From: Paracoccaceae bacterium
Lineage (GTDB): Bacteria > Pseudomonadota > Alphaproteobacteria > Rhodobacterales > Rhodobacteraceae
Reading direction: 5' to 3'
Assembly (NCBI GenBank): GCA_017854585.1
Contig: JAFMHK010000014.1
Coordinates: forward strand, 18,595-82,594
Length of the DNA stretch: 64,000 nt
The position numbers were made by a program, and so were the translations under genes. Of this stretch, positions 1 through 64,000 are shown one piece after another. The first letter of the stretch is position 1. The number at the start of each line of letters is the position of its first letter. Below the pieces are notes generated by a model. That model did no database searches. It worked only from the letters and a program-made list of their open reading frames with translations, and was not told where the DNA came from.

Positions 1-1823
1 TACACGTCCGACACCGCGCGACTGTAGATATCAATGGCGGTATCGCCCCCGTAGAGGTGGGTAAAATGCGTGCCCCTGCCAAGCTTTGGCAAAATCTCGA
101 TCCGCGGCTGCAAGATGGCATGCCCCGCGACGACCCGCCCGCTTTGCGGATTGATGACGGCCCGGTTGAGCGGGTGGGCCAACATGCCGACAAGGCGCGC
201 CGCCGTCCCCGGCGGCAGTTGCGTGTCGGCATCCAGCGTGATCGCGTAGCGGATGCCGCGCAGGGTTTCGACAGGCCCCGCGACCACGTCGAATGCATCC
301 TGCCCTTGGGCAAGCACGTAGCGGTTGAAATCGTGAAGTTTGCCGCGCTTGCGTTCCCACGCCATCCAGCAACCTTCGACGGGATTGTGCCTGCGGCGGC
401 GATGCAACAACGCGAACGGCAGTCCCGTGCCCGCCGCGTGCCTGCGATTGAGGGCATCGATCCGGTCTTGTAGCGCGGTTTCGATGCGGGCGTCTTCGGG
501 CAGGCTTTCGGATTGCGCGTCGGCAAGATCGGACAGGACCACAAACCGCAACGCAGGATCAGGGTTTGCGGCGCGCAACACCTCGATCTTTTCCGCGATC
601 GTATGCACCTCGGCCTCGGAAGCGACGATGACGGGGATCACGATGGCGGTTGCGCAGTCGCGCGGGATTGCCTTTGAAAAATCCATCTCGGGCAAAACCT
701 GCGGGCTGCTGAAGCGGGTGATGATCCAGTGACCGAACCACACGCTTGGGATCGTTGCAGGCAGAAACGACAGGGCCAGCCCGACCACCCATTGCCACGC
801 CGTCGCATCATGCCGCCAAAGATAGAGGACCGAGACCGAGATTGCGGCGGCCACAAGCAACACCAGTCCTGCGGCATAAAGCTTGCCCTTGTGACGCGAG
901 AGCATGCGTTTCATGGTCAGACGCCACGAGACGCGAGCGTCAAGGGTGTCCTCAAGCGCGGGCCATCCATCGCCGATCAAAACGTAGCCGACATGACCGG
1001 ACCGGTCTTCGTTGTCATGTGTTTGCGACAGGGCGACCGCCGCGCGCGCCACATCGGCTTCGGTCTTGTCGCATCGCTGGGCCAATTCCTCGACCACGCG
1101 GCGATACCGGTTGCGGGTTTCGAAGGTCATGGTCGGGTAGACACCCGCCGGATCCCTTGACAGTTCCGCTTCGATGCAACTGACGTCATCGACAAAGTCC
1201 CGCCATTTGATGGCATCGATGGTGATCAGGTTCGTGATCGCTTTTGCAAGGCGATCCACGGGCGGGACATCTGTCTTGGCCAAGGTCCCCGCGCTGAGCC
1301 GCACGGGCGGCATCAGGTCCGGGGCCAACGTGGCGACCGCGTCGATGAACCGTTCCATGCAGACCAGCCGCAGCATGGAGGGCATCGCCCAGAGTTCCGC
1401 ATTGGTGAGGTCTGCGGATTCTTGGTAGTGCGCGATGAAATCCGTCAGGGCCGTCAGTGTGATCTGCGGGCCCAAACCGTCATACGCCGCCTGAGCCACG
1501 GCAAGGATGCGCGGCGGGCGGGCGTCCTTGGGGCCGGCAAGCGCTGGAAGCTTGTCGTAGAAATGCCGCGGCAGGTCTTCCTTCAGGCGGCGCAGACCCC
1601 GCAGGACCTGATAATCGTTGTCCAATATCCAGTCCGCGGCGCGCGCGTGATCGGGCGGCGGGTCCTTGCAATAGCGGCGCACCCGTTCGAACCAGTCATC
1701 CAGCAGCAGCAAGTTGCGATAGCTGTCCAGCAAGGTCGGTCGCCCCGGCCCGACAACGTGGCGCGAGGGGGCGGTTTGCGGTGCGGTCCGTGGGGCACGC
1801 GGGGTCTTGCCCACTTCGTTCAT
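1..1823 (-). CDS. ndvB: Cyclic beta-glucan synthase family protein (NdvB/GT84-like), N-terminal part, runs off the window
   Basis: The minus frame is open from ATG at 1821-1823 to the window edge, giving about 607 residues. The first ~300 residues match the N-terminal region of NdvB-type cyclic glucan synthases (a stretch reading LLLLDDWFERVRRY, then a conserved block with LPRHFYDKLP and NAELWAMP). A hydrophobic pair of segments follows near residues 305-350, and the visible C-terminal end has the glycosyltransferase-like stretch ITLDADTQLPPG and LYGGDTAIDIYSRAVSDVY. Known family members are about 2,800 residues, membrane-bound, and build cyclic or osmoregulated periplasmic glucan from UDP-glucose. 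The start overlaps the stop of the upstream USP gene as TGATG, so the two are translationally coupled. The remaining catalytic and GH94 phosphorylase domains lie outside the window. Family is well supported; the exact glucan linkage is inference. Confidence 0.8.
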   Translation of the reverse strand, partial: MNEVGKTPRAPRTAPQTAPSRHVVGPGRPTLLDSYRNLLLLDDWFERVRRYCKDPPPDHARAADWILDNDYQVLRGLRRLKEDLPRHFYDKLPALAGPKDARPPRILAVAQAAYDGLGPQITLTALTDFIAHYQESADLTNAELWAMPSMLRLVCMERFIDAVATLAPDLMPPVRLSAGTLAKTDVPPVDRLAKAITNLITIDAIKWRDFVDDVSCIEAELSRDPAGVYPTMTFETRNRYRRVVEELAQRCDKTEADVARAAVALSQTHDNEDRSGHVGYVLIGDGWPALEDTLDARVSWRLTMKRMLSRHKGKLYAAGLVLLVAAAISVSVLYLWRHDATAWQWVVGLALSFLPATIPSVWFGHWIITRFSSPQVLPEMDFSKAIPRDCATAIVIPVIVASEAEVHTIAEKIEVLRAANPDPALRFVVLSDLADAQSESLPEDARIETALQDRIDALNRRHAAGTGLPFALLHRRRRHNPVEGCWMAWERKRGKLHDFNRYVLAQGQDAFDVVAGPVETLRGIRYAITLDADTQLPPGTAARLVGMLAHPLNRAVINPQSGRVVAGHAILQPRIEILPKLGRGTHFTHLYGGDTAIDIYSRAVSDV

Positions 1824-2848
1824 CAGTCAGTGCCGGCCGGCTGTCTGACCCCCGTCGACGCCACATTGCCAAACGCGTGATTGCCGTCGCGGCCGTTTCG
1901 GTAGCGCACCAGCAACACCGGAACATCGGCCCGGTCGAAAACAAACCGCGCCACATCGCCGGTGGGCACATCCTTGTGGCCACTTTGCCCATGGGTCGCC
2001 ATGACCACGAAATCCGCCTTGTGCTGTGTCACCGCATCGATCAGCGCCCGGCGGGCATCGCCGCTGCGGGAAATGCTGGTCGTGATCTTCAGGCCATTGT
2101 GTGCAAGCCGGTTCTTGATGCCGGCAAGATAGGTCTTGCCGGCCTGTTCATTCCTTTTGCGCACCATGTCGTGCAGGCGCTGGGCTTCTTGATCCCTGCC
2201 GCCGAATTCCGTCAGACCGGGTTCGGGGGCGACGTAGCAAAGCATCAATTCCGAAGTTTCCGCCTTGGCCAGCCTGATCGCCTTGGGCAGGGCCATTTCG
2301 GCGCGCGCCGACCCGTCGAGGGGCACCAATATCCGAAGATACGGCTTGTCCGCCGCGATCTGGGTTTCCGCAGGGATCATCAAGACGGCGGCGCTGCGGG
2401 ACGACAAGACGCCCCAACACGTCTCGCTGAGATGCCACGGGTTGTCGCCGTGCGATCGCATGGTGGCGGCAATGTCGACCTGATGCTTTTCAAGGTAGGA
2501 CTGGATCTGCCTGATGCACGGCCCCTCAAGGAGCTTGGCCTCGCATGGTGCGTCGGCGTCATCGGCGCTTTGAACCAGCCGCGTCAGCCAGTTCATCGCC
2601 TTTTGTTTCCGAATGTCCCATTTGATCGGATCAATGGGGCCATCGTCATCGTCGGAACGGCATTGCACATGGATCAGCACCACCTTTCCCCCAAGTGCGC
2701 CAGCCACCTTTTGCGCGTGACGGAGGCTTGGCGGGGGCACGGTGGGATCTTCGATGAACACCAGAACATCGGACGGCGCGGCGGCATGGTTCGCGTGCGC
2801 GGGGTGGGTTGGCACAGCTTCCGTTTTCTGCCGCGAACTGGTGATCAT
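1823..2848 (-). CDS. Universal stress protein, tandem-domain
   Basis: A 341-residue cytosolic protein with a divergent first USP-like half (about residues 25-165) and a canonical second USP domain (about 170-330). The second domain opens with ILVPLDGSARAEMALPKA and ends with VVMATHGQSGHKDVPTGDVARFVFDRADVPVLLVR, the usual nucleotide-binding end of the family. The ATG at 2846-2848 is preferred over the longer frame (to 2986) because AGGAAG sits eight bases upstream and the extra N-terminus is low-complexity. It reads into the glucan synthase gene through a TGATG overlap. USPs typically support survival under starvation, oxygen limitation or redox stress; the specific role here is not visible. 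The FNR-type box at 3014 lies about 170 bp upstream and could serve this gene, the divergent cfa gene, or both. Confidence 0.85.
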   Translation of the reverse strand: MITSSRQKTEAVPTHPAHANHAAAPSDVLVFIEDPTVPPPSLRHAQKVAGALGGKVVLIHVQCRSDDDDGPIDPIKWDIRKQKAMNWLTRLVQSADDADAPCEAKLLEGPCIRQIQSYLEKHQVDIAATMRSHGDNPWHLSETCWGVLSSRSAAVLMIPAETQIAADKPYLRILVPLDGSARAEMALPKAIRLAKAETSELMLCYVAPEPGLTEFGGRDQEAQRLHDMVRKRNEQAGKTYLAGIKNRLAHNGLKITTSISRSGDARRALIDAVTQHKADFVVMATHGQSGHKDVPTGDVARFVFDRADVPVLLVRYRNGRDGNHAFGNVASTGVRQPAGTD

Positions 2849-3272
2849 ATGCGATACTTCCTGCTGCAAGGTTTTCGACACTCGGAACCGGGTGCGATGA
2901 CCCTGTGGTCGGTTCAATGTGGTGCATGCGTTCGGGGGGCGGCGCCGATGCTGCATTTGCTGCAGCCGACGACATCCGATGTTCAAAATCTAGACGCAGA
3001 ACCGCCGCGCCAATTGATGGAAATCAACCGGCCCCGCATCCGGCGGACTAAGCGTGAGGGCATGCACCATGCCATTTCAATCACCTTGCGGGGCATTCAT
3101 TCGACCTTGGGCTTTCCTTTTCCCGAACGGTTTCCGGCCCCTCGCGTGCGGTCTTGATCGGATGTTGCCGTTCCCGACCCGCAGATCGCGCGAACAAGGC
3201 ATGTTGGACGCGCCGCCACCCCTGCCCAGGCAAGTTCCCGCCGAGTCTTGAAACAACAGAAGAAGTGTCGCC
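2849..3272. other. Divergent intergenic region between usp and cfa
   Basis: This 424-bp stretch separates two divergently transcribed genes. The frames crossing it are short or are antisense shadows of the neighbours, with no ribosome binding site or recognisable protein. The one clear signal is the FNR-type palindrome at 3014-3027, listed separately. No terminator-like hairpin was noticed. Confidence 0.6.
3014..3027. promoter_or_regulatory. FNR/FnrL-type box TTGATGGAAATCAA
   Basis: A perfect match to TTGAT-N4-ATCAA, the consensus bound by FNR-type oxygen-responsive regulators. It lies 166 bp from the usp start (2848) and 246 bp from the cfa start (3273), inside a divergent intergenic region, so either or both promoters may use it. 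Confidence 0.75.
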
Positions 3273-4640
3273 ATGAGCCTGCTTTTGAAACACCCGCTTG
3301 ACTGGATGCTGAAGTCCATCTTGCAAGACGGGTCTCTGCGCGTCGTGATGCCCGATGGTGATGTCCGGCAGTATGGCGACCGGACCGGCGCGCCGATCAC
3401 GGTGCGGATCCACGACCGGGCGACGGTCAGACAGCTGGCCTTGAACGCGGAGATGGCGGTGGGCGAGGCCTATATGAACGGCACGCTCACCGTCGATGAT
3501 GGCGATCTGCAGGGCCTGTTGGCGTTGATCGTTCGCAACATGCGGCGAGTGGATGCGCACCCGATCTGGTGGCAAAAGCTGCTGCGGAACACGCGGACAA
3601 GCCTGCGCGGGCTGGCGCAAAACAACGTCGTGCAACGTGCGCGGCGCAACGTGGCGCATCACTATGACCTTTCGGGGCAGCTTTATGATCTGTTTCTCGA
3701 CGATGACCGCCAATATTCCTGTGGCTATTTCAGGGACCCGAACGAAACCTTGGAACAGGCGCAAGCGCACAAAAAAGAGCACATCGCGCGCAAACTGCTG
3801 ATCGAACCGGGCATGAGCGTGCTGGATATCGGTTGCGGCTGGGGCGGCATGGCGCTGAGCTTGGCCAGAGATTACGGTGCACGCGTTGTCGGCGTAACGT
3901 TGTCGGAAGAGCAACATGCCTTTGCGACCAGGCGCGCCAAGCAAGACGGGTTATCGGATCAGGTTGACTTCCGGCTTTGCGACTATCGCCACGTCGAAGG
4001 CAACTTCGACAGGATCGTGTCGGTCGGGATGTTCGAACATGTCGGCATCCGGCATTTCGATGCGTATTTCCAGACGATCCGCAATCGCCTGACACCCGAC
4101 GGGGTTGCGTTGATCCACACGATCGGCTGGGCCGCCCCGCCAGAGGCGACAAACCCATGGATTGCCAAATACATCTTTCCCGGCGGATACATCCCGCCCG
4201 TTTCCGAAGTGATGGCCGCCGTCGAGGGCGCCCGACTGTGGACCACGGATATCGAATGCTGGCGGCTGCATTACGCCTATACGCTGCGCCACTGGTACGA
4301 CCGTTTTGCGGCGCACGAAGATGAAGTCGCGGCGATGTACGATGAACGCTTTGTCAGGATGTGGCGCTTCTATCTTGCGGCATGCGAGCAGACCTTTCGC
4401 TATGGCCCGCAGGCCGTCTACCAGTTTCAGTTGGCCCGGCGCGTCGATGCCGTTCCGCTGACGCGCGATTATCTCTACCCGCAGTCGGAACGCAGCGCGC
4501 GCACGCGCGTTGTCAAAGGCCAGCGCCCCGCATTGGTCGCCACCAGCGATCTGGACGCACGGGCAACGGGCACGGGCACATCCCATTTCACCCCACGCAA
4601 GGAACAAGGCAATGATCGGCAAAATCCTTCTGGCCGCTGA
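3273..4640 (+). CDS. cfa: Cyclopropane-fatty-acyl-phospholipid synthase family methyltransferase
   Basis: A 455-residue protein of the Cfa/mycolic acid cyclopropane synthase family, which transfers a methylene group from S-adenosylmethionine to unsaturated phospholipid acyl chains. The SAM-binding motif VLDIGCGWGGMALSLA is near residue 182, preceded by the family block VAHHYDLSGQLYDLFLDDDRQYSCGYF and followed by SVGMFEHVG and the tail LRHWYDRF. The N-terminal ~120 residues form the SCP2-like lipid-binding domain typical of the family. Its 3' end overlaps the next USP gene by 29 bases, so the two are probably cotranscribed. Membrane cyclopropanation is a known stationary-phase and stress adaptation, fitting the USP neighbours on both sides. 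Confidence 0.9.
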   Translation: MSLLLKHPLDWMLKSILQDGSLRVVMPDGDVRQYGDRTGAPITVRIHDRATVRQLALNAEMAVGEAYMNGTLTVDDGDLQGLLALIVRNMRRVDAHPIWWQKLLRNTRTSLRGLAQNNVVQRARRNVAHHYDLSGQLYDLFLDDDRQYSCGYFRDPNETLEQAQAHKKEHIARKLLIEPGMSVLDIGCGWGGMALSLARDYGARVVGVTLSEEQHAFATRRAKQDGLSDQVDFRLCDYRHVEGNFDRIVSVGMFEHVGIRHFDAYFQTIRNRLTPDGVALIHTIGWAAPPEATNPWIAKYIFPGGYIPPVSEVMAAVEGARLWTTDIECWRLHYAYTLRHWYDRFAAHEDEVAAMYDERFVRMWRFYLAACEQTFRYGPQAVYQFQLARRVDAVPLTRDYLYPQSERSARTRVVKGQRPALVATSDLDARATGTGTSHFTPRKEQGNDRQNPSGR

Positions 4641-5139
4641 CGGCTCCCTCAATGCGGATCGCGCCGCCGACATCGCGGCAGAGTTGGCAAGCCGACTGAG
4701 CGCCGATCTGTTCATCGTGCATGTGATGATGCACGGGCGCCCGTCGGACGAGTTGGTGCGCATGGCCGAGGTCGAACACCTTGTCAAAGAAGCCTATACG
4801 ACCGTCTCACCCGGCATCGCCTATGTCACGGGAAGTCACCCCGATGTCTTGGGTGCCAAAGCGACGGACCCGAGGTTCCTGAGCATCATTTCGGAACTGG
4901 GCGAGCAGATCGTCAAGCGCGCGAAACTGCGCTGTGCCAAACAGGGCGCCAAGAATATCAAGACCTCGGTGCGCAGCGGCGATTACGCAGACGAAATTCT
5001 TGGTGCCGCCACCGCATTCAAGGCCGACATGATCGTCGTCGGATCACGCGGGCTTGGGGTGATCACACGGACCGTGTTGGGCAGCGTGTCGCAAAAAGTG
5101 CTGCACAATGCGCAATGCAGCGTCTTGACCGTCAGGTGA
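4612..5139 (+). CDS. Universal stress protein, single domain
   Basis: A 175-residue UspA-type protein. The start KILLAADGSLNADRAADIAAELASRL and the end MIVVGSRGLGVITRTVLGSVSQKVLHNAQCSVLTVR contain the G-2x-G-9x-G(S/T) nucleotide-binding signature of ATP-binding USPs. The ATG at 4612 overlaps the end of cfa in another frame and has AAGGAACAAGG upstream. A ~35-residue insert between the first strands (around residues 40-75) is longer than in minimal USPs. No recognisable terminator follows. Confidence 0.9.
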   Translation: MIGKILLAADGSLNADRAADIAAELASRLSADLFIVHVMMHGRPSDELVRMAEVEHLVKEAYTTVSPGIAYVTGSHPDVLGAKATDPRFLSIISELGEQIVKRAKLRCAKQGAKNIKTSVRSGDYADEILGAATAFKADMIVVGSRGLGVITRTVLGSVSQKVLHNAQCSVLTVR

Positions 5140-5189
5140 ACTTGACGGGCGGCCTGTCCGGCTGTGATGCCACCCTGCGCTGAGCGAGG

Positions 5190-5456
5190 TCAGACGATCC
5201 CGTCAATCTTCCAGATTTGCCGGAGATCGGTGACGGCGCGGCGCGGCATGTTGTAGTAACGCGCGATATCAGCGTCCGACAGCCCCAGATCGGTCAGGGT
5301 CTCAAGGCACCGTTTGGGCGTCGGCCCCAGAACGTGCAGGTATTTCTGGAACTCCAGCGGCAGTTCATATCGCGATATCTGGCCACGAAACTGACGGGAG
5401 CGGTTTCCAGGGCTTAGCTGTCTGATGATGTCGTGAACGCAATCCTTGTTGTTCAT
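5190..5456 (-). CDS. Small protein of unknown function (88 aa)
   Basis: The frame is open from 5543, but the Met at 5454-5456 is the more likely start, giving 88 residues; GGAGGT lies about 12 bases upstream, a little far. The C-terminal half (roughly residues 45-88) reads as short helices with GLSDADIARYYNMPRRAVTDLRQIW, which resembles a helix-turn-helix: a small, basic, possibly DNA-binding protein. I do not recognise the family. It is convergent with the preceding USP gene and divergent from the alcohol dehydrogenase. Confidence 0.55.
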   Translation of the reverse strand: MNNKDCVHDIIRQLSPGNRSRQFRGQISRYELPLEFQKYLHVLGPTPKRCLETLTDLGLSDADIARYYNMPRRAVTDLRQIWKIDGIV

Positions 5457-5622
5457 TGCAGCTTTTTTACCTCCCTCCGCAAAGGCCCGACAACTAGCCA
5501 ATTTCCTAAGGGCGATGTCAGGGCGGCGATTGATCGTCATCAAGATGGGCGCGCACGTGTCAGCACACGGCAGAAATCTGCTGATCGTGGCGGCATCGTG
5601 AACCGGCGGCCGGACCGTTCAA

Positions 5623-5636
5623 TTGATCCCCATCAG
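5623..5636. promoter_or_regulatory. Near-match FNR-type box TTGATCCCCATCAG
   Basis: One mismatch (last base) to TTGAT-N4-ATCAA, centred about 60 bp before the ATG of the alcohol dehydrogenase at 5690. That position would allow activation from around -41.5 with a short leader. It is weaker than the boxes at 3014 and 19262. Confidence 0.45.
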
Positions 5637-5689
5637 TGCCGCGCGCCGAAAGCGGGCTAGAACACGGGCCTGTCCACGGGAGGAATGCG

Positions 5690-6673
5690 ATGCGCGCGAT
5701 GGTTCTGCACGACGGGGCAACCCGGCTTCGACTTGAACAGCTTGCATCGCCTGCCTGTGGCCCCCGACAGGTCCGCCTGCGGATCGAGGCATGCGGTGTT
5801 TGCCGAACGGATCTGCATATTGTCGATGCAGAGTTGAAGAACCCTGTGCTGCCGTTGATCCCCGGACATGAAACTGTCGGTCGGATCACCGAAATCGGGA
5901 GGGAAGTCCACGGGCTTGCGGCAGGCCAGCGCGTCGGGGTCCCTTGGTTGGGGCGCACCTGTGGTCAATGCCCGCACTGCCGCGCGGGGCGTGAAAACCT
6001 GTGCGATGCGCCCGGTTTCACGGGATACACCCTGAACGGCGGCTATGCCGATGAATGCGTGGCAGACGCGGCGTATGTGTTCGCTTTGGCCGAAGATGCA
6101 GACCCGGTCGGATTGGCCCCGCTGCTTTGCGCCGGACTGATCGGGTATCGCAGTTATGCGATGGCGGGCGATGCCCCGCGATTGGGGTTCTACGGGTTTG
6201 GCGCGGCGGCGCATATCCTTGCCCAGATCGCAGTCTGGCAAGACCGCGACGTCTATGCCTTTACCAGACCGGGCGACCGGCCCGCGCAGGACTTCGCCCG
6301 CCAACTGGGCGCTGTCTGGGCCGGAGGGTCGGATGCCTCGCCCGGCGTTTTGCTGGATGCCGCGATCATCTTTGCCCCGGTGGGCGCGCTGATCCCCACG
6401 GCCTTGAAAGCGGTGCGCAAGGGCGGCCGGGTCATTTGCGCGGGCATTCACATGAGCGATATTCCGTCCTTTCCCTATGCCGATCTGTGGCACGAGCGGC
6501 AGGTGATGTCGGTTGCCAACCTGACACGGCAGGACGGCGATGCGTTCTTTCCGCTGGCCGCGCGGGCAGGCGTGCAGACACAGACCACGCCCTATCCGTT
6601 GGAAGATGCCAATCTTGCCTTGGATGACCTGCGCAAGGGCCACCTGCAGGGCGCGGCGGTGCTGGTTCCCTGA
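5690..6673 (+). CDS. Zinc-dependent alcohol dehydrogenase, MDR family
   Basis: A 327-residue medium-chain dehydrogenase/reductase. The catalytic-zinc motif GVCRTDLH near residue 37, GHETVGRI near 59, and the four-cysteine structural-zinc cluster CGQCPHCRAGRENLC around 90-104 are all present. The Rossmann region is short (LGFYGFGAAAHILAQIAVWQD). It resembles the AdhA-like class that interconverts primary alcohols and aldehydes with NAD(P); substrate is not determinable. The ATG at 5690 is chosen over the upstream Met at 5636 because the protein family starts with MRAMVL and GGAGG lies about 9 bases before it. Confidence 0.85.
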   Translation: MRAMVLHDGATRLRLEQLASPACGPRQVRLRIEACGVCRTDLHIVDAELKNPVLPLIPGHETVGRITEIGREVHGLAAGQRVGVPWLGRTCGQCPHCRAGRENLCDAPGFTGYTLNGGYADECVADAAYVFALAEDADPVGLAPLLCAGLIGYRSYAMAGDAPRLGFYGFGAAAHILAQIAVWQDRDVYAFTRPGDRPAQDFARQLGAVWAGGSDASPGVLLDAAIIFAPVGALIPTALKAVRKGGRVICAGIHMSDIPSFPYADLWHERQVMSVANLTRQDGDAFFPLAARAGVQTQTTPYPLEDANLALDDLRKGHLQGAAVLVP

Positions 6674-6707
6674 CCCGGCCGCAGCGCGTTCGAAACACGC
6701 GCCGAGA

Positions 6708-6721
6708 TTGACAAACCTCAA
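6708..6721. promoter_or_regulatory. FNR-like box TTGACAAACCTCAA
   Basis: Fits the looser TTGA-N6-TCAA core with two deviations from TTGAT-N4-ATCAA. It is centred about 42 bp upstream of the ATG of the fusion gene at 6757; that would place a class-II transcription start almost at the start codon, so function is uncertain. Confidence 0.4.
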
Positions 6722-6756
6722 TCCCCCGGCACCCCGGATCAGGTAATTTCCAGCCC

Positions 6757-9414
6757 ATGGAACATGTCGTCACGAAATTCGTTGATCGCGCCGATGCTGG
6801 CCGGAAACTGGCCGAGATACTCGCCGGGATGGGGCTGGATCGACCGCTGATCTTTGCGCTGCCCCGTGGCGGTGTGCCGGTGGGGATCGAGGTCGCCAAA
6901 AGGCTTGGCGCGCCGCTTGACCTGCTTTTAGTGCGCAAGATCGGCGCGCCGCGCAATCCCGAGGTCGCGTTGGGCGCAATCGTGGAGGGTGCGCACAGCG
7001 AGATCGTGATCAATGAAGACGTGCGGCGCATGTCAGGCGCCGATGACGCCTATGTGTCGCAGGCCGTTGCCGAGCAACGCGCCGAACTTGCGCGCCGCAA
7101 GGCCCGGTATCTGGGCGATCGGCCACGGCTTGACCCACGCGGGCGATGCGTCGTGGTGGTGGATGACGGGCTGGCGACGGGCGCCACGATGAAGGCGGCA
7201 TTGATCGGGCTGAAACGCAGCAAGCCAGCCCGGATCGTGGTCGCCCTTCCGGTTGCCCCGCAACAGGCGCTTGATGACATCGCCAGCCAGACCGACGATC
7301 TTGTCTGCCTGAACCCGGCTACCGCATTTCGGGGCGTCGGCGGTTTTTACCACGACTTTCACCAGCTGACGGATGATGAAACCGTCGCCCTTCTGGCTCA
7401 GGTTTCCGCACGCGCCGACGATGCGCCCGACAAGTCCAAGGGCCGCATTCACAAACGTCAGGTCACCATCCCCCCGCTGGGGTTGATCGGCGACCTCACG
7501 GTTCCGCCCAATCCGCAAGGCGTTGTCTTGTTTGCGCATGGCAGTGGGTCGAGCAGACGCAGCCCGCGAAATACATATGTCGCGGACAAACTGAACGCGG
7601 AAGGGTTCGCGACGCTTTTGTTTGACCTGCTGACACCTGAGGAAGGGCACGACCGCCGCAACGTCTTTGACATCCCCCTGCTTGCCGAGCGGGTTGTCGA
7701 GGCATCCATCTGGGCCACGTCGGAACCAGATCTCGAGGATCTTCCGTTGGGTCTTTTTGGGGCCAGCACGGGCGGCGGGGCGGCGCTGGTGGCGGCGGCC
7801 GAACTCAAGAACCGGGTCGCGGCGGTGGTGTCGCGGGGCGGTCGCCCCGATCTGGCGATGGATTTCCTGCCGCAGGTCAAAAGTCCGACCCTGCTGATTG
7901 TCGGCAGCCTTGATTACGATGTCATCGCCCTGAACAAACAGGCCCTTGCCGCGATGACATGTCCAAAGAAGCTGGAACTGGTGGCGGGCGCGGAGCATCT
8001 GTTTGAAGAGCCGGGCACATTGGACATCGCGGTCAGCCATGCCGTCGACTGGTTCAAGGCGCATCTGCGCAGCTCTGAGATCAAACGGCTGAAGCCGGCA
8101 ACTGAACCGCTGCACCAATCCGCGCCAGCCATCTTGCGGGCCGGCGCGGAACCGTTGCCCGCGATCAACGACCCCAAGTTCGCGGAAGCATTCGACCGCT
8201 TCGGATCAAAGCGCGTGGTGCTGTTGGGTGAGGCATCGCATGGCACGTCCGAGTTTTACCGTGCGCGGGCCGCGATCACCCGGCGCCTGATCGAGAAACA
8301 TGGTTTTTCGATCGTGGCGGTCGAGGCCGATTGGCCCGACGCCGCAGCCGTCGATCGCCACATCCGCCACCGCCCCCACGAGGCGATGAAGGATACCCCC
8401 TTTGCGCGCTTTCCCACATGGATGTGGCGCAACGTCGAGTTCGAGGCATTCACGCGCTTTCTGAGGGAACACAACGCCCAGAAAGCAATGGCGGACCGCG
8501 TCGCGTTCTACGGTCTCGATCTCTATAATATGAACGCGTCGATCGCGGCGGTCCTGTCTTATCTGGACCGTGTGGATCCGGTGGCGGCAGCCGTGGCCAA
8601 GTCGCGCTATGCCTGTCTGATGTCATGGTCGCGCGACCCCGCCGCCTATGGGCGTGCGGCGCTGACGCCCGGGTTTTCGATTTGCGAGAAGACCGTCACG
8701 CAAAATCTGCTCGACCTGCTCAAGAAGCAACTGGAGTATGTCCGCCACGACGGCGACCGGTTCTTTGATGCGGCACAGAACGCGCGGCTGGTTGCCAATG
8801 CCGAACAATACTACCGGCTGATGTATTATGGATCGCAGCTGTCGTGGAACCTGCGTGACCAGCACATGTTCCAGACCTTGCGCCAGATCCTGAACCATGC
8901 CGGTCCCGACAAGAAAGCAGTCGTCTGGGCGCATAATTCCCATATTGGCGATGCGCGCCATACCGATATGGGCCGCAATCGCGGTGAATTGAACATCGGT
9001 CAGCTTTGCCGCGAGGAATATGGCCATACGGCCGCCCTGATCGGCTTTGGAACGGCTTCGGGCACGGTCGCTGCCGCATCGGACTGGGACGGGCCTATAG
9101 AGATCAAGACGGTCCGCCCGCCCCGCCCCGACAGCTATGAGGCGTTGTGCCACGACGTCGATCATGAGCGCTTTCTTTGGGATTTCGGGAAGGACCACAC
9201 CGTCGAGTTCCGCCGCCTGCTGTCGCAGCCCCGGCTGGAACGCTACATCGGCGTGATCTACCGGCCGGAAACGGAGCGGGCGAGCCATTACAGCCACGCC
9301 AGCCTACCCGAACAATACGATGCATTCGTGTGGTTCGACGAAACCAATGCGGTGACCCCACTTGCCACACAAACAGCGACCATCGAGGACGAAACCTATC
9401 CGTTTGGCCTGTGA
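6757..9414 (+). CDS. Three-domain fusion: phosphoribosyltransferase / dienelactone-hydrolase-like / erythromycin-esterase-like
   Basis: An 885-residue protein with three separate enzyme folds. Residues ~1-215 form a type I phosphoribosyltransferase with the PRPP loop VVVVDDGLATGATM near 132-146. Residues ~228-445 form an alpha/beta hydrolase with nucleophile elbow GASTGGG near 334, an acid in GSLDYDV and a histidine in GAEHLF. Residues ~465-885 match the erythromycin esterase superfamily: GEASHGTSEFY near 490, and VVWAHNSHIGDARH near 725, carrying the conserved Glu and His residues. Rv2030c of M. tuberculosis, a DosR-regulon gene beside hspX, is known to join PRTase and esterase-like domains; here too the next genes are Hsp20s. 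Substrate is unknown; macrolide esterase activity should not be assumed. All three catalytic cores look intact. Confidence 0.85.
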   Translation: MEHVVTKFVDRADAGRKLAEILAGMGLDRPLIFALPRGGVPVGIEVAKRLGAPLDLLLVRKIGAPRNPEVALGAIVEGAHSEIVINEDVRRMSGADDAYVSQAVAEQRAELARRKARYLGDRPRLDPRGRCVVVVDDGLATGATMKAALIGLKRSKPARIVVALPVAPQQALDDIASQTDDLVCLNPATAFRGVGGFYHDFHQLTDDETVALLAQVSARADDAPDKSKGRIHKRQVTIPPLGLIGDLTVPPNPQGVVLFAHGSGSSRRSPRNTYVADKLNAEGFATLLFDLLTPEEGHDRRNVFDIPLLAERVVEASIWATSEPDLEDLPLGLFGASTGGGAALVAAAELKNRVAAVVSRGGRPDLAMDFLPQVKSPTLLIVGSLDYDVIALNKQALAAMTCPKKLELVAGAEHLFEEPGTLDIAVSHAVDWFKAHLRSSEIKRLKPATEPLHQSAPAILRAGAEPLPAINDPKFAEAFDRFGSKRVVLLGEASHGTSEFYRARAAITRRLIEKHGFSIVAVEADWPDAAAVDRHIRHRPHEAMKDTPFARFPTWMWRNVEFEAFTRFLREHNAQKAMADRVAFYGLDLYNMNASIAAVLSYLDRVDPVAAAVAKSRYACLMSWSRDPAAYGRAALTPGFSICEKTVTQNLLDLLKKQLEYVRHDGDRFFDAAQNARLVANAEQYYRLMYYGSQLSWNLRDQHMFQTLRQILNHAGPDKKAVVWAHNSHIGDARHTDMGRNRGELNIGQLCREEYGHTAALIGFGTASGTVAAASDWDGPIEIKTVRPPRPDSYEALCHDVDHERFLWDFGKDHTVEFRRLLSQPRLERYIGVIYRPETERASHYSHASLPEQYDAFVWFDETNAVTPLATQTATIEDETYPFGL

Positions 9415-9497
9415 TCTGGCGTGGCGGGCCTGCGCAGACCGAGCTTTTCGACACCACGCTGCACGACACAAACCGTCTGATCAAAAGGAGTACCGAA

Positions 9498-9935
9498 ATG
9501 CTACAGACAGCTTTCTTTCCCTTGAGCTACAGCGATCCGTTTGCCGAGATGCGGCGCATGCAAAGTGCGATGAACCGTCTTTTGGACGGCGCACGCCAGC
9601 CCGGTCTTGCGGCGATCTACCCGGCGGTGAACTTCTGGGCGGGCGAGGACAGTATCGTCATGACCGCCGAACTGCCCGGCCTGACGGTGCAGGACATCGA
9701 GTTGACCGTGAAGGACATGATGTTGTCCATCCGTGTCACCTATCCCGAACCCGAAACCGGTGACGATATCACATGGCATCGCCACGAACGCGCCGACGGG
9801 TCGCTCCTGCGGTCGCTCGAATTGCCGTTCCGGGTGGATCCCGAGCACATCGACGCGCGCTTTCAAAACGGCATTCTGACCGTCGAGATGCAGCGCCCCG
9901 AGGACGACAAGCCCAAGCATATTCAAATCAAGTGA
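9498..9935 (+). CDS. Small heat shock protein, Hsp20/alpha-crystallin family (first of three)
   Basis: A 145-residue sHsp. The alpha-crystallin domain runs from about residue 40 to the end, with AELPGLTVQDIELTVKDMMLSIRV and the typical end RFQNGILTVEMQRPED; the C-terminus HIQIK stands in for the usual I-x-I anchor. The ATG at 9498 has AAAGGAG 7 bases upstream, and a longer reading frame from 9177 only overlaps the preceding gene. sHsps are ATP-independent holdases that keep unfolding proteins soluble. It is the first of three sHsp genes in a row separated by 30-44 bases, probably one transcript with htrA, grpE, htpX, dnaJ and cbpM. Confidence 0.9.
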   Translation: MLQTAFFPLSYSDPFAEMRRMQSAMNRLLDGARQPGLAAIYPAVNFWAGEDSIVMTAELPGLTVQDIELTVKDMMLSIRVTYPEPETGDDITWHRHERADGSLLRSLELPFRVDPEHIDARFQNGILTVEMQRPEDDKPKHIQIK

Positions 9936-9965
9936 TCCCGAAGTCAGAAATAAAAGGAGGACGAC

Positions 9966-10367
9966 ATGGCACAAGAACTGATGGCATCAGATGAGCGCGG
10001 AGTTGCACCGACCGAGGGTCGCGGCGACGCAATGAGGCGTGCGTTCACGCCAGCGGTGGACATCTTTGAGCGCGGCGGCACCACCGTCATCATGGCCGAC
10101 ATGCCGGGGGTTGCGCCAGATGATTTGGACGTGACGCTTGAGCGTCGGGTGCTGACACTGCGCGGCACGGTGAAACCGCATGCGCCAAAAGGGTATCGCC
10201 GGCTGTCGTCGGAATACCGCGAAGGCGACTATGTTCGGGTCTTCTCGCTTTCGGAAGACATCGACCAGAAACAGATCAACGCCGAATTTACCAACGGGGT
10301 GCTGCGGCTGGAACTGCCGCACGCCGCCGCGGCAAAGCCGAGGAAGATTTCCGTAAAGGCGGCATAA
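9966..10367 (+). CDS. Small heat shock protein, Hsp20 family (second of three)
   Basis: A 133-residue sHsp with the alpha-crystallin core ADMPGVAPDDLDVTLERRVLTLRGTV and the G-V-L motif FTNGVLRLELPH. The tail RKISVKAA contains the I-x-V anchor that docks to a neighbouring subunit. AAAGGAGG lies at the right distance before the ATG. The sequence is clearly diverged from the flanking sHsps, so the trio is not a recent duplication; hetero-oligomers are possible but not shown. Confidence 0.9.
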   Translation: MAQELMASDERGVAPTEGRGDAMRRAFTPAVDIFERGGTTVIMADMPGVAPDDLDVTLERRVLTLRGTVKPHAPKGYRRLSSEYREGDYVRVFSLSEDIDQKQINAEFTNGVLRLELPHAAAAKPRKISVKAA

Positions 10368-10411
10368 CCCGCCCTTTGAACCGATGAAGCGCATTGAAGA
10401 AGGAACACACG

Positions 10412-10921
10412 ATGCAAATCAGCGATCTTATTCCCTGGGGCCGCGACAAGGAAAAGACTCCCCAGAGCGACACCGCCACCACCGCAAACCCACTGCTCGC
10501 GCTGCAGCGCGACATCAACCACGTCTTCGAGGACTTTTGGCGCAAGGTGGAATCCGGCTGGAACGGCCACGGCAACGCCGGGGGCATGTTTGGCCCCAGC
10601 ACCGACGTGACCGAAACCGACAAAAGCGTGGACGTCTCTGTCGAATTGCCGGGCATGACGGAAGACGACATCGACATTTCGCTTTCGAGCAATGCCATCA
10701 CCATCAGGGGCGAAAAGAAGGTCGAGCACGAGGAAGAGCGCAAGGGGATCTACATGTCCGAACGCGCGTACGGATCGTTCTATCGGATGGTGCCGCTTCC
10801 TGTGGGTGTCGACCCGGACAAGGCCGAGGCGAAGTTCAAGAACGGTGTGCTGACTGTCAGCCTGCCCAAGACGGCCGAGGCGCAAGCGAAGATCAAGCAT
10901 ATTCCGGTGAAAGCCGCGTGA
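10412..10921 (+). CDS. Small heat shock protein, Hsp20 family (third of three)
   Basis: A 169-residue sHsp with a longer N-terminal arm (about 60 residues, with LALQRDINHVFEDFWRKVESGW) than the other two. The crystallin domain has VELPGMTEDDIDISLSSNAITIRGEKKVEHEEERKG, then FKNGVLTVSLPK, and the C-terminal I-x-V anchor is in HIPVKAA. The ATG at 10412 has AAGGAA about 9 bases before it. It is followed after 55 bases by the protease gene, consistent with one stress operon. Confidence 0.9.
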   Translation: MQISDLIPWGRDKEKTPQSDTATTANPLLALQRDINHVFEDFWRKVESGWNGHGNAGGMFGPSTDVTETDKSVDVSVELPGMTEDDIDISLSSNAITIRGEKKVEHEEERKGIYMSERAYGSFYRMVPLPVGVDPDKAEAKFKNGVLTVSLPKTAEAQAKIKHIPVKAA

Positions 10922-10976
10922 AGAGGTGGGGGCGGGCCGTTCCCGACCCCCATCTTTGGTCTCAAGGAGATTGACA

Positions 10977-12389
10977 ATGACAGCCCTTGTTATCCGTCTC
11001 GGCCGCGCATTGGTGGCGGTTTGTATCCTGACGTTTGCCCATGCCGTTCCGATGGCGGCGCAAACCCCGGACCGCCCGTTGTATCTGAACGCGGATGGTT
11101 TGCCGACGTTGGCGCCATTGCTGGCCCAAGTGACGCCCGCAGTTGTAAACATTTCGGTTGAAAGCCGGCGGACGGCCGCGATGAACCCGCTTTTCAACGA
11201 CCCCTTCTTTCGGCGTTTCTTTGACCTCCAGCCGATGCCGCAAGAACCGATGCAGCGTCGCCAGATGAGCGCGGGATCCGGCGTGATCTTCGATGCTGCG
11301 CGTGGTTATGTCCTGACCAATCACCACGTCGTCGAGAACGGCGACAGGATCGTTGTAACCCTGAAGGACCGGCGGCAATTCGATGCCGTGCTGATCGGCA
11401 GTGACCCCGGAACGGATCTTGCGCTGCTGCAGATCGATGCGGACGGATTGAGCGCGATTGAACTGGGCAACAGCGACCGGTTGCAGGTTGGCGACTACGT
11501 CGTGGCGATCGGGAACCCGTTCGGACTGGGCCAGACGGTGACATCGGGGATCGTCAGTGCATTGGGGCGCAGCGGCTTGAATGTCGAGGGATACGAGGAT
11601 TTCATCCAGACCGACGCATCCATCAATCCCGGCAACTCTGGTGGCGCGCTGGTCACGTTTGACGGGCGGCTGGTGGGGATCAACACCGCGATCATCGCCC
11701 CCTCGGGTGGCAACGTCGGGATCGGGTTTGCCGTTCCCGCGAACATGGTCATCGCGGTTGTCGACCAGTTGATCGAATTTGGCGAGGTTCAGCGGGGACA
11801 GCTTGGGGTGATGATTCAGGATTTCACGCCCGACCTTGCCGAAGCCTTGGGGATCGCGGCCGATTCCGGTGCGGTGGTGACACAGGTCGAACCGGGCAGC
11901 GCCGCCGAGGAAGCCGGATTGCAGCCGGGAGACCTGATCGTGGCGATCGATGGGCGCACTGTTGCCGGGTCCGCCGACCTGCGCAGTCAAATCGGCCTGC
12001 GTCGGACGGGAAGGCCGATCGAGCTGGATATCATCCGCGACGGCCAGCCGCAGCGCTTGGTTGCCACGTTGCGCCCCGGCAACCCCGGCACCCCTGCCGC
12101 CCCCATGTCGGGCAGCCGCGGGATTGAACGGCTTTCTGGCGCAGAATTGCGCGACGTGCTGCCCGACGATCCGTTTTTCGGAGAGGTGTCGGGTGCCGTG
12201 GTCGCGCGATTGGAATCGGGCAGCCGCGCGGATCGTGCGGGTCTGGAAGCCGGAGACATCATCGTCGCCGTCAATCAGGTGCCGGTCGCGTCCGTGGCGG
12301 AGTTGCGCCAGCAGGTTGAAGGCGTTGACAGGGCGATCGCCTTGACGGTTCAGCGCGGATCGGCCCGCATTTTTCTGGTCGTGCGCTGA
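10977..12389 (+). CDS. degP: Periplasmic serine protease, Deg/HtrA family
   Basis: A 470-residue protein with a hydrophobic N-terminal signal sequence ending around AAQTP. It carries a trypsin-like domain with triad His in LTNHHVVENGD, Asp in DPGTDLALLQID and Ser in INPGNSGGAL, then two PDZ domains (around residues 270-360 and 390-470, with PGDLIVAIDGRTV and AGDIIVAVNQVPVAS). Deg proteases act in the periplasm as chaperone/proteases on misfolded envelope proteins. The ATG at 10977 has AAGGAG 7 bases upstream and gives a proper signal peptide. It sits between the sHsp trio and grpE on the same strand. Confidence 0.92.
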   Translation: MTALVIRLGRALVAVCILTFAHAVPMAAQTPDRPLYLNADGLPTLAPLLAQVTPAVVNISVESRRTAAMNPLFNDPFFRRFFDLQPMPQEPMQRRQMSAGSGVIFDAARGYVLTNHHVVENGDRIVVTLKDRRQFDAVLIGSDPGTDLALLQIDADGLSAIELGNSDRLQVGDYVVAIGNPFGLGQTVTSGIVSALGRSGLNVEGYEDFIQTDASINPGNSGGALVTFDGRLVGINTAIIAPSGGNVGIGFAVPANMVIAVVDQLIEFGEVQRGQLGVMIQDFTPDLAEALGIAADSGAVVTQVEPGSAAEEAGLQPGDLIVAIDGRTVAGSADLRSQIGLRRTGRPIELDIIRDGQPQRLVATLRPGNPGTPAAPMSGSRGIERLSGAELRDVLPDDPFFGEVSGAVVARLESGSRADRAGLEAGDIIVAVNQVPVASVAELRQQVEGVDRAIALTVQRGSARIFLVVR

Positions 12390-12418
12390 GGGCGTGATCG
12401 CAAGAAAGGAAAACCAGC

Positions 12419-12955
12419 ATGGACGACATCAACGCAAAGTCCGGCGCAGTCCCGGATGGCACCAAGGACAGCATGGCCCATGACCGGGATGCCGAACTGG
12501 CGCAGTTGACCGACAAGTGGAAGCGCGCACTTGCAGAGGCCGAAAACGCGCGCAAGCGGGCGGATGCGGCCCGCCGGGACGGGCGCGATCATGGTGTCAT
12601 CATCGCGGTCGAGGCACTGGCACCCGCGTTCGATGCGATGTCCCTTGCGATTGAGGCGGCGCGCAACAGCCCGAATGCGGACACCCCCGGCATTGCCGCA
12701 CACTTCGCGGGGCTGAACGCCATCAAGGCGGCCTTTGAAACCGGCTTGAGGGCGCTTGGCGTCAGGACGATCGCGCCAAAGCACACGCCCTTTGACCCGG
12801 AACTGCACGAAGCCATGCAGATTCAACCCACGGACCAGACCAAGCCCGGAGAGGTGCTGGTTCTGCACCGCCCCGGCTTCGCGCTTGGGCAGCGGCTGAT
12901 CCGACCGGCGCATGTGACGGTCAGCGCCACCCCCAGCAAACCCGCAGAGGACTGA
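12419..12955 (+). CDS. grpE: Nucleotide exchange factor GrpE (accessory copy)
   Basis: A 178-residue GrpE: an N-terminal acidic and coiled-coil helix (about 20-60, LAQLTDKWKRALAEAENARKRADAARRDG), then the beta domain with FDPELHEAMQIQPTDQTKPGEVLVLHRPGFALGQRLIRPAHVTVS. GrpE releases ADP from DnaK. No dnaK is in the window, and a housekeeping grpE normally lies elsewhere in this group, so this looks like an accessory copy serving the local DnaJ/CbpM pair. The gap to htpX is only 4 bases. Confidence 0.9.
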   Translation: MDDINAKSGAVPDGTKDSMAHDRDAELAQLTDKWKRALAEAENARKRADAARRDGRDHGVIIAVEALAPAFDAMSLAIEAARNSPNADTPGIAAHFAGLNAIKAAFETGLRALGVRTIAPKHTPFDPELHEAMQIQPTDQTKPGEVLVLHRPGFALGQRLIRPAHVTVSATPSKPAED

Positions 12956-12959
12956 AGAA

Positions 12960-13886
12960 ATGTTGCGTCTGGCGCTTTTTCTGGGGACCAACCTTGCGGT
13001 GTTGGCGGTGCTGTCGCTGTCGTTTCGCATCTTGGGGATCGACAGCCTTTTGCAGACCAATGGCGTTGATCTGAATATTCAGGCCCTGCTGATCTTCTCT
13101 GCGATCATCGGCTTTGCGGGATCAGTGATCTCGTTGCTTTTGTCAAAGACGATGGCGAAGACCGCGATGGGGGTCAGGGTGATCACCGCGCCACGCACGA
13201 CAACCGAGGATTGGCTGGTCAGGACCGTGCATGATCTGGCGGACCGTGCCGGGATCGGGCGACCGGACGTCGGCATCTTTGAGCACCCTTCCCCCAACGC
13301 ATTTGCGACCGGCTGGAACCGCGACGGTGCCTTGATCGCCGTCAGTAGCGGGCTTTTGGAACACATGGGCCGTGCTCAGGTGGAGGCCGTTTTGGCCCAT
13401 GAGGTGACCCATGCGGCCAACGGCGATATGGTGACGCTGGCCTTGATCCAAGGGGTCGTGAACACCTTTGTCATCTTCTTGTCGCGTCTGGCGGGTTTTC
13501 TGGTGGACCGTCTGGTGTTGCGGGTCGAGCGGGGGCATGGGCCGGGGTTCTGGATCGTCTCGATGATCGCGGAAGTCTTGCTGGGGTTTTTGGCCATGGC
13601 CATCGTCATGTGGTTTTCGCGCTGGCGTGAATACCGGGCCGATGCCGGCGGCGCACGGCTGTCGGGGCCGCAAAACATGATTGCGGCACTGGAACGCTTG
13701 CGACAGGTTGGAAACATGCCGGCCCTGCCCGACGAGATGCGGGCAATCGCGTTCAATGCGGGCACGGTGCAGGCACTGTTTGCCAGCCACCCGCCGCTGG
13801 AACGCCGGATCGCGGCGCTTCGGGGGGCCGACTTGGCGCCGGGCGGTGCCATCAATCCCGCGCCGCGCAACGTCACGCGCGGATGA
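12960..13886 (+). CDS. htpX: Membrane zinc metalloprotease HtpX (M48 family)
   Basis: A 308-residue M48B protease with two N-terminal membrane segments (around residues 3-25 and 36-60), the zinc-binding HEVTH at about 147-151 within VLAHEVTHAANGDM, further hydrophobic segments around 160-225, and the third ligand region EYRADAGGARLSG. HtpX degrades damaged membrane proteins. It follows grpE after 4 bases. The family is often controlled with heat-shock genes, which matches its place here. Confidence 0.93.
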   Translation: MLRLALFLGTNLAVLAVLSLSFRILGIDSLLQTNGVDLNIQALLIFSAIIGFAGSVISLLLSKTMAKTAMGVRVITAPRTTTEDWLVRTVHDLADRAGIGRPDVGIFEHPSPNAFATGWNRDGALIAVSSGLLEHMGRAQVEAVLAHEVTHAANGDMVTLALIQGVVNTFVIFLSRLAGFLVDRLVLRVERGHGPGFWIVSMIAEVLLGFLAMAIVMWFSRWREYRADAGGARLSGPQNMIAALERLRQVGNMPALPDEMRAIAFNAGTVQALFASHPPLERRIAALRGADLAPGGAINPAPRNVTRG

Positions 13887-13931
13887 GACACATCGCAACA
13901 GGCAGACGATTGGGGACAGGACGATGGAAGG

Positions 13932-14864
13932 ATGACTGACAGCCCGTATGAGGTGCTTGGCGTATCGAAAGACGCCACACAGGCCGAGATCAAGAAAGCC
14001 TATCGCAAGCTTGCGAAATCGTTGCACCCCGACCTGTCGCCCGGCGACAAGACCAAGGAGGCCGCGTTCCAGAAACTGGGTGCGGCCTATGACATCTTGC
14101 GCGACCCCGAAAAACGCCGCCGGTTCGATGCGGGAGAGATCGACGCCAGCGGACAGGAACGCCCCGAACGCCAGTTCTACAAGCAGTATGCCGGGGCGGA
14201 CACCGAACGCCGTTACCAGTCAACCCAAGGCTTCGAGGATTTCGATGACGTCTCGGACGTGTTCGCCAATCTATTTGGTCGGCGTGCCCGTGCAGGTTCC
14301 GGGGCAGACCGGGGATTTGCCGCGCGCGGAGGCGATGTGCGCTATCACCTCGATGTTGACTTCATGGATGCCGCCACAGGGGCCAAACGAACCATCCCCT
14401 TGCCCGATGGAAAGACGATTGACCTGACGATTCCCGCCGGTGTGCGCGACGGACAGTCCTTGCGGCTGCGGGGACAGGGGCAACCCGGCATTGGGGGCGG
14501 CCCGGCGGGCGATGCGTATGTCGAAGTGTCGGTTAGCGCGCACCCGCTGTTCACGCGGGCCGGAAACGATATCGAGGTCGAGGTGCCGATCAGTCTTGAT
14601 GAGGCCATACTGGGCGGCAAGATCGAAGTGCCGACAATTCATGGGCCGGTGTCGATGAGTATTCCCAAGGCGACGTCGTCAGGTCGCCGGATGCGGCTCA
14701 AGGGGAAGGGGATCAAGCCCGCGAACACCACCCCGGGCGACCAATACGTTCGCCTAAAGATCGTGCTGCCGGACAAGATCGACAGTGATCTGGAAGGCCT
14801 TGCCCAACGCTGGCGCGAGACCGCCCGCCACAACCCGCGACAGAAGTTGAGGAGCACAACATGA
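13932..14864 (+). CDS. cbpA: DnaJ-type co-chaperone (CbpA-like, no zinc finger)
   Basis: A 310-residue type II J-protein. The J domain (residues ~4-68) has the HPD motif in KSLHPDLSPGDK. A G/F-like linker with FDDVSDVFANLFGRRAR follows, then two beta-barrel client-binding domains (DVRYHLDVDFMDAATG and the repeated VEVPISLDEAILGG). There is no CxxCxGxG zinc repeat, so it is CbpA-like rather than DnaJ-like. The stop overlaps the start of cbpM by ATGA, the usual cbpA-cbpM arrangement. It would stimulate a DnaK encoded elsewhere. Confidence 0.9.
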   Translation: MTDSPYEVLGVSKDATQAEIKKAYRKLAKSLHPDLSPGDKTKEAAFQKLGAAYDILRDPEKRRRFDAGEIDASGQERPERQFYKQYAGADTERRYQSTQGFEDFDDVSDVFANLFGRRARAGSGADRGFAARGGDVRYHLDVDFMDAATGAKRTIPLPDGKTIDLTIPAGVRDGQSLRLRGQGQPGIGGGPAGDAYVEVSVSAHPLFTRAGNDIEVEVPISLDEAILGGKIEVPTIHGPVSMSIPKATSSGRRMRLKGKGIKPANTTPGDQYVRLKIVLPDKIDSDLEGLAQRWRETARHNPRQKLRSTT

Positions 14865-15202
14865 GATTGAGTGAACGCGATGTTGTTGCCACCGTTCAGC
14901 AAATTCAGCTCAGGGAGCTACGGACGTGGTTGCGGGCAGGCTGGATCAGACCGATCTGGTCGGAAAGCGGCCCGCTTTTCGACGATCTGGACGTTGCCCG
15001 CATCCGGTTGATCTGCGACCTGCGAAAGGAGATGGCCCTGCCAAGCGACGCGGTTCCGATGATCTTGTCGCTGCTTGATCAGGTGCATGCGTTGCGCACC
15101 GAACTGCAGCGTCTGGGGCAAGCAATTGATTGGCAGCCCGAGGAAACGCGCGCCGCTGTTCTGGAGGCCTATCTGCGCCGCAAGACGCCGCCCGGGCGAT
15201 AG
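14861..15202 (+). CDS. cbpM: Chaperone modulator CbpM
   Basis: A 113-residue MerR-like HTH protein that in E. coli binds the J domain of CbpA and blocks its activity. The sequence has the helix-rich pattern RELRTWLRAGWIRPIWSESGPLFDDLDVARIRLICDLRKEMALPSDAVPMILSLLDQVHAL. Its start overlaps the dnaJ/cbpA stop (ATGA), coupling inhibitor and target. It is the last gene of the chaperone run that begins with the sHsps. Confidence 0.88.
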   Translation: MRLSERDVVATVQQIQLRELRTWLRAGWIRPIWSESGPLFDDLDVARIRLICDLRKEMALPSDAVPMILSLLDQVHALRTELQRLGQAIDWQPEETRAAVLEAYLRRKTPPGR

Positions 15203-15586
15203 CCGCCGACACGATCTGCCATGCCCCTGCGCGGCATCGATATGGATTGTTCAGCAGTTTTTCGGGCCCTGCCCTTTCATGCCGCGCCAGCAATGGTTAT
15301 TTCCGGTCCATCACGACGCGGCATGCTGGATGCCGCGTAATTGAGGGCTGGTCAGGTTGGCAACCGCACATTACCAAATGCACCTTCACACATGACGCCA
15401 AAGCGCGCGCCGCAGTCGGTTTCATCGGTCATTCCCGGCACACGCCGCTGAACAGCATACCTTGACGGCGACTGCATCAAGGATAAGAACGTCTCAAGAT
15501 TGCTCACAAACACAGGCGGATCAGAGCCGCGCCAATGATGGTGCGCCAACCCTTCTGCCGCCACTTTAGATCACCAGGAGTGCTTG
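15203..15586. other. Intergenic region after cbpM with a hairpin
   Basis: A 384-bp gap without a convincing coding frame. It contains a perfect 8-bp hairpin at 15317-15337 (CGCGGCAT, loop GCTGG, ATGCCGCG), not followed by a T run, so a terminator is only possible. The stretch from about 15340 to 15560 has lower GC than its neighbours and probably holds the promoter of the decarboxylase; no FNR-type palindrome was found in it. Confidence 0.5.
15317..15337 (+). terminator. Possible terminator hairpin after cbpM
   Basis: Perfect 8-bp stem with 5-base loop, 115 bases past the cbpM stop. It lacks the U-tract of an intrinsic terminator, so it may instead be a transcript-stabilising hairpin or a factor-dependent end. 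Confidence 0.3.
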
Positions 15587-17881
15587 ATGAGATTTCGCTT
15601 TCCGATTGTCATTATCGACGAGGACTTCCGCTCGGACAACTCCTCGGGCCTAGGGATCCGTGCGGTTGCGGAGGCCATCGAACGCGAGGGTTTCGAGGTT
15701 CTCGGCACAACCAGTTACGGCGATCTGTCACAATTTGCACAACAACAGTCACGTGCCAGCGCCTTCGTGCTGTCGATCGATGACGAGGAATTCACCCCCG
15801 GTCCCGATCTTGATCCGGCGGTCGTGAACCTGCGGACCTTCATCGAGGAAGTGCGTTGGAAGAACGAAGACGTGCCGATCTATATCTACGGTGAGACCAA
15901 GACCAGCAGGCATCTTCCCAATGATATCCTGCGCGAGTTGCACGGCTTCATCCACATGTTCGAGGACACCCCCGAATTCGTGGCGCGCCACATCATCCGC
16001 GATGCAAAGGCCTATCTTGAAAGCATTCAGCCGCCGTTCTTCAAGGCTTTGCTCGATTATGCCGAGGATGGTTCCTATTCGTGGCATTGTCCGGGGCATT
16101 CCGGCGGTGTGGCCTTTCTCAAGAGTCCGATCGGCCAGATGTATCACCAGTTCTATGGCGAAAACATGCTGCGCGCGGATGTGTGCAATTCCGTGGAGGA
16201 ACTGGGACAGCTGCTGGATCACGATGGGGCGATTGGCGCGTCCGAACGCAATGCCGCGCGCATCTTCAATGCCGACCACTGCTTCTTTGTAACCAACGGA
16301 ACTAGCACATCCAACAAGATGGTCTGGCACCACACCGTCGCACCCGGCGATGTTGTCGTCGTCGATCGCAACTGCCACAAGTCGATCTTGCACAGCATAA
16401 TCATGACCGGGGCCATTCCCGTGTTCATGAAGCCAACGCGCAACCATTACGGAATCATTGGCCCGATCCCGAAGGCCGAGTTTGAGATTGACGCCATCAA
16501 GGCGAAAATCCGTGAAAATCCGCTGCTTGCCCATATCGACGCCGACACGGTCAAGCCACGCATCATCACCTTGACGCAGTCGACCTATGACGGGGTGCTT
16601 TACAACACCGAGACGATCAAGGGCATGCTGGATGGCTACATCGACAACCTCCACTTCGATGAGGCGTGGCTGCCCCACGCCGCGTTCCATCCGTTCTACG
16701 GCAGTTTCCATTCGATGGGCCGCAAGCGCGAACGACCGAGCAAGTCGGTGACCTATGCGACCCAGTCGATCCACAAGTTGCTGGCCGGGATCAGTCAGGC
16801 CAGCCAAGTGCTGGTGCAAGACAGCCAAACCACGAAATTGGATCGCCATCTCTTCAACGAAGCGTACCTGATGCATACCAGCACCAGCCCGCAGTACAGC
16901 ATCATCGCAAGTTGCGACGTAGCGGCCGCGATGATGGAGCCTCCGGGCGGACGCGCGTTGGTTGAAGAAAGCATTCTCGAGTCCCTCGATTTCCGCCGCG
17001 CGATGCGCAAGGTCGATCAGGAATACGGGGCAGATGATTGGTGGTTTCAGGTCTGGGGTCCGGACGAGCTGGATGAAGAGGGCGTTGATGACCCCGGCAA
17101 CTGGGTTCTGAAGAAAACCGACGCCGAAGGTGTGCAACCCGCTGACGGCGAGGAGTCGTGGCACGCGTTCGGAGACATGGCCCCCGGCTTCAACATGCTT
17201 GACCCGATCAAGGCCACGATCATCACCCCCGGCCTGAATCTGGATGGACGCTTTGAGGAAACCGGTATTCCCGCCTCGATCGTCACGAAATATCTGGCGG
17301 AGCACGGCGTTGTTGTCGAGAAAACCGGTCTTTACAGCTTTTTCATAATGTTCACGATCGGCATCACCAAGGGCCGCTGGAATTCGCTTCTGACCGAGTT
17401 GCAGCAGTTCAAGGATGACTACGACAAGAACCAGCCGATGTGGCGGTGCATGCCGAAATTCTGTGCCAAACAGCCACGTTACGAGAAAATGGGCCTCAAG
17501 GACATGTGCCAGCATGTTCATGCGCTTTATGCCAAGTATGACGTGGCGATCTTGTCGACCGAAATGTACCTGAGCGACCTGACACCTGCGATGACGCCCA
17601 GCGAAGCGTTTTCCCACATCGCGGCCCGGTCCACGCAACGTGTACCCATCGATGAGCTGGAGGGGCGGATCACGACAAGCCTTGTCACCCCCTATCCGCC
17701 CGGCATCCCGCTTTTGATCCCCGGCGAGGTGTTCAACAAGAAAATCGTTGAATACCTGAAATTCAACCGTGCCTTTGCGTGGAAATGCCCCGGATTTGAA
17801 ACGGATATTCACGGGCTGGTGCACGAGGAAGACGAAAACGGACAGGTGCAATATTTTGCGGATTGCGTAGCGGCAGAGTAA
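15587..17881 (+). CDS. Orn/Lys/Arg decarboxylase (PLP fold type I, AdiA/LdcC/SpeF class)
   Basis: A 764-residue protein with the three-part layout of inducible basic amino acid decarboxylases: N-terminal receiver-like wing (~1-130, starting IVIIDEDFRSDN), PLP domain (~150-590) and C-terminal domain. The PLP lysine is about residue 397 in ATQSIHKLLAGISQASQ; WHCPGHSGG and FDEAWLPHAAFHP are the usual active-site stretches. It makes agmatine, cadaverine or putrescine plus CO2, consuming a proton, so it serves acid resistance or polyamine supply; the substrate cannot be fixed by eye. AGGAG at 15572-15576 supports the ATG at 15587. No antiporter gene is adjacent, unlike classical acid-resistance pairs. 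Confidence 0.88.
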   Translation: MRFRFPIVIIDEDFRSDNSSGLGIRAVAEAIEREGFEVLGTTSYGDLSQFAQQQSRASAFVLSIDDEEFTPGPDLDPAVVNLRTFIEEVRWKNEDVPIYIYGETKTSRHLPNDILRELHGFIHMFEDTPEFVARHIIRDAKAYLESIQPPFFKALLDYAEDGSYSWHCPGHSGGVAFLKSPIGQMYHQFYGENMLRADVCNSVEELGQLLDHDGAIGASERNAARIFNADHCFFVTNGTSTSNKMVWHHTVAPGDVVVVDRNCHKSILHSIIMTGAIPVFMKPTRNHYGIIGPIPKAEFEIDAIKAKIRENPLLAHIDADTVKPRIITLTQSTYDGVLYNTETIKGMLDGYIDNLHFDEAWLPHAAFHPFYGSFHSMGRKRERPSKSVTYATQSIHKLLAGISQASQVLVQDSQTTKLDRHLFNEAYLMHTSTSPQYSIIASCDVAAAMMEPPGGRALVEESILESLDFRRAMRKVDQEYGADDWWFQVWGPDELDEEGVDDPGNWVLKKTDAEGVQPADGEESWHAFGDMAPGFNMLDPIKATIITPGLNLDGRFEETGIPASIVTKYLAEHGVVVEKTGLYSFFIMFTIGITKGRWNSLLTELQQFKDDYDKNQPMWRCMPKFCAKQPRYEKMGLKDMCQHVHALYAKYDVAILSTEMYLSDLTPAMTPSEAFSHIAARSTQRVPIDELEGRITTSLVTPYPPGIPLLIPGEVFNKKIVEYLKFNRAFAWKCPGFETDIHGLVHEEDENGQVQYFADCVAAE

Positions 17882-18035
17882 CCGGGCTGCGGCCCGAGGC
17901 TTTGCCGCCACGGCACGGAAAGCTGAACTTGCCCACCTCGTCCGGGGACGGCAGGCCGTGATCACCAATTGATTGCGCCAAGTTCAATAGCCGAACCCGG
18001 AAAGCCGCGGTCGGTGCAACAAGAAGGGTCATGCC

Positions 18036-19118
18036 ATGTCACTGCCCAAGACGATGCGCGCGATGGTCACCATGGGCCATGGAGGTCTGGAGCAGATGGT
18101 CTGGCACACGGATTGGCCAACACCTGTTGCCGCACCCGGCGAGGTCTTGGTCCGGGTGGGGGCCTGCGGGCTGAACAACACCGACGTGAACACGCGGTCC
18201 GGCTGGTATTCCAAGGCCGTCACTGCGCCCACGACCGCCGAAGGCCATGAGACCGAGGACGGCGCGGACCCGGCATGGGGCGCGCCCCCGATTGCCTTTC
18301 CCCGCATTCAGGGTGCCGATGTCTGTGGCCGGATCGTTGCGGTCGGCGACGGCGTCAGCGCGGCGCGCATCGGCGAACGCGTGATCACCGACAACTGGCT
18401 GCGCGATGCGGCAGATCCGGCGGATATCACCAAGGCCGGGTATTTCGGGTCGGAGCGCGACGGCGGCTTTGCCGAATACACCACAATGCCGGCGCGCAAC
18501 GCGATCGCAATCTCATCCGCCCTGTCCGACGCGGAATTGGCGACGTTCAGTTGTTCGTATTCCACCGCCGAGGGCATGCTGACCCGCGCCAATGTCACCG
18601 CCGACGATACGGTGCTGGTGCCGGGTGCCTCGGGGGGCGTGGGCGGGGCGTTGGTGCAGCTGGCCAAGCTGCGCGGGGCGACGGTAATCGCGATGGCGTC
18701 CGACGCAAAGCATGCAGACGTGGCCAAACTTGGCCCCGACATGATCATCGCCCGCGCGCCCACCGATCTGCGTCGCGCCTTGGGCACGGCAAGGATAACG
18801 GTCGTTGCCGATGTGGTGGGTGGCGCGCAATGGCCCGCGCTGATCGACATTCTGGAACGCGGCGGGCGCTATACCTGTTCGGGCGCGATTGCCGGGCCGA
18901 TTGTCACGCTGGATCTGCGGACCCTCTACTTGCGGGATCTGACGTTCACGGGGTCAACCGTCATCCCGCCCCGGGTGACCGAGACCCTTGTCCGTCATAT
19001 CGAGGCGGGTGCGATCCGGCCCGTGTTGGCCGCGACCTACCCGCTGTCAGAGCTTCATGCCGCGCAGACGGCCTTCATCGCCAAAACGCATACCGGGAAC
19101 ATCGTCGTCACGCCCTGA
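18036..19118 (+). CDS. MDR-family oxidoreductase, quinone-reductase/alcohol-dehydrogenase-like
   Basis: A 360-residue medium-chain reductase with the GroES-like N-terminal half (VGACGLNNTDVNTRSGW, where zinc ligands of classical ADHs are replaced) and a Rossmann half with VLVPGASGGVGGALVQLAKLRGA. The lack of catalytic zinc ligands and of the structural four-cysteine cluster points to the QOR-like, zinc-free branch that uses NADPH on quinones or enones, although some are annotated as alcohol dehydrogenase. A ~25-residue insert (EDGADPAWGAPPIAF) precedes the second strand. Single gene, 154 bases after the decarboxylase. Confidence 0.82.
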   Translation: MSLPKTMRAMVTMGHGGLEQMVWHTDWPTPVAAPGEVLVRVGACGLNNTDVNTRSGWYSKAVTAPTTAEGHETEDGADPAWGAPPIAFPRIQGADVCGRIVAVGDGVSAARIGERVITDNWLRDAADPADITKAGYFGSERDGGFAEYTTMPARNAIAISSALSDAELATFSCSYSTAEGMLTRANVTADDTVLVPGASGGVGGALVQLAKLRGATVIAMASDAKHADVAKLGPDMIIARAPTDLRRALGTARITVVADVVGGAQWPALIDILERGGRYTCSGAIAGPIVTLDLRTLYLRDLTFTGSTVIPPRVTETLVRHIEAGAIRPVLAATYPLSELHAAQTAFIAKTHTGNIVVTP

Positions 19119-19261
19119 CGATCACACCCCCGACTGATAGCCGCGAGGATGGCCTGATCGATCATCTGCCGGGCTGTCCCTGCGGGATGGTCGCGGGTTT
19201 ATCCGCCCTTTTGGCTTGTCCTTTGGAATGAAGCGCATGATCGGCAGGCCATCGTGACGAA

Positions 19262-19275
19262 TTGATCGCGATCAA
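19262..19275. promoter_or_regulatory. Perfect FNR-type box TTGATCGCGATCAA
   Basis: Fully palindromic and identical to TTGAT-N4-ATCAA. It is centred 65 bp before the preferred PEP synthase ATG at 19334. With FNR at -41.5 the transcript would start near 19310, leaving a ~24-base leader, an ordinary class-II arrangement. Confidence 0.8.
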
Positions 19276-19333
19276 TCCCGCCCCGGTGTTTCACGCCATG
19301 GTCGGTGCATCTTTCCCAATCTGGATGTCCGCC

Positions 19334-21712
19334 ATGCCACCTCCTCCCCCCCTTGTGCTTGATTTTGCAGATGTGAAGCGCGGTGATGTCGCGGTGGTTG
19401 GCGGCAAGAACGCATCTTTGGGCGAAATGATCGGCGCGCTGTCACCAAAGGGGATCATGGTGCCACCGGGTTTCGCCACCACGGCCGATGCTTTCCGCGA
19501 CTATCTGGCCAAGAACGGCATGGAAGCGGAAATAAAGACACATCTTGATGCCTATGCCGATGGACAGACACCTCTGCCGGACACCGGAAAGGCGATCCGC
19601 GCCCTAATCTTGAAGGGTGTGTGGCCCAAGAAAACGGCAGATGCGATCACACAGCATTACCGGCGCATCTGCAAGAACGCCGAGGCCGAAGACCTGCCTG
19701 TGGCCGTCCGGTCGAGCGCCACGGCCGAGGATCTGCCGGAAGCAAGCTTTGCCGGACAGCAAGAAACCTTTCTGAATGTCATCGGAGAGGCGGCGCTTCT
19801 GGAGGCGTGCAAGCGATGCTATGCATCGCTGTTTACCGACCGCGCGATATCTTACCGTCAGATGCAGGGGTTCGCGCATGATCAGGTCGCCCTGTCGATC
19901 GGCGTGCAACAAATGGTTCGGGCCGATACCGGAGGCTCGGGGGTGATGTTTTCCATCGACACCGAATCCGGGTTTCCAGACGCGGTGCTGATCAACGCGG
20001 CATGGGGATTGGGGGAAAACGTGGTGCAAGGGGCCGTCGATCCCGATGAGTATCAGGTCTATACGCCATTCCTGACGAACCCAGACCTGACGCCAATCCT
20101 TGAAAAGCGACTTGGTGCGAAGGCGATGAAGATGATCACTGATCGCGAAGGCAAGCCGCGCAATGTCCCGACATCCAAGGCCGAGCGCGAACGCTTTGTG
20201 CTGGCTGACGATGAGATACTGTTCCTCGCGCGTCAGGCCAAGATCATCGCCGATCACTATGGCCAGCCGATGGATATCGAGTGGGCGCGTGATGGCGGAA
20301 CCAACAAACTCTATATCGTGCAGGCCCGCCCCGAAACCGTCCAGTCGCGGATCGATGTCGGGATATTGAAATCCTACACAGTGGACAATCCGGGCCGCGT
20401 GATTGTGACTGGGTTGAGCGTTGGAAGCGCTGCGGTCGCTGGCCGGGTCTCCATCATTGAAACGGCCGACGACATCGGACGTTTCGTCGAGGGGTCGGTT
20501 CTGGTGACCCGAACCACCGATCCCGATTGGGTGCCGATCATGAAACGGGCCGCCGCCATTGTCACCGACCATGGCGGCCGCACTTCGCATGCCGCCATCG
20601 TCAGCCGCGAATTAGGGCTGCCCGCGATTGTCGGTTGCGGGAATGCGACGCACGTCTTGCACGACGAACAAGATGTCACCGTATCTTGCGCGGGCGGCGA
20701 AGAAGGCGTCGTGACCGACGGTATCGCCAAGGTGACAGTCGTTGAGGAAGCGCTGGAAAGCCTTCCCGACACCCGAACGCAGGTGATGCTGAACCTTGCC
20801 AACCCAACCGCAGCGCTGCGGTGGTGGCGGCTTCCGGTGGATGGCGTCGGGCTGGCACGGATGGAGTTCGTGATCAACAACGTGGTGCGGGTGCATCCGA
20901 TGGCCTTGGCCCATTTCGAAAAGGTGCAAGATCCAGCCGCGCGTGCGGACATCACGGCGCTGACAAAGGGGTATGCCAGCAAGCCAGAGTATTTCGTTGA
21001 TCAGCTGGCGCGCGGCCTGTCGCGGATTGCGGCGTTTTGCTATCCCAAGCCGGTCATCGTGCGGATGAGCGATTTCAAGACCAATGAATACGCCGCCCTT
21101 CTGGGCGGACGCGATTTTGAACCGGCCGAGGAAAACCCGATGATCGGGTTTCGCGGCGCATCGCGCTATTACTCCGATGAATATCGTGATGGTTTCGCGC
21201 TTGAATGTCAGGCCATCGCGCGTCTGCGCGGGTCGATGGGGTTTGACAACGTGATTGTCATGATCCCGTTTTGCCGGACGCCGGAAGAAGCCGATCGCGT
21301 GCTGGCGGTGATGGCCGAGCATGGGTTGGAACGCGGGCGTGACGGCCTTGCAGTGTATGTGATGTGCGAGATCCCGGCGAACGTGGTGCGGGCCGCCGAT
21401 TTCGCGGAGCGCTTTGACGGATTTTCCATTGGTTCCAACGACCTGACCCAACTGACACTCGGCATCGACAGGGACTCGGACACATTGGCCCACCTGTTCC
21501 GCGAAGATGACCCCGCGGTTCTGTGGATGATCGAAACCGTGATCAACGCCGCGCACAAGGCGGGCAGCAAGGTCGGGTTTTGCGGACAGGCCCCCAGCAA
21601 CGATCCCGCCTATGCGCAGCGGCTGGTTCGGTTCGGGATCGACAGCGTTTCGGTGACACCGGACAGTTTCATCCAAGTCCTGCAGAACGTGGCAAAGGCC
21701 GAAACGGCGTAG
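19334..21712 (+). CDS. ppsA: Phosphoenolpyruvate synthase
   Basis: A 792-residue PEP synthase (pyruvate + ATP to PEP + AMP + Pi). The N-terminal ATP-grasp part has VVGGKNASLGEM and AVRSSATAEDLPEASFAGQQET; the swivelling domain has the phosphohistidine around residue 419 in GGRTSHAAIVSRELGLPAIVG; the C-terminal TIM barrel has the catalytic Cys near 750 in GFCGQAPSN. The frame stays open upstream to 19262, but that start would lie inside the FNR box, so the Met at 19334 (or 19325) is more likely; neither has a strong Shine-Dalgarno. A PEP synthase under an FNR-type box suggests a role in carbon rerouting when oxygen falls. Confidence 0.9.
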   Translation: MPPPPPLVLDFADVKRGDVAVVGGKNASLGEMIGALSPKGIMVPPGFATTADAFRDYLAKNGMEAEIKTHLDAYADGQTPLPDTGKAIRALILKGVWPKKTADAITQHYRRICKNAEAEDLPVAVRSSATAEDLPEASFAGQQETFLNVIGEAALLEACKRCYASLFTDRAISYRQMQGFAHDQVALSIGVQQMVRADTGGSGVMFSIDTESGFPDAVLINAAWGLGENVVQGAVDPDEYQVYTPFLTNPDLTPILEKRLGAKAMKMITDREGKPRNVPTSKAERERFVLADDEILFLARQAKIIADHYGQPMDIEWARDGGTNKLYIVQARPETVQSRIDVGILKSYTVDNPGRVIVTGLSVGSAAVAGRVSIIETADDIGRFVEGSVLVTRTTDPDWVPIMKRAAAIVTDHGGRTSHAAIVSRELGLPAIVGCGNATHVLHDEQDVTVSCAGGEEGVVTDGIAKVTVVEEALESLPDTRTQVMLNLANPTAALRWWRLPVDGVGLARMEFVINNVVRVHPMALAHFEKVQDPAARADITALTKGYASKPEYFVDQLARGLSRIAAFCYPKPVIVRMSDFKTNEYAALLGGRDFEPAEENPMIGFRGASRYYSDEYRDGFALECQAIARLRGSMGFDNVIVMIPFCRTPEEADRVLAVMAEHGLERGRDGLAVYVMCEIPANVVRAADFAERFDGFSIGSNDLTQLTLGIDRDSDTLAHLFREDDPAVLWMIETVINAAHKAGSKVGFCGQAPSNDPAYAQRLVRFGIDSVSVTPDSFIQVLQNVAKAETA

Positions 21713-21740
21713 CCGGGACAGCAATCGCCATCTGCTTGGA

Positions 21741-22124
21741 TCACGAGCTTGCGGGTTGTTTCGACAGATGCATCGACAACCGAAGCACAGCCGCCAGAAT
21801 GGCCTGCGCCAATACGGCGGAACGGCCCGATCCGATGACGGCGTCGTTGTCGCGAACCTCGCTTTCACGCAGGAAGCAGCGCCACTGGCCGTCCTTGTCG
21901 TTGGCGCGGCCATGGATATGAACCGCCCAATTGGGATAGGCCTCATCCGCGACGATCAAGGCACCGTCCGTTGTGCAGATATGCTGCGGGGTGGCCACGA
22001 TATGTGACATCTTTTCAGGCAGCAGAAAGGTCAGGGCGTGAATGACCGCATCAAAATCGGCAACCGATAGATCCTTGCGATCTTCGAGTTGCGAGATAAG
22101 GAGTTCAAGTTCGGGATCTTTCAT
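21741..22124 (-). CDS. Conserved-looking protein of unknown function (127 aa)
   Basis: A 127-residue acidic, soluble protein without signal peptide. It starts MKDPELELLISQLEDRKDLSVADFDAVIHALTFLLPEKMSHI and has a beta-rich middle (GALIVADEAYPNWAVHIHGRANDKDGQWRCFLRES) followed by a helix (SAVLAQAILAAVLRLSMHL). This strand-then-helix pattern is like small ABA-sandwich proteins of phage or plasmid origin, but I cannot name the family. It is convergent with ppsA and preceded by an FNR-like box at 22206. Confidence 0.6.
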   Translation of the reverse strand: MKDPELELLISQLEDRKDLSVADFDAVIHALTFLLPEKMSHIVATPQHICTTDGALIVADEAYPNWAVHIHGRANDKDGQWRCFLRESEVRDNDAVIGSGRSAVLAQAILAAVLRLSMHLSKQPASS

Positions 22125-22205
22125 GGCTGACTTCCATCTTGTTTGGGGCGGTGCGCCGTACGCGTTGGCAATTGGGTCACGATAGCCACCTTTTGCAGGG
22201 CGCTA

Positions 22206-22219
22206 TTGATCTGCCTCAA
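22206..22219. promoter_or_regulatory. FNR-like box TTGATCTGCCTCAA
   Basis: One mismatch to TTGAT-N4-ATCAA. It is centred 88 bp upstream of the start of the 127-residue unknown gene (minus strand, start 22124), which is its only possible target because the gene on the other side ends towards it. Confidence 0.55.
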
Positions 22220-22352
22220 TCGCCCCACAAAGGGTCAGATGCAGGCGATTGCGCGGGGTCGCATCTTGGTAGAGTTGCCGGGATTGCGACGGTGCAAGGT
22301 TTGGTCTTGGCGCCGAACTTCGGAGCCATTGGGCAGCACCCGGATCGGCACC

Positions 22353-22751
22353 TCAGCCCCAATTCGCCGACAAGGCGCGCAAGATGTCGGTTCGGCTGAT
22401 CTGGCCCACCAGTACTCCTCCCTTCACCACGGGGAACCGCCGATAAGGCCCGTCGAGGAAGACCCTTGCCGCGGCCAGAAGATCCAGATCGGGGGTGATC
22501 GTGATGACATCTGTCGACATGTAAGCTGCAACCGGCCTGCCCCAATCACGGTAATAGCTGGCTTCAAGCGCGGCCCGTAACGCATCCTTCTCCGTCAGGA
22601 TCCCGACAAGCTGGCCGTCATCATCGATGACCGGCGCACCTGAAAACCCATGATCCAGCAACACGCGGACGGCGCCGTTGATTTCCTGATCGGGCGAGAG
22701 TGTGACAGGGCTGCGAACCATGTGATCGGACACAAGGGTGAGGGTACTCAT
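22353..22751 (-). CDS. CBS-domain pair protein, last gene of the nqr operon
   Basis: A 132-residue protein made only of two CBS domains (roughly 5-60 and 72-130): VSDHMVRSPVTLSPDQEINGAVRVLLDHGFSGAPVIDDDGQLVGILTEKD and then MSTDVITITPDLDLLAAARVFLDGPYRRFPVVKGGVLVGQISRTDILRAL. Such stand-alone pairs bind adenine nucleotides and report energy state to a partner. Its ATG overlaps the nqrM stop (ATGA), tying it to the Nqr transcript. Energy-dependent control of Nqr is a hypothesis; I know of no CBS subunit of Nqr. Confidence 0.85.
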   Translation of the reverse strand: MSTLTLVSDHMVRSPVTLSPDQEINGAVRVLLDHGFSGAPVIDDDGQLVGILTEKDALRAALEASYYRDWGRPVAAYMSTDVITITPDLDLLAAARVFLDGPYRRFPVVKGGVLVGQISRTDILRALSANWG

Positions 22752-22921
22752 TCCGGGGACCGTTCGGTTGTGGCCTTGGGGCAACCGGCACATCCGCTGC
22801 CCGCCCCGCACGCAAGCCCGCCGCATGACCCCTTGATCGGACCGCGCCCCGTCAGGGTCCCGATTGCCATGCCCAGCACGGCAAGGCCAATGATCCCGAG
22901 GGAAAGGAAGAATGTGGTCAT
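22748..22921 (-). CDS. nqrM: Na+-Nqr maturation protein NqrM
   Basis: A 57-residue protein with one membrane helix (residues ~3-25, FFLSLGIIGLAVLGMAIGTL) and a cysteine-rich tail KGSCGGLACGAGSGCAGCP. NqrM is needed for assembly of Na+-Nqr and is thought to deliver iron for the Fe centre between NqrD and NqrE. Its small size and place after apbE are normal for nqr operons. The gap to apbE is 23 bases. Confidence 0.85.
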   Translation of the reverse strand: MTTFFLSLGIIGLAVLGMAIGTLTGRGPIKGSCGGLACGAGSGCAGCPKATTERSPE

Positions 22922-22944
22922 GGTGAAACCTCCGACGTTGTGGG

Positions 22945-23898
22945 TCATACGACCAGATGCGACGCGAACTGACCCGTCGGGATGCTTGCGCCAGTATCGT
23001 GCGGACCAATGATGAAAAGCCCCGAAATGTTGTGCGCCCGCGCGAATGCGGGGCCTTCGCGCCCCATCGCCAACAACGCCGTTGCCAGCGCGTCCGCCTC
23101 CATTCCGGTTTCGGCAAGCACGGAAACGGACGCGGCGTAGCCCGTGGCGGGGCGGTTGTTGACCGGATCGATGACATGGCTGAGCGCCACGTCGCCCATC
23201 AGGCCATTGTGGCGATGCCCCGAGGTGGCCAACGCCAAGTCCCCCGGCGCAACGATATGGCGCACGGCAAATTCCGGTGACACCGGATCTTCGATCGCGA
23301 CGGTCCATGGCCTGCCGGATGGATGGCGGCCAACGGCGCGCAATTCGCCCCCCAATTCCAGCAAGAAATCGGTTCCACCCTGCGCGACAAGTTCATCGAT
23401 CAGACAATCCAGTGCAAACCCCTTGGCAAGGCCGCACAGATCAAGGGTCACGCCCGGCGCGGATTTGTGCAACGCGGTGCCATCCAGCGTGATCTGATCC
23501 GCGCCCCCCGGCTGGCCAACGATCGGCCCAAAGCCAAAGCGGTGCGTGATCGGGCCTGTCGTGGGGTCGAAATGACCATCCGTTGCTCGCCCCGTCGCAA
23601 GTGCCGCATCCACCACCCGTGCCATCATGTCCGGGATCACGACAACCTGACTGACATCCGCACGGTTGAACCGCGACAGATGGGACGCGGTCCGGTATGG
23701 CGACATCATGACATCAATCGCGTCGATGACCCGCGTGATGGGCGGCAAAATTGTTGCCGTGTTGGCCGTACCGGCAACCAGCCGCCACGTGCTGCCAAAT
23801 GCCCGGCCACCAAGGATCCCGGGATTGGCTTTGGCCAACGTCGGCGTCACTGTCAGGGCGAGGCTGCCAAGGATCACGCTGCGCCGGGTCAGGTCCAT
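22945..23898 (-). CDS. apbE: FAD:protein FMN transferase ApbE
   Basis: A 317-residue ApbE-family flavin transferase with an N-terminal Tat-like or Sec-like signal (LTRRSVILGSLALTVTPTLAKA). Family motifs are GSTWRL, PYRTASHLSRFN, DGHFDPTTGP, LDLCGLAKGFALD and the FAD-binding HVIDPVNNRPATGY. It attaches FMN through a phosphoester bond to Thr/Ser of the SGAT-type motif in NqrC and NqrB. In this cluster NqrC has that motif but NqrB does not, so its likely only local target is NqrC. Confidence 0.9.
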   Translation of the reverse strand: MDLTRRSVILGSLALTVTPTLAKANPGILGGRAFGSTWRLVAGTANTATILPPITRVIDAIDVMMSPYRTASHLSRFNRADVSQVVVIPDMMARVVDAALATGRATDGHFDPTTGPITHRFGFGPIVGQPGGADQITLDGTALHKSAPGVTLDLCGLAKGFALDCLIDELVAQGGTDFLLELGGELRAVGRHPSGRPWTVAIEDPVSPEFAVRHIVAPGDLALATSGHRHNGLMGDVALSHVIDPVNNRPATGYAASVSVLAETGMEADALATALLAMGREGPAFARAHNISGLFIIGPHDTGASIPTGQFASHLVV

Positions 23899-23901
23899 TG
23901 G

Positions 23902-25122
23902 TCACACTCCGAAATCGTCGTTCATGATATTGGCGGGATCGACCCCCAGATCGTCCAGCATCTTGAGAACCGCGGCGATCATCAGGGGCGGACCACACAG
24001 GTAGTATTCGCAGTCTTGCGGCGCGGGATGATCACCAAGGTATCGTTCCCGCGCGATGTCGTGGATGAACCCGGTGTCTCCGGTCCAGCCACCGTCAGGT
24101 TCGGGATCGGACAGCGCCACGGTCCACCGGAAATTGTCATGACGGGCGGCCAGTTCGTTCAGTTCCTCCACGTAATAGAGGTCGGCAATACTGCGTGCGC
24201 CATACCAGAAGCTGACTTTCCTGCGGCTTTGCTGCCGGTCCAGCACATCGAAGATCATTGCACGCAGCGGGGCCATGCCCACGCCACCGCCAAGAAAGAC
24301 CATCTCGCGCGCGGTATCTTGAATGCGAAACGTGCCGAACGGCCCCGCGATGGAAATCGCATCGCCCTGATTGACCGAGAACAGCCAAGACGACACGATC
24401 CCCGGCGGCACGCCAGACGCGCGCGGGGGCGGCAGGGCAAGCCGGATGTTCAAGACGATCCGGCCCTCCTCGGTATCACTGGGCAGGTTGGCGATTGAAT
24501 AGGCGCGGGTCACCGGTTCTGTCGTCGTGACCGAAAGGTTTCGCAGCGGCACCCATCTTTCGGCGAACCGATCGGGCACCGCGATCCGGGAATAATCAAG
24601 CGCAAAGGGCGGTGCGGTGATCTGGATAAAGGCCCCCGCGAACAGATGGGCCGCGTTGCCGGGCGGCAGGTCCAGAACGATCTCACGGATCAACGGTGTC
24701 AGTGTGGTGACCGATGCAACGCGGGCGTCATAGGCTTCCGCGGCCAACAGATCGTCACGAACGCGGACCGCCATGTCGCCACGCAACGTTACCTGACACG
24801 CCAAGTGCATTCCGGCGCGCAACTCGGCCGGTGACAGACGCGCGATTTCGACTGGTAAGGGCGGCGGGCCGTTGCCCGTGACCTGCACGCAACACAAGCC
24901 GCAGGTGCCAGCGCCCGCGCAGGCCGATGGCACCAGCACGCCATTGTCGTTCAGAATCGACAGCAGCTTGCGCCCGGTTTGTGCGGCGATCGCGTTAGTG
25001 TCATTCACCGTCAGCGTGGCGGGCCGTGACGGGACCATGATCTGGCGGGCCAGCATCACGAAGGCCGTCAGAACCAGCATGATGACCACCAACACCGCTA
25101 TGCCCAACACCATCGTCATCAT
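23902..25122 (-). CDS. nqrF: Na+-translocating NADH:quinone reductase subunit F
   Basis: A 406-residue NADH-oxidising subunit. One N-terminal membrane helix (~3-25), then a 2Fe-2S ferredoxin domain with [12 protein letters not shown] and the fourth cysteine in MHLACQV, then an FAD/NADH reductase domain with RAYSIAN (FAD), [23 protein letters not shown] (NADH) and the end [25 protein letters not shown]. Electrons enter from NADH via FAD to the 2Fe-2S centre. The start ATG overlaps the nqrE stop by four bases. Confidence 0.93.
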
Positions 25123-25718
25123 AGCGGCACCCGCGCGAATGCAGCAAAGCCCAAAGACATCAGCCCGGTCGCAAGAAAGGCGCTGGCAAGCCCGCGCACC
25201 CCTGCCGGCATATCGCTATACTGCAGGCGTTCGCGAATGGCCGCGAAGGCAACGATTGCCAAGGCCCATCCGACCCCGCCGCCAAACCCGTAAACCACGG
25301 CCTCGGGGATGGTATAGCGCCGTTCGGCCATGAACAGGCTGCCGCCCAGAACGGCGCAATTGACGGTGATCAGGGGAAGGAAACTGCCCAAGGCGACGTA
25401 GAGCTTGGGGAAAAAGCGGTCGAGCGTCATTTCCAGCACCTGAACGATGGCCGCGATCACACCGATGAAGGCCACCAGCCGCAGAAAACCAAGGTCCACC
25501 TCAGGCAGGCCCGCCCACCTCCAAGCCCCTTCGATCAGCACACCGTTCAGGATCAGGGCATTGACCGGAACCGTGATGGTCTGCACCGCAATGATGGCCA
25601 GCCCAAGGCCCACGGCGGTTTCGACCCTTTCGGACACCGCCAGAAACGTGCAGATGCCAAGGAAATACGCCAGCGCGAGGTTTTCCTGAAAGATCGCGGC
25701 GATCAACAACTCGGTCAT
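25119..25718 (-). CDS. nqrE: Na+-translocating NADH:quinone reductase subunit E
   Basis: A 199-residue, six-helix membrane subunit, the usual size for NqrE. Conserved stretches: [30 protein letters not shown] near the start and [18 protein letters not shown] in the fourth segment. The cysteines in FLGICTFLA and TVNCAVLG are the family's conserved iron ligands at the NqrD/NqrE interface. TGATG links it to nqrD. Confidence 0.93.
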
Positions 25719-26368
25719 CAGAGCCCCCGCGCTTTGGGCACGCGATGCTGCGCCGGCTCGGTCTGCTCCGGACGCACGCTTCGGACCGCCCAAACCAGCA
25801 GCCCGATGATGATGAAGGCGGCCGGGGCCAGCTGCATCAACCCAAGGGGCTGGAACCATCCGCCGTCATCTGTCGGACGCAAGATGACCACGCCCAGCAC
25901 GCTGCCCTGCCCCAGCAATTCCCGGATCGACCCGACCACCAGCAGGATCAGACTGTATCCAAGCCCGTTCCCAAGTGCATCCAGCACCGATGGCCCGACG
26001 GGATTGCGCATCGCGAACGCTTCGGCCCGGCCAAGCACGAGGCAGTTCGTGACGATCAGGCCCACAAATACCGAAAGCGTCCGGCTGAGTTCATAGGCAA
26101 ACGCCTGCATCATTTCATCGATTACGATGACAAGCGCCGCGATGATCGTGATCTGCACGATCAGCCGGATCACATGCGGAATGTGGTGGCGCAAAAGGCT
26201 GATGACGGCCGAGGAAAGGCACAAAACCGTGGTCAGCGCGACAGACATCATCAACGCGGTATCAAGCGCGGTCGTGACAGCCAATGCCGAACAGACGCCC
26301 AGAATTTGCCGGGTGATGGGGTTTTGATTGATCAGGGGGGCCGTGATCTGCGCGATTGCCTGTTTCAT
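25718..26368 (-). CDS. nqrD: Na+-translocating NADH:quinone reductase subunit D
   Basis: A 216-residue membrane subunit homologous to NqrE. It has [25 protein letters not shown] and [21 protein letters not shown], which supply the partner cysteines of the membrane Fe centre. The longer frame to 26494 runs back into nqrC; ATG at 26368 follows the nqrC stop by one base. The C-terminal tail (~15 residues, [16 protein letters not shown]) is charged and variable. Confidence 0.93.
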
Positions 26369-26369
26369 G

Positions 26370-27170
26370 TCATAACCCCTCGGTGTGAAGCCGCTGCAGG
26401 AATGGACCGAACCCATGTTCGCCAAGCCAGTATCGCAGCATGTTCGTGACGCCGTTGCCGGTCCGTGTGGCGCCGGAAATACCGTCGACTTCATAGGGTC
26501 CGCTGGCCTGCCCGCGCACTACGGCAATCACGATTTCACCGTTGTCATTGAAGACTTCATGCCCCGGCCAGAGCGCCTGCCATGCGGGATCTTCGATGCG
26601 CGCGCCAAGCCCTGCGGTTTCGCCCTGCCCCGTTATGGTCAACGCGGCCACGGTGGTCAGATCGGATTGCAGCGCGAGCAATGCGCTGATCCGGGATTGA
26701 TATCCCGTGCCGGTGACGGGCAGCACGACCAATTCAACGTCGCCATTGCGTTCCAGAATATGAACTGGTGCAAACGGCGCGCGTTGGCGCAGGCCAGCAA
26801 CATCCAGCGCGGGCGGGATTTCAACCATGGTTTCGGGATCGGCGGCGACCGCCGCCATATCGTAGTTTTCGGCATCTGCGCCCGGCACGATCCGACCGCT
26901 GGCCAAATCGACAAGGTAGGTTGAAAGGCTGTCGGCCCCTGTTTCGGCCAGCACCTCGGCCATGCCGGGCAGCGTTTCAAGCATTGCGGCCATCCGGGCC
27001 GCGCGCGCCGCCTCCAGATGCGCGGCCTGGCGGGGTTCCAGGACGATCGCGGCGCTGGACACGACCACGGCGCATCCAAGCGCCACCGCGAATGCCATTC
27101 CGACGATCTTGACCGGATCATCGTTGTCGCGCGCCAGAAAGCGCCATGCTGACGGACGGGGCTCAGCCAC
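26370..27170 (-). CDS. nqrC: Na+-translocating NADH:quinone reductase subunit C
   Basis: A 266-residue subunit with one membrane helix (~25-48) and a periplasmic FMN-binding domain. The flavinylation motif is intact: VDGISGATRTGNGV, with the target threonine near residue 235. Family stretches VVLPVTGTGYQSRISALLAL and the C-terminal WLGEHGFGPFL are present. It overlaps nqrB by 8 bases. Being intact, it is the covalent FMN carrier that ApbE would modify. Confidence 0.93.
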   Translation of the reverse strand: MAEPRPSAWRFLARDNDDPVKIVGMAFAVALGCAVVVSSAAIVLEPRQAAHLEAARAARMAAMLETLPGMAEVLAETGADSLSTYLVDLASGRIVPGADAENYDMAAVAADPETMVEIPPALDVAGLRQRAPFAPVHILERNGDVELVVLPVTGTGYQSRISALLALQSDLTTVAALTITGQGETAGLGARIEDPAWQALWPGHEVFNDNGEIVIAVVRGQASGPYEVDGISGATRTGNGVTNMLRYWLGEHGFGPFLQRLHTEGL

Positions 27171-27957
27171 GGCGCCGCTGCCGTTGCCACGCGTTGCCGG
27201 AGACGACGAGATGATCGATCAGAGGTGCCAGAATACTGGCCATCAGCGCCGCGAAAACGAGAGCCTCGGTTGTGGGAGGCGATGGTGACGACCCGCCAAA
27301 GATCCACGTCAAGCCGCCCGCCAACACGCCGTGAACGATGCGCCCCGACGGTGTGACGGCCGCGGCGGTTGGTTCGCCCACAAGGAACACCAAGGCCGCC
27401 GCCCCCGCGACGAACAGCGCCGTCGCCTCGGGCGTGGTTGCGACACCGAACGCAAGCATCACGGCGGCCAGAAAGCCAAGCACGATGAACGGGCTCAAAA
27501 GCCCGGTTACCAGCAGCAGAACCGCCCCCGGTAAACACGCAAGTGCAACCGCCGGGCTTTGGGCCGGAAACACCAGACCCGGCAAAGACAACAGCGCCAA
27601 CGCCAATGCCGCCGTGGCCGGAGACAGGAACCCATATCCGCGACCGCCAAATACACGTTCGCCGACCACAGAACCAAGTGACAAGACAACGATCAGATGC
27701 CACAGCGGGATGTCCGGTGAAACGAACACGGTCACGATTGCCGCCGTCGTGATGCCCTCGGGCGTGAATGGATGGCCGCGCAGGGCGGCAAAGACATAGT
27801 CCCAGACCAGCACCACGATGAGTGCGACAACCAGCACTCCGATAGCCGGCTCACCGGTTTGCCAGATCGTGACGGCCACGGGGGGCAACAAGGCCAAGGT
27901 CTGTATGGCGACAACCCGACCGGTGCCGCGACCATGCAGTGCGCGGGTCAGGAACAT
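27163..27957 (-). CDS. nqrB: Na+-translocating NADH:quinone reductase subunit B, short form without the FMN site
   Basis: A 264-residue membrane protein aligned to NqrB by VVGERVFGGRGYGFLSPATAALAL (the conserved FGG region), VFLVGEPTAAAVTPSGRIVHGVLAG and ASILAPLIDHLVV at the end. Vibrio NqrB has about 415 residues; here the ~60-residue N-terminal extension plus first helices are reduced and, notably, the loop with the D-G-x-S-G-A-T motif that carries covalent FMN in Vibrio is missing: after SPATAALALALLSLPGLVF the sequence goes directly to the next helices. No SGAT occurs anywhere in it. The reading frame is uninterrupted and coupled to nqrA and nqrC, so this is not a frameshift artefact. Assignment as NqrB rather than RnfD rests on position and on NqrA/C/F partners. 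Confidence 0.82.
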   Translation of the reverse strand: MFLTRALHGRGTGRVVAIQTLALLPPVAVTIWQTGEPAIGVLVVALIVVLVWDYVFAALRGHPFTPEGITTAAIVTVFVSPDIPLWHLIVVLSLGSVVGERVFGGRGYGFLSPATAALALALLSLPGLVFPAQSPAVALACLPGAVLLLVTGLLSPFIVLGFLAAVMLAFGVATTPEATALFVAGAAALVFLVGEPTAAAVTPSGRIVHGVLAGGLTWIFGGSSPSPPTTEALVFAALMASILAPLIDHLVVSGNAWQRQRRRG

Positions 27958-29138
27958 GGTGCGCCTTCCATGCGGATCTGATCCAGCACATCGCGCAGGC
28001 AGCGGCCATAATCCGTGCCACTGGTGCAGATTGCGGTCAGTGGCGCGACATCTTCCTCCAGCAAATCAAGACACCCGAGTTTGCCGCATACCTCGGCGTC
28101 ACCAATGCTGAGCGCGCGCATCAGCGGAACGGCGGGCACGTCGAATGGCAGCGCACGATCCAGTGAGCCAAGAGGGATCAGCGGTTTTGCGGTGCTGCCA
28201 TGCGGCTGTTCGTGATCGCGCGCGATGCTGGCCTCTTCGTGATGACGGCCCAGATAGCCGGCGCGACGTCCGTGCAACGCAGACCCCGATCTGAGGCACC
28301 AACCCGGTTTGACCCGTTCGCCTTTCCACAACAGACGGTCGAGGTTGACCCCAAGGGGCACTCGCACTTCGCGCGGGATATCCCACTCAGGTCGGTGGGT
28401 GGTAATGGTCCGAAAGGGATCGAACGATCCTGTCATCAGAAAGTGGCCGGCCGCGATCACATCTTGATACCCGATCGTCCAAACCTGCGCGCCCGGCGGC
28501 AGTGGGTGAACGCGCGCCATCTGTGCGCCCGCCGTCCGCCACTTGCGTCCCGGACGTCGACGATGGGTCGATATGCGGGCCGTCGAAAGGCCCTCAATCT
28601 CGGTGCCGGACGCGAGGCAAAGATGAACAGGTCCATCGGTCAATGTGGTCAACCCGTCCATTCCAGCCTCAAATTCGGCCCAACGCCCTTCCAACACACG
28701 CTCGGGGTCTGGGGCGACCGGGCTGGACGCCACGGCCGAAACCACAATTGCAGCGGGCCGCGCATCTGCATCGGGCGGGCCGCCGAACGGGCGCGCCACG
28801 AAAGCTGGCCAAAGCCCTCCGGCCAACAGGCGCGCGCGAACGTCATCACCCGGCTTGGGCAGATTGACCTGCGGGTCCGGGCCGCCGTCGTCCGGGTCGA
28901 TGACAAGGATCGCAAGGGTGCGGCGCGGGCCATAGGACAATGCAGACACCCGCCCGCGGAGCGGCGATACGAACTTGATCGCGGGCTGTCCGGCATCGTG
29001 GAACAAGATCTGCCCCTGCGCCACCAGATCGTCTTGGGCGACGTCCGCACGGATGCGCACACCGGGATAGTCCTCACCCAACAAGGCAACGGACGCGTGG
29101 GCGGTGTGTGTTGCATCGGCAAACGTGTCGCGTATCAT
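27948..29138 (-). CDS. nqrA: Na+-translocating NADH:quinone reductase subunit A
   Basis: A 396-residue soluble subunit, somewhat shorter than the ~446 of Vibrio. Recognisable blocks are VALLGEDYPGVRIRADVAQDDLVAQGQILFHDA, PAIKFVSPLRGRVSALSYGPRRTLAILVI, the central WTIGYQDVIAAGHFLMTG and the end ALSIGDAEVCGKLGCLDLLEEDVAPLTAICTSGTDYGRCLRDVLDQI. NqrA is thought to help bind quinone. It is the first gene of the minus-strand operon, 84 bases from the FNR-type box at 29223. Confidence 0.88.
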   Translation of the reverse strand: MIRDTFADATHTAHASVALLGEDYPGVRIRADVAQDDLVAQGQILFHDAGQPAIKFVSPLRGRVSALSYGPRRTLAILVIDPDDGGPDPQVNLPKPGDDVRARLLAGGLWPAFVARPFGGPPDADARPAAIVVSAVASSPVAPDPERVLEGRWAEFEAGMDGLTTLTDGPVHLCLASGTEIEGLSTARISTHRRRPGRKWRTAGAQMARVHPLPPGAQVWTIGYQDVIAAGHFLMTGSFDPFRTITTHRPEWDIPREVRVPLGVNLDRLLWKGERVKPGWCLRSGSALHGRRAGYLGRHHEEASIARDHEQPHGSTAKPLIPLGSLDRALPFDVPAVPLMRALSIGDAEVCGKLGCLDLLEEDVAPLTAICTSGTDYGRCLRDVLDQIRMEGAPCS

Positions 29139-29222
29139 GGGGGTCCGACGGTTGGGCCACCGGATCTTTCGGCGGGGCGGGTTGCATCCGCTACAGCTTT
29201 GAACACGCCCACGCGCGCCGGA

Positions 29223-29236
29223 TTGATATCCGTCAA
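29223..29236. promoter_or_regulatory. FNR-type box TTGATATCCGTCAA between nqrA and the cytochrome c gene
   Basis: One mismatch to TTGAT-N4-ATCAA. It lies almost midway between the divergent starts: its centre is about 91 bp from nqrA (29138) and 85 bp from the cytochrome (29315), so one bound regulator could serve both transcripts. Confidence 0.6.
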
Positions 29237-29314
29237 GTCCGCGTCCCGCGATCCATGGCGTGATTGCCGCAGATCAGCAACCCGCCTTGCCTGTCCGTAT
29301 CCGGAGGATCCCCG

Positions 29315-30403
29315 ATGACGTTTCACACCCCTGCCCTGATGGTCATGGCAATCGCCATGATGTTCACAACGGCCGCAATCGCGCAGGACAGCGGGGAAAG
29401 CCTTCTGACCGAGATCACCGAGGCGTGGCTGGCCTCTCGCCATGCGGACCGCTCGTCCGAAGCATTCACGCATTGGAATGAGGACGGAGAGGTGCCCGGC
29501 ACGTGTGCTGTCTGCCATTCGTCAATCGGACTGCGCGAATATCTCCAAGGTCCGATGGACACGGTGGGTATGATCGCAAGCCCGGTGATGCTGGGGTCTG
29601 TCGTTGACTGCGCCACGTGCCATTCTGCTGCGGCGGCGACGTTGACGGACGTGCCATTTCCGTCGGGTGTTCATCTGACGCTGGGACCGGGGGCGGCCGT
29701 GTGTTCGGTCTGTCATCAGGGGCGCGCGTCCACGCAAGCTGTTGACGCGGCCACTGGCGTATTGGCGCTTGATGACGTGTCAGCAGAACTTGGCTTTGTG
29801 AATTCGCACTACGCCGTGGCAGGCGCCACACAACAAGGCAGCGCGGCGCACGGCGGCTATGAATACCCCGGAAATACCTATGCCGGGCCATTCACCCATG
29901 TCGCCGAGACCACCTCGTGCATATCGTGCCATTCGCCCCACAGCCTTGAGGTCGATCTGAACAGTTGCACCGCGTGCCACAGCGGCGCTGCAAGCCCCGC
30001 CGCCATCCGCACCTCGCAGGTGGATTACGACGGCGACGGCGATATTACCGAGGGGATCGCGGACCCTATTTCGTCGCTGCATGCGCAACTGGGCACGGCC
30101 ATCGCGCGATATGCCTCAGAGGTGGCGGCGGCGCCTGTGGTCTACGCGATCGGTGCCTACCCATATTTCTTCAACGACACCAACGCCGATGGCGCTGTCT
30201 CGGACGGCGAGGCGGTGTTCCCGAACCGTTATCAAAGCTGGACGCCGCGCCTTCTGCGGGCGGCCTACAATTATCAATTCGTGGCACAGGACGGAGGGGC
30301 TTTTGCCCATAATCCGCACTACGCCCTGCAACTGCTTTACGACAGTCTGGCCGACCTTGGCGAGGCCGTCCCGGTTGACATCACGCCCTTGACCCGACCG
30401 TAG
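29315..30403 (+). CDS. Periplasmic multihaem cytochrome c with five CXXCH motifs
   Basis: A 362-residue secreted protein: signal peptide MTFHTPALMVMAIAMMFTTAAIAQ, then five CXXCH haem sites (CAVCH, CATCH, CSVCH, CISCH, CTACH) between about residues 65 and 230. The C-terminal third has no haem site but two EF-hand-like calcium loops, DYDGDGDITEG and NDTNADGAVSDGE, and the aromatic run YPYFF. I do not recognise a named family; it is a putative electron-transfer protein. GGAGG at 29303-29307 fixes the start. Divergent from nqrA and 18 bases ahead of an antiporter gene, with which it is probably cotranscribed. Confidence 0.85.
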   Translation: MTFHTPALMVMAIAMMFTTAAIAQDSGESLLTEITEAWLASRHADRSSEAFTHWNEDGEVPGTCAVCHSSIGLREYLQGPMDTVGMIASPVMLGSVVDCATCHSAAAATLTDVPFPSGVHLTLGPGAAVCSVCHQGRASTQAVDAATGVLALDDVSAELGFVNSHYAVAGATQQGSAAHGGYEYPGNTYAGPFTHVAETTSCISCHSPHSLEVDLNSCTACHSGAASPAAIRTSQVDYDGDGDITEGIADPISSLHAQLGTAIARYASEVAAAPVVYAIGAYPYFFNDTNADGAVSDGEAVFPNRYQSWTPRLLRAAYNYQFVAQDGGAFAHNPHYALQLLYDSLADLGEAVPVDITPLTRP

Positions 30404-30421
30404 ACGCAGTCGGTCAACGGC

Positions 30422-31588
30422 ATGGACCCCGCCATCCTGATGATGAGCATCGGCGCCCTGTTCATTGCGGCGCTGGCCGTTGATGCACTTGGCCGGATGG
30501 TGCATATTCCGCGGGTCACGCTGCTGATGTTGCTGGGCGCTGCGTTGGGACCACCGGGTTTGAACGCCCTGCCCCAAGCGCTCTCGACTGCTCAGGATGC
30601 GTATACCGGCGTGGCCTTGACCATGGTCGCGTTCTTGCTTGGTGGGTCCTTGGAGCGTCAGGCGCTGGCGGCCCATGGGCGGGAAATTCTGGCCATTTCG
30701 ATCAGCGTGGTGTTGATATCCGCGCTTGTGGTAGGGGCGGCATTGCTTTGGGCAGGGGCGCCGATCGAGGTGGCGCTGGTCATGGCCGGGATCTCGGCGG
30801 CAACCGCACCGGCCGCGACACAGGATGTCGTGCGGCAATCGGGACGCAGAGGGCGGTTCGCGACCAATCTCTTGGGTATCGTCGCCATCGACGACGCTTG
30901 GGGTCTTTTGCTCTTCGGGCTTCTCGTCATGATCGCGGGGCTTCTTGGAGGTGGCGACGGCGCCACCGATGCCGTGCGCCATGGCCTTTGGGAAGCGGGC
31001 GGTGGCATCGCCTTGGGTCTGGCCATCGGTCTGCCCGCCTCTTACCTGACCGGGCGCCTCAAACGCGGAGAGCCATCGCTGCTCGAGGCGCTGGCCATCG
31101 TGCTGATATGTGCCGGTGCCGCACTTTATCTGGAGGTGTCATATCTGCTGGCGGGAATGACCGCGGGGGCCATCGTCGTGAACCTTGCCAAGCACCATCA
31201 TTATCCGTTCCATGAAATCGAGCGTATCGAATGGCCCTTCGTGTTGATGTTTTTCATCATGGCTGGCGGGCTGTTCGATATCGCCCTGCTGGGTCAGATC
31301 GGGTGGCTTGGTGCGGTCTATGTGATCGCCCGACTTGGCGCGCGCCTGATTGGCGGCTGGGGCGGTGCGCGCCTGTCGGGGCTTTCAGCGCGCGAGGGGC
31401 TGTTGATGGGCATGTCGCTGACCCCGCAGGCGGGCGTTGCAATCGGCATGGCGCTTGTGGCGGCGGAACGCTTTCCACAACATGGTCCGCAAATCATTGC
31501 CGTCACTGTCGCCAGCACCATCGCGTTCGAATTGACGGGGCCGCTTCTGACGCAGTTCGCCCTGACCCGCCTGCCGGACGACAACTAA
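30422..31588 (+). CDS. CPA2-family cation:proton antiporter (Kef/NhaS-like), membrane part only
   Basis: A 388-residue protein of about 12 membrane segments with the Na+/H+ exchanger fold: GRMVHIPRVTLLMLLGAALGP near the start, SAATAPAATQDVVRQSG in helix 5, and the conserved acidic pair in VAIDDAWGLLLFGLLV. Later segments (VLMFFIMAGGLFDIALLGQIGW, LTPQAGVAIGMALV) also match. It has no TrkA-N or TrkA-C domain, unlike KefB/KefC. Ion specificity is not visible; near a sodium pump it could recycle Na+. Starts 18 bases after the cytochrome gene. Confidence 0.85.
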   Translation: MDPAILMMSIGALFIAALAVDALGRMVHIPRVTLLMLLGAALGPPGLNALPQALSTAQDAYTGVALTMVAFLLGGSLERQALAAHGREILAISISVVLISALVVGAALLWAGAPIEVALVMAGISAATAPAATQDVVRQSGRRGRFATNLLGIVAIDDAWGLLLFGLLVMIAGLLGGGDGATDAVRHGLWEAGGGIALGLAIGLPASYLTGRLKRGEPSLLEALAIVLICAGAALYLEVSYLLAGMTAGAIVVNLAKHHHYPFHEIERIEWPFVLMFFIMAGGLFDIALLGQIGWLGAVYVIARLGARLIGGWGGARLSGLSAREGLLMGMSLTPQAGVAIGMALVAAERFPQHGPQIIAVTVASTIAFELTGPLLTQFALTRLPDDN

Positions 31589-31733
31589 CCCGGCATCATC
31601 CACTTCATCCGGGTATGGGACGGGCGGTCTTGGGGCCAGATATGAACGTCAAACTTCTTATACATTAACCTGTCGGCAACGTGGTTTGCACTCGGCGCGC
31701 CAAAGCCGCTGAACCGCCCCACCTTTGCAGCAG

Positions 31734-31747
31734 TTGACGACGGTCAA
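31734..31747. promoter_or_regulatory. Symmetric FNR-superfamily-like box TTGACGACGGTCAA
   Basis: Perfect TTGAC-N4-GTCAA palindrome, the same 5-bp arms as at 41175. It is centred about 115 bp before the BMP transporter gene. It fits the TTGA-N6-TCAA core of the FNR/Dnr family but deviates at the two inner positions, so another regulator is possible. Confidence 0.45.
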
Positions 31748-31855
31748 TCGGTGGCGGTTCTGCGCGCACATACTCCGCTCAAGACCACCGCGCACAGACG
31801 CGCGACCGCCCAACACGACTTTGACAAGTCGCCATCAACAAGGAGACCCCCCGTG

Positions 31856-32878
31856 ATGCAATTCCATCGGACATTCCGCAGGCTTTCGCTGCCGCTGGCA
31901 CTTTTCCTTGCGGCACCGGCCAGCGCATTCACCGCCTGCCAGATCACCGATACCGGCGGCATTGACGACAACAGTTTCAACCAGACGGCATGGCGCGGTG
32001 TGCTGGATGCCGAGGATCAACTGGGCGTTTCCGGGCGCTACCTCGAGTCCGAGGCCGAAACCGACTATGAGGCGAACATCAATTCGCTGCTTGGCGGCGC
32101 TTGCGACATCATCTTCACCATCGGTTTCTTGCTGGGGGACGCCACGCAGTCGGCCGCAGAGGCCAACCCGGATCAGATGTTCTCGATCGTTGACTTTGCC
32201 TACGATCCCCCGCTGCCCAATGTTCTGGGCCAAGTCTATGCCACGGATCAGGCCGCGTTTCTGGCGGGCTACCTTGCGGCGGGAATGACGCAGACCGGCA
32301 TTCTGGGAACCTTTGGGGGCATCAACATCCCCCCCGTCACCGTCTTCATGGACGGATTTGTCTACGGGGCCGAATATTACAATGATCGCCATGGCACCGA
32401 CGTTACCGTCCTTGGCTGGTCGCCCGAAACCCGCGAGGGCCTTTTCACCAATAACTTCGAGTCGTTGGACGATGGGCGCGCGTTTGCTCAGAACCTCTAC
32501 GATGAGGGCGCGGACATCGTCTTGCCGGTGGCGGGTCCTGTCGGTCTTGGCTCGGCCGCATTAGCCAATGAACTGGGCGTGGACGAATTGATGATCATCG
32601 GCGTCGATGCCGACTTGTATGAGACCGACCCCGAACGCGGTCATGTCTATCTGACCTCTGTCGTGAAGCGGATGGATGCAACGGTCTATCAGGTCATCGA
32701 ACGCGCGATGGCGGGTGATTTTTCCGGCGGTGTGATTACCGGGACACTTGAAAATGGCGGCGTCGACATTGCCCCCCTGCATGACTTCGAAGCTGCCGTT
32801 CCTGCCGAACTGATGGCCGAGTTGGACGAAATTCGAGCTGGTATCACTGACGGCAGCATCATGATCGGCGGACAGTAA
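31856..32878 (+). CDS. BMP-family ABC transporter substrate-binding protein (nucleoside-type)
   Basis: A 340-residue periplasmic protein with a signal peptide ending near ASAF and the BMP/PnrA fold: TDTGGIDDNSFNQTAWRGV, AFLAGYLAAGMTQTGILGTFGGINIPPVTVFMDGFVYGA, VLPVAGPVG and GVDADLY. These are the purine-nucleoside-binding stretches of BmpA/PnrA proteins. There is no lipobox. AAGGAGA is close to the ATG at 31856 (a GTG three bases earlier is an alternative). Followed by ATPase and two permease genes. Confidence 0.9.
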   Translation: MQFHRTFRRLSLPLALFLAAPASAFTACQITDTGGIDDNSFNQTAWRGVLDAEDQLGVSGRYLESEAETDYEANINSLLGGACDIIFTIGFLLGDATQSAAEANPDQMFSIVDFAYDPPLPNVLGQVYATDQAAFLAGYLAAGMTQTGILGTFGGINIPPVTVFMDGFVYGAEYYNDRHGTDVTVLGWSPETREGLFTNNFESLDDGRAFAQNLYDEGADIVLPVAGPVGLGSAALANELGVDELMIIGVDADLYETDPERGHVYLTSVVKRMDATVYQVIERAMAGDFSGGVITGTLENGGVDIAPLHDFEAAVPAELMAELDEIRAGITDGSIMIGGQ

Positions 32879-32907
32879 CCGCGCACGCGGCAAGCGGGAG
32901 GGCAGCC

Positions 32908-34419
32908 ATGGACGTCGAATTAAAGGCCATCACCAAACGCTTTGGCGCGGTGGTGGCCAACAAGGACGTCACGCTGCAGGTGCGCGCAGGCGAGGTGCTT
33001 GGTCTGCTGGGTGAAAACGGTGCCGGAAAGTCCACATTGATGAATGTGCTTTGCGGTCTTTATCGGCCCGACGAGGGCCAGATCGTGATCAACGGAACCC
33101 CGGTTCAGTTCACCAACCCCGGCGACGCAATCGCGGCAGGCATCGGGATGGTGCATCAGCATTTCATGCTGGTGCCGGTGTTCACCGTGGCCGAGAACGT
33201 CGTTCTGGGGGTGGAGCCTGTGGGGCGGCTGAACCATCTGGATCTCAAGACCGCAAGCGCCAAGGTGCGCGAGATCAGCGCGCGCTATGGGCTGACCGTC
33301 GATCCCGACGCGCTGATCGAGACCCTGCCCGTCGGGGTGCAGCAGCGCGTGGAGATCATCAAGGTTCTGTTCCGGTCCGCCGATGTCCTCATCTTGGATG
33401 AACCGACCGCCGTCCTGACCCCGCAAGAGGTCGAGGACTTCTTCGGTATTGTCCGTTCGCTCCGCGATGCGGGAAAGGCGATCATCTTCATCACCCACAA
33501 GCTGAACGAAATTCTGGAAATCGCCGACCGGATCAGCGTCTTGCGCGCGGGCCGGATCGTTGGTGAAAGCGATCCGGCAACGGCGACCAAGGCCGATCTT
33601 GCAGAGGTCATGGTGGGCCGGCCCGTGCATTTCGAGGTTGATCGGTCAGGCGCGGCACCCGGCGACGCGATGCTGGTGATCAAGGACCTGACCGTGCTGC
33701 GCGATGACAACACCATCGCGGTCGACAATGTCAGCCTGACTGTGCGCGGCGGCGAAGTTTTGGGGATTGCAGGCGTTCAGGGCAACGGGCAGTCGGCGTT
33801 GATTCAGGCGATCACCGGTCTGATGCCAGCCGCGCGCGGTACAATCCGGTTTCTGGGGCAAGATATTACCCATGCCTCGGTGCGGGCGCGTCACAAGCTT
33901 GGCTTGGCGCATATCCCCGAAGATCGGCAGCGCATGGGCCTGATCCCAGACTTCACCGTTGCCGAAAACATGGTTCTGGACAGCTATTATGACCCCCGGT
34001 ACGCGCGGGGGCCGCAAGTTCAATGGGATGCGGTCAACCAGTGGGCCGCGACCGCCGCCGCGGCATTTGACGTGCGGACGACATCGGTCTTCGCCAAGGC
34101 CGGCCACCTGTCGGGTGGCAATCAGCAGAAACTGATCGTGGCGCGGGAACTGTCGCGCGACACCAAGGCCGTGATTGCAGCACAACCGACACGCGGGCTT
34201 GATGTGGGGTCGATCGAATATATCCATTCCCGGCTGATGGCCGCGCGTGCCGAGGGCGATGCGGTGCTGATCATGTCGTCCGAACTGGATGAGATCCTCG
34301 CGCTTTCGGATCGGATTGTCGTCATGTTCAAGGGCCGGATCGTGGCCGAGTTCGACGCCAATGTGGAAAAACCGGAGAAATCGCAGATCGGTCTGGCCAT
34401 GGCGGGGGTGGCGGCATGA
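32908..34419 (+). CDS. ABC transporter ATPase, two-domain sugar/nucleoside type
   Basis: A 503-residue ATPase with two nucleotide-binding halves. Half one has Walker A LLGENGAGKSTLMNV, a divergent signature LPVGVQQRVEIIK and Walker B VLILDEPTAVL. Half two has a degenerate Walker A (GVQGNGQSALIQ), the signature LSGGNQQKLIVAREL and AAQPTRGLDVGS. This asymmetric pattern is normal for BMP-partner ATPases such as NupA/YufO. Start overlaps follow: its stop shares four bases (ATGA) with permease 1. Confidence 0.93.
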   Translation: MDVELKAITKRFGAVVANKDVTLQVRAGEVLGLLGENGAGKSTLMNVLCGLYRPDEGQIVINGTPVQFTNPGDAIAAGIGMVHQHFMLVPVFTVAENVVLGVEPVGRLNHLDLKTASAKVREISARYGLTVDPDALIETLPVGVQQRVEIIKVLFRSADVLILDEPTAVLTPQEVEDFFGIVRSLRDAGKAIIFITHKLNEILEIADRISVLRAGRIVGESDPATATKADLAEVMVGRPVHFEVDRSGAAPGDAMLVIKDLTVLRDDNTIAVDNVSLTVRGGEVLGIAGVQGNGQSALIQAITGLMPAARGTIRFLGQDITHASVRARHKLGLAHIPEDRQRMGLIPDFTVAENMVLDSYYDPRYARGPQVQWDAVNQWAATAAAAFDVRTTSVFAKAGHLSGGNQQKLIVARELSRDTKAVIAAQPTRGLDVGSIEYIHSRLMAARAEGDAVLIMSSELDEILALSDRIVVMFKGRIVAEFDANVEKPEKSQIGLAMAGVAA

Positions 34420-35555
34420 GTGTCAACGAAAGCCTCGACGCCGCGCGCGACAAGCTTCTGCAGCGGGCCGCACCAGACCGCACGGAATTTGAAGATCTGG
34501 TGATCGTGCCCCTGTTTGCCTTTGCCGTCGCACTGATCCTTGGTGCCGTAACCATGCTGGCAACGGGCGTCGATCTGGCCACGATCGGGCGGTCGTATGT
34601 GGCGCTGCTGGTCGGATCGGTCGGGTCGGTGAACGCCCTGTCGGAAACACTGGTGGCGGCTATTCCCTTGGTCCTTGCGGGGCTTGGTCTGGCGTTGGGA
34701 TTTCGCGCGGGGCTGTTCAACATCGGGGCAGAAGGCCAGATCCTGATGGGGGGACTCGCGGCGGTGATTTTCGGCTTCACGTTTTCTGCACTGCCCTTTG
34801 TCATCTTGATGCCGCTGTCGCTGCTGGCCGGGGCGCTGACCGGTGCTTTTTATGCTGGCATCGCAGGCTGGCTGAGGGCGGCAACCGGTGCGCATGAGGT
34901 GATCTCGACGATCATGCTGAACCTGATCTCGTACCGGCTGCTTGATTATATGTTGTCCCTGCCATGGGTGCAGCGCGAAGGGCGCGCCGACCCCGTTTCG
35001 CGGTCGGTACCCGATGCGGCAGAGTTGCCGCGCCTGCTGGAGTGGCTGGATCCGAACCTGCGACTGCATGCCGGGGTTTTCGTGATGCTGCTGGCGGTTG
35101 CCTTTGTCTACTGGCTTTTGTTCCGCACAAAGCTGGGGTTCGAATTCCGCGCCAGCGGGGCCAGCCCGGATGCCGCGCGATATGCAGGCATGCACGCCTC
35201 GTTGATCATCGTGATCGCCATGGCGACGGCGGGTGCGTTGGCCGGGCTTGCGGGGGCCAATCAAGTGCTTGGCGTTCTGGGGCGCGCGACACCGGGGTTT
35301 TCCGCAGGCATCGGGTTTGACGCCATCGCGGTAGCGCTTTTGGGCCGGTCCCACCCCATCGGCGTCTTGTTCGCCGGATTACTGTTTGGCGCATTGCAGG
35401 CTGGTGGCCGCCAGATGCAGGTGGATGCGGGCGTCGGGATCGACCTGATAGGCATCATTCAGGCGCTGGTCATTGTCTTCATCGCGGCCCCGCTGCTGGT
35501 GCGCGCCATCTTTCCATGGGGCTTTCGCAACCGGCAAAAAGGGACACACCAATGA
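34416..35555 (+). CDS. ABC transporter permease (BMP-type), first
   Basis: A 379-residue membrane protein of the BPD_transp_2 family with about 9-10 segments. It has the family stretch LGLALGFRAGLFNIGAEGQILMGGLAAVIFG and the EAA-like loop AHEVISTIMLNLISYRLLDY; later GASPDAARYAGMH, then GAGANQVLG-like region. Works as a heterodimer with the next permease. Stop and next start overlap by ATGA. Confidence 0.92.
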   Translation: MSVNESLDAARDKLLQRAAPDRTEFEDLVIVPLFAFAVALILGAVTMLATGVDLATIGRSYVALLVGSVGSVNALSETLVAAIPLVLAGLGLALGFRAGLFNIGAEGQILMGGLAAVIFGFTFSALPFVILMPLSLLAGALTGAFYAGIAGWLRAATGAHEVISTIMLNLISYRLLDYMLSLPWVQREGRADPVSRSVPDAAELPRLLEWLDPNLRLHAGVFVMLLAVAFVYWLLFRTKLGFEFRASGASPDAARYAGMHASLIIVIAMATAGALAGLAGANQVLGVLGRATPGFSAGIGFDAIAVALLGRSHPIGVLFAGLLFGALQAGGRQMQVDAGVGIDLIGIIQALVIVFIAAPLLVRAIFPWGFRNRQKGTHQ

Positions 35556-36817
35556 ATGGCGCCGAAACCCTGCAGCGACCGAATGCGGCGATTGATCTGG
35601 GTGCGCGCCGCCGGACGCGCATCGTGGGGGCGATCCTGATCTTGTTGGCAGCTTTTGTCGTGGTGGTTCTGGGGGACGCGCCGGGTGATGCCACCTTTCG
35701 GCTGTCGCGCCCGCGCGACGTTTGGGTGTTGCCCGACCTGATCGTCCCTGCGCAACCGTTCATCTACATCGCCGCGGCACTGACCGCGTTCTTGGGCGCA
35801 CGCCAGTTCCTGCGTGGTGGCGGACGGTGGACGACCTTATCGCTTGGGCTTGGTCTTGGCCTTGGGGTCCTTGCCTTTCTGGTCTGGGCGACCGCTGGAA
35901 ATGCCTTTTCACTGACCGGAATGCTGCAGGCCACGATGGTGCGTGCGGTCCCGATTGCGCTTGGTGGATTGGCCGCCGTGATGTGCGAGCGGGTGGCCGT
36001 GGTAAACATCGCGGTTGAAGGGATGTTGCTGGCCGGTGCCTTTACCGGCGCGCTTATGGGATCGGTCGTGGGCGGTTGGGGCGGGCTTTTGTCCGCAGTG
36101 GTGATTGGCGGCCTGTTCGGCTTTATCTTGGCCGCGCTTGTGGTTACCTACAGGATGGATCAGATCATCGCGGGGGTCGTGATCAACCTCTTCGTGCTGG
36201 GGCTGACCAGCTATGTCTCAAGCCAGGTCTTTGCCGAGATGCGGCACCTGAACAACGCGCCCGTTTTCCGGGCCATCGACATTCCCCTGCTTAGCGATAT
36301 CCCTGTCATCGGGCCGATGCTGTTTCAACAGAATATCTTTGTCTATGGCGCGCTGATCATGGTGGCGGTGTCGACCTATTACCTGTTTCACACGCGCAAC
36401 GGATTGCGCGCGCGCGCGGTGGGCGAACACCCCCGTGCAGCCGATACCCTTGGCATCGACGTCTACCGGACACGTTATCTGCATGTAACCATCGGCGGCA
36501 TGATCGCGGGGTTCGGCGGGGCGTGGTTCACGCTTGGCTCGGTCGGTCGTTTCGATGAAAACATGACCGGCGGGCGCGGCTTCATCGGACTGGCGGCGAT
36601 GGTGTTCGGGCGTTGGCACCCGGTGGGCGCGCTGATGGCGGCACTGGTGTTTGGGTTTACGGATTCACTCCAACAAAAACTGGCGCTTTTGCAGACGCCG
36701 ATCCCGTCCGAATTTCTGGCCATGGCACCCTATGTCGCGACGATCGTCGTCGTTGCGGGCCTGATCGGGCGTGCACGCCCCCCCGCAGCGGACGGCAAGC
36801 CCTATGTAAAAGAGTAG
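35552..36817 (+). CDS. ABC transporter permease (BMP-type), second
   Basis: A 421-residue permease with the second-permease hallmarks VPIALGGLAAVMCERVAVVNIAVEGMLLAGAFTGALMGS and VVTYRMDQIIAGVVINLFVLGLTSY, plus RARAVGEHPRAADTLGIDVYRTRY. An extended N-terminus of about 60 residues with two more membrane segments precedes the core. Completes a four-gene nucleoside-type uptake system. It is convergent, only 10 bases away, with the USP gene on the other strand. Confidence 0.92.
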   Translation: MNGAETLQRPNAAIDLGARRRTRIVGAILILLAAFVVVVLGDAPGDATFRLSRPRDVWVLPDLIVPAQPFIYIAAALTAFLGARQFLRGGGRWTTLSLGLGLGLGVLAFLVWATAGNAFSLTGMLQATMVRAVPIALGGLAAVMCERVAVVNIAVEGMLLAGAFTGALMGSVVGGWGGLLSAVVIGGLFGFILAALVVTYRMDQIIAGVVINLFVLGLTSYVSSQVFAEMRHLNNAPVFRAIDIPLLSDIPVIGPMLFQQNIFVYGALIMVAVSTYYLFHTRNGLRARAVGEHPRAADTLGIDVYRTRYLHVTIGGMIAGFGGAWFTLGSVGRFDENMTGGRGFIGLAAMVFGRWHPVGALMAALVFGFTDSLQQKLALLQTPIPSEFLAMAPYVATIVVVAGLIGRARPPAADGKPYVKE

Positions 36818-36827
36818 TCGCGCAGCG

Positions 36828-37673
36828 CTAGAGTGGTGCGATAAGAACGTCATAGTCCGAATAAGACAGCAATTCGGTCACCGTGCTTCCCAGCACTGCC
36901 GTCGACAGCCAAGATCGACTATGCGCACCCAGACAGATCAGGTCCGCTTTGGTTTTGACGGCAACTTGCGGCAAGATATCGATCGCAGCACCTTCGTGCA
37001 GCTCTACGACGCTGCCCGCCTTCTGAAGGCCCGCCTTGGCGACCCATGCGTCGACGTCGCGTTGCAATTCGGCTTCGATGTGCTCTCGATCAAGGTCGGA
37101 CAAGGCGCCGCTGCGGTCGGTCCGCATGGTCAGGGCCTTGAAGGGCACGTGATACGCATGAACGAGCGTCACAGCGCCCTCGCCCACAAGATCGGTTGCA
37201 ACCGACACCGCATTTACCGCGCAGGCCGAGAAATCAATGCCAACCACGGCACGGTCATACGCCGCGTCCCGCGCCCTTGACGCAACCAGAAGCGGCACAA
37301 CCGTGGTGCGCGCCATGCGCCCGACCGTTGTCCCGGTGAAGAATTCCGCGATGCCGCGCGGACGATGCCGCCCGACAACGATCAGATCCGCCGACAGGTC
37401 GGCCGCCACGGCGGCAATATCATCGCACGGGTCGCCAAAGACGGCGGAGACGTGCACATCAATGTCCGCAGCAGCGTCAATCTTGGCAACTTGTTCATGG
37501 ATGAACCGCTCAGCACCCTCCCGCAGCTGTTCGGCCATGGCGAGGGGCAAGTCGCAATCGACCACATGCAAGATATGCAAGCTTGCCTTGGCTTTGCAGG
37601 CAACGAAAACCGCCCGCCGCAAGCCAATGTCCGAGCGCGCCGAGAGATCGGTGGCCATCAAGATTGTTTTCAT
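36828..37673 (-). CDS. Universal stress protein, tandem-domain
   Basis: A 281-residue protein of two USP domains: residues ~1-140 (ILMATDLSARSDIGLRRAVFVA, LIVVGRHRPRGIAEFFTGTTVGRMARTTVVPLLV) and ~145-280 (RAVVGIDFSACAVNAVSVAT, LICLGAHSRSWLSTAVLGSTVTELLSYSDYDVLIAPL). Both keep the G-rich loop; the first lacks the classical G-2x-G. Divergent from the FixL-like kinase gene; a weak FNR-like site lies 63 bp upstream. Confidence 0.88.
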   Translation of the reverse strand: MKTILMATDLSARSDIGLRRAVFVACKAKASLHILHVVDCDLPLAMAEQLREGAERFIHEQVAKIDAAADIDVHVSAVFGDPCDDIAAVAADLSADLIVVGRHRPRGIAEFFTGTTVGRMARTTVVPLLVASRARDAAYDRAVVGIDFSACAVNAVSVATDLVGEGAVTLVHAYHVPFKALTMRTDRSGALSDLDREHIEAELQRDVDAWVAKAGLQKAGSVVELHEGAAIDILPQVAVKTKADLICLGAHSRSWLSTAVLGSTVTELLSYSDYDVLIAPL

Positions 37674-37735
37674 CGCCGATCTCCCGTTGGCAGCAAAGAC
37701 TGCGGATCATGATACAACACCCGGCGTCGATAGCT

Positions 37736-37749
37736 TTGCGTAAGATCAA
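37736..37749. promoter_or_regulatory. Weak FNR-like site TTGCGTAAGATCAA
   Basis: Right half perfect (ATCAA), left half TTGCG with two mismatches. It is centred about 70 bp upstream of the tandem USP gene (minus strand, start 37673). Listed only because of its position among other sites; it would not stand alone. Confidence 0.2.
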
Positions 37750-37878
37750 CACCGCAAGAAGTTCCGGCTGCGACTATGGTTCTGGCAAAAATCCGGCGAA
37801 GGCATTTGAATGTGCCGGGCAATTCCCTTTAGGGTGGGCTTGCGTTCCATTGACCTCCAGTCGGGCTAAGTGGCCTCA

Positions 37879-39411
37879 ATGAAAACCATCGACGACAGCG
37901 CCATTCTTTCCGCTCTTCTCGAGGCGGCACTCGATGCGATCATCATTTCGGATCACACCGGGCGCATTGTTCGCCTCAACGATTCCGCGGCAACGCTGTT
38001 TGGCTATCTTGCCGCCGAAATGGAGGGGCAGCACGTGCGGATGATCATGACCGACGACATGGCATCCCGTCACGACGCGTTCATGCGTCACCATGTGGAA
38101 ACCGGCGAAAAGCGGATCATCGGGATTGGACGCGAAGTTGTCGGCCGACGCGCGGATGGCACCGTCTTTCCGCTTCACATATCAGTGGGTCGCGCCGTCA
38201 TCGCGGACGCGACCATGTTCGTTGCCATCATGCACGATCAGACCAGCAAACAGATCGCCGAAGAGGCCGCAATTCGGTCCAACCGCATGGATGCCATTGG
38301 TCAGATGACCGGCGGTATCGCCCATGATTTCAACAACCTTCTTGCGGTCGTCATCGGCAATCTTGAACTTCTCGAGATGTCGGAACAAACGGCCAGGAAC
38401 AGACCCTTGATCGCCGATGCCTTGGCGGCGGCAGAACTTGGCGCAGACCTTACATCGCGGCTTGTGGTCTTTTCACGCAACAGCAGTCTGGAGGCAGAGG
38501 TCGTGTCGCTGAATGACTCAGTGACGCAAACGCTGGCAATGCTGAAGCGGATCATCGGCGCGCACATCACGATCGATGCCGAGCTTGCCGATGACCTCTG
38601 GCCGACAAGGGCCGACAGCACGCAACTTCAGACGGCGGTCCTGAACCTCATTCTCAACGCGCAAGAGGCGATGCCGAACGGCGGGCGGATCTTTCTTGAA
38701 ACGCGCAACATGTTGCTTGATGACAGTTATGTCGCGCAGGACACCGGCGTGGAAAAGGGACGATACGTTCGCGTGTCGATCAGCGACAACGGCGAAGGAA
38801 TGTCGGATGAGACCCGCCAACGGGCGCTGGAGCCGTTCTTTACCACCAAAGCGTCCGGCAGCGGCACGGGTCTGGGGCTTTCGATGGTCTATGGCATGGT
38901 CAAGCATTCCGGCGGCCATCTTGCGATCTACAGCGAAGTTGGCGAGGGCACCACAATCAACCTCTATTTCCCGGCACTTGAGGCCGGCGATGAGCAACAG
39001 GATGTTGACGCGACCTATGAAGATGCGCTGCGCGGTTTCGGTGCGGGCAAGGTCATCTTGATTGTTGAAGACGACCCCCGGGTCATGCGCCTGTCGAACA
39101 CACGGCTGGAAGGGTTGGGGTTCAAATGTCTGACGGCAACCACGGCTGATGCGGCGTGGACGATCTTGAAGGACCGAAGCGACATTGCACTGGTCTTTAC
39201 CGATCTGATCATGCCCGGCAGCCTGTCGGGGCATGACCTTGCGCAGCGCATAGCCGAACAAAAACCCGGGGTCCGGGTCTTGATGACCTCTGGCTTTTCG
39301 GAAGGCGTCCTGCGGGGGGGCAGGATCAGCGCGGAGTTCGCGATCTTGCGAAAGCCCTATCGTCAGGCGGATCTGGTGCAGGCGCTTCGGACAGCCCTGC
39401 AAGACGTCTAG
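37879..39411 (+). CDS. Soluble hybrid histidine kinase with FixL-like haem PAS domain and C-terminal receiver
   Basis: A 510-residue cytosolic protein, no membrane segment. The PAS domain (~10-125) matches the FixL oxygen-sensing [39 protein letters not shown]. His65 aligns with the proximal haem ligand of Bradyrhizobium FixL (H200) and Arg85 with R220; R206 is replaced by His71 and H214 by Arg79. The kinase part has phosphoacceptor His149 in GGIAHDFNN, an ATPase domain with [21 protein letters not shown] and GTGLGLSMV, and a receiver from ~395 with VEDDPRV and phospho-Asp ~442 in VFTDLIMPG. So it is probably an oxygen- or NO-sensing kinase. The start may instead be GTG at 37870; neither has a clear ribosome site. 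The downstream partner is not adjacent. Confidence 0.85.
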
Positions 39412-39478
39412 TAAGGGCAACGGCCCGAGCTGGGCACGCCACAGCAAAGCCGTCGCCCGAAACATGATGAGGGATTGA

Positions 39479-39907
39479 TCAGTCCGGCCAGAAATCGCGG
39501 ATCGATTTTGGCAGGCCGGCCTTCACATCCGCCACCTCACCTTCTGATATCCGGTTATCCAACATCTTGAAAACGGCCTGAATGTCCTGCTGGCCCCGCC
39601 ATTCAAGAACCTCGGAGACTTCGGACGCGATGGCATTGACGAAGTGCGACAGCTGGCGGTCGCGCACGGGCGTCTGGGCAGGCTGCCACCCCTCGAAGAA
39701 CATTCCCCGTATCAGGAGCGGCATCTGCGCGGAAAACTGCGCCACCTCCTCGTGGCCCAAGTGGTCACGGATCTGCGTCATCGTGATCCGCAGCAGGCGA
39801 AGCGCATCCCGGCTACTGGTCCAATCCAGCCGCTCGCGCAGTTCATTGATCCATTCATGGGTTAATTGAACGGTATGGTCGATCACTTCCAGACCTTGGG
39901 CTGACAT
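39479..39907 (-). CDS. DUF2267 family protein
   Basis: A 142-residue helical soluble protein matching DUF2267: VIDHTVQLTHEWINELRERLDWTSSRDALRLLRITMTQIRDHLGHEEVAQFSAQMPLLIRGMFFEGW and a second half QLSHFVNAIASEVSEVLEW. The family is common in stress-related loci with unknown function. AAAGGA precedes the ATG at 39907. It follows the polymer-forming gene after 13 bases, so one operon. Confidence 0.82.
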   Translation of the reverse strand: MSAQGLEVIDHTVQLTHEWINELRERLDWTSSRDALRLLRITMTQIRDHLGHEEVAQFSAQMPLLIRGMFFEGWQPAQTPVRDRQLSHFVNAIASEVSEVLEWRGQQDIQAVFKMLDNRISEGEVADVKAGLPKSIRDFWPD

Positions 39908-39920
39908 GGCATATTCCTTT

Positions 39921-41117
39921 CTATTGTGATTTTTCTTCAATGGGTTGCATGTCGACATCCAGCGCCGGGCCGGTATTGCCCACCATCCGTTCGAAAAGCG
40001 CCCTCGTCATGCCGCCAATTCCCAGCAACACCAGCGCGAAATTCGCCATCCATCCCAAGACCGGAATGAAGTTCAGAAGTGCAATCAGCGTGACACCCAC
40101 AACAAGCGCAAGCAGCCGCAGCCAGATCGCGGGGTTTTCCGCCACGCCCAGACCCTGCATCGCCCGCATCGCGATGACATAGGCACCAAGCACATATCCC
40201 AACGTCCAGACCACCAGCGTCGCCAGCAGGACGACGGGCACCAACGGGATGCCAACGATCGTCAGGGCGCTGATCGGCACCAAGCCAAACAGCAGCGAAA
40301 GCCCGATGACACCCGACAGCAACGCCATGCCCGGACGGGCCTCGATGTTGCGGCGCAAATATCTGACCTGTGCGGGAGCCAGCGTCAGGCAGAGCGCCCC
40401 GATCAGGACGAAAAATCCAAGCGTCACGAGGAACCCGCTGAGCAAGGAAAGCAGCGGCGGGCGGTCGGGATAGTCCCATTCGCCCCACATATCACGCATC
40501 TCCATCATCATCTCGCTGGGACGGTAGGGCTCGTACGTAACACGATTTGCGGGAATGACCCGTTCGGGAATATCGATCCGGTCAGGCGCGGAATATGTCA
40601 GGCTTCCCAAGATGCTGGCGTCTGGGCCAAACACGATCGTTTCGCCCGCCAACAGGGCATCGCCCGAGATTTCCGAATTCAACGTCAACGTATCCGCTGC
40701 CGCGACAAGTCCGCCACGGACCGGGCTGTCAACGATGACGCGGGCACCCATCAGGCGCGCGTTACCTGCAACTTCGGCACCCGGCCCCATCCTAAGGCTG
40801 AACCCGGCAGCGGTTGCATCACCGCCAACAGGCCCCCGCAAACTGACCGAAAATCCGACAGCATAGAGATCGCCGCCCGTCATCACATCCAGATCAACGT
40901 CGAAGCCGGCGGCATGGGTATCTTGGGCGACTGAACCGCTCAACAAGACGGTGGGGCCGGCCGCAAGCACGTCACGCGGGGCCTGAAGTGTGGCCGAGGT
41001 TTCGCCCGACGTCAGCAAATCGCCACCGATCATGCGATCTGACGACGTATCGGCAACGCCTTGGCCCGCAGCAGCAATGAAAACGCACAACATCGTCGCC
41101 CATTTCAAACCGGTCAT
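39921..41117 (-). CDS. Envelope protein: polymer-forming (bactofilin-like) beta repeats plus membrane helices
   Basis: A 398-residue protein. It has a signal peptide (MTGLKWATMLCVFIAAAGQGVAD), about 190 residues of short repeating beta segments rich in G-D-x-x-A/V-G (GGDLYAVGFSVSLRGPVGGDATAAGFSLRMGPGAEVAGNARL type), then around residues 250-385 four to five membrane helices. This combination occurs in predicted polymer-forming membrane proteins. AAAGGAC lies before the ATG at 41117, chosen over a longer frame to 41384 because it gives the signal peptide. Operon with the DUF2267 gene; a TTGAC palindrome lies 65 bp upstream. Confidence 0.7.
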   Translation of the reverse strand: MTGLKWATMLCVFIAAAGQGVADTSSDRMIGGDLLTSGETSATLQAPRDVLAAGPTVLLSGSVAQDTHAAGFDVDLDVMTGGDLYAVGFSVSLRGPVGGDATAAGFSLRMGPGAEVAGNARLMGARVIVDSPVRGGLVAAADTLTLNSEISGDALLAGETIVFGPDASILGSLTYSAPDRIDIPERVIPANRVTYEPYRPSEMMMEMRDMWGEWDYPDRPPLLSLLSGFLVTLGFFVLIGALCLTLAPAQVRYLRRNIEARPGMALLSGVIGLSLLFGLVPISALTIVGIPLVPVVLLATLVVWTLGYVLGAYVIAMRAMQGLGVAENPAIWLRLLALVVGVTLIALLNFIPVLGWMANFALVLLGIGGMTRALFERMVGNTGPALDVDMQPIEEKSQ

Positions 41118-41174
41118 CGCGCAAGTCCTTTCGTCATCCAAGCCCTCATCATAAGCAGCGCGGCATGGTTGCGA

Positions 41175-41188
41175 TTGACCGCGGTCAA
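41175..41188. promoter_or_regulatory. Symmetric FNR-superfamily-like box TTGACCGCGGTCAA
   Basis: Perfect palindrome TTGAC-N4-GTCAA, identical arms to the site at 31734. It is centred about 65 bp before the polymer-forming gene start (41117, minus strand), the same geometry as the FNR box before ppsA. Confidence 0.5.
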
Positions 41189-41408
41189 TGGGGCTGCAGT
41201 GGTTTGTTGGGTTTCCATCAACGATGGGCAAAGCCGCGCGCCTCCAACGGGGCACAAGACCCAAGGCAAGCCGCCTGCCCCCGGTTCGGGTTGTTCGCAT
41301 CTTCGTCAGAGCGTCGCCGCGAATTGACGAGGCGTGATGTGGGGAACGTTCATCGTCAGTCCGCCCTTCCCATCTGCAGGGCAACCTCTATCGTTGGACC
41401 AGCAAATC

Positions 41409-41425
41409 GATAAGGGAACTTTATC
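41409..41425. promoter_or_regulatory. Candidate LysR operator GATAAGGGAACTTTATC
   Basis: GATAA-N7-TTATC inverted repeat ending three bases before the lysR ATG. The same TTATC and GATAA half-sites recur between lysR and the operon it probably controls (42319-42344), suggesting autoregulation. Confidence 0.45.
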
Positions 41426-41428
41426 ACG

Positions 41429-42304
41429 ATGACATTTGACCAGATCCGCACCTTTTTGTGGGTCGCCCGCCTGGGCGGTTTTCGAAAGGCCTCGAAACGC
41501 TTGCACCTGTCGCAACCTGCCGTGTCGACACGGATCGCGAACCTTGAGCGGGAGTTGCGTGTCCCACTGTTCGAACGCGGCGCAGGCGAGCTTGTCCTGA
41601 CCAAGCAGGGCACCCTCCTTCTGTCTTATGCCGAGCAGATGCTGTTCGTCGAAGAAGAAATCAAGCAGCGTGTGGCCAACCCGGCCGAGACCGAAGGCCT
41701 GTTTCGCGTGGGCGCGTCCGAAACGATTGCGCAGGCATGGTTGCCATCATTTCTACAGGCCTTCAGCGCGCAATATCCCCGCGTCAATGTCGACCTGACC
41801 GTCGATATCTCCATCAACCTGCGCGCAGCCATCCTTGAGCGGCGGCTTGATCTGGCGTTCCTGATGGGCCCCATCTCGGAGTTTTCGGTCGAGAACATCA
41901 ACCTGCCCCCATTCGACCTGAATTGGTATCGGTCGTCTGCCAATGAGCAGAGCGATCTCACGCAAATCCCCGTCATCTCGTATTCCAGCCAAACCCGCCC
42001 CTATCGTGAACTGATGGCCGAACTGGCGCGGCATGTGGGGCCCAAGGTCCGGGTCTTTGCGTCGGCCTCATTGTCTGCCAGCCTCAAGATGATTGCGGCG
42101 GGAATCGCCGTCGGGCCTTACCCGCGCGCACTGGCCCATGATTTTCTGGAAGCGGGCCGGATCGTCGAGTTCCACCCCGGAATTCGTGCGCAAGCGCTTC
42201 AGTTCACAGCGTCTTATCTGTCGGAGCCACGCAGCTTTCTTGTTGAAAACAGTGCAGAAATCGCCCGCGAGGTAGCCGAAGGATGGCATCGGCTTCAGAC
42301 CTGA
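41429..42304 (+). CDS. LysR-family transcriptional regulator
   Basis: A 291-residue LTTR. The N-terminal winged HTH reads TFDQIRTFLWVARLGGFRKASKRLHLSQPAVSTRIANLERELRVPLFER, and the C-terminal effector domain starts around residue 90 (FRVGASETIAQAWLPSFLQAF). It is transcribed toward the D-glutamate-cyclase-like/TRAP/oxoprolinase operon, so it is the likely local regulator, with a carboxylate or pyrrolidone as inducer (inference). Confidence 0.9.
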   Translation: MTFDQIRTFLWVARLGGFRKASKRLHLSQPAVSTRIANLERELRVPLFERGAGELVLTKQGTLLLSYAEQMLFVEEEIKQRVANPAETEGLFRVGASETIAQAWLPSFLQAFSAQYPRVNVDLTVDISINLRAAILERRLDLAFLMGPISEFSVENINLPPFDLNWYRSSANEQSDLTQIPVISYSSQTRPYRELMAELARHVGPKVRVFASASLSASLKMIAAGIAVGPYPRALAHDFLEAGRIVEFHPGIRAQALQFTASYLSEPRSFLVENSAEIAREVAEGWHRLQT

Positions 42305-42318
42305 GGAATTCAATTAGT

Positions 42319-42344
42319 TTATCACACTTGATCTAAAATGATAA
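42319..42344. promoter_or_regulatory. Candidate LysR-controlled operator/promoter region
   Basis: AT-rich patch with TTATC at 42319-42323 and GATAA at 42340-42344, repeating the half-sites found in front of lysR; the stretch TTTATCAC is shared by both. It lies 60-85 bp before the first catabolic gene (42404), where an LTTR activation site is expected. Confidence 0.4.
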
Positions 42345-42403
42345 TTTGCTTGGATGGATGCGGATGTGTGAAGCTTTCTTTGAACTTGAGAAAGCAAGCT
42401 GAA

Positions 42404-43228
42404 ATGACAGTTTCACCCATCAGCCATGCCGATTTGCGCGACGCGTCCGCCGTAGATGTGCGTGCCGCAATCAGGTCCGGTGCCTATGTCGGTCACACGG
42501 CGGGGCTGGCGAAAGGCAAGCTTCAGTGCAATCTTGCGATCCTGCCCGAAAGATATGCGCTCGATTTCTTGCGGTTCTGTCTGCGCAATCCCAAGCCCTG
42601 CCCGCTCGTCGGCGTCGGCGACACGGGAAATCCCTTTGTTCCCACCCTCGGGCCTGACATCGACATCCGCACCGATGTGCCGAAGTACCGCGTGTTTCGC
42701 GATGGCGTACTGGCTGAGGAAGTGACCGACATCTCGGACCTGTGGACCGATGATCTTGTGACTGTGGCGTTGGGCTGTTCGTTCACGTTTGAAAACGCCC
42801 TGATCCGCCATGGTATTCCGGTGCGTCATGTGGAACTGGGCCGTAACGTGCCGATGTTCAGTTCGAACCTCTCGCTCAACGCCTCGGGGCCCTTCGGCGG
42901 AAAGATGGTGGTCACGATGCGCCCGATCGCCGCCGACAAGGTCGCCGCGGCCACCGAAATCAGCGCGCGTTACCCGCAGGCCCATGGCGCACCGATTGCA
43001 TCTGGCGACCCCGCGCAACTGGGTATCTCGGATCTGTCGCAACCCGATTGGGGCGAGGCCGTCGATGTCCGCGCGGGTGAGGTGCCCGTCTATTGGGCCT
43101 GTGGCGTCACCCCCCAGAACGTGCTGCTTGAGGCGAAGCTGCCGATCTGCATCACCCACTCGCCCGGCCACATGCTGTTGTCGGACGTGGCCGAAGACGC
43201 CGAAACAACAATTTTCAACACCCCGTGA
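42404..43228 (+). CDS. DUF1445 protein, D-glutamate cyclase-like putative hydro-lyase
   Basis: A 274-residue protein of the UPF0317/DUF1445 family, whose eukaryotic relative DGLUCY converts D-glutamate to 5-oxo-D-proline. Family blocks: AAIRSGAYVGHTAGLAKGKLQCNLAILPERYALDFLRFCLRNPKPCPLVGVGDTGN, LVTVALGCSFTFENALIRHGIPVRHVE, and at the end YWACGVTPQNVLLEAKLPICITHSPGHMLLSD. The upstream Met at 42338 is within the operator region, so the ATG at 42404 is preferred. The cyclase role is inferred from family and from the 5-oxoprolinase further along. Confidence 0.85.
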   Translation: MTVSPISHADLRDASAVDVRAAIRSGAYVGHTAGLAKGKLQCNLAILPERYALDFLRFCLRNPKPCPLVGVGDTGNPFVPTLGPDIDIRTDVPKYRVFRDGVLAEEVTDISDLWTDDLVTVALGCSFTFENALIRHGIPVRHVELGRNVPMFSSNLSLNASGPFGGKMVVTMRPIAADKVAAATEISARYPQAHGAPIASGDPAQLGISDLSQPDWGEAVDVRAGEVPVYWACGVTPQNVLLEAKLPICITHSPGHMLLSDVAEDAETTIFNTP

Positions 43229-43251
43229 GCACTACCAACAAGGAGACACCA

Positions 43252-44286
43252 ATGCGTAACACACTTGCCATTCTTGCCGCCACGACGGCCCTTGCCGCCC
43301 CCGCATTCGCGCAGGAAACCCTTGCCGTCGTCGGCAGCTGGTCCAGCTTGCCCCTGCACAATGAATACGAAGCGCCGTTCTGGAACACGACCCTGCCCGA
43401 GGCGTCCGGTGGTGAAATCAGCGTTGAGTTGACGACGCACAACCAGATGGGCCTTGGCCTTGGCGACATCTATCCGCTTTTGGGTCAGGGCGTTTATGAC
43501 GTCGCCATGACCGTGGCCGATTACGCGGTTGCCGATGCGCCCGAACTTGAGGGGCTGGACGTACCGCTCGTCGCGCTGACCGCCGATGAGGCCCGCGCCA
43601 TGGTCGACGCAGCCCGCCCGATGGTTGACGAGATCTTTGCCAACCGTTTCAACGCCCACGTCCTTGCCATCGCGCCTTACCCGCCGCAGGTCGTGTTCTG
43701 CAACGCCGAGATCTCGGGCCTTGATGATCTTGCGGGGCTGCAGGTTCGTGCATCGGGTCGCATGACCGCCAAGCTGCTAGAGGCGCTTGGGGCCGAGGGC
43801 GTCAACGTATCGTTCGCCGAGGTGCCGGGCGCGCTGCAGAATGGCGTTGTCGATTGCGCCGTGACCGGTGCCGGATCGGGCTATTCCGCCGGGTGGTGGG
43901 AAGTGTCCACGCATCTGCTGCCGATCCCGCTGGGTGGCTGGGATTCCGTCGTGACCGCCATGAACATGGACCGCTGGAATAGCCTGTCGCCTGCGCATCA
44001 GGCCCTGATCGAAGAGCAGATCGTGACCGGGTTCGAAGACCCTGCATGGGCCAGTGCCCAAGGTGCGCTGGATAACGACATCGCCTGCCTGACCGGCATC
44101 GGCGAATGTGCGTCGGGCGACTCTCGCTCGATGGTGCTGGTCGAGGTATCGGACGCCGATTTCGCCCGTGCCCGCGAAGTGCTGACAAGTGAAGTTCTGC
44201 CCGAATGGGCCGAGCGTGCCGGTGGTGACTGGGCCGAGCGTTGGAATGCCAGCGTCGGTGCCGTTGTCGGCGTCACGATCGAATAA
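43252..44286 (+). CDS. dctP: TRAP transporter substrate-binding protein (DctP type)
   Basis: A 344-residue periplasmic protein with signal peptide MRNTLAILAATTALAAPAFAQ and the DctP fold. The carboxylate-binding arginine is likely in GLQVRASGRMTAKLLEALGAEGVNVSFAEVPGALQNGVVDCAVTG, the usual TRAP stretch. Two Cys pairs (FCNAE, VDCAV; IACLTGIGECASGD) are visible. AAGGAGA precedes the ATG. First of dctP-dctQ-dctM. Confidence 0.92.
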   Translation: MRNTLAILAATTALAAPAFAQETLAVVGSWSSLPLHNEYEAPFWNTTLPEASGGEISVELTTHNQMGLGLGDIYPLLGQGVYDVAMTVADYAVADAPELEGLDVPLVALTADEARAMVDAARPMVDEIFANRFNAHVLAIAPYPPQVVFCNAEISGLDDLAGLQVRASGRMTAKLLEALGAEGVNVSFAEVPGALQNGVVDCAVTGAGSGYSAGWWEVSTHLLPIPLGGWDSVVTAMNMDRWNSLSPAHQALIEEQIVTGFEDPAWASAQGALDNDIACLTGIGECASGDSRSMVLVEVSDADFARAREVLTSEVLPEWAERAGGDWAERWNASVGAVVGVTIE

Positions 44287-44314
44287 ACTGCAATCAGCAA
44301 CGGGGTGTGCCGAC

Positions 44315-44863
44315 ATGGAACTGAAGATGATCGAGAGCCTGCGGGCCATCAACAAGGGGGTGGCGATACTTGTCGGCCTTGGGTTGATGGGTTGCGCCGG
44401 GTTTGTCCTGCTCGACATCATTTTGCGACAGGTCGGCACATCCTTTGGCGGCACCGAAGAGATCGCGGGCTATGCCATGGCGCTCGCGACCTCATGGGGC
44501 ATGTCCTACACGCTGCTGGAGCTTGGACATGTGCGGATTGATCTGCTGCGCAGCCGGGCAAAAAGCTTTGGCCGCGCGTTGTTCGATGTCTTTTCGATGA
44601 TCGTCATGTCAGCGGTGATCATCTTCATCGCGATCAAGGCGTGGCCTGTTCTGGAACGGTCGCTGGTGAACGGCAGCCATGCCAACACGCCGCTGGAAAC
44701 ACCGTTGGCGTGGGTTCAGTTCCCATGGTTTGCGGGCTGGGTATGGTTTGCGGTGACGTCGTGCCTTGTCACTCTCGCGGCGCTGAGCCTTTTGGTAAAG
44801 CGCCGCCACGCCGAAACTGAAAGCTTCGTCGGAGCTTTCGCTGAACAGGACATGTTGCAATGA
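44315..44863 (+). CDS. dctQ: TRAP transporter small permease (DctQ type)
   Basis: A 182-residue protein with four membrane helices (about 15-35, 50-75, 90-110, 135-160), including the DctQ pattern DIILRQVGTSFGGTEEIAGYAMALATSWGMSYTLLELGHVRIDLL. Stop overlaps dctM start (ATGA). The upstream Met frames lie inside dctP and are discarded. Confidence 0.9.
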   Translation: MELKMIESLRAINKGVAILVGLGLMGCAGFVLLDIILRQVGTSFGGTEEIAGYAMALATSWGMSYTLLELGHVRIDLLRSRAKSFGRALFDVFSMIVMSAVIIFIAIKAWPVLERSLVNGSHANTPLETPLAWVQFPWFAGWVWFAVTSCLVTLAALSLLVKRRHAETESFVGAFAEQDMLQ

Positions 44864-46143
44864 TCGGCTCCGTCGCCGTAGGGCTGCTTGGCCTACTTAC
44901 CCTTTCGATCCCCGTCGGGATCGTGCTGTTCTTGCTTGGGTTCGGGGTCGATACCTTCTTTTCCAGCTTCCCGCTCAGCCGGGGACTTGGCAATCTGGTC
45001 TGGTCGTCGTCCAATTCCGCGACGCTTATCGCGATCCCGTTTTTTGTGCTGCTCGGCGAGATTCTGGTGCGCAGCGGTGTTGCCACGCGCACCTATGCCG
45101 CCCTGGATCGTTGGGTGTCATGGTTGCCCGGCGGGCTGGTGCACGCGAACATCGCCACCGCCACGATGTTTTCGGCCACCTCCGGCTCGTCGGTGGCGAC
45201 CGCGGCCACCGTTGCAACGGTGGCGATGCCACAGGCCGAAAAGCTGGGGTATGACCCAAAGCTGTTTTCGGGTGCCATCGCGGCCGGCGGAACGCTTGGC
45301 ATCATGATCCCGCCATCGATCAACCTGATCGTTTACGGGTTCCTGACCCAGTCATCGATCCCGCAGCTTTTCCTTGCCGGTCTGATCCCAGGCCTTGCCC
45401 TTGCATTGATGTTCATGGGCATCACGGTAATCCTGTGCCTGCTTCGTCCCAATCTGGGTGGCCTGCGCCGGACCTTCCCCATTGCTCAGATGATGCGGGC
45501 GCTGCTTGATCTGATCCCCATCATCATTCTGTTCGGGCTTATCGTTGGCTCCATCTATCGCGGATGGGCGACCCCTACCGAGGCGGCGGCCGTTGGTGTC
45601 GCCGGTGCCCTGCTGATCGCGGTGGCTTTTGGCGGTGTCTCGCTGTCGATGATGACGCAAAGCATTTTGGGGACGGTCAAGATTACTTCGATGATCATGC
45701 TGATTGTCATCGGTGCATCATTTCTGAACTTCACCCTTGCCTCCGCAGGTCTTGGGCGCGAATTGACGGCGTTCATGACGGACCTTGGGCTGACGCCGTT
45801 CAAGACGATCATGGTTGTCGTCGTCCTGTACATCGTGCTGGGCTTCTTCATCGAAACGCTGTCGCTGATGGTCGTGACGATCCCGATCATCGTGCCACTG
45901 GTTGTCGAACAGGGCTACGATACGATCTGGTTCGGGATCTTGATGATCGTGTTGATCGAAATGGCGCTGATCACACCGCCTGTGGGCCTGAACCTCTACG
46001 TGGTGCAAGGTGCGCGAAAATCCGGCTCGTTGAGCGAGGTGATGTTGGGAACCATTCCATACGTCTGCATGATGTTGCTGATGGTCGGCCTGCTGATCGC
46101 GTTCCCAAGCATTGCCTTGTTCTTGCCTGCGGCGCTGAATTAA
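44860..46143 (+). CDS. dctM: TRAP transporter large permease (DctM type)
   Basis: A 427-residue, ~12-helix permease. DctM signatures: FVLLGEILVRSGVATRTYAALDRWVSWLPGGLVHANIATATMFSATSGSSVATAATVATVAMPQ and LGIMIPPSINLIVYGFLTQSSIPQLFLAGLIPG. It moves the solute with Na+. The complete three-part transporter in an oxoprolinase operon suggests a pyrrolidone, glutamate-type or similar acid as substrate. Confidence 0.93.
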   Translation: MIGSVAVGLLGLLTLSIPVGIVLFLLGFGVDTFFSSFPLSRGLGNLVWSSSNSATLIAIPFFVLLGEILVRSGVATRTYAALDRWVSWLPGGLVHANIATATMFSATSGSSVATAATVATVAMPQAEKLGYDPKLFSGAIAAGGTLGIMIPPSINLIVYGFLTQSSIPQLFLAGLIPGLALALMFMGITVILCLLRPNLGGLRRTFPIAQMMRALLDLIPIIILFGLIVGSIYRGWATPTEAAAVGVAGALLIAVAFGGVSLSMMTQSILGTVKITSMIMLIVIGASFLNFTLASAGLGRELTAFMTDLGLTPFKTIMVVVVLYIVLGFFIETLSLMVVTIPIIVPLVVEQGYDTIWFGILMIVLIEMALITPPVGLNLYVVQGARKSGSLSEVMLGTIPYVCMMLLMVGLLIAFPSIALFLPAALN

Positions 46144-46212
46144 CCGATTTCAACAATTGAACCATGATGATGCCGTTCGATATTCGCTCGGCTGGTGAGG
46201 GAGATACGTCTG

Positions 46213-49200
46213 ATGTGGCAGTTTTGGGTCGACCGCGGCGGCACCTTCACCGACATCGTGGCGAAGGATCCCGGCGGCAGTTTGCGCACGCATAAACTCC
46301 TGTCGGAAAACCCAGAGGTCTATGCTGACGCCGCCGTGCACGGCATTCGCGCGCTCTTGGGGTTGCAGGCCGACGACCCCATTCCGCCGGGTCGGATTGG
46401 TGCGGTCAAGATGGGTACAACGGTTGCAACCAATGCCCTGTTGGAGCGCAAGGGCGAACGGACCGTCTTGTTGATCACGAAGGGCCTGCGCGATCTGCTG
46501 CGGATTGGTTATCAGAACCGGCCCCGGCTGTTCGATCTCAATATCGTGCTGCCCGAACTGCTTTATGACGACGTGATCGAGATTGACGAACGCGTCGATG
46601 CGCAGGGCGTGGTGATTGCCCCGCTTGACGCGGAGGCCGCCCGCGATGCCGTGAAACGGGCGCATGGCGCGGGGTATCGCTCGGTCGCGATTGCGCTGAT
46701 GCACAGCTACCGCTTTCCCGCCCATGAGATCACCCTTGGGGAAATGGCCGAGGATGCAGGCTTTACCCAAGTCTCACTGAGCCACAAGGCAAGCCCGCTG
46801 ATCAAGCTGGTTTCGCGCGGTGATACCGCCGTGGTCGACGCCTATCTGTCGCCGATCTTGCGACGCTACGTGCGACAGGTGGCCGACGCGCTCGGCACCG
46901 CCAAGGGCGGGTGTGAACGGCTGATGTTCATGCGCTCGAACGGCGGTCTGACGGATGCCAGCCTGTTTGAAGGCCGCGATGCCATTTTGTCCGGTCCTGC
47001 AGGCGGGGTTGTCGGCATGGTGCGCACGGCTGCCGAACAGGGGTTCGACCGGCTGATCGGCTTTGACATGGGCGGCACCTCGACGGATGTGTGCCATTAC
47101 GCCGGTGAATTCGAGCGGAGCTTCGAGACCGAGGTCGCGGGAGTGCGGATGCGCGCGCCGATGATGTCGATCCACACCGTTGCGGCGGGCGGTGGGTCCA
47201 TCTTGTCGTATCGCGATGGGCGTATGCAGGTCGGCCCGGAAAGCGCGGGCGCAAATCCCGGCCCCGCTGCCTATCGCCGGGGCGGCCCGTTGACTGTCAC
47301 CGATTGTAACGTGCTGTTGGGCAAACTGCAGCCTGATCAGTTTCCCGCCGTGTTCGGCCCCAACGCCGATCAACGCCTTGATGTCGACGTCGTGCGCAAG
47401 AAGTTTGCCGAACTTGCCGCACAGATCGACGGTGATCGCGCCGTTGAGGATATTGCCGAAGGCTTCTTGCGCATTGCCGTTGAAAACATGGCAAACGCCA
47501 TCAAGAAGATCAGTGTTCAGCGCGGTTATGACGTCACCAAATACACCATGAACTGCTTTGGTGGCGCGGGTGGGCAACACGCCTGTCTGGTGGCCGATGC
47601 GTTGGGCATGGAAAGTATCTTCATCCACCCATTCGCCGGTGTGCTTTCTGCATTCGGAATGGGCCTCGCCGATGTCCGCGCGATGCGCGAGCACCAGTTC
47701 GGTCAGGGGTTCGACCAACTGGAAAAGGCGAACGATATCCTTGTCACGCTGACTGCCGATGCCCGCGCCGAGGTCACGGACCAAGGGGTTGCCGCCGACC
47801 AGATCGAAATTGTTACCACGGCCCATATCCGGCCAAGCGGAGCGCAGCAGACGCTGCCCGTGGCCTTCGGGACACCGGCACAGATGACGGCCGCCTTCGA
47901 AGAGGCGCACCAGCAACGTTTTGGCTTTGTACCAACAGACGCCGCCTTGCTGATCGACATGCTGACCGCCGAGGCGATCGGCTCCACCGGCGAAAGCGTG
48001 GACCTGCCCGATAACGTCGCCGTGGATGCGGCGTCCGTGACAGGCAAGATGTGGTCGAACGGTGCGTGGCGCGATGTGCCAATGATCGACCGCACCCAGA
48101 TGGCCACCGGTGCGCGTGTCGACGGCCCCGCCATCTTGACTGAACCGACCGGCACGAACATCCTTGAGGACGGCTGGCAGTCGACGTGCGCCACGGGCGG
48201 CAACCTGATCTTGACGCGCACATCTCCGTTGGCCCGGACCGAAGCGATCGGAACCTCGGTCGATCCGGTCATGTTGGAGGTGTTCAACAACCTTTTCATG
48301 TCGATTGCCGACCAGATGGGCGCAACGCTGGCGAACACCGCGTATTCGGTCAATATCAAGGAACGCTACGACTTTTCCTGCGCGATCTTCGACGAATCCG
48401 GTGATCTGGTCGCAAACGCGCCACACGTGCCGGTGCACTTGGGTTCCATGTCCGAAAGTGTCCGCACGATCTTGCGGCAGAACACAGGTAACATCCGCCC
48501 CGGCGACGTGTTCATGATGAACAACCCCTACAATGGCGGCACCCACCTGCCCGATGTCACCGTCATCACCCCCGTGTTCGACAGCGGCGGCACCCGGATC
48601 ATCTACACTGTCGCAAGCCGGGGCCACCATGCCGACATCGGCGGCAAGACGCCGGGATCCGCGCCGCCCGACAGCCGCACCATCGATGAAGAGGGCGTGC
48701 TGATCGACAATTTCCTGTTGGTGAAACAAGGCCGTCTTCGCGATATCGAGACGCGCGCGCTTTTGGCATCGGGGCGGTATCCGTGCCGCAACATCAACCA
48801 GAACATGGCCGATCTTTCCGCCCAGGTTGCCGCCAATGCGACCGGCGTCGGCGAGTTGCAGCGCATCACCACCCAGTTCGGGATCGATGCGGTCCACGCC
48901 TATATGGGCCACGTGCAGGACAATGCCGAGGAAAGCGTTCGCCGTGTCCTTGATGTATTGCGCGATTGCGCCTTCACCTATCCGCTGGACGATGGAGCGC
49001 TGATCAAGGTGGCCATCACGGTCGATCGTGACGCACGGCAGGCCCACATCGATTTTACCGGCACGTCGGGGCAAAGCGAATTCAACTACAATGCACCGCT
49101 GGCAATCTGCCGGGCCGTCGTTCTCTATGTCTTCCGGACACTTGTGGGCAGCGACATTCCGATGAATGAGGGCTGTCTGAAGCCTCTGACCCTGACGGTT

Positions 49201-49809
49201 CCGGAAGGCTCGATGATCAATCCCAAGGCGCCAGCTGCGGTTATTTCCGGCAATACCGAGGTCAGCCAAGCAATCGCCGACACGCTTTATGGGGCACTTG
49301 GGGTCATTGCCGGCAGTCAGGGGACGATGAACAACTTCGTCTATGGCAACGAGACCTACCAGAATTACGAAACCATTTGCGGTGGCACCGGCGCGGGCGA
49401 CGGCTTTGACGGAACCAGTGCCGTTCACAGCCACATGACCAATACGCGCATGACAGACCCCGAGGTGCTGGAAACGCGGTTCCCGGTCCGGGTTGATGAA
49501 TTCTCCATTCGGAAAGGGTCCGGTGGTGCTGGCGCCTATGTTGGCGGCGATGGTATCGTCCGCCGTCTGCGGTTTCTTGAGCCGATGACCGTAACCGTCT
49601 TGTCATCACATCGCACGGTTCCGCCCCATGGTGCGGCGGGGGGGCTGCCCGGCAAGGTCGGCAAGAACAGCATCGTCCGGCAAGATGGCATGGTTGTGCC
49701 GCTCAAGGGCAACGACGAGGCGCAAGTGCAGGCAGGCGATGTATTCGTGATGAAGACGCCAGGTGGCGGCGGCTTTGGCATGGCCGGTTCGCGCGCCAAG
49801 CCGAAATAG
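46213..49809 (+). CDS. 5-oxoprolinase / hydantoinase A-B fusion (ATP-hydrolysing)
   Basis: A 1198-residue fusion of HyuA-like (~1-670) and HyuB-like (~690-1190) parts, the layout of eukaryotic and bacterial 5-oxoprolinase. The first half has an ASKHA-type nucleotide fold: [41 protein letters not shown], and [14 protein letters not shown]. The second has [51 protein letters not shown] and the end [11 protein letters not shown]. Family reaction: 5-oxo-L-proline + ATP + H2O to L-glutamate + ADP + Pi. With a D-glutamate-cyclase-like neighbour the physiological substrate may be oxoproline or a related lactam; activity is inferred. Confidence 0.9.
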
Positions 49810-49827
49810 ACAAAAAGCGGGAAACAG

Positions 49828-50481
49828 ATGCAATTCAGTCATGAGAACGGCGAGATCGATGTCGCGATCAAGGATTTGGTGGTCGCCGGATGGACCGGGC
49901 GGGACAAGGCCGCCGTGGCCCACCACATTCAGGAACTGCAAGACATCGGCGTCGCACCGCCGTCACAAACACCGTTGTTTTACCGGGTCTCCCGCACGCT
50001 TCTTGTACAGTCGGACCATATTCAGGTTGTGGGGTCCGGGTCTTCTGGTGAAGCGGAACCGCTGCTTCTGAACCACGACGGATCACTCTGGCTTGGGCTC
50101 GCCTCGGATCATACCGACCGCGAGATGGAGGCGATGTCCGTTGCGCTTTCAAAGCAAGCCTGCCCCAAAGTCTGCGCCAACACGCTTTGGCTGTTTGCCG
50201 ATGTGGCAGACCACCTTGATACGCTGATACTGCGGTCTTGGGTCAGGGATGAAGGTGATTGGGAGCTTTACCAAGACGGAACATTGAAATCGATCCTGCC
50301 CCTGCCGACCCTGATGGCGAAATTTCCACTGGATGCCGGGGCTGGCATGCTTTGCGGAACCCTGCCCGCCATCGGTAGCATCCGCAGTGCGCGGTTCTTC
50401 CGCGCGGAACTGCATGATCCGGTGTTGGGGCGGTCGATTACACTGACTTACCAGACAAGCGAACTTCCCAAAGTAGCCTGA
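49828..50481 (+). CDS. DUF2848 family protein
   Basis: A 217-residue soluble protein of DUF2848, a family related in fold to fumarylacetoacetate hydrolase. Recognisable: DLVVAGWTGRDKAAVAHHIQELQDIGVAPPSQTPLFYRVSRTLL and LGLASDHTDREMEAMSVALSKQACPKVCANTLWLF. DUF2848 genes often accompany hydantoinase/oxoprolinase operons. Last gene before a strong terminator. Function unknown. Confidence 0.8.
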   Translation: MQFSHENGEIDVAIKDLVVAGWTGRDKAAVAHHIQELQDIGVAPPSQTPLFYRVSRTLLVQSDHIQVVGSGSSGEAEPLLLNHDGSLWLGLASDHTDREMEAMSVALSKQACPKVCANTLWLFADVADHLDTLILRSWVRDEGDWELYQDGTLKSILPLPTLMAKFPLDAGAGMLCGTLPAIGSIRSARFFRAELHDPVLGRSITLTYQTSELPKVA

Positions 50482-50486
50482 TGGCC

Positions 50487-50538
50487 GGGGCCGTATCGCA
50501 TACCCGGGAAACGTTATCCCGGCATGCGATACGGCCCC
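50487..50538 (+). terminator. Strong intrinsic-type terminator, possibly bidirectional
   Basis: A perfect 15-bp stem (GGGGCCGTATCGCAT at 50487-50501 with ATGCGATACGGCCCC at 50524-50538). Its 22-base apical part contains a second 6-bp stem (CCGGGA with TCCCGG). A short TTTG follows. It starts 5 bases after the DUF2848 stop and sits between convergent genes, so it may stop transcription from both sides. Confidence 0.85.
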
Positions 50539-50582
50539 TTTGTGGCGTGATCAGCTGGCCGCGCCGCACACAGGCCTGATCC

Positions 50583-51416
50583 CTATGCCGCAAGACCAAG
50601 AATGGCGCGGGCCGTGGCCACATCGGCGACGGGTCGTTCGTGGCGGTCGCAGACTTCGACCAGACGCTTGACCAGCGCGGCATTCGACGGGGCCAACCGG
50701 TCACGATCAAGGCGCACATTGTCCTCAAGCCCGGTGCGGGCATGACCGCCCGCGGCAACTGCCCATTCGTTCAAGACAATCTGGTTCGGCCCAATACCCG
50801 CGGCACACCACGGCGCACCGGGGAACAGACGGTTGACCGTTTGAAGATAGAAGTCGAACACATGCCTGTCGGCTGGCATCGCGTTCTTCACGCCCATCAC
50901 GAACTGCACATAGGGCACATCTTTTATCTGGCCCTTTGCATACATGTCCGCAGCTTTCAGGATATGCGACAGATCGAAGGCTTCAATCTCGGGCTTGACC
51001 CCATAGGTCAGCATCTCGGACGCCAGCCAATCCACCAGATCTGGCGGATTTTCATAGACCCGCGTCGGGAAATTGTTCGATCCGACCGACAAGGACGCCA
51101 TGTCCGGTTTCAACGGCAACATGCCGCCACGCGCCTGCCCCGCACCCGAGCGACCTCCCGTGGAAAACTGGATGATCATGCCGGGGCAATGCTTTTCCAG
51201 CCCCTCTTTCAACGCGGCGAACTTGTCCGGGTCGCTGGATGGGGTCTGATCTTCGTTGCGGACATGCGCATGACAGATGGTGGCCCCCGCCTCAAAGGCG
51301 GCATGGCTGCTTTCGATCTGTTCGGCCACCGAGATCGGGACCGCCGGATTGCTTGCCTTGGTCGGCACGGACCCGGTAATTGCCACGCAGATGATGCAGG
51401 GATCGCTCTTACTCAT
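50583..51416 (-). CDS. BKACE-family beta-keto acid cleavage enzyme (DUF849)
   Basis: A 277-residue TIM-barrel protein of the 3-keto-5-aminohexanoate cleavage family, which cleaves a beta-keto acid with acetyl-CoA to acetoacetate plus a CoA ester. Typical stretches: AVPISVAEQIESSHAAFEAGATICHAHVRNEDQTPSSDPDKF (zinc His), ASLSVGSNNFPTRVYENPP and GHARTGLEDN. Zinc ligands HAH are present. The substrate differs between subfamilies and cannot be read here. A 262-bp gap separates it from ackA. Confidence 0.88.
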   Translation of the reverse strand: MSKSDPCIICVAITGSVPTKASNPAVPISVAEQIESSHAAFEAGATICHAHVRNEDQTPSSDPDKFAALKEGLEKHCPGMIIQFSTGGRSGAGQARGGMLPLKPDMASLSVGSNNFPTRVYENPPDLVDWLASEMLTYGVKPEIEAFDLSHILKAADMYAKGQIKDVPYVQFVMGVKNAMPADRHVFDFYLQTVNRLFPGAPWCAAGIGPNQIVLNEWAVAAGGHARTGLEDNVRLDRDRLAPSNAALVKRLVEVCDRHERPVADVATARAILGLAA

Positions 51417-51678
51417 CGTTCAGCTGCCAGTGCATAATCATGTCTCACCTCATGAAATTGGCCATATGTGCCTGCATCGACGATTTGTTCGGGATCGTCA
51501 ATGTACAGGGCGTTCGATCAGCAGGCGCACCCTTGCGCCCCAAACGCGATCGAAACGGCCATATACATGGCGATCAAGAAGATACCCGACCACCATGTCC
51601 AACCTTTCCCACCCCATGATGGTTTGAGAATGTGAAGCGCGTCGTCATCGCCCCGCCAAGGGTAATGTGCGCGTTTCG

Positions 51679-52854
51679 TCAATGGCACCCCACCGACACC
51701 GCAGCGCGGGCGATGACCAGTTCTTCATTCGTCGGAATGACAAGAACCCGCACCCGGGCTTCCGGCACGCTGATCACGGGGTCATTGGCGGCATTGCGGG
51801 CTGGATCAATCTGAATACCTATCCAATCAAGACCACTACAAACCTGTTCGCGTACGGGGGCGGCGTTTTCGCCGATACCACCGGTGAAAACAACGCCGTC
51901 CAACCCCTTGAGTGCGGCGGCCAATCCACCCAGTTCGCGGCGTATCCGAAAGCAGAAATAGTCGATTGCCTGACGCGCCTGCAACGCATCAGACGCCAAG
52001 AGCGTGCGCATGTCATGGCTGATGCCCGACAGCCCCAAAAGCCCCGACCGCCGATAAAGCAGGTCAGCGATCGCATCGGCGTCCAGTCCTTCTTCCTGCA
52101 TCAGATACAGGACAACGCCCGGGTCCAATTGCCCCGATCTGGTTCCCATCGGCAGCCCATCAAGCGCCGAGAACCCCATGGATGATGCAATGGAACGGCC
52201 CCCGTGCAATCCACACATGGATGCCCCGTTGCCCAAGTGGGCCACCACCACGCGCCCCGCATGCAGCGCCGGGTCCATTTGCGCCAGCTTGCCCGCGATG
52301 TAGTCATAGCTCAGCCCGTGAAAGCCGTAGCGGCGCACGCCCTTGTCATAATACTGCCGCGGCAAGGCGAAGGTGTCGTTTACAAAGGGATGGCCTCGGT
52401 GAAAGGCGGTATCGAAACAGGCAACCTGCCGGGCGGCCGGAAAGGCCGCCAGAGCCGCCCGGATCCCGGCAAGGTTGTGGGGTTGGTGCAATGGCGCAAA
52501 GGAGGTGAATTGCGCCAGTCGGGCCAGCACCTCGGGCGTGATCGGCACTGGCGTGACAAAATCAAGCCCGCCATGAACGACACGGTGGCCGACGGCCGTG
52601 ATGTCGGCTTGGGGGAACCTGTGGTTGATCTTTGCCAAGGCGGCGGTCAACGCGCCCCCGTGATCGGCGGCCTGATCCGGGGGCAAGTCTGTTTGCGCCA
52701 AGCGCACGCCATCCATGTCATACAGATGCATACGGGCCATGCCACCGATCCGTTCGACCAGTCCTGTGGCCAAGGGGCCGGGTTCAACTGCGGCGGTATA
52801 AAGGCCAAACTTCAACGACGACGATCCGGCATTCAGAACCAGCACATGCCGCAT
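51679..52854 (-). CDS. ackA: Acetate (short-chain acyl) kinase
   Basis: A 391-residue ASKHA kinase: VLVLNAGSSSLKFGLY at the N-terminus, GHRVVHGGLDF, FDTAFHRGHPF, RYGFHGLSYDY, HLGNGASMCGLHGGRS and FTGGIGENAAPVREQVCSGL, all acetate kinase motifs. It makes ATP from acetyl-phosphate and ADP. The ATG at 52854 overlaps the stop of the MaoC-Pta gene, so the two work as a pair. Confidence 0.92.
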   Translation of the reverse strand: MRHVLVLNAGSSSLKFGLYTAAVEPGPLATGLVERIGGMARMHLYDMDGVRLAQTDLPPDQAADHGGALTAALAKINHRFPQADITAVGHRVVHGGLDFVTPVPITPEVLARLAQFTSFAPLHQPHNLAGIRAALAAFPAARQVACFDTAFHRGHPFVNDTFALPRQYYDKGVRRYGFHGLSYDYIAGKLAQMDPALHAGRVVVAHLGNGASMCGLHGGRSIASSMGFSALDGLPMGTRSGQLDPGVVLYLMQEEGLDADAIADLLYRRSGLLGLSGISHDMRTLLASDALQARQAIDYFCFRIRRELGGLAAALKGLDGVVFTGGIGENAAPVREQVCSGLDWIGIQIDPARNAANDPVISVPEARVRVLVIPTNEELVIARAAVSVGCH

Positions 52855-54257
52855 TAGACCACGCCCCGCAGGCGGAAGTGATGCAGCGCCGCCACCGCGC
52901 ACGATGCAAGGCGCGCCATGTCATCATCCGATCGGGAATTAAGGATAATCGGCACAGTCGCCCCCAGAACCAACCCCGCCGCTTCCGCATGGCTGAGATA
53001 GGTCAATTGTTTCGCCAACATGTTGCCTGCATCGATATTGGGCACCACCAGCACCTCGGCCCGGCCCGCGACCGCCGAAGTGATCCCCTTTGTCCGCGCG
53101 GCGGCGATATCGACCGCATTGTCCATGGCCAATGGGCCATCGACCAATCCGCCCTTGATCTGGCCGCGTTCGGCCATTTTCGATAGCAAAGCCGCATCAA
53201 GCGACGACGGTATGTCCGGATTGACGGTTTCGACCGCGGACAGCACACCGACCTTGGGTTCGGAAATGCCAATACTAATCGCCAGATCAATCGCATTTTG
53301 CACGATATCGACCTTGGTCCGCAGATCCGGCGCAATGTTGATTGCCGCATCGGACACCAGCAAAGGATGGCTAAGCCCCGGTACGTCCATGACGAACACG
53401 TGGGTCAACCTGCGCCCGGTGCACAGTCCGGTCGCCTTGTTCAGCACGGCGCGCAGCAAATCATCGGTGTGCAGGTGGCCTTTCATCAACGCCTCTGCCC
53501 TGCCCTCGTGCACCAAGGCAACAGCGCGTTGGGCTGCGGCGGCCTCGTCCGCGACGGCGACAATTTCAATCCCACCAAGGTCGGCACCCATGCCGCGTGC
53601 CGTTGCTGCAATCCGGTCTGGATCGCCGACAAGGATCGGGGTGATCAACGTGTGATCCCGCGCCAGCAATGCGCCGCCAAGCGAATTCGGCTCTTCAGGG
53701 CAGACCACGGCGGTGACAAGCGCCGGCAAGGGCTCGGCGCGACGCAACAGCTTTTCGAAATGACGGTGTCGCTGAACGATAAGACCGGGAAGATCATGAC
53801 TGGAATAGGACAGCTTGCGGCGCGGTGCCTCAACCTGTGCGACCCCGGACAAGATCAGCGCATCATCGGCCGGGCGGCGCACTTCCGTCGCGAAAGTCAC
53901 TGTGCCATCCTGTTTGTTCTTGTCCGTGACCGTTACCCGGCTTTCAAGTTCATCCCCCGCGTGGGCGCGGGCGTGGAAAACAAAGCTCTGGGCGCGAAAA
54001 AGCGTTCCGGCGCCCGGCAGCAGATTGCCAAGGACCGCCGACACCAGCGCGCCAACGAACATGCCGGGAATGATCGCTTCGGGGCGGCCGTCGCCATCAC
54101 CATCCGCATCGTAGATGTGCATGGGGTTGTGGTTCCCCGAAATGTTCGCAAAGGCCAACAGATCATCTTGCGTGCAGAGGCGGCGCAGGCTCTGGGTGTC
54201 GCCGCGCGCAAGTTCGTCGAAGGTGCGGTTTTCAATCTTCACGTTCAGACGCTCCAT
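52854..54257 (-). CDS. MaoC-like dehydratase / phosphate acyltransferase fusion
   Basis: A 467-residue fusion: N-terminal ~150 residues hot-dog MaoC domain (DLLAFANISGNHNPMHI, PGMFVGALVSAVLGNLLPG) and C-terminal ~300 residues Pta/Ptb domain (FEKLLRRAEPLP, EALMKGHLHTDDLLRAVLN, VFVMDVPG, SVETVNPDIPSS, NAVDIAAARTKGITSAVAG, VVPNIDAGNMLAKQLTY). It converts an acyl-CoA plus phosphate to acyl-phosphate, then AckA yields ATP. Such fusions are often named bifunctional enoyl-CoA hydratase/phosphate acetyltransferase; which acyl group is used is unknown. Confidence 0.88.
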   Translation of the reverse strand: MERLNVKIENRTFDELARGDTQSLRRLCTQDDLLAFANISGNHNPMHIYDADGDGDGRPEAIIPGMFVGALVSAVLGNLLPGAGTLFRAQSFVFHARAHAGDELESRVTVTDKNKQDGTVTFATEVRRPADDALILSGVAQVEAPRRKLSYSSHDLPGLIVQRHRHFEKLLRRAEPLPALVTAVVCPEEPNSLGGALLARDHTLITPILVGDPDRIAATARGMGADLGGIEIVAVADEAAAAQRAVALVHEGRAEALMKGHLHTDDLLRAVLNKATGLCTGRRLTHVFVMDVPGLSHPLLVSDAAINIAPDLRTKVDIVQNAIDLAISIGISEPKVGVLSAVETVNPDIPSSLDAALLSKMAERGQIKGGLVDGPLAMDNAVDIAAARTKGITSAVAGRAEVLVVPNIDAGNMLAKQLTYLSHAEAAGLVLGATVPIILNSRSDDDMARLASCAVAALHHFRLRGVV

Positions 54258-54391
54258 TCACGGTGACGCGTTGCAGCAAATCGGCCTTGTGGCGCCCTCC
54301 CCCCTTACCGCAGAACGGCAACCAAGTCCCGACCTTGTGGTGTCGGTGGCCGGGTTTCGACCAAATCACACGGGCGCGCGGGACCATTACT

Positions 54392-54422
54392 TTTCAATTC
54401 TTGAAATCATGCGCCATGATTT
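54392..54422. promoter_or_regulatory. Two overlapping palindromes between MaoC-Pta and pobA
   Basis: TTTCAATTCTTGAAA (6-bp arms, 54392-54406) overlaps AAATCATGCGCCATGATTT (8-bp arms, 54404-54422). They lie 60-90 bp before the pobA ATG and 135-165 bp before the divergent MaoC-Pta gene. Their position and AT-rich setting fit an operator for the pob regulator, which is not in this window. Confidence 0.5.
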
Positions 54423-54445
54423 GTCAATTTACATGCCATTTCTGA

Positions 54446-55651
<1,206 letters not shown>

Positions 55652-55700
55652 GGGTCAGGCCTGCGCGCTGAACCCACAAGGGTGCCCGGCGCTGCCCGGC

Positions 55701-57362
55701 TTAATCATCGACGGGTGTATCAGGGGACGGCACGTAGGATTGCGCGACCGGGCCACGATACTTGATGGTCAGTTCCTCGGGCACCTCTGAGCCGTCCTTG
55801 AGAAACGGCAATATGCCCCGCCGCGCAGATCGCCCGCGCATGGCGGCGATATCGGCGTCGGATCGGGTGACCCGCTGTGACATCCGCCGCCCCCAGACCG
55901 CCAGATGGTCATACATGCGACCAATGACATCGGCGTGGGCAGGCGACCTCCCGAGATCGTGGAACTCGTTCGGGTCGACTTCTCGATCGAACAACATGGG
56001 ACGAAACCCGCCCTCCGCGTGGATCAGCTTGAACCGTCCGTCGCAGACCATGAACAGCCGCGCATCCCGGTTCGATACGCCCACCACATCGCGCATGGGC
56101 GTAGCGGAATAATCATATTCGCTGATCACGACGTCGCGCCAATCAGGTGTCTGACCATGAAGCCAAGGTGTCAGGCTGCGCCCTTCAAGAATGTGATCCG
56201 CAATGGTGCCGCCCGCGGCCTCGACAAATGTCGGGGCGAGATCAATCGCCTCGACCAACGCATCGCAGGTCGTTCCCCGCGTGGCATCGGCGGCCGCGCG
56301 GGGATCGTGGATGATCAGCGGGATCTTCACGGACGGGTCGTGAAACAGGTCTTTCTCGCCCAACCAATGATCGCCAAGGTAATCCCCGTGATCCGAGGTC
56401 AGCACGATCATCGTATCGGCCATCTGGCCCGTGGCCTCCAGATGATCAAGAATGCGCCCAAGCTGGTCATCGCACTGCTTGATCAGGCCCATGTAAGCGG
56501 GAATGACCTTTTTGCGCACATCTTCTTGCTGAAACGCGGCAGCGATCCTGTTGCCCATGAAGGCGGCATAGACCGGGTGTGGGTCCGTCCGTTCATCAAG
56601 ATGGCGCAGCGCGGGCGCGACGTGATCAGCGCCATACATGTCGTGATAGGGCGCGGGGACGATATAGGGCCAGTGCGGTTTTATATAGCTGACGTGCGCG
56701 CACCACGGGCCTTTCGCCTGCCCCATGAAGCGCAGCGTTTCCGAGGTCAGCCACGGCGTCTCGCTATCCTCCTCGCGGATATTGGCGGGTTTATCGGCAT
56801 TGTCGAACATCCAGCCGCTGGCCTTTTCGCCGTCCTGCACGCCCGCATTCGCGAAATCGGCCCAAGGGTTGGTCCCGTCGTATCCCTTGGCCTTGAGGTA
56901 TTCATTATAGGGGGACCGTTTCTCATCGTAAAAGCCGTCGGGCCCTTCCCCCCAAAGCCCGTCATCTCGCACCCAGACATCGAAACCGCATTCGGCCTGA
57001 CGCGCGCCGATGATGCTGTCGGGTGCCAACCCAAGCCGGGCCATTCCCGCAGCGTCGGCTTTCATGTGTGTCTTGCCAATCAGCCACGCATCCATGCCAG
57101 CGGTGCGCAAGTGGTCGCCAAGGGTATGCTCACCCACTCGCAAGGGATGGCCGTTCCATTGTGCCCCATGCGACGAGACATAGCGCCCCGTGTAGAAACT
57201 CATCCGGCTGGCACCGCAGACCGGCGATTGCACATAGGCATTGGAAAACCGCACGCCCATGGCCGCCACACGGTCGAAGTTGGGCGTGTGCAGGTGCGGA
57301 TGGCCGGCACACCCAAGGTAATCCGCGCGCAATTGGTCATACATCACGAACAAGATATTCAC
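55701..57362 (-). CDS. Sulfatase/phosphonate-monoester-hydrolase superfamily hydrolase
   Basis: A 553-residue alkaline-phosphatase-superfamily enzyme: metal-binding LFVMYDQLRADYLGC, active-site Cys49 in SPVCGASRMSFYTGRY, DHGDYLGDHWLGEKDLFHD and PLIIHDPRA. The nucleophile cysteine, converted to formylglycine in this family, is present, but the second motif residue is Ala (C-G-A-S-R) instead of the usual Pro of C-x-P-x-R. No signal peptide, so probably cytoplasmic. Substrate (choline sulfate, aryl sulfate, phosphonate ester) is not visible. Confidence 0.85.
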   Translation of the reverse strand: MNILFVMYDQLRADYLGCAGHPHLHTPNFDRVAAMGVRFSNAYVQSPVCGASRMSFYTGRYVSSHGAQWNGHPLRVGEHTLGDHLRTAGMDAWLIGKTHMKADAAGMARLGLAPDSIIGARQAECGFDVWVRDDGLWGEGPDGFYDEKRSPYNEYLKAKGYDGTNPWADFANAGVQDGEKASGWMFDNADKPANIREEDSETPWLTSETLRFMGQAKGPWCAHVSYIKPHWPYIVPAPYHDMYGADHVAPALRHLDERTDPHPVYAAFMGNRIAAAFQQEDVRKKVIPAYMGLIKQCDDQLGRILDHLEATGQMADTMIVLTSDHGDYLGDHWLGEKDLFHDPSVKIPLIIHDPRAAADATRGTTCDALVEAIDLAPTFVEAAGGTIADHILEGRSLTPWLHGQTPDWRDVVISEYDYSATPMRDVVGVSNRDARLFMVCDGRFKLIHAEGGFRPMLFDREVDPNEFHDLGRSPAHADVIGRMYDHLAVWGRRMSQRVTRSDADIAAMRGRSARRGILPFLKDGSEVPEELTIKYRGPVAQSYVPSPDTPVDD

Positions 57363-57502
57363 GGGCGGTTCCTATCGGGCAAGCACGGCCCAGCTTGGGC
57401 GGTCAGGCGACAAGCATTTCATGCGCCACCGCCGCCCGCAAATCAATTCCGCGGTCTCGTTTCCCATCAGGCCGGATGGCCCACATCGGTATGTCGGTCA
57501 GG

Positions 57503-58708
57503 CTATTGCGCGGGGTCGATCAAGAAACGCCGCAGCAACGGCTGGCTTGCCGCGCCTAATGCGCGTGCGTCGGCCCCCACGGTTCCGGCGCACACGTCGG
57601 GCCGGTTCAGACCGGTGAAATCGAACCCGTCAAACGCGCGCCCGGCTTGCTCGACCAGCCCCCGCTGGACATCGCGCGGAAGCCACCCGTCTATGACGAC
57701 CGCCTCGAAATCGATGATCGCGGTTGCGGTATGCGCCGCGCGTGCAATCCCATTGCCAGCCCGCACAACCCACTTTTCCAACAGCCCCTCCGGCACGTCC
57801 CAGCCCTCTGGGGCATCCCAAAGGCTGCTGGTGCTCCGGTCGACATCGCTTAGCATTTCCTCCAGCACCACAAGTGACGCCATATCCATCAACTGACCTA
57901 ACTGGCCGTCATCATCGGGCACCAGCATTGGCCCGATCGCGCCCGCATTCCCTGAGGGACCAGTGAACAGACCATTGTTCAACACAACCCCGCCGCCGAT
58001 GAAGAACCCGATATAAAGGTAAAGCACATTGGCGGGCATTGCTGCCTTGCCGAAGACAAGTTCGGCGCTGCATGCCGCCGTGGCATCATTTTCGATGAAC
58101 ACAGGCATCTTGAAATGGCTCCGAAGCTCTTCAAGAATATCACGATCTTTCCAGGCCGACATGGTTGCCGGGTCAACGCCGATCTTGCGCGCCCAATCCC
58201 ACAACTGAAACGGCATCGCGATGCCCAAACCCTCGACCGTATCGTGTTGCGCATCCTTCAGGCGCGCGCAAAGGCGCCCTGCCGCCGCGATCGCGAACTT
58301 CAATACCTGTTCGAAATCAGGATAAGGGTAGACCTTTTTTTCGCGCGCGATGATGGACCCCACGAAGTTGGTCAACACCATCTCTGCCGATCGCCGTCCA
58401 ATCTTGAGGCCAAGAAAGAAAGCGCCGTCAGGGTTCAGGCGCATCGGCACCGAGGGTTGGCCGACCTTGCCCCGAAGCGGCTCCCCCTTCAGCAGCAGCC
58501 CTTCGTCTTCCAGACTGCGCATGATGACCGATACTGTTTGCGCCGAAAGGCCGGTCATGCGCGCGATCTCGGCCTTGGCCAATGCACCTTGACGACGAAT
58601 GATCGTCAGCACCAACCGCTCGTTCTGCGCCCGCATTCCAGATTGGTTCGTACCCCGCCTTTCAGACGAGACCGGCGACGTGGTTACGGGCTCCAAGGTC
58701 TGGTCCAT
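57503..58708 (-). CDS. frcR: ROK-family transcriptional repressor, fructose/sugar operon regulator
   Basis: A 401-residue ROK regulator: N-terminal winged HTH (~25-80, LVLTIIRRQGALAKAEIARMTGLSAQTVSVIMRSLEDEGLL), then sugar-kinase-like ROK fold with GLGIAMPFQLW, FIENDATAACSAELVFGKA and FFIGGGVVLNN. The ROK zinc motif C-x-C-G-x-x-G-C-x-E is absent. ATG at 58708 is chosen over the longer frame to 58756 as the latter would place the start inside the operator. Divergent from frcB across a strong palindrome, so it probably represses the frc genes until sugar binds. The symbol follows the S. meliloti frc operon arrangement. Confidence 0.85.
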   Translation of the reverse strand: MDQTLEPVTTSPVSSERRGTNQSGMRAQNERLVLTIIRRQGALAKAEIARMTGLSAQTVSVIMRSLEDEGLLLKGEPLRGKVGQPSVPMRLNPDGAFFLGLKIGRRSAEMVLTNFVGSIIAREKKVYPYPDFEQVLKFAIAAAGRLCARLKDAQHDTVEGLGIAMPFQLWDWARKIGVDPATMSAWKDRDILEELRSHFKMPVFIENDATAACSAELVFGKAAMPANVLYLYIGFFIGGGVVLNNGLFTGPSGNAGAIGPMLVPDDDGQLGQLMDMASLVVLEEMLSDVDRSTSSLWDAPEGWDVPEGLLEKWVVRAGNGIARAAHTATAIIDFEAVVIDGWLPRDVQRGLVEQAGRAFDGFDFTGLNRPDVCAGTVGADARALGAASQPLLRRFLIDPAQ

Positions 58709-58752
58709 CAGCAATCTCCCGTCGTCAAGAATGCGGCGACGTGACCAAGCCG

Positions 58753-58785
58753 TCAATAGATAAATAAGAATGATTTATTTATTGA
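58753..58785. promoter_or_regulatory. ROK-type operator palindrome TCAATAGATAAAT-N7-ATTTATTTATTGA
   Basis: Two 13-base arms matching at 12 of 13 positions with a 7-base spacer, between the divergent frcR-like and frcB genes. AT-rich palindromes of this type are bound by NagC/Mlc-type ROK repressors. It also overlaps the likely promoter region of frcB, 75 bp before its ATG. Confidence 0.75.
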
Positions 58786-58859
58786 CCTCTGCGACGACTC
58801 GGCCCATGAAAGACAGACAGGGCTTGGGAGAGCCCGTAAAAACATCTTGGGAGGACACT

Positions 58860-59879
58860 ATGTCTAAAAGCTTTAAAATCGCCTTGCTAGGTGGCGTCGC
58901 CGCCATGGCAATGACCGGTGCAGTCCACGCACAAGAAACAACTGCGTGCCTGATCACCAAGACCGACACCAACCCATTCTTCGTGAAGATGCGCGAAGGC
59001 GCAGTCGCCGCCGCAGAGGCCGCCGGCATCAACCTGCAGACCTATGCAGGTGCCATCGACGGTGACGTTGCCGGCCAGATCGCCGCCGTGGAAACCTGCA
59101 TCGCCGCGGGTGCATCTGGCATCTTGATCACGCCCTCCGACAGCCGCGCCCTTGCGCCGGTCGTAACGCAGGCCCGTGAAGCAGGCATCCTCGTCATCGC
59201 GCTTGATACGCCTTTCGAGCCCGCCGATACCGCCGATGCAACCTTTGCCACCGACAACTTCCGCGCCGGCGAACTGATCGGTCAGTGGGCCGCCGCCACC
59301 ATGGCAGACCCCAGCGAGGCGCGGATCGCGTTGCTTGACCTGAACGCTTCGGAAGTGTCGGTCGATTATCTGCGCAACAATGGCTTTCTTCAGGGTTTCG
59401 GCATCGACATCATGGACCCCACCGACATCGGCGACGAAACCGATGAACGGATTGTCGGCAACGACGTGACGAACGGCAACGAAGAAGGCGGCCGCACCGC
59501 AATGGAAAACCTGCTGCAACTCGATAGCAGCATCAACGTGGTGTACACCATCAACGAACCCGCCGCCGCCGGTGCCTATGAAGCCCTGCGCGCCTTCGGT
59601 CTGGAAGATCAGGCGTTGATCGTGTCGGTCGATGGCGGCTGCCCCGGCGTACAGAACGTGGCGGACGGCGTGATCGGCGCGACATCGATGCAGTTCCCAC
59701 TGCTCATGGCCTCGCTCGGGATCGAAGCAATCGCCGCGTTTGCCGCAGATGGATCCATGCCTGCGAATAGCGAAGGTCTGGACTTCTTCGATACCGGTGT
59801 TCGTCTGGTCACGGATCAGCCGGTAGACGGGATCGAGTCGATCACCTCGACCGAAGCGCTTGAGCTTTGCTGGGGCTGA
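58860..59879 (+). CDS. frcB: Sugar ABC transporter substrate-binding protein, FrcB-type
   Basis: A 339-residue periplasmic binding protein with signal peptide [25 protein letters not shown], then ribose-binding-like fold: [53 protein letters not shown] and VSVDGGCPG. The fructose transporter of S. meliloti (FrcB) has the same order of genes. GGAGGA 6 bases before the ATG at 58860. A stable hairpin follows. Confidence 0.9.
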
Positions 59880-59895
59880 TCGCCTGATATCCGAC

Positions 59896-59927
59896 GCAGG
59901 TGGGCGGCCCCGATGCCGCCCACCTGC
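59896..59927 (+). terminator. Intercistronic hairpin after frcB
   Basis: Perfect 13-bp stem GCAGGTGGGCGGC / GCCGCCCACCTGC with a 6-base loop, 17 bases after the frcB stop, no T run. Such hairpins after a binding-protein gene usually stabilise the frcB message or partly stop transcription, raising the ratio of binding protein to permease. Confidence 0.7.
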
Positions 59928-59998
59928 ATCACTGACAAACTGGCCGCCGCCACGTTGCGAGAGGGGCCGTTTGCACCGACATCCCGAGGGAGGAACCG

Positions 59999-61075
59999 AT
60001 GGCAGGTCCGTCAGACAAGCAAGGTCAGGACTTTGAGAAAGCCCTGAACCAGAGCGACAGCGCCGTTGCTGAGTTCGTGCGCGACCGTCACGGTCCGCTG
60101 GACCGCTTGCAGCATGTGTTGCATGCCAATCCGACGCTTGTACCAGTTATCGTGCTGGTCGCCGCCGTTGTCATTTTTGGCTTCGTCGCCGGCGAACGCT
60201 TCTTTACGCCATTCAACCTTACGCTGATTATGCAGCAAGTCACCATCATCGGAATTCTGGCGGCGGCGCAAAGCCTTGTGATCATCACCGCCGGGATCGA
60301 TCTGTCCGTCGCGGCCATCATGGTCTTGATCAGCGTCATTACCGGCAAATTGTCTATCGATCTGGGTGTTCCGACCCCGATCGCGCTGCTGGTGGGCTTT
60401 GCTTGCGGCGCGGCGGCGGGCTATATGAACGGCTGGCTGGTAACTCGCGTAAAGCTGCCACCCTTCATCGTGACCTTGGGGACTTGGAACATCTTCTTCG
60501 CACTGAACCTGTGGCTGTCCGGCGCGCAATCCATCCGCAGCCAAGATATCGACGCCAACGCGCCCATGCTGAAGTTCTTTGGCGAAAACATCGCCGTCGG
60601 ATCGGCGCGGTTGACCACAGGCACGATCCTGATGATCGTAATCTTCATCGTGTTGTGGTATGTCCTGAACAAGACCGCGTGGGGCCGCCACGTCTACATG
60701 ATCGGCGATGACAAGGACGCGGCCGAACTTGCGGGCATTCAAACGGACCGAACGTTGCGGCAGGTCTATGTTCTGGCCGGGTTCATTTGCGCACTGGCGG
60801 CTTGGGCGTCGATCGGGCGGGTTGGGTCGATTTCACCGCAGAGCTTCTATGAAGGAAATCTGCAAAGCATCACCGCCGTCGTGATCGGAGGGATTTCTCT
60901 GTTCGGTGGGCGCGGCTCGATCCTGGGTGCGCTTTTCGGCGCGCTGATCGTGGGCGTCTTTCAATCAGGGCTGCGGCTGGCGGGGGTGGATGTGCTGTGG
61001 CAGGTCTTCGCCATTGGTTGGCTGATCATCCTCGCTGTTGCAATCGATCAATGGATCAGAAAGGTTTCGGCATGA
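59999..61075 (+). CDS. frcC: Sugar ABC transporter permease, FrcC-type
   Basis: A 358-residue membrane protein of the ribose-type permease family: FNLTLIMQQVTIIGILAAAQSLVIITAGIDLSVAAIMVLIS, LLVGFACGAAAGYMNGWLVTRVKLPPFIVTLGTWNIF and AGIQTDRTLRQVYVLAGFICALAAWASIGRVGS. A soluble N-terminal extension of ~45 residues precedes the first helix. Its stop overlaps the frcA start (ATGA). Confidence 0.93.
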   Translation: MAGPSDKQGQDFEKALNQSDSAVAEFVRDRHGPLDRLQHVLHANPTLVPVIVLVAAVVIFGFVAGERFFTPFNLTLIMQQVTIIGILAAAQSLVIITAGIDLSVAAIMVLISVITGKLSIDLGVPTPIALLVGFACGAAAGYMNGWLVTRVKLPPFIVTLGTWNIFFALNLWLSGAQSIRSQDIDANAPMLKFFGENIAVGSARLTTGTILMIVIFIVLWYVLNKTAWGRHVYMIGDDKDAAELAGIQTDRTLRQVYVLAGFICALAAWASIGRVGSISPQSFYEGNLQSITAVVIGGISLFGGRGSILGALFGALIVGVFQSGLRLAGVDVLWQVFAIGWLIILAVAIDQWIRKVSA

Positions 61076-61845
61076 CACAGCCCATCATCAAGGCCCGCGG
61101 CCTGGTTAAAAGATACGGTCGTGTCACGGCATTGGACAATGCAGATTTCGATCTGATGCCGGGCGAAATTCTGGCTGTGATTGGCGACAACGGGGCGGGA
61201 AAGTCTTCGTTGATCAAAGCGATATCGGGCGCCGCTGCACCCGATGAAGGCAGCATCGAACTGAACGGGCAGCCCGTGCAATTCACCTCGCCCATTCAGG
61301 CACGCGCCGCCGGGATCGAATGCGTCTATCAGACCCTCGCCCTGTCCCCTGCCCTGTCAATCGCCGACAACATGTTCGTCGGTCGTGAGCTGCGCAAAGC
61401 CGGGATCATGGGCAAATACTTTGGCATGCTTGACCGCAAGGCGATGGCCGATTTCGCGCGCGAAAAACTGACCGAACTGGGGCTGATGACCATCCAGAAC
61501 ATCAACCAGCCGGTCGAAACGCTGTCCGGGGGGCAACGGCAAGGCGTCGCTGTCGCGCGGGCAGCGGCATTCGGATCAAAGGTGATCATCCTTGACGAAC
61601 CGACCGCCGCGCTTGGGGTCAAGGAAAGCCGCAAGGTGCTTGAGTTGATCCAAGACGTCCGGTCCCGCGGGACGCCGGTTGTGTTGATCAGCCACAACAT
61701 GCCCCACGTTTTCGAGGTCGCCGACCGCGTGCATATCCATCGGCTTGGCAAGCGCCTGACCGTGGTCGATCCGAAATCAATTTCAATGTCCGATGCGGTG
61801 GCCCTGATGACCGGCGCGATGCAACCCGATGACATTGCCGCCTGA
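61072..61845 (+). CDS. frcA: Sugar ABC transporter ATPase, FrcA-type (single domain)
   Basis: A 257-residue ATPase with Walker A VIGDNGAGKSSLIKA, signature LSGGQRQGVAVARA, Walker B VIILDEPTAAL and the H-loop LISHNM. Being a single domain, it works as a homodimer, as for S. meliloti FrcA. Overlaps frcK by 17 bases. Confidence 0.93.
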   Translation: MTQPIIKARGLVKRYGRVTALDNADFDLMPGEILAVIGDNGAGKSSLIKAISGAAAPDEGSIELNGQPVQFTSPIQARAAGIECVYQTLALSPALSIADNMFVGRELRKAGIMGKYFGMLDRKAMADFAREKLTELGLMTIQNINQPVETLSGGQRQGVAVARAAAFGSKVIILDEPTAALGVKESRKVLELIQDVRSRGTPVVLISHNMPHVFEVADRVHIHRLGKRLTVVDPKSISMSDAVALMTGAMQPDDIAA

Positions 61846-62461
61846 CGCGCTGGCGGCGCAAGCGCTTGCGATGCTGCTGGCCTTGCCCGCCGGTACACGC
61901 AAGCTGATCGCCGTCGCAGGCCCGCCCGGTTCGGGAAAGTCGACGATCGCCGCCGAGATCTGCCTCGCGTTGAACGCGCAGGGCCGCAAAAGCGCGCTTG
62001 TGCCGATGGATGGCTACCACCTTGATAACCGGCTTTTGGACCCCGCAGGCCTCAGGTCACGCAAAGGCGCACCCGAGACGTTCGACGCCGCCGGGTTCGT
62101 GCATCTCATGCGGCGCATCGCCGATGGCGAAGACGTCGTATTCCCGGTGTTCGATCGTGAACGGGACATCGCCATCGCCGGGGCCGACAGACTTGCCCAA
62201 GGGACCGAATTCGTCGTGGTCGAGGGTAACTATCTCTTGTTGGACCGTGACCCTTGGCGCGCCCTGTCCGGCCTTTGGTGTCATTCCATCTGGATCGACG
62301 TGCCCCGCCCGGTGTTGATCACGCGGCTGATGGCGCGTTGGCGATCTGCAGGACTTGCAGAGGTAACAGCCCGCCAAAGATGCATGGAAAACGACATGCC
62401 AAATGCTGATCTTGTCAGCACGCACAGTTTACCTGCCGATCAAACAATCCGCAGTGCATGA
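61829..62461 (+). CDS. frcK: FrcK-like kinase, P-loop (uridine kinase/PanK-like fold)
   Basis: A 210-residue kinase with Walker A VAGPPGSGKSTIAAEI, LVPMDGYHLDNRLLD, FPVFDRERD, VVEGNYLLLDRDPW and the end MENDMPNADLVSTHS. In S. meliloti frcK closes the fructose operon, and its substrate is uncertain (fructose or another nucleoside/sugar). The start overlaps frcA, so it belongs to the same transcript. Confidence 0.88.
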   Translation: MTLPPDALAAQALAMLLALPAGTRKLIAVAGPPGSGKSTIAAEICLALNAQGRKSALVPMDGYHLDNRLLDPAGLRSRKGAPETFDAAGFVHLMRRIADGEDVVFPVFDRERDIAIAGADRLAQGTEFVVVEGNYLLLDRDPWRALSGLWCHSIWIDVPRPVLITRLMARWRSAGLAEVTARQRCMENDMPNADLVSTHSLPADQTIRSA

Positions 62462-62588
62462 CGGGCTTCTGCGATCCGCCCGGACATTCCGTGCTGATCA
62501 CACCGGGTTATTTTCAAATCGCTACCGGCAATTTTTGTTGCCCCACACAATACGCATACTTGCCACAAAACGCTTTCCCGGCAGGGAA

Positions 62589-62602
62589 TTGACGCCGATC
62601 AA
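62589..62602. promoter_or_regulatory. FNR-type box TTGACGCCGATCAA
   Basis: One mismatch to TTGAT-N4-ATCAA, centred 58 bp before the TTG start of the USP gene at 62654, a good spacing for a class-II FNR site. It lies in the 192-bp gap after frcK, with AT-rich sequence between 62500 and 62575. Confidence 0.6.
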
Positions 62603-62653
62603 ACGGCTGACTTGCGGCCAGCCTAAACTGAATACCAGTCTGGGAGGTTCCCA

Positions 62654-63525
62654 TTGGCATTCAGGTCAGCCGTCGTGCCAGTCACCGCGATTTCAGATCC
62701 AAAGGCGACCATTGCGCGGTCGCTTATCCTTGCCCGTGTCTTGGACATGCATCTTCACATCGTCTTCGTTCGCCCAGATCCCGCGCAGACGTTCGCATAC
62801 GGCGGCCTTCAACCGACGGCCTTCGACGTGGCAACAAAGCGCTGGGCGACACCGTCGACAACCACGGTCGAAAGGCCGCCGAACGGGCCCGGCGACGGTT
62901 TCATGCAACATGTGAAAGCGTCGGCGTTCGGCATGACCGGAAAGAGCCCACAGACACAGGACCAAGTGCGTCTTGGAACGTCATCAAAGGCGAGCCCATC
63001 CAGGTAGTGCCGGAAGCGGCCCGCTCCGGCGACGTTACGATCTTCTGTGGTCCGGTCGCGCAATACAACAACCTGTTCGAGAACATTCTCGAAGCGACCC
63101 TGCTTCGATCTGGAATACCCCTTCTGCTCTTGCCTCAGAGCTTCGAGAGCCAGCATTTCGGTCGCGCCGTCATTGCTTGGGACGGAGGGACACCATGCGT
63201 GCGGGCGGTGTCAGCGTGGCTGGAAAGCGGCCTTGCCGCAAGTCCGGCGACTGTTCTGCATATTTCCGAACCGAAGGCGTCGCCCCTCAATCTGGACCCT
63301 ATTCGGGATCGGCTCGCATTCCATGGGATCAAGGCAGAGTCGGAGACACGCGAAAGGCACTTCGAGGCAATCGGCGACGTGCTTCTTGACCAAACGACGA
63401 AAAAGGGTGCTGGCATCCTCGTGATGGGAGGATACGAGAAGTCGCGCTACCGGGAAGCCGTTTTCGGTGGGGTGACGCGGCACGTCATCCGCAACGCCAC
63501 GATCCCTGACTTGCTGATGCATTGA
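62654..63525 (+). pseudogene. Universal stress protein, frameshifted (two-domain)
   Basis: The gene starts TTG at 62654 after GGGAGG and reads a USP N-terminus (AFRSAVVPVTAISDPKATIARSLILARVLDMHLHIVFVRPDPAQTFAYGG) as far as about ATK at 62837. From there the continuation is in the next frame: ALGDTVDNHGRKAAERARRRFH, then SASWNVIKGEPIQVVPEAARSGDVTIFCGPVAQYNNLFENILEATLLRSGIPLLLLPQ. It ends with the normal second half (GILVMGGYEKSRYREAVFGGVTRHVIRNATIPDLLMH) at 63525. Both halves are intact by themselves, and no stop lies in the downstream frame before 63007, so one lost base near 62838 (or two gained) explains it. Joined, it would be about 290 residues. Sequencing error or real inactivation cannot be told apart here. 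Confidence 0.75.
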
Positions 63526-63546
63526 TGCCATGAATGAGGAAACCAG

Positions 63547-64000
63547 ATCACGAAGTCCGAGCCCCCCGCCCAGCAAGGGAGAGGCGTCGTATCAAGGGTG
63601 TCAGGCTCGGTCGTGGATGTTCGATTTCCGAAGGGCGACCTGCCGGAAATCAACACTACCGTGCGCGTTCTGTGGGAAGGCCCCCACGCGTTGACACTTG
63701 AAGTTCAGCAGCATCTTGATCTCCACACAGCCCGCTGCGTCGCAGTTCAGGAAACAGCGGGGCTGGCTTGCGGGGCCGCGGTGCACGACGACACGGGCGG
63801 CCCGATGACCGTCCCGGTCGGCGACTGCGTCTTGGGGCGGCTTCTGAACGTGGTTGAACAGCCCATCGACGACGGACCAGCCCTGCCAGAGGACACGCCT
63901 CGTCGTTGCATTCATCGGCGTCCGCCCACGCTCTCATCGCAGCAATCAAGCAGTGATCTGTTTCTGAGCGGTATCAAGGTGATCGACTTCTTGGCGGGGC
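63547..64000 (+). CDS. atpD: F-type/N-type ATPase beta subunit, N-terminal part, runs off the window
   Basis: Residues such as GSVVDVRFPKGDLPEINTTVRV, LTLEVQQHLDLHTARCVAVQETAGLACGAAV, GGPMTVPVGDCVLGRLLNVVEQPIDDG and SGIKVIDFLAG are those of ATP synthase beta subunits of the alternate (N-ATPase) type. The likely start is unusual: in-frame ITKSEPPAQQGRGVV begins with ATC at 63547, preceded by GAGGA at 63536-63540. ATG at 63530 is in another frame; the first in-frame standard start is GTG at 63598, which would cut the N-terminus. Either a non-ATG start or a single-base change is possible. N-ATPase operons usually begin with atpD and pump Na+. Confidence 0.75.
   Translation, partial: MTKSEPPAQQGRGVVSRVSGSVVDVRFPKGDLPEINTTVRVLWEGPHALTLEVQQHLDLHTARCVAVQETAGLACGAAVHDDTGGPMTVPVGDCVLGRLLNVVEQPIDDGPALPEDTPRRCIHRRPPTLSSQQSSSDLFLSGIKVIDFLAG

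Follow-up and report, generated by a model that had tools for sequence, protein, structure and literature searches.

The nqr locus

The window, by which we mean the whole 64,000-nucleotide stretch of DNA analysed, encodes the six structural subunits NqrA-F together on its reverse strand, with NqrF and NqrA in place of RnfB and RnfC. The first gene, nqrA (27948..29138), encodes a 396 aa protein that matches PF24836 and PF05896 and lacks the segment equivalent to Vibrio 330-367, judged by alignment and by segment lengths in relatives. It is followed by a short form of nqrB (27163..27957; 264 aa, PF03116), in which a loop and the N-terminus are absent, and by nqrC (26370..27170; TIGR01938 score 159.9 against a cut-off of 144), whose product keeps the DGISGAT flavinylation site in an alignment to Vibrio NqrC, as an earlier note on this DNA had stated. 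The [2Fe-2S] cysteines are kept in the products of nqrD (25718..26368; NF006777, 289.8 against 235) and nqrE (25119..25718; TIGR01940, 275.4 against 247.55), both with starts placed by eye, and the cluster cysteines also in that of nqrF (23902..25122; TIGR01941, 434.7 against 295), for which Pfam recognises a ferredoxin domain and FAD/NADH domains. The same strand then carries an apbE flavin transferase gene (22945..23898; PF02424), an nqrM-like gene for 57 aa with a Cys cluster (22748..22921), and an operon-linked gene for a CBS-pair protein (22353..22751; PF00571) whose role may be to regulate the complex by sensing nucleotides. The complement of NqrA, C, D, E, F, ApbE and NqrM listed earlier was confirmed by family matches, except that NqrM was read from its translation by eye, on a Cys pattern that we take to be the NqrM motif.

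On the forward strand, divergent from nqrA, lies a gene for a pentahaem cytochrome c with five CxxCH motifs (29315..30403; PF14522), a conserved partner of nqrA, and an FNR-type box, TTGATATCCGTCAA (29223..29236), is found between the two. The cytochrome has a signal peptide by eye and no further transmembrane segment by hydropathy. Beside it is a gene for a Na+/H+ exchanger family protein (30422..31588, forward strand; PF00999), and some relatives have the same neighbour: the exchanger gene is directly 3′ of the cytochrome gene in the window and in L004, L007, L009, L016, L024, L039, L043, L047, L048 and L095, and follows the CBS gene instead in L019, L045 and L046. The adjacent multihaem cytochrome gene, the lost NqrB N-terminus and the lost NqrA segment had been overlooked in the earlier note.

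A short NqrB without the FMN loop

Translation of the nqrB frame (27163-27957, reverse strand) gave a protein that keeps FGG and EPTAAAVTPSGR and has no SGAT, nor any SGAT-like motif elsewhere. Aligned by phmmer to V. cholerae NqrB, its residues 44-127 correspond to 135-218 and its residues 138-263 to 277-412, and ten residues replace Vibrio 219-276, the stretch that bears T236. Its domain content is PF03116 alone, without a fused NAD-binding domain. The protein scored below the curated Na+-NQR cut-offs (86.6 against 414 and 66.2 against 349.9) and below the curated rnfD cut-off (66.5 against 207.05). NqrA likewise scored below its curated cut-offs (240.3 against 505 and 198.9 against 321.05), and further curated NqrC and NqrE models also scored the window proteins below cut-off. 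An AF2 model of the short NqrB reached a pLDDT of 90.4, and the folds closest to it were those of Vibrio NqrB and RnfD.

The same gap was found in 38 of 39 matches of a homologue search, the window's own protein counted, the 39th (P0039) being an ordinary RnfD-type protein of 336 aa. We also scanned the genomes of 84,980 species with one motif, a search that reaches only genomes with that motif, and obtained 47 loci with a short NqrB; the loop segment is 11-12 aa long in all 47, against 55 aa in 16/16 ordinary NqrB of the family. The claim that NqrB has 264 residues, an intact frame and conserved FGG and EPTAAAVTPSGR regions around a missing SGAT loop was therefore upheld by the translation, the phmmer alignment and the relatives. 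A frameshift, an assembly gap or a chance gap was ruled out by the absence of the loop from 47/47 relatives. A second, full-length NqrB as the real partner was ruled out as well, PF03116 being found in a single gene of the 94.3%-complete genome. No published report of a short NqrB was found in titles and abstract openings of the open-licence literature, and several of the short proteins are annotated, likely wrongly, as subunit B of Na+-transporting NADH:ubiquinone oxidoreductase.

All 47 loci come from alphaproteobacterial records, most of them named Rhodobacterales and nine bearing Hyphomicrobiales-type names. Cultured carriers include Boseongicola aestuarii and Yoonia maricola. To these we added a sample of 295 genomes of the family, 82 of which have PF03116: 45 with a match of the full-length class and 39 with a low-scoring one, G098 and G124 having both. 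Twenty of the 45 full-length-class loci were examined and comprised 16 Nqr and four Rnf-like loci. Four of the 39 low-scoring genomes (G004, G017, G054 and G193) have no Nqr genes at the match and were removed, leaving 35 short-Nqr genomes. The loci L086, L088, L090 and L092 have PF03116 matches without nearby Nqr genes and fall outside the short-NqrB class. In an NqrD+NqrE tree a single branch with an SH-aLRT support of 69 sets apart the 45 short rows, and another (97) sets apart the 15 ordinary rows. When 398 genomes of the phylum were searched with a profile of the short form, only three genomes gave scores above 200 bits, the window's own and two more from its family; the short protein of G185 reached 147.6, a score that ordinary proteins also attain, and short forms may thus occur elsewhere in the phylum.

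Within the 47 loci, apbE was found in 40, the nqrM homologue in 39 and the CBS-pair gene in 41, several of the apbE and nqrM absences being contig ends. The short-Nqr operons of L014 and L036 lie on long contigs, and apbE was not found in the stretch examined; flavinylation of NqrC there would need another ApbE.

Residues lost and cofactor ligands kept

We compared the 47 short NqrB with the 16 ordinary NqrB of the same family in Vibrio numbering, at quinone-site and riboflavin-ligand positions named in PMC10643135, PMC9325719 and PMC4014512. The quinone-site pair G140/G141 is present in 0/47 short and 16/16 ordinary proteins, and F159 in 1/47 and 16/16. The riboflavin-site N200 is likewise absent from all 47 and present in all 16, and N203 is kept in 17 of the 47 against 16/16. 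The rest of this site is largely retained: T162 in 40/47 (the ordinary proteins having T in 10 and S in 6), F342 in 45/47, the G198 equivalent in most, and D346 as D in 46 and E in one, where all 16 ordinary proteins have E. In 46 short loci the nqrA stop is followed by only 37-62 codons before the counterpart of Vibrio residue 135 is reached. The stretch of NqrA that spans residues 300-325 in the window's protein is 15-43 aa long (mode 32) in 46 of the short loci, where the 16 ordinary ones have 57-60 aa. Residues 330-379 of Vibrio NqrA are intertwined with NqrB 34-53 according to PMC9325719; with the NqrB N-terminus lost and this NqrA clasp shortened, both halves of the contact are reduced together.

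The input-side cofactor ligands that we examined are kept across the short clade. Each NqrF cluster cysteine is present in 44/44 proteins, the NqrD cysteine in 46/46 and the NqrE cysteines in 45/45 and 44/45 (one gap), and the flavinylated residue of NqrC, compared in 46 proteins, is T in 43 and S in the other three. As read from these residues, the predicted chain is intact to the periplasmic FMN of NqrC and then stops. The earlier note's suggestion that this is a variant Nqr whose internal electron path has been shortened agrees with this pattern: the ligands from NqrF as far as the NqrC FMN persist, while NqrB has lost FMN-B, its quinone site and some of its riboflavin site. Its further suggestion of a quinone reductase is not supported, since F159, the N-terminal stretch and both glycines of the pair are missing. 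A flavin bound non-covalently to NqrB, which it also proposed, is conceivable given the mostly retained equivalents of T162, G198, F342 and D346.

A pentahaem cytochrome linked to the operon

The cytochrome gene lies divergent beside nqrA in 36 of the 47 loci and has exactly five motifs in 35, the 36th (L037) being a weak 127-aa fragment with one CxxCH. Two loci (L021 and L045) have too little upstream sequence for this count; among the remaining 45, 35 have the pentahaem cytochrome, three (L028, L031 and L041) another multihaem cytochrome c, L025 an EB_dh protein with one CxxCH and L037 the fragment, and a multihaem gene was not found at five (L032, L035, L040, L044 and L049). L028 (5059-7350) and L031 (4405-8223) encode FAD_binding_2 proteins with Tat-like leaders, candidate terminal reductases, together with a six-CxxCH cytochrome near the short-Nqr operon, and L041 has a dehydrogenase-type FMN_dh protein beside its multihaem c.

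In the family sample the cytochrome was found in 31/35 short-Nqr genomes against 14/260 others (Fisher p 8e-27, a value overstated because the genomes are related), or in 31/39 with the four Nqr-less genomes put back. In 30 of these 31 genomes it lies less than 2 kb from the short nqr genes, and in 29 it is divergent. The pentahaem cytochrome of G013 (G013:C1:2677838-2678494) is on the nqr strand in a broken frame, and that of G158 is on another contig, beside a piece of nqrA. The four short-Nqr genomes without it have a four-CxxCH c3-type protein (L087), the EB_dh protein already described (L091, the L025 locus), a sequence that ends inside nqrB (L093) and no such gene seen (L089). No open reading frame with at least three CxxCH was present in any of the 16 ordinary nqr loci (11.6-19.5 kb each).

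The cytochrome family is broad, with 1469 matches that include multihaem proteins of 550-630 aa from Chloroflexi and other phyla. Its AF2 model was poor (pLDDT 72), Foldseek gave no match under E 1, and the best hit of a profile search against solved structures was a small cytochrome at E 0.0038. Clustering the unassigned open reading frames of the 47 loci revealed no other fixed neighbour and no shared terminal reductase: the largest clusters resemble shadow frames of nqr genes, and an ABC ATPase (14 loci) and regulators (about 10) lie at scattered distances from the operon. Codon patterns for CxxCH number 389 in the window's own genome, and the reversed pattern is found 129 times. A search of that genome for a terminal acceptor gave no PF14537 match and 26 FAD_binding_2 matches, two of which were read by eye, neither having an export signal.

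An FNR-type box upstream of the cytochrome

The motif TTGAY-N4-RTCAA, which we take to be the FNR/FnrL site consensus, was present upstream of the cytochrome in 26/36 Nqr-linked loci, the window included, and the other 10 have a box with a single mismatch, located 148-207 bases upstream of where the mature cytochrome begins. Each of five control palindromes was found at 0/36 of these loci. Upstream of nqrA the box occurs in 25/46 short loci, all 25 of them with the cytochrome, and in 0/16 ordinary loci in its strict form (2/16 with one mismatch). FNR-type motifs number 60 in 865 kb of short loci and 0 in 299 kb of ordinary loci. They are common locally in the window, with 7 against 0.22 expected from shuffles; the six further ones are at 3014, 5530, 19262, 31734, 41175 and 62589. 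A Crp/Fnr protein whose N-terminus is rich in Cys (L104) is also encoded in the genome. From these motifs we infer that the operon and the cytochrome would be under low-oxygen control.

The same cytochrome beside a different partner

The family sample also contained 15 Nqr-free copies of the cytochrome (14 genomes and a second copy in G047), all with five CxxCH. At 11 of them (L071, L073, L075-L079 and L081-L084) members of one protein family adjoin the cytochrome gene in divergent orientation. Pfam searches with four members found Ferric_reduct, FAD and NAD domains in each, presumably placing them in the class of NAD(P)H-to-outside enzymes; four of the 11 weakly match NqrF. Searching the Nqr loci for this ferric-reductase-like protein returned only NqrF and one distant frame in an ordinary locus. 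The cytochromes of the 11 loci and one unpaired copy group together in an unrooted tree, adjacent to one set of Nqr-linked copies, and the FNR-type box precedes 6/11 of them (one control 1/11) and 3/4 of the other Nqr-free copies. One of those four (L085) adjoins a nine-CxxCH protein with a Cytochrome_cB domain. The pentahaem cytochrome and the ferric-reductase-like FAD/NAD protein are apparently an electron-export pair, and that one cytochrome family adjoins two membrane machines of unrelated kinds, both NAD(P)H-oxidising, suggests electron export.

Comparison with known systems

Compared with V. cholerae Nqr, the complex described here has no FMN loop, quinone-site residues or N-terminal stretch in NqrB and a shortened NqrA, and it has a linked pentahaem cytochrome and an FNR-type box. 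It resembles the Rnf-MmcA system of Methanosarcina acetivorans in that the complex is encoded together with a multihaem cytochrome c in which no membrane segment can be identified. In M. acetivorans transfer from RnfG to the cytochrome has been proposed and Na+ transport reported (PMC4023990), MmcA is a heptahaem conduit presumed to be tethered to Rnf (PMC11024163), and an mmcA deletion strain still grew on acetate (PMC6703419). A potential SGTF motif is also reported for Methanosarcina Rnf, the NCBIfam model bearing on its RnfD is short at 285 positions, and the methanogen Rnf cytochrome is described as absent in ANME-2c in PMC9012536, which makes no mention of RnfD. The archaeal system differs in taking its input from ferredoxin via RnfB and in having RnfC, and MmcA, heptahaem and OTR-related, differs from the pentahaem cytochrome. 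Two-subunit Nqr/Rnf-like complexes, for which unidirectional electron export has been proposed (PMC11334425, PMC8238504), share an NqrB-like subunit without a flavinylation site; theirs is an NqrB-like domain fused to a NAD-binding domain and accompanied by one FMN subunit, whereas NqrF is separate here. A likeness to ferric-reductase-like or NOX-type NAD(P)H flavocytochromes lies in the Nqr-free loci, where such a family (four members tested) adjoins the same cytochrome; unlike Nqr, these are unrelated single proteins without Nqr subunits.

Proposed function and alternatives

Because the loop, the GG pair and the N-terminal stretch are lost while the ligands examined as far as the NqrC FMN are kept, we think it probable that the complex is a one-way Nqr that acts as an NADH:periplasmic cytochrome c oxidoreductase. 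By homology, electrons would pass from NADH to the FAD and [2Fe-2S] cluster of NqrF, to the [2Fe-2S] cluster of NqrD/E and to the FMN of NqrC; that they would continue to the pentahaem cytochrome and on to periplasmic acceptors is suggested by the linked genes, the partner swap and the loss of a way back. We infer this outward direction from the partners only. NqrB would remain as a predicted scaffold of roughly ten helices on which NqrC docks, and the complex could relieve the cell of surplus NADH in parallel with complex I, of which NuoH is encoded in the genome. The retention of half of the riboflavin pocket weighs against export, as it would be unexpected if NqrB carries no flavin. Also counting against it are the five loci at which no multihaem gene was found and the two that have only a one-CxxCH protein or fragment, the failure to find a terminal acceptor in the genome among the matches read, the breadth of the cytochrome family and its poor model, and the local abundance of the FNR-type motif.

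Export of electrons alone would cost membrane potential, and a cation must leave too if that cost is to be avoided; as a conjecture, one Na+ per electron, for example via NqrD/E, would make export electroneutral. A half-circuit Nqr that still pumps in this way, with electroneutral co-export of Na+ and electrons at low oxygen, is a tentative proposal that we hold with clearly less confidence than export itself. It bears on two models of the Na+ route, both summarised in PMC12174285: in one, Na+ crosses NqrB under the gating of FMN-B (Hau et al. 2023), and in the other, put forward for Rnf, it crosses a dimer of the NqrD/E type (Kumar et al. 2025). Two of the three Na-1 ligands given in PMC12174285 (A263, V275 and V332), the backbone ligands A263 and V275, fall in the deleted NqrB stretch; with these and the FMN-B loop absent, pumping by this complex, or none, would discriminate between the models.

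It is rather unlikely that NqrB instead binds a flavin non-covalently at the riboflavin site and passes electrons from the NqrC FMN through it to quinone or another acceptor. The equivalents of T162, G198, F342 and D346 are mostly kept, as is N203 in a minority, and for Nqr/Rnf-like complexes that also have no flavinylation site PMC11334425 suggests that the extracytosolic FMN may sample a non-covalent site; N200, however, is missing throughout, the quinone site has lost its glycines and F159, the N-terminal stretch is gone, the NqrA clasp is shortened, and the linked cytochrome would be left unexplained. Less likely still is reverse electron transport, in which a periplasmic donor would feed the pentahaem cytochrome, NqrC, NqrD/E and NqrF to reduce NAD to NADH. 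The cofactors are reversible in principle and the FMN_dh protein of L041 is of dehydrogenase type, but the swapped copies have ferric-reductase-like NAD(P)H proteins as their partners, two loci have reductase-like FAD_binding_2 proteins, and inward electron flow runs against the membrane potential. A decaying, non-functional Nqr, which the large losses in NqrB and NqrA might suggest, is most improbable given intact frames in many genera and conservation of one gap length, the cofactor ligands, the promoter box and the partner gene.

If the export reading holds, these bacteria would provide a natural Nqr rewired from quinone reduction to electron export, with its outlet cytochrome identified. 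If half-circuit pumping were also true, FMN-B, the NqrB Na+ site and quinone would be dispensable for redox-driven Na+ pumping.
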